Positions 1 to 34,867 of a DNA stretch of 34,867 nucleotides are shown in pieces. Both the position numbers and the translations under genes were made by a program. The DNA lies in assembly GCA_023249225.1 (NCBI GenBank), contig JAHFDA010000029.1, positions 1 through 34,867 on the forward strand. Reading direction: 5' to 3'. Positions within the stretch are counted from its first letter, which is position 1. Every line of letters starts with the position of its first letter. The notes below the pieces were generated by a model. The model was not told the origin of the DNA. It made no database searches and saw nothing but the letters and a program-made list of their open reading frames with translations. This DNA comes from a bacterium (lineage in GTDB: Bacteria > Margulisbacteria > Marinamargulisbacteria > JAHFDA01).

Positions 1-1860
1 AAAGACGCGCTCTACTTCCGGAAAGCTTTTTAAAATCTGGTCCTGGGTTTGCATAAGTTTTTGAGCCTCGGCCACCGACAGGCCCGGCAGGGTGGTGGGC
101 ATATATAAAATACTGCCTTCGTTAAGCGGCGGCATAAATTCTGACCCCAGTTGCCGAAAGGCAAACACCGAGCTGGCCACCAACAGCATAGAAACGACCA
201 GGGTGGACAGCGGATGCCGCAGCACAAAACGACATACCGGTTCATAAACTTTAAACAGGTGCCGGCTGACCGGATGCTCTTCCTCGGGATAATACGTGCC
301 CACGGTGACCTGGCTTAACAAACGACTTAGCCAGCGCGGCTTAAACTGGTAGGCGTCCATGCGGCTGAAGAACATGCGCACCGCCGGATCAAAGGTAACG
401 GCCAGTATGGCCGCCATCAGCATGGCCAGGTTTTTGGTGTAGGCCAGCGGCTTAAACAAGCGGCCTTCCTGATCTACCAGCGTAAAGATAGGCATAAAGG
501 CCACACCAATCACCAGCAACGAAAAGAACACCGCCGGGCCCACTTCCTGCAGGGCTTGCAGGCGCACGGCATGAAAGTCTCCCTGACGGCCGTTGGCCAC
601 CCACAACTGCAATTTTTTGTAGGCGTTCTCCACCTCCACAATGGCGCCATCCACCAGCACGCCAATTGAAATGGCGATGCCCGCCAGCGACATGATGTTG
701 ATGGTCAGGCCCATCAGATACATTGGAATGAAAGTTAAAAAGACGGCAATCGGTATGGTTACAATGGCAATCAGGGCCGAGGGCAGGTGCCACAAAAAAA
801 GTAAGATCACCAGGCTGACCACCACCAGCTCGAGCAGCAGTTCTTCCTTAAGCGTGGCGATGGCGCGCTTGATCAGGTCAGAGCGGTCATAGGTGGTGAC
901 GATTTCCACGCCCGCAGGCAGCGATGGCGTGATGTCTTTGAGTTTGGCCTTGACGCGATCAATCACCTGCAGGGCGTTTTCGCCGTAACGCACCACCACA
1001 ATGCCGCCCACCGTGTCGCCTGCGCCATCCAAATCTGAAACACCGCGGCGGATTTCTGGTCCCAGGGCCACGGTGCCAAGATTTTTGATCAGAATGGGCG
1101 TGCCGTTTTTGTCTTTGCCCACCACGATATTTTCAAAATCGGGTACTGACTTGGCGTAACCGCGCCCACGGATCATGTATTCGGCGCCGCTGATTTCCAG
1201 CAGTCGGCCGCCCACCTCGCTGTTGCCGTTTTTAACGGCTTCGAGCACCGTGGTCAGCGGAATGTTAAAGGCTGCCAGGGCGTTGGGGTTCAGGTTGATC
1301 TGGTACTGCTTTTGGTAGCCGCCAATCGAGGCCACCTCGGCCACGCCCGGCACCGATTGCAGGTAGTAACGCAGGTACCAGTCCTGAAAGCTGCGCAGCT
1401 CGGCCAAATTGTGCTGGCCGCTTTTGTCGATCAGGGCGTACTGAAACACCCAGCCCACGCCGGTGGCGTCGGGCCCGATTTCGGTTTTAACGCCCTCCGG
1501 AAGCTGCGACTGGATCTTGCTTAAATATTCCAGCACGCGCGAGCGCGCCCAGTACACGTCGGTGCCGTCCTGAAAAATGACGTACACGTACGAAAACCCA
1601 AAATCCGAAAACCCCCGAATGGCCTTGACCTTGGGGGCGCCCAGCAAGGCGGTGATGATGGGGTAGGTGACCTGGTCTTCTAAAATATCGGGCGAACGGT
1701 CCCAGCGCGAATAAATAATCACCTGCGTGTCCGAAAGATCGGGCAAGGCATCGAGGGCCGAGTGCTTGAGGCTATATATCGCCCCAGCCAGGGCGATCAG
1801 CGTTGCCAATACCACCAGAAATTTATTGCGGGCCGAAAAGGCAATTAATTTTTCGATCAT
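1..1860 (-). CDS. cusA: CusA-type heavy-metal RND efflux pump, 3' part outside window
   Basis: Inner-membrane proton-driven transporter that exports Cu(I)/Ag(I)-type metals through the CusCBA channel. The frame is open from ATG at 1860 to the window edge (620 codons; the family is usually about 1040). The N-terminus MIEKLIAFSARNKFLV and the segment ALDALPDLSDTQVIIYSRW are typical of heavy-metal RND pumps. The TM4 motif VDGAIVEVENAYKKL, near residues 398-412, keeps the acidic residues of the proton relay. It starts 7 nt after the stop of cusB, so it is the last visible gene of the cusCBA operon. The metal is inferred: CusA (monovalent) fits the CusB partner better than CzcA, but Cu versus Ag cannot be decided from the sequence. 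Confidence 0.95.
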   Translation of the reverse strand, partial: MIEKLIAFSARNKFLVVLATLIALAGAIYSLKHSALDALPDLSDTQVIIYSRWDRSPDILEDQVTYPIITALLGAPKVKAIRGFSDFGFSYVYVIFQDGTDVYWARSRVLEYLSKIQSQLPEGVKTEIGPDATGVGWVFQYALIDKSGQHNLAELRSFQDWYLRYYLQSVPGVAEVASIGGYQKQYQINLNPNALAAFNIPLTTVLEAVKNGNSEVGGRLLEISGAEYMIRGRGYAKSVPDFENIVVGKDKNGTPILIKNLGTVALGPEIRRGVSDLDGAGDTVGGIVVVRYGENALQVIDRVKAKLKDITPSLPAGVEIVTTYDRSDLIKRAIATLKEELLLELVVVSLVILLFLWHLPSALIAIVTIPIAVFLTFIPMYLMGLTINIMSLAGIAISIGVLVDGAIVEVENAYKKLQLWVANGRQGDFHAVRLQALQEVGPAVFFSLLVIGVAFMPIFTLVDQEGRLFKPLAYTKNLAMLMAAILAVTFDPAVRMFFSRMDAYQFKPRWLSRLLSQVTVGTYYPEEEHPVSRHLFKVYEPVCRFVLRHPLSTLVVSMLLVASSVFAFRQLGSEFMPPLNEGSILYMPTTLPGLSVAEAQKLMQTQDQILKSFPEVERVF

Positions 1861-1867
1861 GGCCGTA

Positions 1868-3094
1868 TCACTTTCTGCTGCTTTGAATGGCGGCCCGGAT
1901 GCGCGATTCCGAATCCACCAAAAAGTTAGCGGCGGTAATCACATACTCGCCGGGCGTGACGCCCGAGCGCACTTCAACATAGCCGTCCGCCGACTGGCCC
2001 AGCGTCACCTCACGCGGTTCAAAACGCCCGCTGCCCCGATCCACAAATACCAGGCTGCGCGGGCCGGTATGCAACACCGCTTCTTCGGGCACGGCCAGTT
2101 TGTGGCCGAGGTCCACCCGGATTTTGGCGTCCACATACATTTCCAGCTTGAGCAATTCTTGCGGATTATTCACCTGGACGCGCACTTTGAGCGACCGGGT
2201 TTCGGCGGAAATGTTGGGATCCATCGATTTGATGACGCCTTTAAACGTCTGGCCGGGGTAGGCGGTGGCGGTGATGTCCACCATTTGGCCGGGCTTTACC
2301 AGACCGATTTCATTTTCATAAATCTGAATGTATACCCATACTTTGTTTTCACCCTGGGCCACCAGCAGGCTGGCGGAATTCTGGCCGCTGAATTCGTCAA
2401 TCTGTTTTTCAGACAGACCCAGTTGTTTTAGGCGCAGGGTGGCGGCGCGCAGCAAGGCGCTGTTGCTTTCGTGCGCTTCAGGCGAAAGGTTTCCCGGTCT
2501 GCGCTGCTCGGCATCCAAGGCGGACTGGTATTCGGCCAAAGCGTTGTACAGGTCGGGGTCATAGGCCACTTTGCCGGTGGCGTGGATGCTACGAATCAGC
2601 GGGCGTTTTTCCGCCACGGTGGTTTTAAGGCCAATAAGCTGCTGTTTTTCAGGCGACAGCGTAATGGCGGCATGCCCCTCTACATTCTTTCCATGATCAT
2701 GTCCGTCCTCGATTTCGTCCGCATACACCGGAATATAATCCATCCCCATGTCATCTTTCATGAACACCGGCGAAGTTATTTCGGCATTCATCGGGTTGCG
2801 GTAAAAAGCGATTTTCCGTTCTGCCGCCGGGACAGCATGTTCGGCGCTGGCAGGATTTTTATCCGCGGGTATGGGCACCAGCTTCATACCGCAGATCGGA
2901 CAATCTCCCGGATGATCCGAAGTATAAGTTGGATGCATGGGGCAGTAATACTGCGAGTGGGCAGAGTCCAAAGTGCCGGGTGCCAAATGGGGATGACCGG
3001 AGTGTGTATGGCGTTTGCTGACGTATAAGCTGCCCATGGCCAGCAGTCCAATGACCAACGCGATCAAACCCAGGAGCCGTATTTTTTTTTGCAT
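1868..3094 (-). CDS. cusB: CusB-type periplasmic adaptor with heavy-metal-binding domain
   Basis: Membrane-fusion protein linking CusA to CusC, 408 aa. An N-terminal hydrophobic anchor (residues 5-24) is followed by a His-rich stretch and a heavy-metal-binding module at residues 49-74 (YYCPMHP...GDCPICGMKLVP: three Cys, His and Met ligands). A second element, FYRNPMNAEITSPVFMKDDM, lies at about 97-116 and continues into the GMDYIPVY sequence diagnostic of CusB proteins. Hairpin and barrel domains follow. The start is set by a strong AAGGAGG Shine-Dalgarno that overlaps the end of cusC, with only 3 nt between the genes, so they are translationally coupled. The metal-binding module suggests the adaptor takes metal from a periplasmic chaperone and hands it to the pump. 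Confidence 0.95.
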   Translation of the reverse strand: MQKKIRLLGLIALVIGLLAMGSLYVSKRHTHSGHPHLAPGTLDSAHSQYYCPMHPTYTSDHPGDCPICGMKLVPIPADKNPASAEHAVPAAERKIAFYRNPMNAEITSPVFMKDDMGMDYIPVYADEIEDGHDHGKNVEGHAAITLSPEKQQLIGLKTTVAEKRPLIRSIHATGKVAYDPDLYNALAEYQSALDAEQRRPGNLSPEAHESNSALLRAATLRLKQLGLSEKQIDEFSGQNSASLLVAQGENKVWVYIQIYENEIGLVKPGQMVDITATAYPGQTFKGVIKSMDPNISAETRSLKVRVQVNNPQELLKLEMYVDAKIRVDLGHKLAVPEEAVLHTGPRSLVFVDRGSGRFEPREVTLGQSADGYVEVRSGVTPGEYVITAANFLVDSESRIRAAIQSSRK

Positions 3095-3097
3095 GAC

Positions 3098-4396
3098 TTA
3101 TTCCTCCTTGTTTTTTGGATTTTGGCTGGCGGCGGCGTATACCGACGTGCCCACCAGGGATTCCAGCGCTGCAACGGCTTGTTCATGCTGCTTCAGGTAC
3201 TCGTGGTATTCCAGCTGGGCACCCAGTTGCAGGCGCTGGGCATCCATCAAATCTAAAAAACCAGAACGTCCACTTAAATAAGCGGCTTCGGTAATTTGTA
3301 ATATCTGCCGGGCCTGGGGCAGCACACTGCTTTCGTACAGTTCGATAAAACGTTGAGCGCTTTGAACCTTGACCAGCTGGTTTTTGACTTCATACGCGGT
3401 CATGTTCTGCAGGGCCTTAAGCTGGGCGGTGTGCATGGCTTGTTCGGTGAGGGCGGCCTGTTCCCGGGCCTTGAGCGAACTTTGCCACAGCGGCAGACTT
3501 ACGCCCAGCATCAGGTCGTGGCTGTTGCCGTTCATGGCCGAACCGCGCTTGCGGTACTGCAGCATGAGCTCGGGCCAGAAATCCAGGCGGGCGCTGTTCA
3601 CCAGCAAGGCTGCATGACTGACCTCAAGCGTTGCCTCGTGGATGTCGGGGCCTTGCGCCAGGGCCAGATTTTGTAGCTGCTCAAGCGATTGCAAGGGACT
3701 GAACTGGGTCGGGCGCAGCGGTTTTCCAAGTTCGGCCTGGGTGGGGCGGTTGAGCAGGCTGTTCAGCAGGGCCTGGGCGGTTTCTTTTTCCTGGGCCATC
3801 ACCAGCTCCATGGTGCGCATGCGTGTAATTTCCAATTGGGCTTTGAGCGGGTCGCTTTGGGTGGCCTGTCCGGCAATGTACTTGGCTTCGACCACCTTGG
3901 AAAAGCGGCGCAGCAGTTCCACGTTTTCCCGGTACAAATCCAGAACGTGGTGGGCATGGTAATACAGGGCATACGCAGAACGGGTTTGGGCAAGGATCTC
4001 GTTGATTTTTTTCTGGTGACGCTCGCGGGCCACTTGCGCCATGACTGCCGCAATATCTTTTTGCAGACTGTAATAGTCTGGTCTTTTAAGCGCCTGATTG
4101 ACGACAATGTTTTTTTCGTCGGCATCGTTCCAAAAAGAAAACTTGGTACTGGGTGCGTACATCCACTCAAAGTCTATGCGCGGATTTTCGGGTGTGCCGC
4201 TGGATTGAATTTGAAGCGTGGCAATTTCCCAGGCTTTTTGGGCCGCCAGAATATCCGGATTATCGCGTTGCACCAGGGTCAGAATTTCTGGCAGGGACAT
4301 GCTTCCAGCGTTGTCACTGGGGCTTACCTCACCAGCGTGGATCACGCTGGCCAGTATCCATAGCATTCCTAAAAATACGATTCCCGACTTTTTCAC
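3098..4396 (-). CDS. cusC: CusC/TolC-family outer-membrane efflux protein
   Basis: Outer-membrane channel of the tripartite pump, 432 aa, made of two OEP repeats (segments starting at MSLPEILTLVQRDNPDILAA and again after residue ~230). I chose the GTG at 4396: AGGAG lies 7 nt upstream and the resulting N-terminus (VKKSGIVFLGMLWILASVIHA) is a clean signal peptide. A TTG at 4423 would add nine residues but would contain the Shine-Dalgarno within the gene. It is followed by cusB with 3 nt spacing. No lipobox Cys is visible after the signal peptide, unlike E. coli CusC. Confidence 0.9.
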   Translation of the reverse strand: MKKSGIVFLGMLWILASVIHAGEVSPSDNAGSMSLPEILTLVQRDNPDILAAQKAWEIATLQIQSSGTPENPRIDFEWMYAPSTKFSFWNDADEKNIVVNQALKRPDYYSLQKDIAAVMAQVARERHQKKINEILAQTRSAYALYYHAHHVLDLYRENVELLRRFSKVVEAKYIAGQATQSDPLKAQLEITRMRTMELVMAQEKETAQALLNSLLNRPTQAELGKPLRPTQFSPLQSLEQLQNLALAQGPDIHEATLEVSHAALLVNSARLDFWPELMLQYRKRGSAMNGNSHDLMLGVSLPLWQSSLKAREQAALTEQAMHTAQLKALQNMTAYEVKNQLVKVQSAQRFIELYESSVLPQARQILQITEAAYLSGRSGFLDLMDAQRLQLGAQLEYHEYLKQHEQAVAALESLVGTSVYAAASQNPKNKEE

Positions 4397-4445
4397 ACCA
4401 ACACTCCTTTTCCAGCTTAACAATAAGCTTGCTTCTGAAAGATGA

Positions 4446-4467
4446 AAGGGCTGTAAGGCAAGCCCTT
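4446..4467. terminator. Hairpin between the Cys-rich gene and cusC
   Basis: A perfect 7-bp inverted repeat (AAGGGCT / AGCCCTT) with an 8-nt loop sits in the gap between the small Cys-rich gene and cusC. It has no clear U-tract on the minus strand, so it may be an attenuator or mRNA-processing hairpin rather than a full terminator. Confidence 0.35.
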
Positions 4468-4478
4468 AAAGGAGTGTG

Positions 4479-4901
4479 TTACACGAATTCAAAATAAAGG
4501 TGTGTGATCAGGTTATGAAATTGTTTTAAGGCTAAATCTGGATAAGGGTTATGCACCTTTAGCCACGCGGCCAGCGCTTTAGACCGGAGCGGTAACTGCA
4601 AAGTTTCCAAGTCAAGACTCTGGGGTGCAGCTTCTTCTTGAACCTGGGGCAGGGGCACAGGTGCGGGGGTGACCGCAGATGAATCTGAACCAGGTGCTAC
4701 CGGACTTAACTGGCAATGATCACAGGCCGTGTTCGTAGACTTGTGGCAAGCCAGGGCCGCTTTTTTTTCGGTACCGGGGCAACAGTCGTGTCGAGATTGT
4801 TTTGAAACAGATTGACAGGCGTGAGCCGCAACCTGAAACGAAGTCAGACCGATGAGCAGGCTTAAGCACAAGGCGATAGTCCAAAGTTTCTGGCTGCGCA
4901 T
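4479..4901 (-). CDS. Small exported Cys/His-rich protein, probable metal-binding accessory
   Basis: 140 aa from the ATG at 4901 (MRSQKLWTIALCLSLLIGLT..., a signal peptide). An upstream in-frame TTG at 4925 would spoil the signal peptide. The mature N-terminus is dense in possible metal ligands: HACQ, RHDCCPG, ALACHK, ACDHCQL within about 45 residues. A Pro/Ala/Gln linker follows, and then a C-terminal segment without recognisable motifs. The general look matches small Cys-rich proteins found beside copper or cobalt-zinc-cadmium efflux operons (CzcI/DUF2946-like), but I cannot assign a family. It sits between ccsA and cusC on the same strand, so a role in periplasmic copper sensing or buffering is inferred. 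A TATAAT lies 6 nt before the ATG. Confidence 0.75.
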   Translation of the reverse strand: MRSQKLWTIALCLSLLIGLTSFQVAAHACQSVSKQSRHDCCPGTEKKAALACHKSTNTACDHCQLSPVAPGSDSSAVTPAPVPLPQVQEEAAPQSLDLETLQLPLRSKALAAWLKVHNPYPDLALKQFHNLITHLYFEFV

Positions 4902-4907
4902 ATACAC

Positions 4908-4913
4908 ATTATA
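4908..4913 (-). promoter_or_regulatory. -10 hexamer just before the Cys-rich gene
   Basis: TATAAT on the minus strand, with 6 nt between it and the ATG at 4901. If used, transcription would start at or within a base or two of the start codon (leaderless). No convincing -35 is visible 16-18 nt upstream, so it would be a weak or activated internal promoter for the cus genes, separate from the ccs promoter. Confidence 0.4.
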
Positions 4914-4934
4914 CGTGCCCTGCAAGCAATCAGA

Positions 4935-6470
4935 TTAAACCATATCCTTTTCAGGAATGAACTTAGGTTGCCGCAGCCTTAGGGCGTACAAGCCCAGTAT
5001 GCCGATCTGCACCGCAAAAAATCCCAGCAAAAACAGGCTGCCATTCTGACTAAATCCATAACTATGCAGACCGCTGGCCAGTATGTAATTCACTCCAAAC
5101 CAGGCAAACATGACGGTCAAAAAACCTCCCGCCTGGCAGGCGATAAACCCGGCATTTTTAAGGTACCCCATATGGCGGCCATGCAAAAAGATGGCATAAG
5201 TCACGGCCACAATCAGGGCCCAGGTTTCCTTGGGATCCCAACCCCAAAAGCGGCCCCACGAATAGTCTGCCCAGACGCCGCCTAAAATGGTTCCGGCCAA
5301 GATCAAGACCAGTCCAATTTTGTTGGCTTCATAAGCCATCTTGGCGGCTTCGCCAAAAAAGGAGTCATCTTTTTTAATCAGGTAAGTCAGGATGGCGCCG
5401 TTGGCCACCAACCATGACAGCGCAAAGGCGGCATATGAAATGGTGACGGTGGTGACATGCGTGCTTAGCCAAAAGTTGTCACGCAGCACGGGTACCAGCG
5501 GGTGGATGTCGGGGTTAACCATGCTGCGGGCAAAATTGTTCATCATGCTTGTAAGGGTGAATCCTGATAGTGCCGCCAGGATGTATAAAAGGTTTTGCTT
5601 GAGTACAGACAATACCAGGCCAAACAGCAGCATTCCCAAGCCTACCCACAAGACGGTTTCAAACATGTTGGTCACCGGCCCGCGGCCCGAAATTAAAACG
5701 CGCGTGGCGATTTCTGCAATCTGCATGCCCAGCACCAGCGCAAAGGCCAGCCACGAGAGTGGACGCAAGGCTGCTGTTTTAAAAAACAAACGCAAAAAGA
5801 ATAAACCCAGCGCCAACAGGCTGGTTAAAAACGTGATCATGCGCAAGCCGGAGCTTTCATAAATATATTCAAGCGGGATGCGCCACGAAGGCTGGTATTG
5901 CGCCTGTGCAAACTTAATTAAATCCTGGGTGTCCGAAAATTGACCAGCCTCAAGCAGCGCCGCTAGGGGAGACCAGACCAGCTGCGCGTTGATGCGCACC
6001 GGCAGCAACCAGTCTGCGCCGTTTTTGACTTGTTCGTAAGTTCCCAGGGCTTCAAGCAGTCCCAACCATGCGCGGCCTTCAGAACCTTTTTGTTGTTTAT
6101 GCGCTTCCAGTTCCAGATAGCGTAGCTGGGCGCTTTCGCGTAGCGGCAACAGCACAGCCAACGGCACAGCAGCCTTAGACAGATTCAAACGATTCAGCAA
6201 GGTCTGATGGTGGATGCTGTACGTTAGCCCGGGATCCTCTCCCTGGCTTAAATGAACATAGTGTTCCAGCGCATGGCGATCACGCTGGCCCGTCATGGTT
6301 CGTAAGCGTGCCTTGGCGTGTACGAGCAAAGGTTTTTCGCGTCCGTCAGCTAAGATCGGAAGTTTGCCTAAGTCTTTTAAGTGACGGGTCAATGCCGCAT
6401 TGGCAGCAGAGAAAATTGAACATACAAAACACAATAAAAGAATAGTGATCCACCGCAAGATGACAACCAT
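4935..6470 (-). CDS. ccsA: System II cytochrome c biogenesis protein CcsA/ResC
   Basis: Haem export and attachment component of cytochrome c synthetase, 511 aa. A signal-anchor-like N-terminus and a ~200-residue periplasmic region come before the multi-TM CcsA core. The core carries the haem-binding WWD motif WGRFWGWDPKETWAL (about residues 404-418), an upstream His in LRDNFWLSTHVTT and a downstream His in GLHSYGF. The segment GRGPVTNMFETVLWVG is typical of the long CcsA form. It lies 12 nt downstream of ccs1, which encodes its obligate partner. The extended N-terminal region, rich in Leu and Gln, resembles the domain seen in ResC proteins of epsilon- and deltaproteobacteria; its function is unknown. 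Confidence 0.95.
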   Translation of the reverse strand: MVVILRWITILLLCFVCSIFSAANAALTRHLKDLGKLPILADGREKPLLVHAKARLRTMTGQRDRHALEHYVHLSQGEDPGLTYSIHHQTLLNRLNLSKAAVPLAVLLPLRESAQLRYLELEAHKQQKGSEGRAWLGLLEALGTYEQVKNGADWLLPVRINAQLVWSPLAALLEAGQFSDTQDLIKFAQAQYQPSWRIPLEYIYESSGLRMITFLTSLLALGLFFLRLFFKTAALRPLSWLAFALVLGMQIAEIATRVLISGRGPVTNMFETVLWVGLGMLLFGLVLSVLKQNLLYILAALSGFTLTSMMNNFARSMVNPDIHPLVPVLRDNFWLSTHVTTVTISYAAFALSWLVANGAILTYLIKKDDSFFGEAAKMAYEANKIGLVLILAGTILGGVWADYSWGRFWGWDPKETWALIVAVTYAIFLHGRHMGYLKNAGFIACQAGGFLTVMFAWFGVNYILASGLHSYGFSQNGSLFLLGFFAVQIGILGLYALRLRQPKFIPEKDMV

Positions 6471-6482
6471 TCTATGGATTTT

Positions 6483-7847
6483 TTAAGGTTTCGTCATGGG
6501 TGATTTGCGGCACCAGAGCCAGTGCAGCACAAAGCCAAATACGATCAGCAGGCAGGCAGTATATTTCACCGGCCGCCCTGGGTCGCGGTTAACAGCCAGC
6601 ACCGAGCCAAAGTTTCCATCGTCGGTCGAAAAATAGGAAGCCTGGTAAAACGTAAAGCGGTCTTTTTTAAGCGGATGGTTCATAAAAATTTTAACCGCCT
6701 CGGTCGGAGACTCGTCCGAAAGGGTCACGGATGATTCAAAACTGGCAGGCTCATTGCTGCCCGGCTGGGTTTCCATACGAAACTGTTCAAGCCGCAGGTG
6801 GTAAGGCAGGGCAATCTGGTCACGGCGTACCAAAAGATAATAGCTACCTTGTGGCGTCACCAAGGCCTGGGGCGAATTTTGATCGCTGCCAACCCAAACA
6901 CTGTGTTCTCCCAGGGTGGCTTTAACTGCCACAGCATAGTTTTCGGTTTGGTTGGGGTAGGTGGCGGCATAGTCACTGATAAATTGGCCGTGCGGCACGG
7001 CGTGCAAAATGGTTAGAGTCATGTTCATCCACGGTAGCGCCAGTGTTTGATCTGTCAGAGGCAAGGGGCGCAAGGCTCCTTTTTCATACACATAAAAATG
7101 TAATTGGTCTGCTTCGTCAAAATGACTGACGATCAATTTGCTTTTGACCTCAAACACAGGTGTACGGGTCGGAAGGGTTTTTAGTTTTCCAAGGTGTACC
7201 AGCGTCAGCGGTCCAAAAAAAATCTGATCCTTGTTTTCCGGTCCGGGGGCCAGCAACATTCCGCTTTGCTTAAAAAAAGGGCTGGCCAGCAAAAACTCAA
7301 ATCCGTTGGTGCGCGCAGCGGAGGGTTCTGTGGCGACCAGCATTTCACGGCGCACGGCAAAGGGCAGGTATTTTTGAATGCGCACCTGGTCCGCTTGGGT
7401 GAGCTGGTGGCGTATCCAATCGACCAGAGACGGCCCAAGGCTTTCGGAACGGTGTTCGCCGTGTGGCGCAATGATATGTAAGGTATAGGTATCGACTTGC
7501 ACGGTACGGGTGGGTTTTAAGGGCCATAGCTCGATGCTGCCGTCTACGCCATAACCCAGCGTGATAAAGGACCCGGTTAAAAGCAGCAAAAGGCCAAGGT
7601 GACTGGTATAAAATCCAAGCAATCGAAAACGGTAGGGCAACCTTAATAGGGCCGCGGTCAGAATATTGATAAAAAGCAGTGTCAGCAAGACCAAAAACCA
7701 GCTGCTGCGGTAAATATAAAATTTAGCAAAGGCGGTGCCAAAATAAGATTCCGTAAAAGTGCCGACCATCATCACCAGGGTGATGAGGCTCATTAAACTG
7801 ATGGCAAATTTTAATGAGCCAGCGAGGCGTACGGCTTTATCAATCAT
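6483..7847 (-). CDS. ccs1: System II cytochrome c biogenesis protein Ccs1/ResB
   Basis: 454 aa, ResB family, partner of CcsA in holding apocytochrome c reduced and joining haem to CXXCH. Three N-terminal membrane segments are visible (about residues 8-32, 46-68, 80-100). The ResB-typical stretch HLGLLLLLTGSFITLGYGVD is followed by a large periplasmic domain and a final TM segment (about 428-446, YTACLLIVFGFVLHWLW). It is the first gene of the minus-strand block and starts about 85 nt from the divergent fsa gene. Together with ccsA it shows c-type cytochromes and electron transport. Its placement beside copper efflux may reflect shared periplasmic metal and thiol chemistry (inference). Confidence 0.9.
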   Translation of the reverse strand: MIDKAVRLAGSLKFAISLMSLITLVMMVGTFTESYFGTAFAKFYIYRSSWFLVLLTLLFINILTAALLRLPYRFRLLGFYTSHLGLLLLLTGSFITLGYGVDGSIELWPLKPTRTVQVDTYTLHIIAPHGEHRSESLGPSLVDWIRHQLTQADQVRIQKYLPFAVRREMLVATEPSAARTNGFEFLLASPFFKQSGMLLAPGPENKDQIFFGPLTLVHLGKLKTLPTRTPVFEVKSKLIVSHFDEADQLHFYVYEKGALRPLPLTDQTLALPWMNMTLTILHAVPHGQFISDYAATYPNQTENYAVAVKATLGEHSVWVGSDQNSPQALVTPQGSYYLLVRRDQIALPYHLRLEQFRMETQPGSNEPASFESSVTLSDESPTEAVKIFMNHPLKKDRFTFYQASYFSTDDGNFGSVLAVNRDPGRPVKYTACLLIVFGFVLHWLWCRKSPMTKP

Positions 7848-7859
7848 AGGTTTTCTTGC

Positions 7860-7887
7860 TTGCCAGCATCTTAGCGAGTGTTATAAT
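7860..7887 (+). promoter_or_regulatory. Sigma70-like promoter for the transaldolase gene
   Basis: TTGCCA (7860-7865), a 16-bp spacer and TATAAT (7882-7887), about 45 bp before the ATG at 7933. It lies in the short divergent region between ccs1 and fsa. Confidence 0.6.
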
Positions 7888-7932
7888 TATATGGTAACGG
7901 TCTCAATCAGTTTCAATTTCTATAGATAACGC

Positions 7933-8601
7933 ATGAAGATTTTTTTGGACACCGCCATTGTTGATGAAATTCGCCAGGCAGCGAGTTGGGGAATTTTGGA
8001 TGGCGTGACCACCAACCCCACCCTGGTGGCCAAGGCGGGACGAACCTTTAAAGAAGTCATCGATGAAATTTGCAGTATCGTCAACGGTCCGGTCAGCGCC
8101 GAAGTTACCGATGAGCACGCCGAAGGCATGATGAAACAAGCACGTGAATATGCCGCCTGGCATCGTCATGTGGTGGTTAAAATTCCAATGTGCGAAGAAG
8201 GTCTTAAGGCGATTTACCAGTGCAAAAAAGAGAACATCCGCACCAATGTCACACTTATTTTTTCGCCTAACCAGGCCCTGTTGGCAGCCAAGGCGGGTGC
8301 CACCATGGTGTCACCTTTTATCGGTCGTCTGGATGATATTTCGCATGAGGGTATGAACGAGGTCTATATCATGCGCCAGATTTTCGATAATTACGGCATC
8401 GAAACCGAAATTTTGGCTGCCAGCATACGCCATCCCGTGCATGTCATTGAGGCGGCCAAGGCGGGTGCCGACATTGCCACCCTGCCTTTTAGTGTTTTAA
8501 AGCAGATGGTTAAACATCCGCTGACCGACCTGGGGATTGAAAGGTTTTTAAAGGATTGGGAAAGCGTCAAAAAGCTTTCTTTGAACAAAGTGCCGGCGTA
8601 G
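7933..8601 (+). CDS. fsa: Transaldolase / fructose-6-phosphate aldolase (TalC/FSA family)
   Basis: Cytoplasmic class I aldolase, 222 aa, the usual length of the small decameric FSA/TalC subfamily. It starts with MKIFLDTA, then [12 protein letters not shown], and has the Schiff-base lysine at residue 83 in [14 protein letters not shown]. The later motifs [19 protein letters not shown] and [11 protein letters not shown] are also typical. It transfers dihydroxyacetone units in the non-oxidative pentose phosphate pathway (transaldolase) or cleaves fructose 6-phosphate; the sequence does not separate these. Shine-Dalgarno is weak. It is followed by rho after 94 bp on the same strand. Confidence 0.93.
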
Positions 8602-8695
8602 TTGGCGGGCACTGATAAGTTTATTTCTTAGATAAGATTCACAGCAAAAGTTTTGATCTGCGGGCTTTGGCCCCAGGAAGAAAAGGAGTTTAATC

Positions 8696-10216
8696 ATGGG
8701 AGAACGCAGGCAAACCAGGCATCATCACCGTGGCGGCAGGCGTCCGGGGGCGCGTTCTGGCGGGCATGACCGTTCGCCAATGTTTGAAGACATGCCAGAA
8801 TTTGATTCGCCCGCAATGACCGTTCCGGAACGTCCAGTCGAAACGCCGCCGCTGGCCGTACCCGAGACGCACACCGAAACCGCCGGAGAAAAACCCGCTG
8901 AAACAGCTGCGCCACGTGTTCAGGCTCCTGCCGTTGAATTGGCTGAAAACCGGCCTAAATTATCTAAAGAAGAGCTCATGGAAGTGATCAATCTTCAGTA
9001 CATGGGCATCATGGATCTGCGTGAACTGGCCACTGCCGTTGGTATCCAGGGGGTTAATCAGTATAAAAAGTTCGAACTGGTACACAAGGTTATTCAAAGC
9101 CGCAGCCCAGGGAGTGGCTTGCAATACAGCCGCGGTATTTTAGACGTTTTGCCAGATGGTTACGGGTTTTTACGCACGCAAAATTACCGTCCCAATCCCG
9201 AAGATGTCTACGTGTCGCAAGCGCAGATCCGCCGTTTTGGTATTAAGGTCGGCGACCTGGTGGCGGGCATTGTGCGCGCTCCCAAAGAAGGTGAACGTTA
9301 TTACTCGCTGGTGCGGATCGATTCTGTCAACGGCCAGGATCCGGATACCTTGCGTTCGCGTCCGCTGTTTCAAAATCTAACGCCTTTGTATCCCGACTCG
9401 CATATGAAGTTAGAATGGGATAAGGTTCAACTGACCTCCCGCTTGATCGACATTATTGCCCCCATTGGCAAGGGGCAGCGTGGCATGGTGGTATCACCGC
9501 CCAAAGCGGGTAAGACCACCATCCTTAAAGACATTGCCAATGCGGTGCACCGCAATCATCCCGAAGTGTGGATCAAAGTGTTGTTGGTAGACGAGCGTCC
9601 TGAAGAAGTGACCGACATGGAACGTTCTGTGCATGGCGAGGTGATGAGTTCCACTTTTGATGAGCCGCCCGAGAATCACGTGAAGGTGGCCGAGATGGTG
9701 CTTGAAAGCGCCAAACGCATGGTGGAATGTGGCATGGATGTTTTAATTTTGCTCGACTCTATCACCCGTCTGGCGCGGGCTTACAACCTGGTGGTGCCGC
9801 CTTCGGGACGCACCTTGTCGGGAGGCATTGATCCCAGTTCGTTGCACAAACCCAAACGTTTTTTTGGGGGTGCGCGTAATATCGAAGGCGGGGGCTCGCT
9901 CACCATTATTGCCACTGCGCTGGTAGACACAGGCAGCCGCATGGACGATATTATTTACGAAGAATTCAAGGGCACTGGCAACATGGAACTGCATCTTGAC
10001 CGCAACCTGGCCAACCGGCGTGTTTTTCCGGCCATTGATGTGGTAGCCTCGGGCACGCGTAAAGAAGAACTGCTGATGCCGGCTGATCGCCTGCAAAAGA
10101 TTTACATGTTGCGTCGCAACATGGAGGGAGACACCGCCACCGAAGAACTGATTAAGCTTTTAAAAAACACCAAGACCAATGACGAATTTTTTGCGTCGGA
10201 AATTTTTAAGTACTAG
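8696..10216 (+). CDS. rho: Transcription termination factor Rho
   Basis: Hexameric RNA helicase that ends transcription, 506 aa against about 420 in E. coli. The first ~85 residues are an extra low-complexity Arg/Gly/His then Pro/Glu/Thr tail. The Rho N-terminal helical domain ([20 protein letters not shown]...) follows, then the cold-shock-like RNA-binding domain with [20 protein letters not shown]. The ATPase core has Walker [15 protein letters not shown] near residue 270 and Walker [17 protein letters not shown]. The Q/R-loop region [20 protein letters not shown] is intact. The start is fixed by AAGGAG 9 nt upstream of the ATG. Its stop abuts the stop of the convergent SLH gene with no gap. 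Such N-terminal extensions, common in bacterial Rho, often affect RNA binding. Confidence 0.98.
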
Positions 10217-11245
10217 TTACGAACGGGGTTCCGAAGTCGACAAGGTAGCTTGGATGGTGCGGTAATATACCCGGTCGGTGGGGCTTAAATACTGATCCCA
10301 ATCGTATAAATTTTGAATGGCTTTTTCATAACGTAACGTGCGTGACATCAGGTAGGCCAGCTCACCTTTGGCAATGGGAGCATCCAGATCCAAAGCACGT
10401 GCTATGGCTACAGGGACATAGCCCTGGGCCAGGGCAATCTGCAAGGCCGGATAAGCCCAGTGTTTTTCACTGACTGTCCGGGAACTTGAGCGCGGTTTTA
10501 AAGCATTTAAACCCTCGGCGTTGATGATCATGGTCAGGGCCTCTCCCCAGGTCAGGCTGTGGGTCGAATTTTGCTGCCAGCTTTTGGGCAAGCCATCAAA
10601 CAAGCCAGCGCGTTCTGCCGAAAGCAAGAGGCGCTTGCCAGAGTCTGCGGCCCGTGTGTGGGTCACCAGGTCATAACCATAACTGTTAAACAGGTTATTG
10701 GTAAGCGCCAAGAGGCTTACGTCTTCTTCGGGGCGAAAGAGATGCGAGAGTGCTTCTTCGAGCAATCCTAGGGTGGCCAGATCTTCTACCGCATGGGCTG
10801 TCCAATGGTTTTCATGCACGTCCAAAAAGCGGCGTTTCACCAAGGTTCGCACAAAACGCACATCGATGACTTCGTCATGGCGGTTGATACACACCAGTTT
10901 GACGATGTTTTTTCCGGCTTTTAAGTGGATTGGAACAGAGAACCAACGGCCCATCAGTGGGATGGCCTGGCCATTGATCAACAATACTTTGACTTGGCGT
11001 GAAACGGTGCCGGTCAGGCGGCTCTGGGTTTCGTAAAGTATGCTTTGATCGGTTAGCGAATCTTGCGAAAATTCAACATGCTGACCAAATTCGGTCGATA
11101 TGACGTCGACGTGATCGGGTGGCAGGCCCTGGCTAAAAGCTTTAAGTGGCGGACAAGCCAAGCCGATCACAATCAAAGCCAGCCCCACCATGTTGCGGCT
11201 AAAACAGTGCGAAAACATACAAGTTTTTAACATAAGTTTACCCAT
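10217..11245 (-). CDS. Exported protein with S-layer-homology (SLH)-like repeats
   Basis: 342 aa. The N-terminal signal-like segment (MVGLALIVIGLACPPLKAFSQG) starts at about residue 19, so the true start may be the second ATG (11233) rather than the first. Residues ~50-135 look beta-rich and may form a small Ig-like domain. Two SLH-like units follow: RFLDVHENHWTAHAVEDLATLGLL... ending in a segment with LLALTNNLFNSYG, and SEKHWAYPALQIALAQGYVP with IAKGELAYLMSR. SLH units usually attach proteins to the cell envelope, so an envelope role is likely; nothing more specific is visible. It is convergent with rho and divergent from rpmE. No Shine-Dalgarno is seen; a TATACT directly precedes the first ATG. 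Confidence 0.7.
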   Translation of the reverse strand: MGKLMLKTCMFSHCFSRNMVGLALIVIGLACPPLKAFSQGLPPDHVDVISTEFGQHVEFSQDSLTDQSILYETQSRLTGTVSRQVKVLLINGQAIPLMGRWFSVPIHLKAGKNIVKLVCINRHDEVIDVRFVRTLVKRRFLDVHENHWTAHAVEDLATLGLLEEALSHLFRPEEDVSLLALTNNLFNSYGYDLVTHTRAADSGKRLLLSAERAGLFDGLPKSWQQNSTHSLTWGEALTMIINAEGLNALKPRSSSRTVSEKHWAYPALQIALAQGYVPVAIARALDLDAPIAKGELAYLMSRTLRYEKAIQNLYDWDQYLSPTDRVYYRTIQATLSTSEPRS

Positions 11246-11273
11246 AGTATATATCGTCCAGATTAGAGGTCTA

Positions 11274-11302
11274 TTGCAAGAAAGAAAAAGCTTGTTTAAA
11301 AT
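11274..11302 (+). promoter_or_regulatory. Sigma70-like promoter for rpmE-prfA-prmC
   Basis: TTGCAA (11274-11279), an exact 17-bp spacer and TAAAAT (11297-11302). The expected start site is only about 5 nt before the rpmE ATG at 11314, and no Shine-Dalgarno lies between, so the message is nearly leaderless. Confidence 0.65.
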
Positions 11303-11313
11303 AAACCCTGCCC

Positions 11314-11526
11314 ATGAAAAAAGACCTTCATCCTACCTATTATCGTCAGATTAAAGCCACCTGTGTCTGCGGTGGTGAATTTATGGTGGGTTCTACCCGC
11401 GAGCAGGTGCGGGTAGACCTGTGTAGCGCTTGCCATCCGGTGTTTACGGGCAAGAATAAAATTGTAGATACCGAAGGACGGGTAGACCGTTTCCGTAAAC
11501 GTTTTAAGCTCGCTAAAACTGTCTAG
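11314..11526 (+). CDS. rpmE: 50S ribosomal protein L31, zinc-binding type
   Basis: 70 aa. It has all four zinc-ligand cysteines of the C+ form: C17 and C19 (TCVCGG) and C37 and C40 (LCSACHPVFTG). MKKDLHPTYY is the usual start of the protein. It stands upstream of prfA, a common arrangement, with only 8 bp to the likely prfA start. Keeping the zinc site suggests this is the zinc-replete paralogue rather than the zinc-free back-up form. Confidence 0.97.
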   Translation: MKKDLHPTYYRQIKATCVCGGEFMVGSTREQVRVDLCSACHPVFTGKNKIVDTEGRVDRFRKRFKLAKTV

Positions 11527-11534
11527 CCTTTCCC

Positions 11535-12611
11535 TTGGTCAGTGTTGCCATCAACTTTGTTGAAAAGTTCAGGGATTTACGTCACCGTTTTGACGAAATA
11601 GAACGTGCTTTAAGCGATCAAAGCATTTCGCAAGATCCTCATAAACTTTTAGATTACTCGCGGCGCCATGCCGAGCTTAAAGAGCCCGTGAGAGATTTTT
11701 TGACTTACGAAAAAATCCTGGCCGCGATTCAAGAAGCCCAGGAACTTTTAAACGATCCTGAAATGCGCGACATGGCCCGTGAAGAATTAACCCAGCTTCA
11801 GGTTCAACGTGAAACCTTAGAAGAGAAGCTGGCCTTTTACCTTATTCCCAAGGATCCCGACGACTCCAAAAATGCCTTTCTAGAGATCCGTGCCGGAGCC
11901 GGAGGCGAAGAGGCGGCCTTGTTTGCCGGTGATCTTTTTCGTATGTACTTAAAGTATGCCGAGCGTAACGGGTTTACGGTCGAACTCGAAAGTGAGAATG
12001 CCACGGGCATGGGGGGCTTTAAAGAAATTGTGGCCAAGATTAACGGCCGCGAGGTGTTTAGAAAATTCAAATTCGAGGGGGGTACCCACCGGGTACAGCG
12101 TGTGCCCGATACCGAAGCCTCGGGCCGCATCCACACCTCTACCTGCACGGTGGCCATCATGCCCGAAGTGCAGGAGGTCGATGTCAAGATTGATGAAAAA
12201 GATATTCGCGTTGACGTTTTCCGCAGCAGCGGCGCGGGCGGCCAACACGTTAATAAAACCTCGTCGGCGGTGCGCATGACGCATTTGCCGAGCGGTATTG
12301 TGGTGCAGTGTCAGGATGAACGCAGCCAGCACAAAAACCGCGACAAGGCTTTGGGTCAGTTGCGGGCCAAACTCTATGACAGGCAGCGCGAAGAACGCGA
12401 TCAGGCCCACGCCCAGCAGCGCCGCAGCATGGTAGGCACGGGCGACCGGGCTGAGAAAATTCGTACTTATAACTTTCCGGAAAACCGCGTCACGGACCAT
12501 CGCATTAAATTAACCTTGCATAAGCTGACCGATGTGCTTGAGGGGGATCTGGATGAGCTGGTGCAATCATTGCATGCTGCCGATCAGCTTAAAAAACTAG
12601 AAGCTTTATAG
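11535..12611 (+). CDS. prfA: Peptide chain release factor 1
   Basis: Recognises UAA/UAG and triggers peptide release, 358 aa. The catalytic GGQ lies in RSSGAGGQHVNKTSSAVR. The stop-codon-reading tripeptide has the RF1 pattern P-x-T (VPDTEASGRIHTS), here with Asp in the middle where Ala or Val is usual. No ATG or GTG fits the N-terminus. TTG at 11535 is the only reasonable start codon found before the conserved FVEKFRDLRHRFDEIE helix, and it lacks a strong Shine-Dalgarno, so translation may be coupled to rpmE. prmC, which methylates the GGQ glutamine, follows 19 bp downstream. Confidence 0.95.
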   Translation: MVSVAINFVEKFRDLRHRFDEIERALSDQSISQDPHKLLDYSRRHAELKEPVRDFLTYEKILAAIQEAQELLNDPEMRDMAREELTQLQVQRETLEEKLAFYLIPKDPDDSKNAFLEIRAGAGGEEAALFAGDLFRMYLKYAERNGFTVELESENATGMGGFKEIVAKINGREVFRKFKFEGGTHRVQRVPDTEASGRIHTSTCTVAIMPEVQEVDVKIDEKDIRVDVFRSSGAGGQHVNKTSSAVRMTHLPSGIVVQCQDERSQHKNRDKALGQLRAKLYDRQREERDQAHAQQRRSMVGTGDRAEKIRTYNFPENRVTDHRIKLTLHKLTDVLEGDLDELVQSLHAADQLKKLEAL

Positions 12612-12618
12612 ATAAAGT

Positions 12619-12632
12619 CAGAAGGCAGAAGT
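12619..12632 (+). repeat. Heptanucleotide pair (CAGAAGG CAGAAGT) at the prmC start
   Basis: Two CAGAAG(G/T) heptamers overlap the GTG start of prmC. The first supplies the AGAAGG Shine-Dalgarno-like sequence. The same heptamer family forms a six-unit tract before tsaC. Confidence 0.6.
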
Positions 12633-13554
12633 GAATATCAATGACTGGTTTCAGATGCAGAGGCCAGGTTTTCAGGTACGGTTTGCGCTTGAGGCGGAAC
12701 ATGAACTGATGCGTCTTATGGAATGGGTGCTGGCATGTGCTCCGCTGGTCTTGCATGCGCATCCCGAGCGAAATCTTAATCTCGAAGAAGAAGACCGGCT
12801 TAACAACGCGGTCCATCGCCGTCTTTTGGGTGAGCCGCTATCGCGTATCGTTGGGCAGGTGACTTTTCTCGATGCAAGCATTCGCGTGAGTAAACATGTG
12901 CTCGTCCCACGGCATGAGACGGAATGGTGGCTGCACGAATGGATTCGCACACATCCCCTCACCCCCGACTTTAACGGCTTCGCAAATCCCCTCACCCCCG
13001 ACCCCTCTCCCAAGGGAGAGGGGGGTATATACCGATGGTTCCTCGACATCGGCACGGGCAGCGGCGCCATTGCGATTGCCTTGTGTCAGGCTTTTCCGGA
13101 TATTCCGATGTACGCCTCGGATATCTCTTCTGCGGCTTTGCAGGTGGCACAGGAAAACATGCATCTGAATGCGGTTGTGGGGATAGAGTGGGCCGAGGCC
13201 GACTTGTGGCCGGATGCATGGGATCAGATATTTCGAGAAAGTTGCGGGGTGATGTTTGCCAATTTGCCTTATGTTCCTTCCAAGGTGATTCCAACTCTGG
13301 ATCCTGAAGTACGTGAACACGACCCGCAGCTGGCGCTCGACGGGGGCAGCGATGGGCTCGACATCATCCGGCGTGGCGTGGAACGGGCGGAATCCGTGCT
13401 GACTTCCGGCAGCCGCATGATCCTCGAAATGGGTCTGGGCCAGTCGGAACTTTTGGCGACATGGCTAAGATCACGCGGGCGCTGGGAGATTGCCGCGATT
13501 TGGCCGGATTTGCAGGGGATTCCGCGGGCGATTGAAATCGAACGTATAGCGTAG
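12631..13554 (+). CDS. prmC: Release-factor glutamine methyltransferase PrmC, with in-frame repeat peptide
   Basis: SAM-dependent N5-glutamine methyltransferase acting on RF1/RF2, 307 aa. The N-terminal helical domain ends with GEPLSRIVGQVTFLDASIRV and VLVPRHETEW. SAM motif I is LDIGTGSGAIAIA (from ~136). The catalytic motif reads ANLPYVPS, that is NLPY in place of the usual NPPY, a variant I believe occurs in this superfamily. Residues ~108-132 (HPLTPDFNGFANPLTPDPSP and KGEGG) lie between the two domains and are encoded by a palindromic repeat that has landed in frame; normal PrmC has only a short linker there. GTG start at 12631 with AGAAGG upstream. Confidence 0.92.
   Translation: MNINDWFQMQRPGFQVRFALEAEHELMRLMEWVLACAPLVLHAHPERNLNLEEEDRLNNAVHRRLLGEPLSRIVGQVTFLDASIRVSKHVLVPRHETEWWLHEWIRTHPLTPDFNGFANPLTPDPSPKGEGGIYRWFLDIGTGSGAIAIALCQAFPDIPMYASDISSAALQVAQENMHLNAVVGIEWAEADLWPDAWDQIFRESCGVMFANLPYVPSKVIPTLDPEVREHDPQLALDGGSDGLDIIRRGVERAESVLTSGSRMILEMGLGQSELLATWLRSRGRWEIAAIWPDLQGIPRAIEIERIA
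12953..13027. repeat. Palindromic repeat inserted in frame inside prmC
   Basis: A perfect 10-bp stem (CCCCTCTCCC 13002-13011, GGGAGAGGGG 13014-13023) with an AA loop is preceded by a 17-bp direct repeat (ATCCCCTCACCCCCGAC at 12953-12969 and 12986-13002, 33 bp apart). In this frame it reads PLTPDPSPKGEG, a peptide I recognise as the translation of a widespread intergenic palindrome. It keeps the prmC frame open and falls in the interdomain linker. Confidence 0.8.
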
Positions 13555-13558
13555 TGCG

Positions 13559-13610
13559 TCAAAATCTTTCCTGAAACAACCCCCGATTTCCATCGATATA
13601 TTGGCGACCC
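13559..13610 (+). promoter_or_regulatory. 52-bp conserved leader of the variable-protein family, copy 1
   Basis: Begins TCAAAATCTTTCCTGAAAC and ends with GATATATTGGC just before the ATG. The same 52-bp module, always the same length, precedes all four family members (13559, 31168, 33072, 34609), while sequences further upstream are unrelated. It holds a TATATT 8 nt before the ATG, a likely -10, and no Shine-Dalgarno. Confidence 0.7.
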
Positions 13611-14645
13611 ATGTTTTATCGTCTTTCTGCTGGACGCACCGAGCTTGCCACAACTGTTGCCGATTTATTGGCGTTGAATTCCAAATCGCAAGGGTGGATG
13701 GAGGCCCTATTTGCTCGGGACAATTCAGCAAGAAAAATTCTTAGGCGTTTAGAAACCTTATTCACCGTCGCCCGCACGGCCAAGGTGGATGTATTTGCTG
13801 GGGGTCAGGCCTATCAAATCCGTTGGCGATTCTTACTTAAAAAGTTGGACCAAGCCGATCGGGTGCGCTTGCTGACGGATTATATCGGCGCTGACAAGCT
13901 GGATGAGTATGATCCATCTTGTTTGAGTCCAGCAAACGTTACGGAATTTGTGGAATGTATAGACGGAGACGAAGACGGCCAGCCGCTGGGGTGGATTTCG
14001 AATTTTTTGCAAAAGCGTCTCCAGTGGACTCCACTTACTCCGCCCCGCTTGCAAGGCGCGGAGCTACGCGCAGTACTTTCGCAACTCGGCGAAGTGCATG
14101 AAGTTCCATTGGGAAAAAACAAAAATTCCGTGGCGGTGCTGCTCAAGCTGGCAGAGGTAAAGAAGTTTTTAGGCGTTGAGGATCTGGCGGAAGTATTTGC
14201 GGGCGTAGAAGGTTTGCGTCAGGAATCCGGCGAGAAGAACGGATTTATCGCGGACGTCGACCTATACCAGCAACGCGTCCTGCTTGCTGCGATTGTAAAC
14301 GTAGGGGCAATTCATGAATTGCCCCTACATTCGTTGGGTTTTTATAATCTGCGCGGTTCACGCAAGTTATACGAGGTTTTAAGCGCCCAGGGTTTTTACG
14401 AACGGACGGGGATTTATTGGGTATGGACTGGGGAAAAGTACGAAGCGAGTTATGGGAACTCCAATACAAAAGCGGCTGAAGACCAGTATTTAGAACCGGG
14501 CATAGTAACGTTAGAAAATATTGTTAAAATTAGAGGCTCTCGGTTTGTCTTTCGCTTCGTCGGCAATGACTACTGGGGCGTCAACGTTCCTGCAAATCAC
14601 GATGAGAATGGTGGTGTCGTCGTCGGGTTTTTCGAGGACTTATGA
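13611..14645 (+). CDS. Candidate DGR target (variable) protein, family copy 1
   Basis: 344 aa; no family recognised. It is one of four paralogues in the window. The N-terminus MFYRLSAGRTELATTV is followed by a helical region, the shared core (YIGADKLDEYDPSCLSPANV, LGWISNFLQKRLQW, PLGKNKNSVAVLLKLAEVK) and a C-terminal part with GSRKLYEVLSAQGFYERTGI and YWVWTGEK. The last ~35 codons are the variable segment. Two features are private to this copy: an extra ~10 residues near position 35 (FARDNSARKI), and a 28-bp palindrome reading VGAIHELPL that replaces VAKEPRLKDV of the others. The 3' end also differs (GFFEDL instead of GGRxWTP). It is directly followed by an avd-like remnant, the gene order of a DGR locus. 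Function inferred: a ligand-binding protein whose tail is diversified. Confidence 0.8.
   Translation: MFYRLSAGRTELATTVADLLALNSKSQGWMEALFARDNSARKILRRLETLFTVARTAKVDVFAGGQAYQIRWRFLLKKLDQADRVRLLTDYIGADKLDEYDPSCLSPANVTEFVECIDGDEDGQPLGWISNFLQKRLQWTPLTPPRLQGAELRAVLSQLGEVHEVPLGKNKNSVAVLLKLAEVKKFLGVEDLAEVFAGVEGLRQESGEKNGFIADVDLYQQRVLLAAIVNVGAIHELPLHSLGFYNLRGSRKLYEVLSAQGFYERTGIYWVWTGEKYEASYGNSNTKAAEDQYLEPGIVTLENIVKIRGSRFVFRFVGNDYWGVNVPANHDENGGVVVGFFEDL
14290..14335. repeat. Perfect 28-bp palindrome inside copy 1
   Basis: GTAGGGGCAATTCA is followed at once by its exact reverse complement TGAATTGCCCCTAC (centre near 14317). Copies 2 and 3 have ordinary coding sequence at the same place. The palindrome is read in frame as VGAIHELPLH, which I recognise as the translation of a dispersed palindromic repeat seen in many bacterial genomes. 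Confidence 0.8.
14535..14642 (+). other. Candidate DGR variable region of copy 1
   Basis: Aligned codon by codon with copies 2 and 3, this segment (GSRFVFRFVGNDYW... onward) differs at nearly every second codon, mostly at positions 1-2, whereas the preceding ~290 codons are strongly conserved. Fixed anchor residues are F-V-x-R-x-V, W, P and G-G-V. It is the most diverged of the three, including a different final heptapeptide, so it may no longer be active. Confidence 0.6.
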
Positions 14646-14711
14646 GGCCTTTGGTACTTGAAAATTTGGATCTTTGGTCTTTTAAATTTTTAAGGTAGTA
14701 TCCCCATAACT

Positions 14712-15028
14712 ATGGTTGAAAATAGCAGACAGCAGACAGCAGACAGCAGACAGCAGACAGCAGACAGCAGACAGCAGACAGCAGACAGCAGACAGCAGAC
14801 AGCAGACAGCAGACAGCAGAAGCATCTCTTTTAAAGATTGAGCTGGGCAAACAAAGCCCTGCGATCATTGCAAAGTATTATGAGTTTTTGAAATGGATCA
14901 TGGGCCGAGTGGCCCGGTTTCCTCGATTGCATCGGTATGTTTTTGGCAAGCAACTCGAAGACAAGGCTTTGTTTATCCTCGATCATCTGGTGTTTGCCTT
15001 GCCTTTAACTTGCAACCATAATCCCTGA
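14712..15028 (+). pseudogene. Truncated, out-of-frame avd-like gene (DGR accessory four-helix-bundle protein)
   Basis: ATG GTT GAA AAT at 14712 leads straight into a 97-bp heptamer tract; this frame stops at 14832. In another frame, 14837-15028 reads IELGKQSPAIIAKYYEFLKW, then IMGRVARFPRLHRYVFGKQL and EDKALFILDHLV. This matches the first two helices of the Avd/bAvd family (pattern P-x-I-x-x-x-Y-D/E-x-x-K-W ... FPR-x-H-R/K-Y/F-x-x-G). Avd is a ~110-130 aa basic barrel-forming protein that binds the DGR reverse transcriptase. Here the homology ends after helix 2 (FALPLTCNHNP then TGA), so the C-terminal half is missing. The position right after a variable-protein gene is the canonical one for avd. 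Family assignment is from memory of the pattern. Confidence 0.65.
14724..14820 (+). repeat. Perfect heptanucleotide tandem repeat, AGCAGAC x 13.9
   Basis: Thirteen complete AGCAGAC units plus six bases, without a mismatch by my reading. It begins four codons after an ATG (14712) and ends just before the avd-like frame. Since seven is not a multiple of three, each unit gained or lost shifts the frame; one more unit would join the ATG to the avd-like frame with no stop between. The tract itself has no stop in any plus-strand frame. Confidence 0.95.
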
Positions 15029-15029
15029 C

Positions 15030-15140
15030 ATGCGTAATTTCGAAAATATCGTCGATGCCGCCCAGCACAGGGGCGCCAGCGATATTCACATTCATCTTTG
15101 CCACATACCAGGCACAGCGGCAGGGCCGCATGCGAGCTAG
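15030..15140 (+). pseudogene. Truncated N-terminus of a second GspE/PilT-type ATPase
   Basis: 36 codons reading MRNFENIVDAAQHRGASDIH and IHLCHIPG, then TAG. It matches the first 22 residues of the ATPase gene at 15342 (MLSFDNLVRIAKEQHASDIHIH) and the general L-x-x-A-x-x-x-x-A-S-D-I-H start of secretion ATPases, then turns into hairpin-rich sequence. It starts one base after the avd-like stop. Either a partial duplication or the stub of a diverged paralogue. Confidence 0.6.
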
Positions 15141-15165
15141 ACATATGCGCTTTTTTTCTAAGCAT

Positions 15166-15259
15166 GCAGGCAGGGCCTGCGTGTTCTGAAGCCCCCAGGC
15201 CTTGCCTGGCTTAGAAGTGGAATGCCCTCTGTCCAGCTCCCAGTGGCCCTGCCACTGGG
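15166..15259. repeat. Three consecutive 3-nt-loop hairpins
   Basis: GCAGGC-AGG-GCCTGC (15166-15180), CCAGGC-CTT-GCCTGG (15195-15209) and CCCAGTGGC-CCT-GCCACTGGG (15239-15259); all stems perfect. They share an AGC(N)CCAG...CTGGGCTT-like frame but differ in the stem, with compensating changes on both arms. This is a palindromic repeat family; a fourth relative (CCCAGGGC-AAC-GCCCTGGG) follows copy 2. The stretch 14646-15341 holds no intact gene: only the avd-like and ATPase remnants, the heptamer tract and these hairpins. Confidence 0.8.
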
Positions 15260-15341
15260 CTTACGAACAACGGTAGGGCTGAATATTACATACAAAGACA
15301 ATTTTGCTGATTTTGTTGAATACCGTTTTCGATAATCCATT

Positions 15342-16277
15342 ATGTTGAGCTTTGATAACCTGGTACGCATCGCCAAGGAGCAGCATGCCAGCGATATTCA
15401 CATCCATCCGCGCGCGCAAGGCGCAGACATCAGTGTGCGTGTTCAAGGTCGCTTACAGGCTTTGCAAAGTTGTTCGCTGACCGAAGCCGAGCGCTTGCTG
15501 GCCCAGGTGCGTGTGGCCTGTGGTCTGGACGTGTCGGTACGGCAGTTGCCGCAGGACGGCCGTTTTCAGCTGGCAGAGGGCATCAGCGGACGCGTGTCGC
15601 TTTTGCCTACCCTGCATGGTTCGGCTTGCGTGGTGCGTTTGTTTGAACTCTTGTCAGCGCCATCACTCGAGGTTTTGGGATTTTCGGCAGCGCAAGCGCA
15701 GTGTTTGCAACAGTGTGTGTCTAAGCCCTTTGGACTTGTGGTGGTGGCAGGCCCCACCGGTTCCGGAAAAACCACCACGCTTTATCACCTGCTGCGGCAG
15801 GCCAAGCGTCCGGATCGGGTGTTACTTACACTCGAAGATCCGATTGAAGCCGAAATAATTGAGGCCAGGCAAACGGCCTGCCGTCCAGAATTGGGTTTGG
15901 ATTTTGCCAGTGGGCTGCGAGCACTGCTACGTCAAGACCCAGACGTGATTTTGGTGGGCGAAATTCGCGATGCTGAAACCGCGCAGATGGCTGTGCGGGC
16001 GGCCCTTACGGGACATCTGGTGATGACCAGCGTGCATGCGCGCGATACCGTTGAAGTGTTGTATCGCCTGCTGGATCTGGGGGTGCCTGCGTTTCAGTTG
16101 GCGGCCACGCTTTCGTTGGCGGTGGCGCAACGCTGGGAGCATTTAAACCAGCCGCAGCGGCGTTTAAAGTTGGAAATACTTCAATATCCGGACAATCTCT
16201 TTGATATTCTGGAAACCCCCGTTGGAAGGGATGTTCTGACCCAGAAATTAGAACAATTCATAATTTCGAATTATTAA
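15342..16277 (+). CDS. Minimal GspE/ComGA-like secretion or pilus ATPase
   Basis: 311 aa. It has the core of a type II secretion / type IV pilus assembly ATPase: N2 domain start ASDIHIHPRAQGADISVRVQ, Walker A GPTGSGKTTTLY (about 135-146), Asp box LTLEDPIE, Walker B PDVILVGEIRD (about 199-209) and His box GHLVMTSVHARD. The LDLGVPAFQLAATLSLAVAQR stretch is of GspE/PilB type. It lacks the GspE N1 domain and the C-terminal tetracysteine zinc subdomain, so it is shorter than PilB (~560) or GspE (~500) and nearer ComGA. No other pilus genes are nearby, so its machine is unknown. A GATAAT lies 5 nt before the ATG, suggesting a leaderless start. Confidence 0.85.
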   Translation: MLSFDNLVRIAKEQHASDIHIHPRAQGADISVRVQGRLQALQSCSLTEAERLLAQVRVACGLDVSVRQLPQDGRFQLAEGISGRVSLLPTLHGSACVVRLFELLSAPSLEVLGFSAAQAQCLQQCVSKPFGLVVVAGPTGSGKTTTLYHLLRQAKRPDRVLLTLEDPIEAEIIEARQTACRPELGLDFASGLRALLRQDPDVILVGEIRDAETAQMAVRAALTGHLVMTSVHARDTVEVLYRLLDLGVPAFQLAATLSLAVAQRWEHLNQPQRRLKLEILQYPDNLFDILETPVGRDVLTQKLEQFIISNY

Positions 16278-16286
16278 AATACAATA

Positions 16287-18062
16287 GTGCCAATGGATTG
16301 GCAGCACACCGGCCGAAAATTAAGTGTTAAAGCAATTCGTCTGCTCACACGCAGCCGACTGAAAGAAAATGAAATTTCGCTGCTGCTTGCCTTACTGATA
16401 GGGCTGATTACGGGCTTTGTGGCGGTGGGTTTTCATCACCTGGTGAATTTTACGCAGATTATTTTTAATAGCTATGCCCGCAAGGGACTGGCTTATATTC
16501 ACGTCTACTTTTTCTTTTTCTTGCCGGCGATTGGTGGATTGTGTTCTGGTCTTGTGATTCGTTATCTGGCAGCGGAAGCCAGGGGGCATGGCGTATCTGA
16601 AGTCATCGAAGCTGTATCCATTCAAGGGGGGCGGATTCCGCTGCGCGTGGGCCTGGCCAAGGCCCTGGCATCGGCTTTTACGCTTGGTTCTGGCGGTTCC
16701 GGCGGTCTTGAAGGCCCCATTGTGCAAATTGGAAGTTCGGTGGGGTCTTCGATTGGACAAGTATTCAAGATGAGCGAGACGCGGCTTAAGCATTTGCTCG
16801 GTTGCGGGGCAGCGGCCGGAATTTCGGCCTTGTTTAATGCACCCATTGCGGGGGTGCTGTTTTCGCTCGAGGTGATCCTGGGTGATTTTTCGACGCGGGC
16901 TTTTTCGTCACTGGTACTTTCATCGGTGATTGCTTCGGTGGTGTCGCGGGCTTTTTTTGGCAATCAGCCCTTGCTTAAAATGCCTTACTACGGGTTGATC
17001 TCCGTTCCAGAACTGATTTTCTATGTGGGTTTGGGCTTGCTCATGGCCATGGTGGCCTATGCGTTTTGTCGGATTATGGATCGCCTCGAAAGTTACTTTT
17101 CGGCCCTCAAGTCTATGCCGGTTGTGCTGCGGCCCGCCTTGGGCGGTTTGATGGTAGGCGGCATGGGGATTCTATTTCCATTGGCCCTGGGCGGTTCTTT
17201 TTTGGCCATTTCGCAGGCCTTGTATGGTGAACTGTCGATTAAACTTTTGTTTTGGTTGCTGATTGCCAAAATGGTGATGACGGCGCTTACACTTGGGTCG
17301 GGCGGGTCTGGAGGCGTGTTTTCACCATTGTTATTTTGCGGAGCCATGGGAGGCGCTGCGTTTGGTCGGGGGGTGGGCATTTTGTTTCCGGCCTTTACGG
17401 CGGCCTCGGGTGCTTATGCACTGGTGGGTATGGCGGCCTGTTTTGCGGCAGCGGCCCAGGCTCCGATTACGGCCATCATTTTGGTTTTTGAACTTACCAA
17501 CGATTACCATATTGTTCTGCCGCTCATGTTTGCCTGCGTGATCTCCACACAGCTTTTTAACCGTTGGTCGCCCGAAAGCATTTACACCCTGCGCCTGCGC
17601 AAACGTGGTATTCATGTTGTTCAGGGCCGGGATCAGGATATTATGCGTAATCTAACCGTAGAAATGGCCATGCAACGTAACGTGGACGTGGTGCATGTTG
17701 ACGATGAAATTGGTGTTTTTATGGATTGCGTGCAGCGCACGGGGCATCACACGCTACCGGTGCTGGATGAAAAAAACCATATGGCAGGCATGCTTTCTAT
17801 TCACGATGTTAATTTGTTTCGTGATCCTGCCAGCGGTCAATACTATAAAGTAAAGGACGTCATGACCGGCGAAAATCTTCAGACTGTTTTTCCGGACGAA
17901 TGGTTTGCCACAGCCTTGCAACGCATGGGTCGGCGCGATGTGGGCCGCTTGCCAGTCATGTCGCGGCGCAACCCTAAACGCTTGATTGGCATCATCAGCC
18001 GGGGCGATATTATTAAGCGATATAACCACGAGTTGGTAAAGCGGCATATGGCGCAGGAGTGA
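16287..18062 (+). CDS. ClC-family chloride channel/transporter with CBS pair
   Basis: 591 aa membrane protein. ClC signatures are present in order: GSGGSGGLEGPIVQIGSS (about 133-150, with the external gating Glu), GCGAAAGISALFNAPIAGVL (about 172-191) and GSGGSGGVFSPLLFCGAMGG (near residue 338). A cytosolic CBS pair occupies about 450-580 (LTVEMAMQRNVDVVHVDDEI ... VKDVMTGENLQ ... LIGIISRGDIIKRY), likely binding a nucleotide regulator. In the segment FSLEVILGDF the position corresponding to the internal proton Glu of E. coli ClC appears to be Val, which would favour channel rather than H+/Cl- antiport activity (inference from a remembered alignment). Start GTG at 16287 or ATG at 16293. Confidence 0.93.
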   Translation: MPMDWQHTGRKLSVKAIRLLTRSRLKENEISLLLALLIGLITGFVAVGFHHLVNFTQIIFNSYARKGLAYIHVYFFFFLPAIGGLCSGLVIRYLAAEARGHGVSEVIEAVSIQGGRIPLRVGLAKALASAFTLGSGGSGGLEGPIVQIGSSVGSSIGQVFKMSETRLKHLLGCGAAAGISALFNAPIAGVLFSLEVILGDFSTRAFSSLVLSSVIASVVSRAFFGNQPLLKMPYYGLISVPELIFYVGLGLLMAMVAYAFCRIMDRLESYFSALKSMPVVLRPALGGLMVGGMGILFPLALGGSFLAISQALYGELSIKLLFWLLIAKMVMTALTLGSGGSGGVFSPLLFCGAMGGAAFGRGVGILFPAFTAASGAYALVGMAACFAAAAQAPITAIILVFELTNDYHIVLPLMFACVISTQLFNRWSPESIYTLRLRKRGIHVVQGRDQDIMRNLTVEMAMQRNVDVVHVDDEIGVFMDCVQRTGHHTLPVLDEKNHMAGMLSIHDVNLFRDPASGQYYKVKDVMTGENLQTVFPDEWFATALQRMGRRDVGRLPVMSRRNPKRLIGIISRGDIIKRYNHELVKRHMAQE

Positions 18063-18072
18063 GGGGTGAAGG

Positions 18073-18114
18073 CAGAAGTCAGAAGGTAGAAGTCAGAAGT
18101 CAGAAGGCAGAAGT
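18073..18114 (+). repeat. Six-unit heptanucleotide tract abutting the tsaC start codon
   Basis: Units (C/T)AGAAG(T/G) x6, the last ending at the base before the ATG at 18115. The penultimate unit (CAGAAGG) gives an AGAAGG Shine-Dalgarno 7 nt from the ATG. A shorter version is at the prmC start. The tract begins about 10 bp after the ClC stop. Confidence 0.85.
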
Positions 18115-18690
18115 ATGATTAACGTTGATCCTAAGGGGGTATACATTTTTTCGACCGACACGGTGTATGGTCTGGGCACTGCTTTAAGCAACGCAGCGGG
18201 CATTGATCGGATTTATGCCCTTAAGGGGCGTGATGCTAAAAAACCGATGGCAGTGCTGGTGGCTTCGCTTGAGCAGGCCGACACGCTGATTGACTGGCCT
18301 ACGCCGCTGTACCGCGAGCCACTTAAAAAGCTCTGGCCTGGGGCGCTGACTATTGTTGTGCCTGCCAAGCCAGAAGTATCGCTCAAAGTACGCGCGGGCT
18401 TTGCAACGCTGGGGCTGCGTTGTCCGGATCATCCGGTTTTGCAGGCCATGTTGCATACCCATGGGCCGTGGGTGGCCACCAGTGTCAACCTGGCAGGACA
18501 GCCGCCTTTAATGGATGAAGACTTGATCCGTTCCAGTTTCCAAAACCAGGTGGATGGTTTTTTGTTTTTTGAACCCAGGCCCAATGGTCAGGCATCCACT
18601 GTGATCGATCTTACGGTGGTGCCACCCAAGGTGCTACGTCCGGGACCGGCCGATATTCGCTTGTTGATGGATGCGGGCAGGATGGGTTAA
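18115..18690 (+). CDS. tsaC: L-threonylcarbamoyladenylate synthase (TsaC/Sua5/YrdC)
   Basis: 191 aa, YrdC fold without the Sua5 C-terminal domain. It makes threonylcarbamoyl-AMP from Thr, bicarbonate and ATP for the t6A modification of ANN-decoding tRNAs. It shows FSTDTVYGLG, the K-x-R...K-P nucleotide-binding motif ALKGRDAKKPMAVL, LWPGALTIVVPA, LGLRCPDHP and VATSVNLAGQPP. The usual C-terminal STVIDLT...VLRPG is present. Translation starts directly after the heptamer tract. Its stop overlaps the stop of the convergent 1732-aa gene by 3 nt. Confidence 0.95.
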   Translation: MINVDPKGVYIFSTDTVYGLGTALSNAAGIDRIYALKGRDAKKPMAVLVASLEQADTLIDWPTPLYREPLKKLWPGALTIVVPAKPEVSLKVRAGFATLGLRCPDHPVLQAMLHTHGPWVATSVNLAGQPPLMDEDLIRSSFQNQVDGFLFFEPRPNGQASTVIDLTVVPPKVLRPGPADIRLLMDAGRMG

Positions 18691-21600
18691 AAATTGACCC
18701 GTCCTCTAAAGACCAAAGCGTCGATGTTGTAGTTATTTTTTGTGTTTTTGCGGTCTCCGACCACCTTTTTGTCCCATTCGCCGGTCACGACAATCGTGCT
18801 GATGACGTTGGATTGTACGGGAATTTGCACATCTATTTTGAGGCTCAAGAGGGCCGAAGTATCGTCGAGATCCTTGATTTCAGTGATCAAAATTTCATTG
18901 GCCGACTGTTTGGTGATCAATTGATCCAAATTATTGATACCCTTGCCGCGGTTGTCGGTTTGCGTAAAGGTCAACGAAATATTGGCGCCTGGAATAAGCT
19001 TGGGGTTATAGGCCGCCTGCAGTACCCCAGTGGCACCCGTGCCTGCCAGGATATCGTTGGCGCGTACCGCTCTTAAGGTGAGGGTGTAGCCCGCCTGAAA
19101 TGAATTAAGCAGGTTGTAGAAGGGGGCTAAAAATATAAAGTTAGCCGGGTACAGGGTGACACCTCCCACCAGGCCGCCGGTGTCAATGACATTGCTTAAA
19201 ACCAGATTGTACGACGAAACCTGGTACTGGCTGGTGCGCAGGTAGTCAAATCCGGCCGAAAGGCCGATAAAGCTAAACGGGCTCATCGAGGCCATGGGCC
19301 GTGAACGCCAGGTTTGTTTGTTGATCACGTTGCTGCGCAAGGCTTGAAGCGTTTGAGAGCCAATGTTGATGGTGGGTTCACTTAACTGTTCTTCTTTGGT
19401 GTAGTTGGCGTTGAGATTCACCAGAAACATTCCCAATGGGCTGAAAGCCATGTTGGATTGATAGGCCTGGGTCTGATTGTAAACGGAGCCCACCACGTCG
19501 ACATAACGGTTGCGGTTGTAATATGCGTCTGAAAAATTTGCTCCGTACATTAAATCTGAAAGCAGCATCCATACGGCGCCCGACAGACCTAGCTCCCGCT
19601 TTTGGCTGTTGTCAAACACATCGGTGGAGTTGACGCTGGGCGTATTTAAGCCAGACAACGCAAGGTTATGGAAATCAGAACGCGTATCAGAATAGGTATA
19701 ACTCAAGGGGAGCATGCCCAGGGGTGAGACATTGCCACCCAGCGTATGGGTTTGTTGCAGCGTATCGGTCAACTTGCGAGTCACAACGCTGCGGTTGTTG
19801 TTTGCGTCGGCCTCGTATTGTTGCTGGTCATCTATCTTGGTGTTATAAGCTTCGGAATATGCCACGTTAAAATCTAAAAGCGTCCACGGCAAGGGCCACA
19901 TCTGCAATCGTCCCAGTTGGAAGCCGGCGCTTTGGTTGCGGCCAAAGGATCGGATTCCAATGGCTTCCACGCTTTGGGTGACCAGGGCACTTTGGGTGCT
20001 GCTGCGATCTTCAAGCCCGGTTGAAAAACTGTACTGGTAACTTAACTTGTTAATCAGTGGCCAATCTGGAAAGGCCAGCGAAAATCCGCTGCCGTATCCG
20101 TTTAGATCAGACCGCGCAATGTTGGTACTGCCCGAGCTGGTTTCGCGCAGTTTCTGACTAAGACTTTTGCTTTGGTTGTACTGCAACGGATTGAGCCGCA
20201 ACAAGGGTATGGGTTGCAGGCCAGTCAGCGAAAATTGCTGGCTTTGATAGTTATAAAGATCAAAGCGGTCGTCCTTGATGTGTTCCCGGTTGTTGTGGCT
20301 GTACTTGAGGTTGACATCTTTGACGGGTGTGGTCAGAAACTGAAATACATTTGAGGAACCCAGGGTTTCTTGTTCGACATAGGCCACCAGCTCGTAAGGT
20401 GTAAACTGTTCGACCTGAAAGTTGCCCTCGGTTTCCACGACTTCGGCCTGGTTGGCCAGCGGACTTAAACTTCCGGCGCGACGGTTGTCGAGGTTCAGGC
20501 GTAAAAAGCGAAACGGTGTGTAGTTAAAGCGGTAATAATTGCTGTTGCTTTGGAGCAAGCCCTGGCGGACACCCGCCGTATTTTTACTTTCATTGGCTTG
20601 GGCGGTGTACTCATACAGGCCGTCCAGCTTGGGTAGCGGTGAGAGCGCGGTCTTGACGCCGTAATTGGTGATGACGGTGTCGCTGTCGGACGACTTGTTG
20701 AGCGCACGTGAAATGCCCACGGTGTAATTGGTCAGCACGTTATTCAAGAACCATACGGTATAAGGGTTATAAACCCCGCTTAAATTAAGCTGGTTGTTGA
20801 CGATTTCACTGCCTGCAAGGCGGTTTTGTTCCCTCGACGTTTTGGCCGCCATGACGGCTCCCAGATCCTTGTCGCCGATTCCAAGGTCTAAGTAATGCGA
20901 GTCGACAAAGGATTCAGCGCTGGGCGTGGTGATGTTGACATCGGTGGCATCGGCAATGCTCGATTGAAAGTTGTACTGATAGCGCAACGTTGTGTTGGGT
21001 ATGGGTGCGGCGCGCAGCACGATATTGCCTTGTTCGGCTTGTGTAAACTGGGGTGAGTCGTCGGTGCGTGTACCGCTTTTACGCCGACGCTGGTCAAAGC
21101 CCAGAGCCACATCGACGCTGGGATTAAATTTGTAAGCCGAGCCGATGGACCATAACGATGAACCCGCCGGTTCAGGCAGGCCGCCCATGGGCGTAAAACT
21201 GTTGCCAATGTTTTGCACCTGGCCGTAGATTTGCAGATCTCCCAGTTGGTAATCGCTGTTCATGCGCCAAGCCAGGTCGGTTTCGTCCTGACCCGCCTGG
21301 GCAAAGGTGCCCGACAAATATTTGTAATTCACCAGAATCTGGTCATTTTTGCTGGGAGTCTGATTTCTAAAACGCAGGGTTCCGTTAAGATAACTGACAA
21401 TATAGTCGTTGTTTTTACTTTGCAGACGGTCGTTGACAAACACTTCTTCGCTGTCTTCGACAATATTTCCCTGCCCCAGGTTATAGACCTCGTTGGCGAC
21501 GCCCGTGCCATTCATGGTGACACGGGTTTCTATTTGCGCTTTAGAAACATTGTTATGGCTGTAAGCCAGTTCACTGCCCACATGCAAGCCGTTATCCAGG

Positions 21601-23885
21601 TAAACCTCGCCATCGACCCCCGCCACCGTATGGCTGATCTGTCCCTGATCCGGGCTTTGTTCGGGTGTAAAATAATATTTAAGGCGTACCTGGTAGCGAT
21701 GATCGACCACATCATGCAGGGCCGAATAAATATGGGCGGCGTCGTAGCGGATAAAGCGTAATTTTGGATTTTGGCCATCGCTGCTGTAGTCAATCTCATA
21801 AGAATAATCACGTTCAAGGCGGGTCCACGAACTAAATTCGCCACCCATGATCAAGACCTCTTCGGAGCGGTATTTCATGGGAAGCTGGGTATACAAGAGA
21901 TCGGTGGCCGTGTAATACGTATCACGTCCATCGGGGTTAAAACGAATTTCAGTTACAAAGCTTTCACGATAACTGTAATTGACCCGCAAATTGCTGCTGG
22001 CGGTGATCGAAGCGGATATGTTGTCTGCCAGTGTGATGATGCCGTGATAGGGATCCAGCGTATAACTGGCGGTGCTGATGGCATTTTTACTCGTTGTGCC
22101 AATGTCTACCACTGAAAAATCTTCGCTCAAAGTAATCGGGTTAAACAATGTCAACAGCAGGTTGTTGGTGAGTGTGGATGCTTCTTCAGTGATGGTTTTG
22201 ACCAACGAATTGTCTTCGGGCCGGGCTGATTCATTTAAGTACGTCATGCCAAAACGCAACGGAGACTGGCCGGCAGTTTGCGGCCGCGCCAAGCCGGTGG
22301 CGCTATCGACCTGCTCGTGCACTTGATAATAGGTGTAAGTCACCTTGATGGCTTTGGGTTTTTGCACCGGCAATTCAAAGAGCAGCTTGCCGTTGTCATA
22401 GTCCATTTTGTAATCGTAGTCTCTAAAGAATATGTCGTTATTGACCTCTACAATTTCGCTGCCACGCACAACCGGTTTAAAGCGCAGGTAATATGGGCCC
22501 TGGCTGTCTTTGGCTTCGATCAGGTCGGTGGTGACGCCGGTTTCGTAATACCGGTAATTGATCCATAAGCTATCTTGCGGATATATTTTAAGATTCGGAA
22601 AAACCACGGTGCCGCTGCGGTACTGGATGAGATAATCGCGGTTGACGCGCAACTTGTGCGTACTTAACCACAGGGTCTCGCTGCCCGGCACCACCGGATA
22701 ATTCTGTAGTTGAAAGGTGCGCGTGGCCGGAATGCTTTCGGCGACAGGGCTGCCAAAAAAAGCCTCGTCAGAGAGCGTTTCATCGGGGGCCATATACAGG
22801 CTACTTTCGATCCACTGCAGTTCTTCATCCATGTCCTGTGGCGGGGGCGTTAACCATTGTCTTTCGCTTTTAAGCGGCAGGTCGATGCGCGTGTGGTAAG
22901 GCAGCATAAAGGGTGTGGACTGTGTGTCTGTGGTGTTGACATGCAGATCCTCTGGCAGGGGGGCAGGCCGAAAGAACTTTGACTGATAGGGGATCAGCTG
23001 GGGGCGAATAAACAGAATCGGTTTGGGTTTGGGCGGCGGTTCAACAAGGATTTCACGGATTTTAGAAAGCACACTGGGTTCATAGCTGATGTTGGGCTTG
23101 TTGGAATATTGTACCCGCGCCAGCGTAAAATTCTTACGTGAGAGTACCGGAATAAAATCAGCTGCCGGGTTGGTGAATTCATACAACACTTTGATCACAT
23201 CGCTGTTGCTTTTGGGTGTCTTAAACTTGATCGTGCCATCGATGTAGTTGATCTCGTACTCGCTGGCGTCAAGGGTCTTGTCGTTGACGATCACTTTCAC
23301 CGAGCCTTCGTAAATATAGGTCTGGCCAATTTTGTAGCTGCTTTCACCGGTGCCGCGGAATTCGGTCTTTTTGGGGTCAGAACGCTGGCGTCCAAAGGCG
23401 GCCTGCACGTCCCACTCGTCGCCATCGTGTTGCAGATATACGCCGTTTAAGGCCTTGCTGGCATTGGCAAAAGAGGTGCCGGCAATGTTGACGTCAAAAT
23501 TAAAAAACTGTAACTGGGTCTTGTCGTGGATCACCTTGATGTCGTACTTGGCCGGAAAGTCCGGTTCCTGCTCGATGTCGTAAATGGCCGACAGCTTTTC
23601 GTCGAGTTTGGCATCGATGCGCAGGCGCAACCGGTGTTCGTAGCGGCCCGGTCCCTCGATCAGGTCGCTGGGGAGCTTTTTGTAGATGGCATCCTGCTCG
23701 ATGACATCGCGATTGCGGTCGGTCGGGTAGGAACGCCGCAGACTGTATTTGCCTTCAAGGTAACCGTCGAAAAGGATCTTGGGAAACTGCGCCGCTTCCA
23801 ACGTAACAGCACCCATCCATGCGATAGCCAAGGCAAGCCCCAGCAGGCAGCGTATGCTTACACGAATTCTATCCACGGCAGTCAT
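18687..23885 (-). CDS. Giant outer-membrane beta-barrel protein with repeated N-terminal beta modules
   Basis: 1732 aa. A signal peptide (LLGLALAIAWMGAVTLEAA, ending near residue 33) leads to an N-terminal half with at least six copies of a degenerate module of the form G-S-E/V-x-V-x-V-N-x-x-x-L ... D/E-Y-x-I-x-Y-x-x-G-T-I-x-F ... I-x-V-x-Y-x-Y. Examples: VIVNDKTLDASEYEINYIDG (about 196), STHKLRVNRDYLIQYRSGTV (about 400), RDYDYKMDYDNGKLLFELPV (about 485) and VFVNDRLQSKNNDYIVSYLN (about 820). The C-terminal ~850 residues are a long run of amphipathic strands rich in Asn/Ser/Tyr/Gln ending in ALVFRGRVNF, a terminal aromatic typical of Bam-assembled barrels. The module pattern recalls the Bacteroidota gliding/secretion protein SprA, but I cannot show homology. 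It is a single-gene minus-strand unit; role unknown. Confidence 0.7.
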   Translation of the reverse strand: MTAVDRIRVSIRCLLGLALAIAWMGAVTLEAAQFPKILFDGYLEGKYSLRRSYPTDRNRDVIEQDAIYKKLPSDLIEGPGRYEHRLRLRIDAKLDEKLSAIYDIEQEPDFPAKYDIKVIHDKTQLQFFNFDVNIAGTSFANASKALNGVYLQHDGDEWDVQAAFGRQRSDPKKTEFRGTGESSYKIGQTYIYEGSVKVIVNDKTLDASEYEINYIDGTIKFKTPKSNSDVIKVLYEFTNPAADFIPVLSRKNFTLARVQYSNKPNISYEPSVLSKIREILVEPPPKPKPILFIRPQLIPYQSKFFRPAPLPEDLHVNTTDTQSTPFMLPYHTRIDLPLKSERQWLTPPPQDMDEELQWIESSLYMAPDETLSDEAFFGSPVAESIPATRTFQLQNYPVVPGSETLWLSTHKLRVNRDYLIQYRSGTVVFPNLKIYPQDSLWINYRYYETGVTTDLIEAKDSQGPYYLRFKPVVRGSEIVEVNNDIFFRDYDYKMDYDNGKLLFELPVQKPKAIKVTYTYYQVHEQVDSATGLARPQTAGQSPLRFGMTYLNESARPEDNSLVKTITEEASTLTNNLLLTLFNPITLSEDFSVVDIGTTSKNAISTASYTLDPYHGIITLADNISASITASSNLRVNYSYRESFVTEIRFNPDGRDTYYTATDLLYTQLPMKYRSEEVLIMGGEFSSWTRLERDYSYEIDYSSDGQNPKLRFIRYDAAHIYSALHDVVDHRYQVRLKYYFTPEQSPDQGQISHTVAGVDGEVYLDNGLHVGSELAYSHNNVSKAQIETRVTMNGTGVANEVYNLGQGNIVEDSEEVFVNDRLQSKNNDYIVSYLNGTLRFRNQTPSKNDQILVNYKYLSGTFAQAGQDETDLAWRMNSDYQLGDLQIYGQVQNIGNSFTPMGGLPEPAGSSLWSIGSAYKFNPSVDVALGFDQRRRKSGTRTDDSPQFTQAEQGNIVLRAAPIPNTTLRYQYNFQSSIADATDVNITTPSAESFVDSHYLDLGIGDKDLGAVMAAKTSREQNRLAGSEIVNNQLNLSGVYNPYTVWFLNNVLTNYTVGISRALNKSSDSDTVITNYGVKTALSPLPKLDGLYEYTAQANESKNTAGVRQGLLQSNSNYYRFNYTPFRFLRLNLDNRRAGSLSPLANQAEVVETEGNFQVEQFTPYELVAYVEQETLGSSNVFQFLTTPVKDVNLKYSHNNREHIKDDRFDLYNYQSQQFSLTGLQPIPLLRLNPLQYNQSKSLSQKLRETSSGSTNIARSDLNGYGSGFSLAFPDWPLINKLSYQYSFSTGLEDRSSTQSALVTQSVEAIGIRSFGRNQSAGFQLGRLQMWPLPWTLLDFNVAYSEAYNTKIDDQQQYEADANNNRSVVTRKLTDTLQQTHTLGGNVSPLGMLPLSYTYSDTRSDFHNLALSGLNTPSVNSTDVFDNSQKRELGLSGAVWMLLSDLMYGANFSDAYYNRNRYVDVVGSVYNQTQAYQSNMAFSPLGMFLVNLNANYTKEEQLSEPTINIGSQTLQALRSNVINKQTWRSRPMASMSPFSFIGLSAGFDYLRTSQYQVSSYNLVLSNVIDTGGLVGGVTLYPANFIFLAPFYNLLNSFQAGYTLTLRAVRANDILAGTGATGVLQAAYNPKLIPGANISLTFTQTDNRGKGINNLDQLITKQSANEILITEIKDLDDTSALLSLKIDVQIPVQSNVISTIVVTGEWDKKVVGDRKNTKNNYNIDALVFRGRVNF

Positions 23886-23959
23886 GGCTTATCTAAAAAT
23901 ACTTTCCCCACCCTTAAATAGTAGAAACTTTGATGGATTTAGATAGCTAGAGGTTTAAT

Positions 23960-24124
23960 TTGGGACTGCCGAAAAAGTCAAAAACCCCTGCAATAAATAT
24001 CTTGCCAGTGTTAAAAACGTGTCATTCCCGCACGGTTTTAGCGGGAATCTAAGGTCATTAACTTTTGGATCCCTGCTAAAATCATGCGGGGATGACGTGG
24101 AAGCGACTTTTTCGGCAGTCCCAA
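23960..24124. mobile_element. 165-bp MITE-like element with 20-bp perfect terminal inverted repeats
   Basis: TTGGGACTGCCGAAAAAGTC at 23960-23979 is exactly repeated in inverted form at 24105-24124. Inside is a second, imperfect inverted repeat (GTCATTCCCGCACGGTTTTA... against ...TAAAATCATGCGGGGATGAC), so the whole single strand can fold into a long hairpin. No ORF. A possible 3-bp ATT duplication flanks the element if its ends are taken as TGGGACT...AGTCCCA. It fills most of the 357-bp gap 23886-24242, which has no gene. Confidence 0.8.
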
Positions 24125-24242
24125 TTTTCCAGGGAATTATCATCGAAAATGATCGATATAACGCATTCATGCTTACTTTTCTTGGCGTTTGCCCACCGGT
24201 ATGGATCTGCGAGAATTTTTGACGAGGCAGGTATATGAAGTA

Positions 24243-24440
24243 TCAGGCGGCTTTTCTAAACTCTTGAGTTCCGGAAGCATCCATATCTTTTAAGAATTTT
24301 GACAAAATTGGATTATTTTTGATCTTGTTGCGATAAAAAGCCCACTTTTCTGCTTCGGTCATGCCTTTGGATTCCTTCGCAATTTGCTTTTGGATAGCCC
24401 ACTTCATTTGGACGCAATCAAATTCTTTTTCGAATTTCAT
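24243..24440 (-). CDS. Small antitoxin-like protein paired with a PIN-domain gene
   Basis: 65 aa, charged: MKFEKEFDCVQMKWAIQKQI then AKESKGMTEAEKWAFYRNKI. The FDCV-x-MK...I-x-x-x-x-x-G-M-T/S-x-x-E-x-x-x-x-x-R pattern is one I know from short partners encoded next to PIN toxins. It has an excellent Shine-Dalgarno (AAGGAGGT, 10 nt before ATG), and its ATG overlaps the TGA of the upstream PIN remnant, so the two were translationally coupled. With the toxin apparently deleted it is probably an orphan. Confidence 0.65.
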   Translation of the reverse strand: MKFEKEFDCVQMKWAIQKQIAKESKGMTEAEKWAFYRNKIKNNPILSKFLKDMDASGTQEFRKAA

Positions 24441-24586
24441 ACGACCACCACCTCCTTGGGGGAATAAATGAGTATAAATTTTCCGTTACGAATTTCGTCG
24501 AATAACTTTAAGCTTTCTGTCTCGAATTCTTTGTCGTAGCAACCCCCAAAAACCGAGGTGTCGACGTAGATGCGTGGTCGTTTCAT
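24437..24586 (-). pseudogene. Internally deleted PIN-domain toxin
   Basis: 49 codons from ATG at 24586. The start RIYVDTSVFGGCYDKEFETE and the following SLKLFDEIRNGKFIL are a clear PIN N-terminus (with the metal-binding Asp of the V-D-T-S motif). The end YSPKEVVVV resembles the family's usual C-terminal tail (SP-R/K-E-V-hydrophobic). The ~95 residues that should lie between, with the remaining acidic ligands, are absent. The frame is open across the junction, so it looks like an in-frame internal deletion of a ~145-aa gene. Confidence 0.65.
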
Positions 24587-24636
24587 GTCTTCAGTATTAT
24601 AGCGTTCATTTTTAATGCCTCGGAATCTGTTCTCTT

Positions 24637-24651
24637 AACCCGGATTATTCA
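24637..24651. repeat. Solo end of the 78-bp palindromic element family
   Basis: AACCCGGATTATTCA here is identical to the reverse complement of the right end of the element that interrupts the MNT-HEPN gene (32708-32723 region). It reaches the last codon of hemW (its stop is 24649-24651). No second end is seen nearby, so it is a partial copy or remnant. Confidence 0.5.
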
Positions 24652-25803
24652 CACCAATTCCGCCATAACGCTGTTCGCCAGCAGTTTTCCGGTCAGTGTC
24701 AGTTTCCAGCGTTGCGCGTTCGGGTCAAAATCCACGTGGCCGCTTTGGATCCAATGATCCAGTTTCTTGGCGCGATGTTTTAGAAATTCGTTGCTTTCTG
24801 CCGCGTTAAGCCGTGACAGGGTTAAGCCATCGGAGGTGCGCAACATGAGAAAAAGTTTTTCGCTTAAGCGTTTGTCTACGGGTACCAGACGATTCATGAG
24901 GCGCGGGTAGTCTGGGACGGGGTTGGATAAATAATTTTTAAGTTTTGCATTGTTGCTAAAACGTTGGCCTTGCACAAACGAGGCGGCCGACAGGCCCAGA
25001 CCCAGGTAAGGGCTGTCCTGCCAGTAGGCCAGGTTATGCCGACTGGCGTGGCCCAGCTGGCAAAAATTCGATAACTCATAATGCTCATAACCAAAATGCG
25101 ATAACGTGTTTATGGCCAGGGTATACATATCGGCTTCGCAGTCTTCGTTGGGCAGTGGAGCCTGGCGCGCCACATACTGTTTTCGAAACGGGGTAGGGCC
25201 CTCTAGTAACAAGCCATACAACGATAGGTGAGGCGGTTGGTAACTGATGCCTTCGGCCAGGTCACGGGTGGCATCCAGCAATGTTTGATGTGGTAAGCCC
25301 TGCATCAGGTCGATTGACCAAGTGCCTGGCCAGCGATTTTTAAGCAGCCATAAAGCAGCCCTGGATTGCTCGACACTGTGACTGCGCCCAAGGGTTTTAA
25401 AGGCAGGCTCACAAAAGGTTTGTACGCCCAGGCTAATGCGGTTTATGCCTAAACCCAGATAGGCTTTCAGTTTGGCTTCATCAAAACTATTGGGGTTGCA
25501 TTCGATGCTGATTTCGGGGTTTGCAGCCAGAGAGTGTTGCGCACGCAGGGCGCTCAAAAAACTTTCTAGCTGATCAACCGGCCATACCGAAGGTGTGCCA
25601 CCACCAAAGTAGATAGACTCAAAGGTCTGTGATCCAAAAAATTGGGTGGCGGCATTAAGTTCGCGCAGCAGGGCTTGTAGATAATCTGGGGTGGGGGATG
25701 CAGCGTCCTGGGGGTTTAGTGTGACGGTGGCAAAATCGCAGTAAGCACACTTTTCATGACAGAAGGGGATGTGTACATAAAGATGGGGGATTTTAGTCTG
25801 CAT
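24649..25803 (-). CDS. hemW: HemW-type radical-SAM haem chaperone
   Basis: 384 aa from ATG at 25803, which overlaps the last codons of rarA. Upstream in-frame starts (25821, 25866) would add residues encoded inside rarA and are less like the family. The radical-SAM cluster is C15-x3-C19-x2-C22 (HIPFCHEKCAYCDF), with the HemW-type F after the third Cys region, unlike CxxxCxxCxC HemN. SIYFGGGTPS, RISLGVQTF and SIDLMQGLPHQT are further family marks, and a HemN C-terminal domain is present. HemW was long annotated as anaerobic coproporphyrinogen oxidase but binds haem and is thought to insert it into respiratory enzymes, which fits the cytochrome-making ccs genes at the left of the window. Confidence 0.92.
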   Translation of the reverse strand: MQTKIPHLYVHIPFCHEKCAYCDFATVTLNPQDAASPTPDYLQALLRELNAATQFFGSQTFESIYFGGGTPSVWPVDQLESFLSALRAQHSLAANPEISIECNPNSFDEAKLKAYLGLGINRISLGVQTFCEPAFKTLGRSHSVEQSRAALWLLKNRWPGTWSIDLMQGLPHQTLLDATRDLAEGISYQPPHLSLYGLLLEGPTPFRKQYVARQAPLPNEDCEADMYTLAINTLSHFGYEHYELSNFCQLGHASRHNLAYWQDSPYLGLGLSAASFVQGQRFSNNAKLKNYLSNPVPDYPRLMNRLVPVDKRLSEKLFLMLRTSDGLTLSRLNAAESNEFLKHRAKKLDHWIQSGHVDFDPNAQRWKLTLTGKLLANSVMAELV

Positions 25804-27046
25804 CCCGTTCGTTTTTCTCATAAAACGTTTTAGCTGCGCCCAAGTAATCCTGCGCCACCATGCCACCGGGGTAATTGTGCGGGTACTTGTAACCGTGATC
25901 GTGGCCGCCGGGGCGGTGGGGGTCGCGCAGGTATTCGGGGATGGGCAGGTGGGGCTGTTCTTCCACGTCTTTTAGAGCGCGGTCGATGGCGAGGTAGGCA
26001 GAGTTGCTCTTGGGGGACTGGCATAACAAAATCACGGCTTCTGACAGCGGAATACGCGCTTCGGGCAGGCCAATGGTTTGCACGGCTTGCATGGCGGCGG
26101 TGGCCAGAACCAGGGCCTGCGGGTTTCCGAGGCCAATGTCTTCGGCGGCGCTGATCACCAGGCGGCGGGCGATAAAGACCGGGTCTTCGCCAGCCTGAAT
26201 CATGCGGGCCATCCAGTACAGAGCCGCGTCGGCGTCGCCCCCGCGTATCGATTTGATAAAGGCCGAGGCCACGTCGTAATGGTCGTCGTCGTCGTAGGTG
26301 ACGCCCTTGCGTTGCAGGGCTTCTTCTACCGCCTCGCTGGTCACCAGAATTTTTCCGTTGGCGTCGGCGGGGGCGGTAAGGGCGGCAATTTCGAGCGCGT
26401 TTAAAAGTTTGCGCGCGTCGCCGTTTGACAGGTCGATCAAATGGTCGCGGGCGCGTGGCGTCAGTTCAATGTTGTAGCGCCCCAGTCCGGAATCATGATC
26501 ACGCAGGGTGCGTTCAATAATTTGGATCAGGTTTTCGGGCGCGAGCGGACGCAGTTCAAAAATCTGGCTGCGGCTGACCAGGGCCGGGATGACCGAAAAA
26601 AACGGGTTGTAGGTGGTAGCGCCAATCAGCGTAATGATGCCGCGCTCCACATCGGGCAGCAGTGCGTCCTGCTGGGCGCGGTTAAAGCGGTGGATCTCGT
26701 CGATAAAGAGCACGGTCTTTTGCTTGTGCATGCCGCGCCGTTCCTGGGCCTCCAGAATAATTTCACGAATGTCTGATATCTTGCCGGTGACGGCGTTGAG
26801 CTGGGAAAAGTAGCTGTGCGTCACCGAGGCAATCACATTCGCAAGGGCCGTCTTGCCCGTCCCCGGCTTGCCCCACAGAATGATCGAGTACAACAGATCC
26901 CGTTCAATGGCGCGCCGCAGCAGCTTTCCGGGGCCAACGATGTGTTCCTGCCCGACGTACTCGTCAAAACCCCGCGGACGCATGCGCCAGGCCAAGGGAG
27001 CTTGTTTTTCGACTTGCTGCTGCGTTGAAAGGTCGAAGAGATTCAT
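25793..27046 (-). CDS. rarA: Replication-associated recombination protein RarA/MgsA
   Basis: 417 aa AAA+ ATPase acting at stalled replication forks. I start at ATG 27046 ([20 protein letters not shown]), the usual N-terminus; the longer frame to 27166 would run into pst[19 protein letters not shown] is followed by Walker A GKPGTGKT (59-66), Walker [17 protein letters not shown], sensor-1/Arg-finger region [20 protein letters not shown] and the C-terminal tetramerisation domain ending [14 protein letters not shown]. The C-terminus overlaps hemW by 11 nt. A TATAAT lies 9 nt before the ATG, in the end of the pst region. Confidence 0.95.
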
Positions 27047-27055
27047 GGGGGCTAG

Positions 27056-27061
27056 ATTATA
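27056..27061 (-). promoter_or_regulatory. -10 hexamer of rarA
   Basis: TATAAT on the minus strand, 9 nt before the rarA ATG, with a weak TTTGGC 16 nt upstream. No Shine-Dalgarno lies between it and the ATG, so the rarA-hemW message may be almost leaderless. Confidence 0.45.
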
Positions 27062-27074
27062 GAATATTGCCCGT

Positions 27075-27845
27075 TTAGCCAAAGCGGCCGGAAATATAAT
27101 CCTCGGTTTTCTTATGCGCCGGATTGGTAAAAATCTGGCTGGTGGCGCCGAACTCCACCAACTCACCCATCAAAAAGAAGGCCGTTTCGTCCGATACGCG
27201 GGCGGCCTGATGCATGTTGTGGGTGACAATCACAATGGTGTACGACTTTTTCAGCGCGTAAATCAGCTCTTCAATTTTGGCCGTGGCAATCGGGTCGAGC
27301 GCCGAGCAGGGCTCGTCCATTAAAATCACATCGGGCTTGACCGCCAGCGCGCGCGCAATGCACAGGCGTTGCTGCTGTCCGCCCGAAAGGCTGGTGCCCG
27401 GTTTGCCCAAGGTGTCTTTGACTTCGTCCCACAGGGCGGCGGCATGCAGGCTTTCTTCCACGATCTGGTCCATCTGCGGACCCGAGCGCAGGCCGTTGAG
27501 TTTTAAACCAGATGCGACGTTGTCGTAGATGCTCATGGTCGGAAAAGGCTGCGGTTTTTGAAACACCATGCCTACGCGTCGGCGCAACGCCACCGGGTCG
27601 TGCTGCGAAACGTCTTCGCCGTCAAGCAGGATGCGCCCTTCCATGCGCGCGCCGGGAACCACTTCGTGCATGCGGTTGAGGCAGCGGATAAAGGTGGACT
27701 TGCCGCAACCCGAAGGTCCAATGATGGCCACCACATGTTTGGGCAGGACTTCCAGCGAAAGGCCGTGCAGCACTTCCTTGGCGCCGAACCAGGCTTTAAC
27801 GTTTTGGGCTTGTATGCCGAGGGCGGAGGGATTCATAAGATCCAT
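27075..27845 (-). CDS. pstB: Phosphate ABC transporter ATPase PstB
   Basis: 256 aa cytosolic ATPase of the high-affinity phosphate importer. Walker [10 protein letters not shown] (43-51), the Pst-specific [18 protein letters not shown]-loop [11 protein letters not shown], signature [15 protein letters not shown] and Walker [14 protein letters not shown]. The ATG overlaps the end of pstA by one base gap, so the two are coupled. The phoU gene usually found after pstB is not here; rarA follows instead. Confidence 0.97.
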
Positions 27846-27846
27846 T

Positions 27847-28689
27847 TTAAGTGTAAGTCCGCCGGCGCAGCATCAAACGCGCGCCCACATTGGCAAGCAA
27901 CACGAGCATGAGCAGCACCAGGGCGGCGGCCCAGGCCTGACGGTGCCAGTCGTCGTAAGGCGCAATCGAATACGTAAAAATCATCACCGGCAGCGAGGCA
28001 ATGGGGTTGAGTAGTCCACTGCTCCAAAAGCGATTTCCAAACGCGGTGAATAAAAGCGGCGCCGTTTCGCCCGACACACGCGACAGCGACAGCAATGCGC
28101 CGGTGCTGATGCCCGAAAGCGCGCTGGGATAAACCACAAAGAGGATGACTTTCCATTGGGGCAGCCCCAGCGCCAGGGCGGATTCGCGGATGGCGTTGGG
28201 GACGAGGCGTAAAAATTCTTCGGTGCTGCGCAGGCTGATGGGAATCAGGATCATGGCCAGAGCGATGCTTCCGGCCAACGCCGAAAAATGCCTGACGGGC
28301 ATAACCACCAACGTGTAGGCCACAATGCCCACCACAATGGAGGGTACGCCGTTAATGACGTCGGCGGCGTAGCGCACAAAAAAAGAAAAACGCCCGCGCC
28401 CGTATTCCGCCAGGTAAGTTCCGCCCAAAATTCCAATCGGCAACCCAAAAACTCCCGCCAGACCGACCAGTTTGGCGGTGCCCACAATGGCATTGGCCAT
28501 GCCGCCGCCGTTTTCTCCCACGGGCTTGGGAAGCTTGGTGAAAAAGTCCCAGTTGAGCGCGCCAATGCCATGGATAAGCACATAGCCCAGAATAAAAAAC
28601 AAAATACCCAGGGTCAGCGCCGCGCACAGGGCGGTGACTCCAAATGCGGCCACGTTAACCACGTCCCGTGTGCTTGCGTTGGTGTTCAT
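27847..28689 (-). CDS. pstA: Phosphate ABC transporter permease PstA
   Basis: 280 aa, about six membrane segments. Contains the [20 protein letters not shown] entry and the EAA-type cytoplasmic loop [20 protein letters not shown] that contacts Pst[17 protein letters not shown] is the PstA-typical late motif. The ATG overlaps the pstC stop (ATGA), showing tight coupling. Confidence 0.95.
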
Positions 28690-29585
28690 GAAACGGGCGC
28701 CACTTTCATGCGCCCAAGAATGAGGCGCGCAATGCCGTTGACAATAATCGTAATCACAAACAGCGCCAGGCCCACTTCGATAAGCGTGTGCGTATAAAGT
28801 TCCGAATCGGCTTCGGCAAACTCGTTGGCCAGAACGGCGGCCATGGTGTAGCCGGGCGCCAGCAGCGAGGCCTGGATGTGCGTACTGTTGCCGATCACCA
28901 TGGTGACGGCCATGGTTTCTCCCAGCGCGCGGCCAAGGGCCAAAAAGACCGAACCTGCAATGCCCGAGCGCGCGTAAGGCAGCATGGCCATGCGGACCAC
29001 TTCCCAGCGCGTGGCCCCCAGCGCCATGGCGGCTTCTTTTTGTTCACGCGGCACCGACATAAGCACCTCGCGCGTAATGGTGGTAATAAAAGGCACGATC
29101 ATAATGGCCAACACAAGTGCGGCAGTGAGCAGGCCAATGCCATAGGCCGGGCCCTTGAACAGCGGAAGAAAGCCAAGGTGCTTGATCAAAAAGGGCTGCA
29201 CCTGCACGCGCATGATGGGCACAATGACAAAAATTCCGATCAGCCCGTAAATAACACTCGGAATCGCGGCCAGCAGCTCAATCAAAAAAGCACAGACTTC
29301 TGACATCGGTTTGGGCGCCAGTTCCGCCAGAAAAATTGCCACGCCGATGCCGACCGGTACTGCCAGCAGCAGCGCCAGCGCTGAAGTTATCAGGGTGCCG
29401 TAGATAAAGGTCAGGGCACCAAAGTCTTCTTCCACCGGATCCCAGATCTGGCGCGTTAAAAACGACCAGCCAAAGGCTTTTTGCGAGAGGACGGAGTTGC
29501 GGTAGAGTTCAAAGGCAATTAACGCCGCCAGTGCCAAAACGGCCAGGGCAAATATAAAGGTTAAAGCCCGGAACAAGCGATCCAT
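28686..29585 (-). CDS. pstC: Phosphate ABC transporter permease PstC
   Basis: 299 aa, about six membrane segments. TFIYGTLITSALALLLAVPV, the AAIPSVIYGLIGIFVIVP segment, the loop VPREQKEAAMALGATRWEVV (EAA motif) and LGRALGETMAVTMVIGNS are classic PstC. It starts 6 nt after the pstS stop. The periplasmic loop after TM3 (QVQPFLIKHLGFLPLFKGP) is moderately long. Confidence 0.95.
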   Translation of the reverse strand: MDRLFRALTFIFALAVLALAALIAFELYRNSVLSQKAFGWSFLTRQIWDPVEEDFGALTFIYGTLITSALALLLAVPVGIGVAIFLAELAPKPMSEVCAFLIELLAAIPSVIYGLIGIFVIVPIMRVQVQPFLIKHLGFLPLFKGPAYGIGLLTAALVLAIMIVPFITTITREVLMSVPREQKEAAMALGATRWEVVRMAMLPYARSGIAGSVFLALGRALGETMAVTMVIGNSTHIQASLLAPGYTMAAVLANEFAEADSELYTHTLIEVGLALFVITIIVNGIARLILGRMKVAPVS

Positions 29586-29591
29586 ATTTTT

Positions 29592-30611
29592 TTATCCCTT
29601 GATCTCGATCAACTTGATGGCGTCTTTTTCCATCGGGATCACATTGGCCGGGAGCGGAGCGTAACCGAGGTCGTCGGCATAGGTCTGGCCCTTGGTGAGC
29701 ATCCAATCGAGAAAATCCACCAGCGCCTTGCCCTTGGCACCATCCGATTGGCGGCGGTAGATCAGCAGCCAGGTGAATGTTGAGGCCGGGTAGGATTCAT
29801 TCCCTTCGGCATTGGTGATCGACACGCGAAAATCCCTCGGCATGTTCTTGGCGGCGTTGGCGGCGGCGGCCGAAACCGATGCGTTAGAGCAAAGGATAAA
29901 CTTACCGGCCTTGTTTTCCAGCGCGCCATAGTCCAGTTTGTTTTGCGTGGCGTAGATCAGCTCGACATAGCCGATGGAGTTGGGCGTTTGCTTGATCAGA
30001 CCGGCCACGCCTTCGTTGCCCTTGCCGCCCAGGCCCACAGGCCAGTTGACCGAGTTGGCCTTGCCGACGCGATTTTTCCACTCCGCGCTGATTTTACTCA
30101 AAAAGTCCGTCCAGCAATACGTGGTGCCGGAGCCGTCGGCGCGGTGTACGACCGTGATGGAAGTAGCGGGTAGGTGGACACTCGGGTTATCTTTTTTGAT
30201 CAGGGGGTCGCTCCAAAGCGTGACCTGGCCGAGAAAAATTTTGGCCATGGCTTCCTGGCTGAACTTGAGGCTTGTGACCACGCCATCTACGTTATAAATG
30301 GGAACCACGCCGCCCAGCACGGTTGGAAAATGCAAGAGCTGGCCCTCGGCTTTCTGGAGCTGCGCGTCGGTCATGGGGCCGTCGCTGGCGCCAAAGTCCA
30401 CCGTGTGGCTGGAAATTTGCTTGATGCCGCCGCCCGAGCCGATGGACTGATAATTCATTTGGATGTCCGGGTTGGCCTTGGAGTATTCGTCGAACCACTT
30501 GGAATAAATGGGATACGGAAAAGTGGCGCCCGCCCCGTTGATCAGCAGCGGCGCGGCCCATACATGGGCTCCGGCGATCAGAATAAGCAATGCCACAAAA
30601 ACTTTTTTCAT
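29592..30611 (-). CDS. pstS: Periplasmic phosphate-binding protein PstS
   Basis: 339 aa from ATG 30611, which has AAAGGAG 6 nt upstream; a TTG one codon earlier is not needed. Signal peptide MKKVFVALLILIAGAHVWAA, no lipobox. Phosphate-site motifs are INGAGATFPYPIYSKW, SIGSGGGIKQI, VDFGASDGPM and HRADGSGTTYCWTDFL. It captures phosphate and passes it to PstCA. First gene of pstSCAB, controlled by the Pho box just upstream. Confidence 0.97.
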   Translation of the reverse strand: MKKVFVALLILIAGAHVWAAPLLINGAGATFPYPIYSKWFDEYSKANPDIQMNYQSIGSGGGIKQISSHTVDFGASDGPMTDAQLQKAEGQLLHFPTVLGGVVPIYNVDGVVTSLKFSQEAMAKIFLGQVTLWSDPLIKKDNPSVHLPATSITVVHRADGSGTTYCWTDFLSKISAEWKNRVGKANSVNWPVGLGGKGNEGVAGLIKQTPNSIGYVELIYATQNKLDYGALENKAGKFILCSNASVSAAAANAAKNMPRDFRVSITNAEGNESYPASTFTWLLIYRRQSDGAKGKALVDFLDWMLTKGQTYADDLGYAPLPANVIPMEKDAIKLIEIKG

Positions 30612-30650
30612 CAATTTCTCCTTTTATTTTTTCTTGATTTGTTTGGCTTA

Positions 30651-30706
30651 AGAATACGCTGGAGCCATGACAAGGTCAGGGCATAAATATGAAAAAGTTG
30701 TGACAA
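30651..30706 (-). promoter_or_regulatory. Pho box and promoter of the pst operon
   Basis: On the minus strand the 7-mers TTGTCAC (30706-30700), TTTTCAT (30695-30689) and TTGTCAT (30673-30667) lie at offsets 0, +11 and +33, the 11-bp periodicity of PhoB half-sites (consensus CTGTCAT + 4). A degenerate ATGCCCT fills the +22 slot. The last half-site is followed by exactly 10 bp and TATTCT (30656-30651), the layout of class PhoB promoters where the Pho box replaces the -35. Starvation control by PhoB/PhoR is therefore likely; those genes are not in the window. Confidence 0.75.
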
Positions 30707-30723
30707 GGTGATGCAGGCCTTGA

Positions 30724-31119
<396 letters not shown>

Positions 31120-31167
31120 GCCTGGGATCTCCGAAAAAGTCCTCCCAAAAATTCGTCAAAATCTTCG

Positions 31168-31219
31168 TCAAAATCTTTCCTGAAACACCTCTCGATTCTC
31201 TCCGATATATCGGCAGCCT
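31168..31219 (+). promoter_or_regulatory. 52-bp conserved leader, copy 2
   Basis: Same module as at 13559. It is preceded by a partial duplication (CGTCAAAATCTTCGTCAAAATCTTTCC), so the first ~15 bp are tandemly repeated here. The -10-like element reads TATATC in this copy. Confidence 0.65.
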
Positions 31220-32185
31220 ATGTTTTACCGTTTTTCTGCCCAGCGCGCTGAAATTACCCAAACCGTTCAGGGACTATTGAAACTGAAATCTGATTCCATT
31301 GGCATCGTTCAACGCTTGGAAGCCCTATTCGCCGCCGCTCGCACGGCCAAGGTGGATGTGTTTGCGGGGGACGAGACGTACCACAAACGCTGGCGCAGTT
31401 TGTTAAAGGGCTTGGAGCGGGAAGATCGTGAGCGGCTGCTTACAAATTATATCGGCGCTGACAAGCTGGATGAGTATGATCCATCTTGTTTGAGTCCAGC
31501 AAACGTTACGGAATTTGTGGAATGTGAGGACGGAGACAAAGACGGCCAGCCGCTGGGGTGGATTTCGAATTTTTTGCAAAAGCGTCTCAACTGGGCTCCA
31601 CTTACCCCTCCCCGCTTGCAAGGCGCGGAGCTACGCGCAGTACTTGCCCAACTCGGCGAAGTGCATGAAGTTCCACTGGGAAAAAACAAAAATTCCGTGG
31701 CGGTGCTGCTCAATCTGGCAAAGGTAAAAACGTTTTTGGGCGTTGAGAATCTTGCAGAAGTATTTGCGCGCGTAGAAGGCTTGCGTCAGAAATCCAGGGA
31801 GAAGAACGGATTTATCGTAGACGTCGACCTATATCAGCAACGCGCTCTTTTGGCTGCGATTGTAGCCAAGGAACCACGCTTAAAAGATGTGTTTGGCTTT
31901 TACAATCTGCAAGGTTCACGCAAGTTATACGAGGTTTTAAGCGCCCAGGGTTTTTGCGGACGGACGGGGATTTATTGGGTATGGACGGGAGAAAAACATG
32001 TTCCGGATCAAGCAGAAGATGCTTATCCGGAGCCTGAAATATTAACGTTGGATAGCATTGGTGAAATTAGAGATGGACACTTTGTCTGCCGCTGCGTCGA
32101 CTCTGGCCGCTGGAACGGCAGTCGCCCTGCGGATCGCGTTGACGGTGGGGGCGTTGTGCTTGGTGGTCGGGGTTGGACTCCATAG
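31220..32185 (+). CDS. Candidate DGR target (variable) protein, family copy 2
   Basis: 321 aa. Family member with the shared core; 78 bp (31448-31525) are identical to copy 1 at 13881-13958, silent sites included. Residues ~50-65 differ from the other copies (GDETYHKRWRSLLKGLERED in place of GGQAYQIRWR.LLKKLDQAD), which marks a recombination patch. The C-terminal part has RTGIYWVWTGEKHVPDQAED and the variable tail FVCRCVDSGRWNGSRPADRV, ending GGRGWTP. No signal peptide or membrane segment is seen, so the protein is probably cytoplasmic unless exported by another route. The first ~215 residues look mostly helical; the tail may be a C-type-lectin-like fold (inference). Confidence 0.8.
   Translation: MFYRFSAQRAEITQTVQGLLKLKSDSIGIVQRLEALFAAARTAKVDVFAGDETYHKRWRSLLKGLEREDRERLLTNYIGADKLDEYDPSCLSPANVTEFVECEDGDKDGQPLGWISNFLQKRLNWAPLTPPRLQGAELRAVLAQLGEVHEVPLGKNKNSVAVLLNLAKVKTFLGVENLAEVFARVEGLRQKSREKNGFIVDVDLYQQRALLAAIVAKEPRLKDVFGFYNLQGSRKLYEVLSAQGFCGRTGIYWVWTGEKHVPDQAEDAYPEPEILTLDSIGEIRDGHFVCRCVDSGRWNGSRPADRVDGGGVVLGGRGWTP
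32072..32182 (+). other. Candidate DGR variable region of copy 2
   Basis: Against copy 3, I count 17 amino-acid-changing codons in this stretch. In 14 of them the third base is the same, and in six both first and second bases changed (TGC/GAC, TCT/GGT, CGC/TAC, AAC/TTC, AGT/GTT, GTT/CAT). Nearly all variable codons end in C or T. The segment ends at a shared TGGACTCCATAGCCC, a possible IMH-like anchor. The 200 bp just before it differ mostly at silent sites. Confidence 0.7.
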
Positions 32186-32204
32186 CCCAGGGCAACGCCC
32201 TGGG
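32186..32204. repeat. Hairpin directly after the copy 2 stop codon
   Basis: CCCAGGGC-AAC-GCCCTGGG, an 8-bp perfect stem starting on the base after the stop. It could be a terminator-like or dispersed palindrome (compare 15166-15259), or the cruciform that follows the variable region in several DGRs. Confidence 0.7.
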
Positions 32205-32286
32205 ATCTGTAAGGGCGAAATAAAACCAACCTTAGCTGTCCGGGCAATACTTTAAAATCCACCGTGCGGTAAAATGAGCGTATTAC

Positions 32287-33057
32287 ATGTTGAGCGATGA
32301 TGTTATCAACGAGGTTGTGAATCGGGTCAAACGTGTGGCCAACCCGCAAAAGATTATATTGTTCGGCAGTTATGCCAGGGGGAGGGCAACATCGGAGAGT
32401 GATTTGGATTTGTTGGTCATTAGCGAATCCGAATTGCCACGTTATAAACGGGCGGCACCCATTTACCAGGCTTTGAGCGATATGCTTTATCCCATGGATA
32501 TTTTGGTGTATAGCTCTTCAGAAGTTCATGAATGGAGCCAGGTTCCGCAGGCTTTTGTGACCACGGCCATGCGTGAAGGCAAAGTGTTGTATGAAAAAAA
32601 ACATGATCTGGTGCAGTTATGGCTTCGCAAGGCCGAAAGCGATTTAGCCCGCACTATTCATACCTTCTTGTAGCGGGCTCCCGTGTGTAGGTATCCGCTT
32701 CATATGCATGAATAATCCGGGTTAGAAAACGCCCAAATTTGCCTTGAAGCCGGACGTGTTTTAGATACAGTTTGTTTTCATGCCCAGCAGGCTGCCGAAA
32801 AAGCCATCAAGGGTTTTTTGTGCCACAAAGAAATAGAGTTTCCGCACGTGCATAACCTGGAAAAACTCATTGAATTATGTGCGACCAAAGATCCGGATTT
32901 CCATTCGATCCAGCGCTTGTGCGCAGAACTGACGCCCTATGCCGTCGAACTAAGGTATGACGGCGACTTTTGGCCGGATCTTGCGACGGCGGAACAGGCG
33001 GTTGAGGCAGCGCGTCGAATTAAAGATTTTGTTTCCAGACAGTTGTTGCTCGGATAG
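32287..33057 (+). pseudogene. MNT-HEPN fusion gene interrupted by a 78-bp element
   Basis: The first part (32287-32673) is a minimal nucleotidyltransferase: KIILFGSYARGRATSESDLD has the GS...D-x-D active site (about residues 22-41), with a later Asp in LYPMDILVY. The frame runs on into the HEPN start VQLWLRKAESDL and then hits TAG. After the element the same frame resumes with ENAQICLEAGRVLDTVCFHA, QQAAEKAIKGFL and runs to 33057. Removing 78 bp restores one 230-aa protein. MNT and HEPN proteins normally form antitoxin-toxin pairs as separate genes; here they appear fused. The HEPN R-x4-6-H RNase motif is not evident (ELRYDGDF). The MNT part may still be made alone. Confidence 0.8.
32647..32724. 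mobile_element. 78-bp palindromic element inside the HEPN domain
   Basis: The ends GCCCGCACTATTCATAC and, inverted, ACCCGGATTATTCATGC match at about 13 of 17 positions. A TTA is present on both sides (32644-32646 and 32722-32724), consistent with a target duplication. Precise loss of 78 bp joins GAT TTA to GAA AAC and restores HEPN. A solo end of the same sequence is at 24637-24651. Confidence 0.8.
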
Positions 33058-33071
33058 GCCTTTAATCTTCG

Positions 33072-33123
33072 TCAAAATCTTTCCTGAAACAACCCACGAT
33101 TCCCACCGATATATTGGCAACCC
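33072..33123 (+). promoter_or_regulatory. 52-bp conserved leader, copy 3
   Basis: Same module as at 13559, starting 15 bp after the HEPN stop; TATATT at 33110-33115, 8 nt before the ATG. Confidence 0.65.
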
Positions 33124-34089
33124 ATGTTTTACCGTCTTTCTGCCCAGCGTGCTGAAATTGCCCAAACCGTTCACGGATTATTGGACTCAAATTCTGCTGC
33201 CGGAAATATCGTCGAGCGCTTGGAAACCTTATTTGCCACTGCCCGCGAAGCCAAGGTGGATATATTTGCCGGTGATCAGGCCTATCAAATCCGTTGGCGA
33301 TTCTTACTTAAAAAGTTGGACCAAGCCGATCGGGTGCGCTTGCTGACGGATTATATCGGCGCTGACAAGCTGAATGAGTATGATCCATCTTGTTTGAGTC
33401 CAGCAAACGTTACGGAATTTGTGGAATGTATTGGCGGAGATGAAGACGGCCAGCCGCTGGGGTGGATTTCGAATTTTTTGCAAAAGCGTCTCCAGTGGAC
33501 TCCACTTACCCTGCCCCGCTTGCAAGGCATGGAGCTACGCGCATTACTTGCCCAACTCGGTGAAGTTCACAATGTTCCACTGGGAAAAAACAAAAATTCC
33601 GTGGCGGTGCTGCTCAAGCTGGCAGAGGTAAAAACGTTTTTGGGCGTTGAGAATCTTGTAGAAGTATTTGCGCGCGTAGAAGGTTTGCGACAGGAATCCG
33701 GCGAGAAGAACGGATTTATCATGGACGTCGACCTATACCAGCAGCGCGCTCTTCTGGCTGCGATTGTGGCGAGAGAACCGTGTTTGAAAGACGTGTTTGG
33801 TTTTTACAATCTGCGTGGATCACGCAAGTTATACGAGGTTTTAAGCGCCCAGGGTTTTTACAAGCGGACAGGGATTTATTGGGTATGGACTGGAGAAAAA
33901 CATGTTCCGGATCAGGCAGAAGATGCCTATCCGCAACCTGGAATATTGACGCTAGATAGCATTGGTGAAATTAGAGAGAGCCTCTTTGTCTACCGTGACG
34001 TCGGCGGTGACTACTGGTTCGGCGTTCGCCCTACGGATCGCCATGACCGCGGGGGCGTCGCGTTTGGTGGCCGTGATTGGACTCCATAG
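33124..34089 (+). CDS. Candidate DGR target (variable) protein, family copy 3
   Basis: 321 aa, same length as copy 2. It shares the GDQAYQIRWRFLLKKLDQAD patch with copies 1 and 4 but the C-terminal half with copy 2 (RTGIYWVWTGEKHVPDQAED). The core segment differs from copies 1 and 2 by a single base over 78 bp (D to N). The variable tail reads FVYRDVGGDYWFGVRPTDRH and ends GGRDWTP. No signal peptide or TM segment is seen. Being the same length as copy 2 and uninterrupted, it looks functional. It follows the broken MNT-HEPN gene after 66 bp, most of which is the family leader. Confidence 0.8.
   Translation: MFYRLSAQRAEIAQTVHGLLDSNSAAGNIVERLETLFATAREAKVDIFAGDQAYQIRWRFLLKKLDQADRVRLLTDYIGADKLNEYDPSCLSPANVTEFVECIGGDEDGQPLGWISNFLQKRLQWTPLTLPRLQGMELRALLAQLGEVHNVPLGKNKNSVAVLLKLAEVKTFLGVENLVEVFARVEGLRQESGEKNGFIMDVDLYQQRALLAAIVAREPCLKDVFGFYNLRGSRKLYEVLSAQGFYKRTGIYWVWTGEKHVPDQAEDAYPQPGILTLDSIGEIRESLFVYRDVGGDYWFGVRPTDRHDRGGVAFGGRDWTP
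33976..34086 (+). other. Candidate DGR variable region of copy 3
   Basis: Partner of 32072-32182 in the comparison described there. Fixed residues shared with copy 2 are F-V-x-R-x-V, W, G, R-P-x-D-R-x-D, G-G-V, G-G-R and W-T-P; the residues between vary. After the stop come short inverted repeats TCCGC-CCGT-GCGGA (34103-34116) and GCGC-TTAAG-GCGC (34118-34130). Confidence 0.7.
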
Positions 34090-34214
34090 CCCTTGGCCCT
34101 TGTCCGCCCGTGCGGATGCGCTTAAGGCGCAAATTTTTGGACCCTTGCCCACCTGCAAATATTTGTAGCCCTGGGGGATCGACGAAAGACGTTGAAAGAC
34201 GTCAAAAATAGTTT

Positions 34215-34292
34215 TTAGGTTTTCGGATCCAAAACTTCGCGCAAGCGATCCCCCAGCAAATTAAACGCTAGCACGGTCAGTGTAATGGCCAG
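34215..34292 (-). pseudogene. C-terminal fragment of a DppC/OppC-type oligopeptide permease
   Basis: On the minus strand, codons read LAITLTVLAFNLLGDRLREV then LDPKT and stop. N-L-L-G-D-x-L-R-x-x-L-D-P is the conserved end of DppC/OppC permeases. The rest of the gene is missing: upstream sequence changes at about 34290 into a plus-strand histidine-kinase fragment. The 120 bp between copy 3 and this fragment hold only short inverted repeats. Confidence 0.7.
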
Positions 34293-34604
34293 GCGCTGTT
34301 GAATCTGATTTTGAACGCCATCGAAGCCATGGGTGACGGCGGCGTCCTTAAAGTCGCCTGTCATCAATCGTCTGGCCACGTCGAAGTTTCTGTGGCCGAC
34401 ACCGGCCCGGGCATTGCCCCCGAAAATCTGCCGTTGATTTTTACCGAACGCTTTACCACCAAGTTCACCGGAAATGGCCTGGGTCTGGCGGTCACCAAAA
34501 AGATGGTGGAATCCAACCGGGGCCACATCCATGTGGAATCTGCGCCAGAGTGGGGGGCCACTTTTAAAGTAAGGTTTCCAACGCACATTACATATTTATC
34601 ATGA
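34290..34604 (+). pseudogene. C-terminal HATPase fragment of a histidine kinase
   Basis: About 104 codons with the N box QALLNLILNAIEAMGDGG, G1 box DTGPGIAPENL, F box region TERFTTKF and G2 box GNGLGLAVTKKM, ending ATFKVRFP. The kinase's His-containing dimerisation domain and sensor are absent; the homology begins abruptly where the OppC fragment ends, so the gene is a 5'-truncated remnant (a TTG at 34299 could in theory start it). The next family leader starts 5 nt after the stop. Confidence 0.8.
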
Positions 34605-34608
34605 AACA

Positions 34609-34660
34609 TCAAAATCTTTCCTGAAACAACCCACGATTTCCACCGATATATTGGCAACCC
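34609..34660 (+). promoter_or_regulatory. 52-bp conserved leader, copy 4
   Basis: Same module as at 13559, nearly identical to that of copy 3. Confidence 0.65.
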
Positions 34661-34867
34661 ATGTTTTACCGTCTTTCTGCCCAGCGTATTGAAATCACCA
34701 AAACCGTTCAGGGACTATTGAAACTGAAATCTGATTCCATTGGCATCGTCCAACGCCTGGAAACCTTATTCACCGCCGCCCGCACGGCCAAGGCGGATGT
34801 ATTTGCCGGGGGTCAGGCCTATCAAATCCGTTGGCGATGCTTGCTTAAAAAGTTGGACCAAGCCGAT
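34661..34867 (+). CDS. Candidate DGR target protein, family copy 4, cut by window edge
   Basis: 69 codons visible: MFYRLSAQRIEITKTVQGLL... It is a mosaic: residues ~12-35 (TVQGLLKLKSDSIGIVQRLE) follow copy 2, while residues ~47-69 (DVFAGGQAYQIRWR, LLKKLDQAD) follow copies 1 and 3. Whether it has a variable tail, and whether avd, a template repeat and a reverse transcriptase follow, lies outside the window. Confidence 0.75.
   Translation, partial: MFYRLSAQRIEITKTVQGLLKLKSDSIGIVQRLETLFTAARTAKADVFAGGQAYQIRWRCLLKKLDQAD

Follow-up and report, generated by a model that had tools for sequence, protein, structure and literature searches.

The window analysed here, a stretch of 34,867 nucleotides from a bacterial contig, carries on its forward strand a gene for a protein with a variable tail and, directly behind it, a short open frame that resembles the beginning of avd, the gene for the accessory protein of diversity-generating retroelements (DGRs). 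The features around this frame, together with the further copies of the variable-protein gene in the window, are the following:

13611-14645, forward strand: variable-protein gene copy 1, the DGR-type target, of 344 aa (family match).
14539-14608, forward strand: variable region (VR) of copy 1 (comparison with the sibling copy on contig C14).
14646-14660, forward strand: last part (3' tail) of the block with VR homology, GGCCTTTGGTACTTG; the C14 copy has the same sequence.
14712-14714, forward strand: ATG, probably the start codon of avd at one time, but not in the avd frame as assembled.
14724-14820, forward strand: (AGCAGAC)13.9 array, which separates the avd body from the probable former start.
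14837-15028, forward strand: avd relic, helices 1-2 only, with a homology core at 14861-14992 (NF033474 match, own profile, helix prediction).
15030-15096, forward strand: partial copy of the T2SSE ATPase gene's 5' end, the gene itself starting at 15342 (MRNFENIVDAAQHRGASDIHIH / MLSFDNLVRIAKEQHASDIHIH).
15090-15289, no strand assigned: dispersed hairpin-rich element of ~200 bp, with 13 further copies in the genome at 90-97% identity.
31220-32185, forward strand: second variable-protein gene of the window, with a VR of the GGRDWTP class.
33124-34089, forward strand: third variable-protein gene, with a VR of the GGRDWTP class.
34661-34867, forward strand: fourth variable-protein copy, cut by the contig end (family match).

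In the DGR of Bordetella phage BPP-1, a complex of reverse transcriptase (RT) and Avd copies the RNA of the template repeat (TR) with adenine errors, and the cDNA replaces the VR (PMC3240598). A footprint of such rewriting is found at the 3' end of copy 1. When this gene was compared with its closest sibling, on contig C14, 19 of the 70 VR positions differed, 17 of these at codon positions 1-2, while the flanks differed at only 2 of 172 positions (2/130 nt before the VR and 0/42 nt after it; Fisher p 1e-9), being identical for ~90 nt before the VR and for about 50 nt after it. This confinement of the differences to the VR is the signature of a DGR, and the assignment of copy 1 as a DGR-type target is thus strongly supported. 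It also agrees with the sequence-only reading, which had taken the presence of avd beside a gene with a variable tail as support for a DGR. The variable protein itself has no Pfam family; when its C-terminal domain was examined for a C-type lectin fold, no sequence match came up in Pfam or the PDB, and the AlphaFold model of the C-terminal domain (pLDDT about 30-45) is too unreliable for a fold search. Inside copy 1, at 14298-14331, lies a near-perfect palindrome, AACGTAGGGGCAATTCATGAATTGCCCCTACATT, which in several paralogs adds the residues NVGAIHELPLHS and has the appearance of a small palindromic element whose insertion kept the frame. Behind the VR of seven other copies, though not behind that of copy 1, a double hairpin is conserved as a short pair, in which a G-C/A-T change preserves the stem. 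These pairs may be target-site hairpins, although their stems of 4-5 bp are shorter than the 7-10 bp of the phage consensus with its GRNA loop, from which the loop differs as well (PMC3240598).

The frame at 14837-15028 translates into 63 residues, IELGKQSPAIIAKYYEFLKWIMGRVARFPRLHRYVFGKQLEDKALFILDHLVFALPLTCNHNP*, and had been read as the first two helices of Avd. Several lines of evidence bear this out. The sole NCBIfam match of the frame is NF033474, "diversity-generating retroelement protein Avd" (DivGenRetAVD), with an E-value of 2.9e-7, residues 9-52 of the relic aligning with positions 2-45 of the 104 in the profile; the score of 30.8 bits lies under the curated cut-off of 80 bits because the gene is a fragment and the cut-off is set for full-length proteins. 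The Pfam bAvd family (PF22296) matched weakly, with an E-value of 0.043. An Avd profile built from five sequences of other genomes, with the relic left out, gave the relic 61.5 bits among 16 loci of its own genome, the best score in five shuffled control sets being 4.4 bits. In addition, AlphaFold predicts two helices, at residues 8-25 and 29-54, with a pLDDT of 70. The alternative that the 63 residues belong to the S23-type (23S-IVP) four-helix family, or resemble Avd by chance, has in its favor that Avd and S23 share the four-helix bundle and that intact Avd homologs match TIGR02436, the 23S-IVP profile, weakly. The relic, in contrast, showed no TIGR02436 match at E-values up to 1 in searches with the Pfam and NCBIfam profiles, so that the better match to the 23S-IVP family that could have overturned the reading did not appear. 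Together with the NF033474 match and the distance between 61.5 and 4.4 bits, this argues against both S23 membership and chance, an explanation already contradicted by the data and considered very improbable.

The homology is limited to one half of the protein. The truly Avd-homologous stretch spans 14861-14992, some 44-50 codons, and the last residues of the frame do not resemble Avd. Homology stops near the end of helix 2, as had been proposed; of the four-helix bundle, which when complete takes up about 110-130 aa, helices 3 and 4 are missing. Since only helices 1-2 remain, the feature is labeled an avd relic rather than avd. The interval 14712-15028 is thus supported as an Avd remnant behind a true DGR-type variable gene.

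Further support for this arrangement came from relatives in the same phylum. In one of them (G031, contig C81, locus L092), a homologous variable protein (35% identity) is followed directly by a broken avd, MSRNETPEIIARYYEFLKWLKIKLAKYPRNERYVFGCEIERHALYISEH..., and then by a TR. This avd is the closest relative of the relic in the window, with 24 of 45 residues identical (53%; E 7e-19 for the pair); it ends early and seems to be frame-shifted. Of the 88 positions compared between TR and VR of that locus, 16 differ, and at 13 of these the TR has an adenine (Fisher p 1.7e-4). Adenine-specific differences are thus seen in the relative, no TR having been found in the assembly under study. The order target-avd-TR thus exists in a relative, and the window holds its first two parts; unlike in the window, the TR persists behind the broken avd. 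The intact Avd homologs of relatives stand in the order target-avd-RT, and the earlier statement that avd usually follows the target gene is in line with both arrangements. In another genome (G041, contig C41, locus L028, 693-1665), an avd is cut in the same region as the relic, with a DGR RT that lacks its N-terminus close behind; this locus is a separate decayed cassette.

The remaining avd half also seems to have lost its start. The sequence-only reading had the gene begin at ATG 14712, and indeed TTTTTAAGGTAGTA, upstream of this codon, resembles by eye the TTTTTTAGGTGGTA found before the avd ATG of L092. As assembled, however, this start does not hold: the distance from 14712 to 14837 is 125 nt, and the ATG lies out of the avd frame because the (AGCAGAC)13.9 array separates it from the body of the gene. 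No ATG, GTG or TTG stands in frame ahead of the conserved part, and the first in-frame starts, TTG 14888 and ATG 14900, fall inside helix 1. The relic is dead as assembled, being unreadable from ATG 14712 and devoid of the part beyond helix 2. The array length was read from the assembled contig and may be wrong, and the addition of one AGCAGAC unit or the removal of two would put ATG 14712 in frame with avd. This raises the alternative of phase variation, with the truncated gene encoding a functional two-helix protein and slippage of the heptamer array turning its translation on and off, a notion to which the short avd of G031 might also be thought to point. We regard it as hardly credible: half of the bundle is missing; the avd of G031 stops close to the same point but not at the same residue, with an apparent continuation in another frame, a pattern in line with independent decay; and none of the other loci read contains the AGCAGAC unit. 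The contig carries a second array of 7-bp units, GAAGTCA/GAAGGCA at 18068-18113, likewise not found in the other loci read. A shared two-helix 'mini-Avd', considered on account of early-ending matches in four genomes, was also rejected, since in G041 the avd is joined to an RT without N-terminus, the match in G038 is an S23-type protein and that in G031 seems to be frame-shifted, cases which independent decay fits better.

With the target gene directly upstream, the relic has neither TR nor RT downstream. What follows is the partial T2SSE ATPase copy and then the ~200-bp element, in which no coding potential was seen and which resembles a MITE or REP family. It had been suggested that the locus gained its hairpin repeats after the loss of the retroelement part; these repeats are confirmed as a dispersed element, which may have arrived later. 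As for the loss itself, it holds for the locus, where no TR or RT follows avd, and may or may not extend to the organism. The assembly was searched for a DGR RT (with the RVT_1 profile and with a relative's DGR RT as query), for a TR (with inferred TR-like queries of all three VR classes) and for an intact avd (NF033474, whole genome). None of the three was found: the TR-like queries returned the VRs and short chance matches, and 14861-14992 is the only NF033474 match in the whole genome, so that the search for an intact avd elsewhere, proposed by the earlier reading, came out empty. The RVT_1 search recovered the DGR RTs of two relatives (G034 and G053), which indicates that the method works, and the only RT of the genome under study is the C-terminus of a group II intron RT on contig C12, ruled out as a DGR RT by TIGR04416.

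The variable-protein family is large. About 20 matches are scattered over the 2.83-Mb genome, with open reading frames in nearly all copies. Thirteen copies bear VRs that fall into three classes, one formed by copy 1 and its C14 sibling, a second by five other copies and a third by six; about two more copies bear VRs, and those on C121 and C111 have similar tails. A second avd scrap stands behind the copy on C36 (16.5 bits, E 6e-4 with our own Avd profile). Scans of genome-contig and viral-contig collections with the relic or the variable protein (alignment query) found no relatives of either. Around the window copies, the ORFs at 30733-31119, 32287-32673 and 32818-33057 comprise one that is aspartyl-protease-like and a nucleotidyltransferase (Polbeta/NTP_transf_2) with a HEPN-like ORF, judged by eye, behind it; a similar set accompanies a copy on C12 (L023, 2011-3261), with an MntA-like nucleotidyltransferase plus RelE-like and antitoxin-like ORFs, and the DGR targets seem to sit in toxin-antitoxin-rich islands. 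In two long variable proteins of about 620-637 aa (L023:3923-5785 on C12, and L046, C6:24107-24787), the VR domain is the same but is joined to a different N-terminal part, apparently by domain grafting of the VR module.

All these observations can be integrated if 14712-15028 is what decay has left of the 5' part of avd in a DGR cassette, directly behind the target gene, a reading that we hold with high confidence. Against it count the shortness of the homologous stretch with its score under the cut-off, the lack of a TR and of a DGR RT in the assembly, and an array length that may be misassembled. As long as the cassette was intact, Avd would have associated with the RT and the template RNA; cDNA mutagenized at adenines, with an A-rich TR as its source, would then have taken the place of the VR in copy 1 and in the paralogs dispersed over the genome. 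Later, the avd at this locus would have lost helices 3-4, the heptanucleotide array at its 5' end would have broken the reading frame, and TR and RT would have gone missing from the locus. Rewriting by RT and Avd is presumed to have operated in this genome as in known DGRs, and a functional RT probably acted recently, either from elsewhere in the genome or before its own loss.

Two explanations for the fate of the DGR core, both compatible with the decayed-avd reading, have to be weighed here. According to the first, to which we give an even chance, the DGR is still alive, with avd, TR and RT on a contig that the assembly lacks; they act in trans on the dispersed targets, and only the local avd is dead. 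The VRs do look recently rewritten, given the near-identical flanks of copy 1 and its C14 sibling, and nearly all copies have open frames. The assembly, moreover, breaks at the variable genes: a contig end is found within 1 kb of 6 of the 18 family matches (8.6% expected, p 0.003), and the start of contig C49 falls exactly behind a VR tail of the GLPD class. Loss of RT and TR from the organism is therefore not proven. Yet the estimated completeness is 97%, with no DGR RT, TR or intact avd found, and in G031, listed as 100% complete, the only RT found is likewise a group II intron RT. According to the second explanation, whose chance we put a little below even, the core was lost from the lineage and the targets are leftovers, as in Treponema denticola isolates in which 2-6 target genes occur without any TR or RT (PMC4891356). 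The same failure to find a core, the truncated and frame-broken local avd and the similar state of G031, with its TR still left, are in agreement with such a loss; the fresh-looking VRs, the open frames of many copies and the contig breaks at target copies are not. A core lost and a core merely unassembled are thus close to even. As no DGR RT is present in an assembly that is itself broken at the target copies, the window is called a remnant and not a DGR. A more far-reaching possibility, which we consider rather unlikely, is a large in-trans DGR network of some 15 targets and at least three VR classes with an unassembled core, in which the broken avd would mark the original home locus and the targets would have been copied out with a piece of avd.

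The relic resembles the Avd of Bordetella phage BPP-1 (bAvd; PDB 4dwl, 8ub7) and NF033474 in its profile match over helices 1-2 and in its place directly behind the target, and differs from them in lacking helices 3-4, a usable start, and a TR or RT behind it. Several VR-bearing targets in a genome without TR and RT are known from T. denticola, where the targets are of the FGE-sulfatase type; here, they belong to another family, the copies are more numerous, the VRs fall into several classes, and a scrap of avd remains (PMC4891356). Remote targets within one genome are known in cyanobacterial DGRs, which share with this genome the many paralogous targets and the VR at the 3' end, although those genomes possess RT and TR (PMC7517822). 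The new part is modest: leftovers of this kind are already known, and this case adds a further DGR, decayed or dispersed, whose target family is without a Pfam match. The relic serves as a marker at the gene level that does not depend on the variable tails and that anchors the whole variable-gene family as DGR targets, and with it comes a further lineage that has kept many targets while its retroelement core is broken or missing. If the in-trans network existed, it would rank among the larger known ones, built on a variable-protein family without Pfam match. The target family and the avd subfamily can now serve as queries in seeking an intact cassette, and the system lets one ask whether such targets stay useful or get rewritten in trans.

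Follow-up and report, generated by a model that had tools for sequence, protein, structure and literature searches.

Scattered genes of a marinamargulisbacterial genome carry a probable adenine-mutagenesis footprint of a diversity-generating retroelement

The window analysed here, a stretch of 34,867 nucleotides forming one contig (JAHFDA010000029.1) of a bacterium of the Marinamargulisbacteria lineage, contains three complete members of one gene family and a fourth member which is cut off by the contig end (Table 1). These genes are named by their first positions (13611, 31220, 33124 and 34661), and family members elsewhere by their contigs. Between 31220 and 33124, there is a nucleotidyltransferase-like ORF (32287-32673), and after it comes a HEPN-like sequence with no obvious start (~32700-33058). 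A similar pair is found near the targets on contig C12 (L032:2011-2755), and all of these were identified by reading only. AGCAGAC tandem repeats (14727-14822) are located a short distance 3' of the 13611 gene. The minus strand at 18687-23885 encodes a 1732-aa protein, for which a match to DUF2460 is short and barely above the cut-off.

Table 1. Family members, variable regions and associated elements in the window
Feature	Position	Strand	Basis
Sigma28-like motif before 13611 gene	13572..13600	+	Pattern search
Third target gene, class F tail, 344 aa, end GFFEDL	13611..14645	+	Domain profile match
Variable region of 13611 gene	14538..14609	+	Codon comparison with C14
Sigma28-like motif TGAAA-N16-YCGATAWA, 10 bases before ATG of 31220 gene	31181..31209	+	Pattern search
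DGR-type target gene, class R tail, 321 aa	31220..32185	+	ORF and domain profile match
Variable region of 31220 gene	32072..32173	+	Codon alignment with C1, C12a, C6 and 33124 tails
Hypervariable core of 31220 gene	~32087-32146	+	Same five-tail codon alignment (31220, 33124, C1, C12a, C6)
8-bp G+C-rich inverted repeat, 3-nt loop (CCCAGGGC-AAC-GCCCTGGG)	32186..32204	+	Directly 3' of 31220 stop codon
Sigma28-like motif before 33124 gene	33085..33113	+	Pattern search
DGR-type target gene, class R tail, 321 aa	33124..34089	+	ORF and domain profile match
Variable region of 33124 gene	33976..34077	+	Codon alignment
Hypervariable core of 33124 gene	~33991-34050	+	Codon alignment
Sigma28-like motif before cut-off fourth gene (34661)	34622..34650	+	Pattern search
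Fourth family member, 5' start only, cut by contig end	34661..34867	+	DNA search

The assembly (GCA_023249225.1) comprises 2.83 Mb in 121 contigs and is 97% complete by estimate (~3% missing). Some stretches of the genomes searched read N. A DNA search, followed by a search with a profile of the ~165-residue C-terminal domain, revealed 15 genes with this domain in the genome, all with E<=2e-16. Three of them lie in full within the window (contig C113), two are on C12 (C12a and C12b), and ten further contigs (C1, C6, C14, C36, C86, C94, C100, C105, C111 and C121) have one each. Their bodies form two deeply split subfamilies, MFYRL/MHLFQ proteins and short MINMLF proteins (tree support 100/100). 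Defined by their last residues, 13 of the 15 tails fall into three comparable classes: class R (GGRDWTP; 31220, 33124, C1, C12a and C6), class F (GFFEDL; 13611 and C14) and class L (GLPD or GLSD; C12b, C100, C36, C105, C86 and C94). C111 and C121 have similar tails and no partner for comparison. Since family members are situated at or near the ends of several contigs (C113, C14, C94 and C1), the assembly seems to be prone to breaking at such repeats. The palindrome GTAGGGGCAATTCATGAATTGCCCCTAC, a MITE-like insertion inside coding sequence, lies in frame within the target domain (window 14300-14340), where it encodes VNVGAIHELPLH. It is also present in C12a, C6, C94 and C14 and missing from 31220, 33124 and C1.

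The family had been taken as undescribed in a sequence-only reading of this DNA, and this is borne out: neither Pfam, PHROG and NCBIfam nor the PDB contain a sequence match. Searches of 84,980 named genomes and of viral contigs, phages and plasmids detected no relatives of the domain. Among 74 genomes of the phylum, a set which includes no other genome of this organism's family or order, the only other one with the domain is G034, which has two copies (G034:C81:200-1033 and G034:C52:4553-5167). The single reverse transcriptase match of G034 (468 aa) is only 25% identical to Brt of Bordetella phage BPP-1 and is probably not an enzyme of a diversity-generating retroelement (DGR). The target family is lineage-restricted and has a putative common promoter.

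The codon pattern of the tails points to mutagenesis directed at adenines. Upstream of the tail, 31220 and 33124 differ 38, 21 and 68 times at codon positions 1, 2 and 3, and in the last ~34 codons the pattern is reversed (10, 12 and 7 differences). This agrees with the earlier description of ~285 codons that are alike with mostly silent changes, then an abrupt switch at AGA GAT/GAG. A recount by eye also gave the same 17 replaced residues, of which 14 keep the third base and six have both first and second bases changed. The list of fixed codons proposed at that time stands in part; however, the 'D' (GAT, ATT, TTT or CAT) and the 'R' (CGC, CAC, CTC or CCG) of RP-D-R vary in other copies, as expected from a template reading AAT CAC.

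In a template copy with adenine-only errors, adenine is not expected at any position that stays constant. Not one of the 83 invariant tail columns is an adenine: the 47 columns of class R (five tails) comprise 21 G, 14 C and 12 T, and the 36 of class L (six tails) 14 T, 13 G and 9 C. In the gene bodies, invariant columns at codon positions 1 and 2 contain 28-34% A; given this content, the absence of A from the 48 invariant position-1/2 tail columns has p ~3e-8. The tails were selected as variable, whereas the invariant columns were not selected by base. In the hypervariable columns, which were chosen by the authors, 142 of 143 codons are NNY. Across the paralogues, the changes are those expected from errors at adenines of a putative template, as the sequence-only reading had anticipated, and the further paralogues clearly do not change equally at third positions, which it had named as evidence to the contrary.

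The tail classes differ in how well third bases are preserved. In pairwise comparison, tails of class L show differences at 48% of first, 45% of second and 14% of third codon positions. In class R, 9-25% of third bases differ between tails, and these tails may therefore be older writes or products of slightly different templates. For 13611 and C14, third bases differ by 23% in the body and 3% in the tail, where 32% of second bases differ; for C12b and C105, the values at third bases are 21% in the body and 3% in the tail.

The clearest case is C94, which combines a body of the R/F type (body tree support 100/100) with a tail of class L. It was compared with C86, which has a body of the short (MINMLF) subfamily. 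The bodies differ at fractions of 0.58, 0.40 and 0.68 of positions 1, 2 and 3, with third bases saturated, and the tails at 0.24, 0.31 and 0.03. None of the third bases of the last 29 codons is changed, against ~15 changes at positions 1 and 2, so that silent sites are shared across diverged bodies. The stretch TAGACTCAATTCAGTT after the stop codon is also common to both genes, and in class L generally the conserved 3' segment extends beyond the stop. The pattern is best explained by copying from a putative shared template with adenine-specific errors, and in C94 nature may have recorded how one template class was written onto a gene body that had diverged deeply. Replacement of a segment, with changes limited to the first two codon positions, argues for mutagenic retrohoming, as selection or gene conversion would not give both.

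Structures were predicted from family alignments for the 33124 protein (pLDDT 85) and the 213-aa C12b protein (pLDDT 81). The best PDB fold matches of both models are C-type-lectin folds, among them bitiscetin, mannose receptor CRD-4, PvdO and Treponema TvpA (PDB 2y3c), with E values of 0.02-0.2 that are not significant alone. A search of a viral fold library gave no match to the models. For the C-terminal domain the predictions are suggestive only of a C-type-lectin-like fold. TvpA of Treponema denticola, among the top matches of both models, is a DGR variable protein with this fold; to the family described here it shows no detectable sequence similarity but only the fold match (E 0.08-0.19).

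In the target genes whose upstream DNA was read, the motif TGAAA-N16-YCGATAWA lies either 4-11 or ~31-39 bases before the ATG. An exception is C105, where it is absent from the 90 bases upstream. Family members account for over half of the 24 occurrences in the genome, and the reversed pattern has none. The sigma28 promoter reads TAAA-N15-GCCGATAA, which the motif resembles. A FliA/WhiG-like factor, scoring below the curated cut-off, is encoded on contig C21 and adjoins a flgI-like gene (flgI by reading of the protein), and flagella-linked co-expression of the targets is possible. The motif was also observed less than 12 bases before unrelated ORFs on C33, C53, C60, C70, C79, C80, C92 and C109, several of which start like M..(F/Y/L).(K/R/Q).(L/V)A. 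The motif-bearing genes could possibly make up one regulon, with near-leaderless mRNAs and a shared N-terminal motif. At the other end of the genes, the inverted repeat behind 31220 is a possible homing hairpin and is not common to the other targets: a hairpin shared by all is not supported, and hairpins of >=8 bp were found after the stop in two targets only.

Taken together, ~100 bases at the 3' end of each gene (the last ~35 codons) are exchanged as one block, the body is conserved next to the variable 3' end, and bodies from both of the deeply diverged subfamilies have received the same 3' segment. The adenine-mutagenesis footprint of a DGR, proposed from the sequence of the window, is thus strongly supported by all paralogues, by invariant columns without adenine, by the chimeric tail of C94 and by the C-type-lectin-like predicted fold. 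We are highly confident that the tails are variable regions written by a DGR. That the three complete window genes and at least ten elsewhere, hence at least 13 scattered genes, are remote DGR targets is very probable as well. By analogy with the mechanism established for DGRs, template RNAs with AAY codons would be copied by a reverse transcriptase that makes errors at adenines, and the resulting cDNAs would take the place of the target genes' 3' ends. This would imply at least three and probably four templates, for class R, class F and class L with its GLPD and GLSD variants. Each protein would present its variable residues as the binding surface of a C-terminal C-type-lectin-like domain joined to differing N-terminal parts. 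Expressed together from sigma28-like promoters, the targets might provide the cell with a repertoire of binding specificities.

Searches with RVT_1 and with BPP-1 Brt detected no DGR reverse transcriptase in the assembly. A weak Brt match lies within the gene for valyl-tRNA synthetase and is due to chance. As a positive control, the same RVT_1 search was run on phylum-mates. Seven of them (G031, G037, G045, G048, G057, G058 and G067) contain DGR-type reverse transcriptases with lengths of 281-374 aa, which are 29-40% identical to Brt and mostly have adenine-mismatched repeats alongside; a normal DGR enzyme would therefore have shown up here if it had been assembled. Nor was a template repeat found in the assembly with a guessed template as DNA query and with a degenerate pattern allowing <=3 mismatches, which was written to cover all inferred templates. 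Besides the target genes, these searches gave only chance matches of 14-15 bases, and viral contigs contained no template either. At this point, membership of a complete DGR fails, because reverse transcriptase and template were not found in the incomplete assembly. The sequence-only reading had stated that the genome 'has or had' a DGR and that the lack of both components would count against it. The lack holds so far, in an incomplete genome; 'has' finds no support in the assembly, and either may still hold. The machinery may be unassembled, located on a separate replicon or lost after recent activity.

One version of the DGR reading holds that an ancestral DGR was active and that reverse transcriptase and templates were then lost, so that the tails now drift as fixed variants. 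This is a serious candidate to which we give somewhat less than an even chance. It is consistent with the result of the searches in a 97%-complete assembly, with the third-base changes accumulated in class R tails and with variable genes whose DGR components are missing or replaced, as described for cyanobacteria (all3226, PMC7517822) and Thiohalocapsa (PMC10907252). However, the tails of C94/C86, C12b/C105 and 13611/C14 have only 0-1 third-base changes in 29-31 codons, so at least some writes appear recent relative to body divergence. A further version, which we regard as rather doubtful, is a DGR-like system with several templates that acts in trans on at least 13 lectin-like genes, dispersed but under one regulon, and whose reverse transcriptase either sits on another replicon or is so divergent that RVT_1 misses it. 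If true, a chromosomal repertoire would be diversified by machinery located elsewhere.

Explanations without a DGR fare far worse. Strong positive selection on a binding surface, with tails spread by duplication and gene conversion, fits genes that are paralogues with conserved flanks, and gene conversion alone could put the tail onto C94. It is very improbable nonetheless: selection does not purge invariant columns of adenine, would not limit changes to NNY codons and fails to account for third bases untouched in C94/C86 beside so many changes at the other two positions. Equally improbable is shuffling of pre-made tails by a site-specific recombinase or by recombination with silent tail copies. 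The tail replacement in C94 resembles such a cassette event, but gene, guessed-template and profile searches yielded whole genes or fragments only and no silent cassettes, all tails are unique whereas shuffling gives repeats, and the missing invariant adenine is left unexplained. Finally, the sole RVT_1 match of the genome (C12:6584-7105; L032, minus strand), although only ~270 bases from target C12b, has practically no chance of being the machinery, being a 174-aa truncated remnant of a group II intron reverse transcriptase/maturase that aligns to positions 222-352 of the group II model TIGR04416, lacks the polymerase front and had no template found nearby.

Mutagenic retrohoming has been established for Bordetella phage BPP-1 (PMC3240598). 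The Mtd/Brt system of this phage shares with the family a variable region at the 3' end and adenine-specific changes in AAY-derived codons. However, in BPP-1 template, Avd and Brt are located next to the target, whereas the targets described here have no such neighbours, and the assembly search gave no relative of Brt. A likeness is also seen in the remote variable proteins of cyanobacteria (Vallota-Eastman et al. 2020, PMC7517822; Trichodesmium, PMC8867640), with many dispersed paralogues far from any reverse transcriptase, varied N-terminal parts, a C-terminal C-type-lectin domain (predicted in our case) and a variable region at the 3' end. In these cyanobacteria, reverse transcriptase and template are present in the same genome, whereas neither was found in the assembly studied here, and the domain of our family matches no library family searched. 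The DGR loci of Thiohalocapsa PB-PSB1 (Dore et al. 2024, PMC10907252) are similar in that a single bacterium has several template classes and that N-termini are modular, and also in their MITE-like repeats and in the loss of the reverse transcriptase or template from some loci. They differ in that nine loci have DGR reverse transcriptases and in their NACHT or ternary conflict-system targets; no NACHT or conflict-system N-terminal domain was recognised in our family.

Surveys starting from the reverse transcriptase miss remote repertoires, a limit stated in PMC8144416. Our results show that targets alone suffice to recognise a DGR repertoire, through invariant columns free of adenine, and that enzyme and template are not needed for this. 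The family also provides a putatively co-regulated set of candidates for studying the use that bacteria make of cellular DGRs. As remote targets and the loss of components have both been described (PMC7517822, PMC10907252), the kind of system is already known; new are the family of targets, how many of them occur with no machinery in sight, and the chimeric tail.
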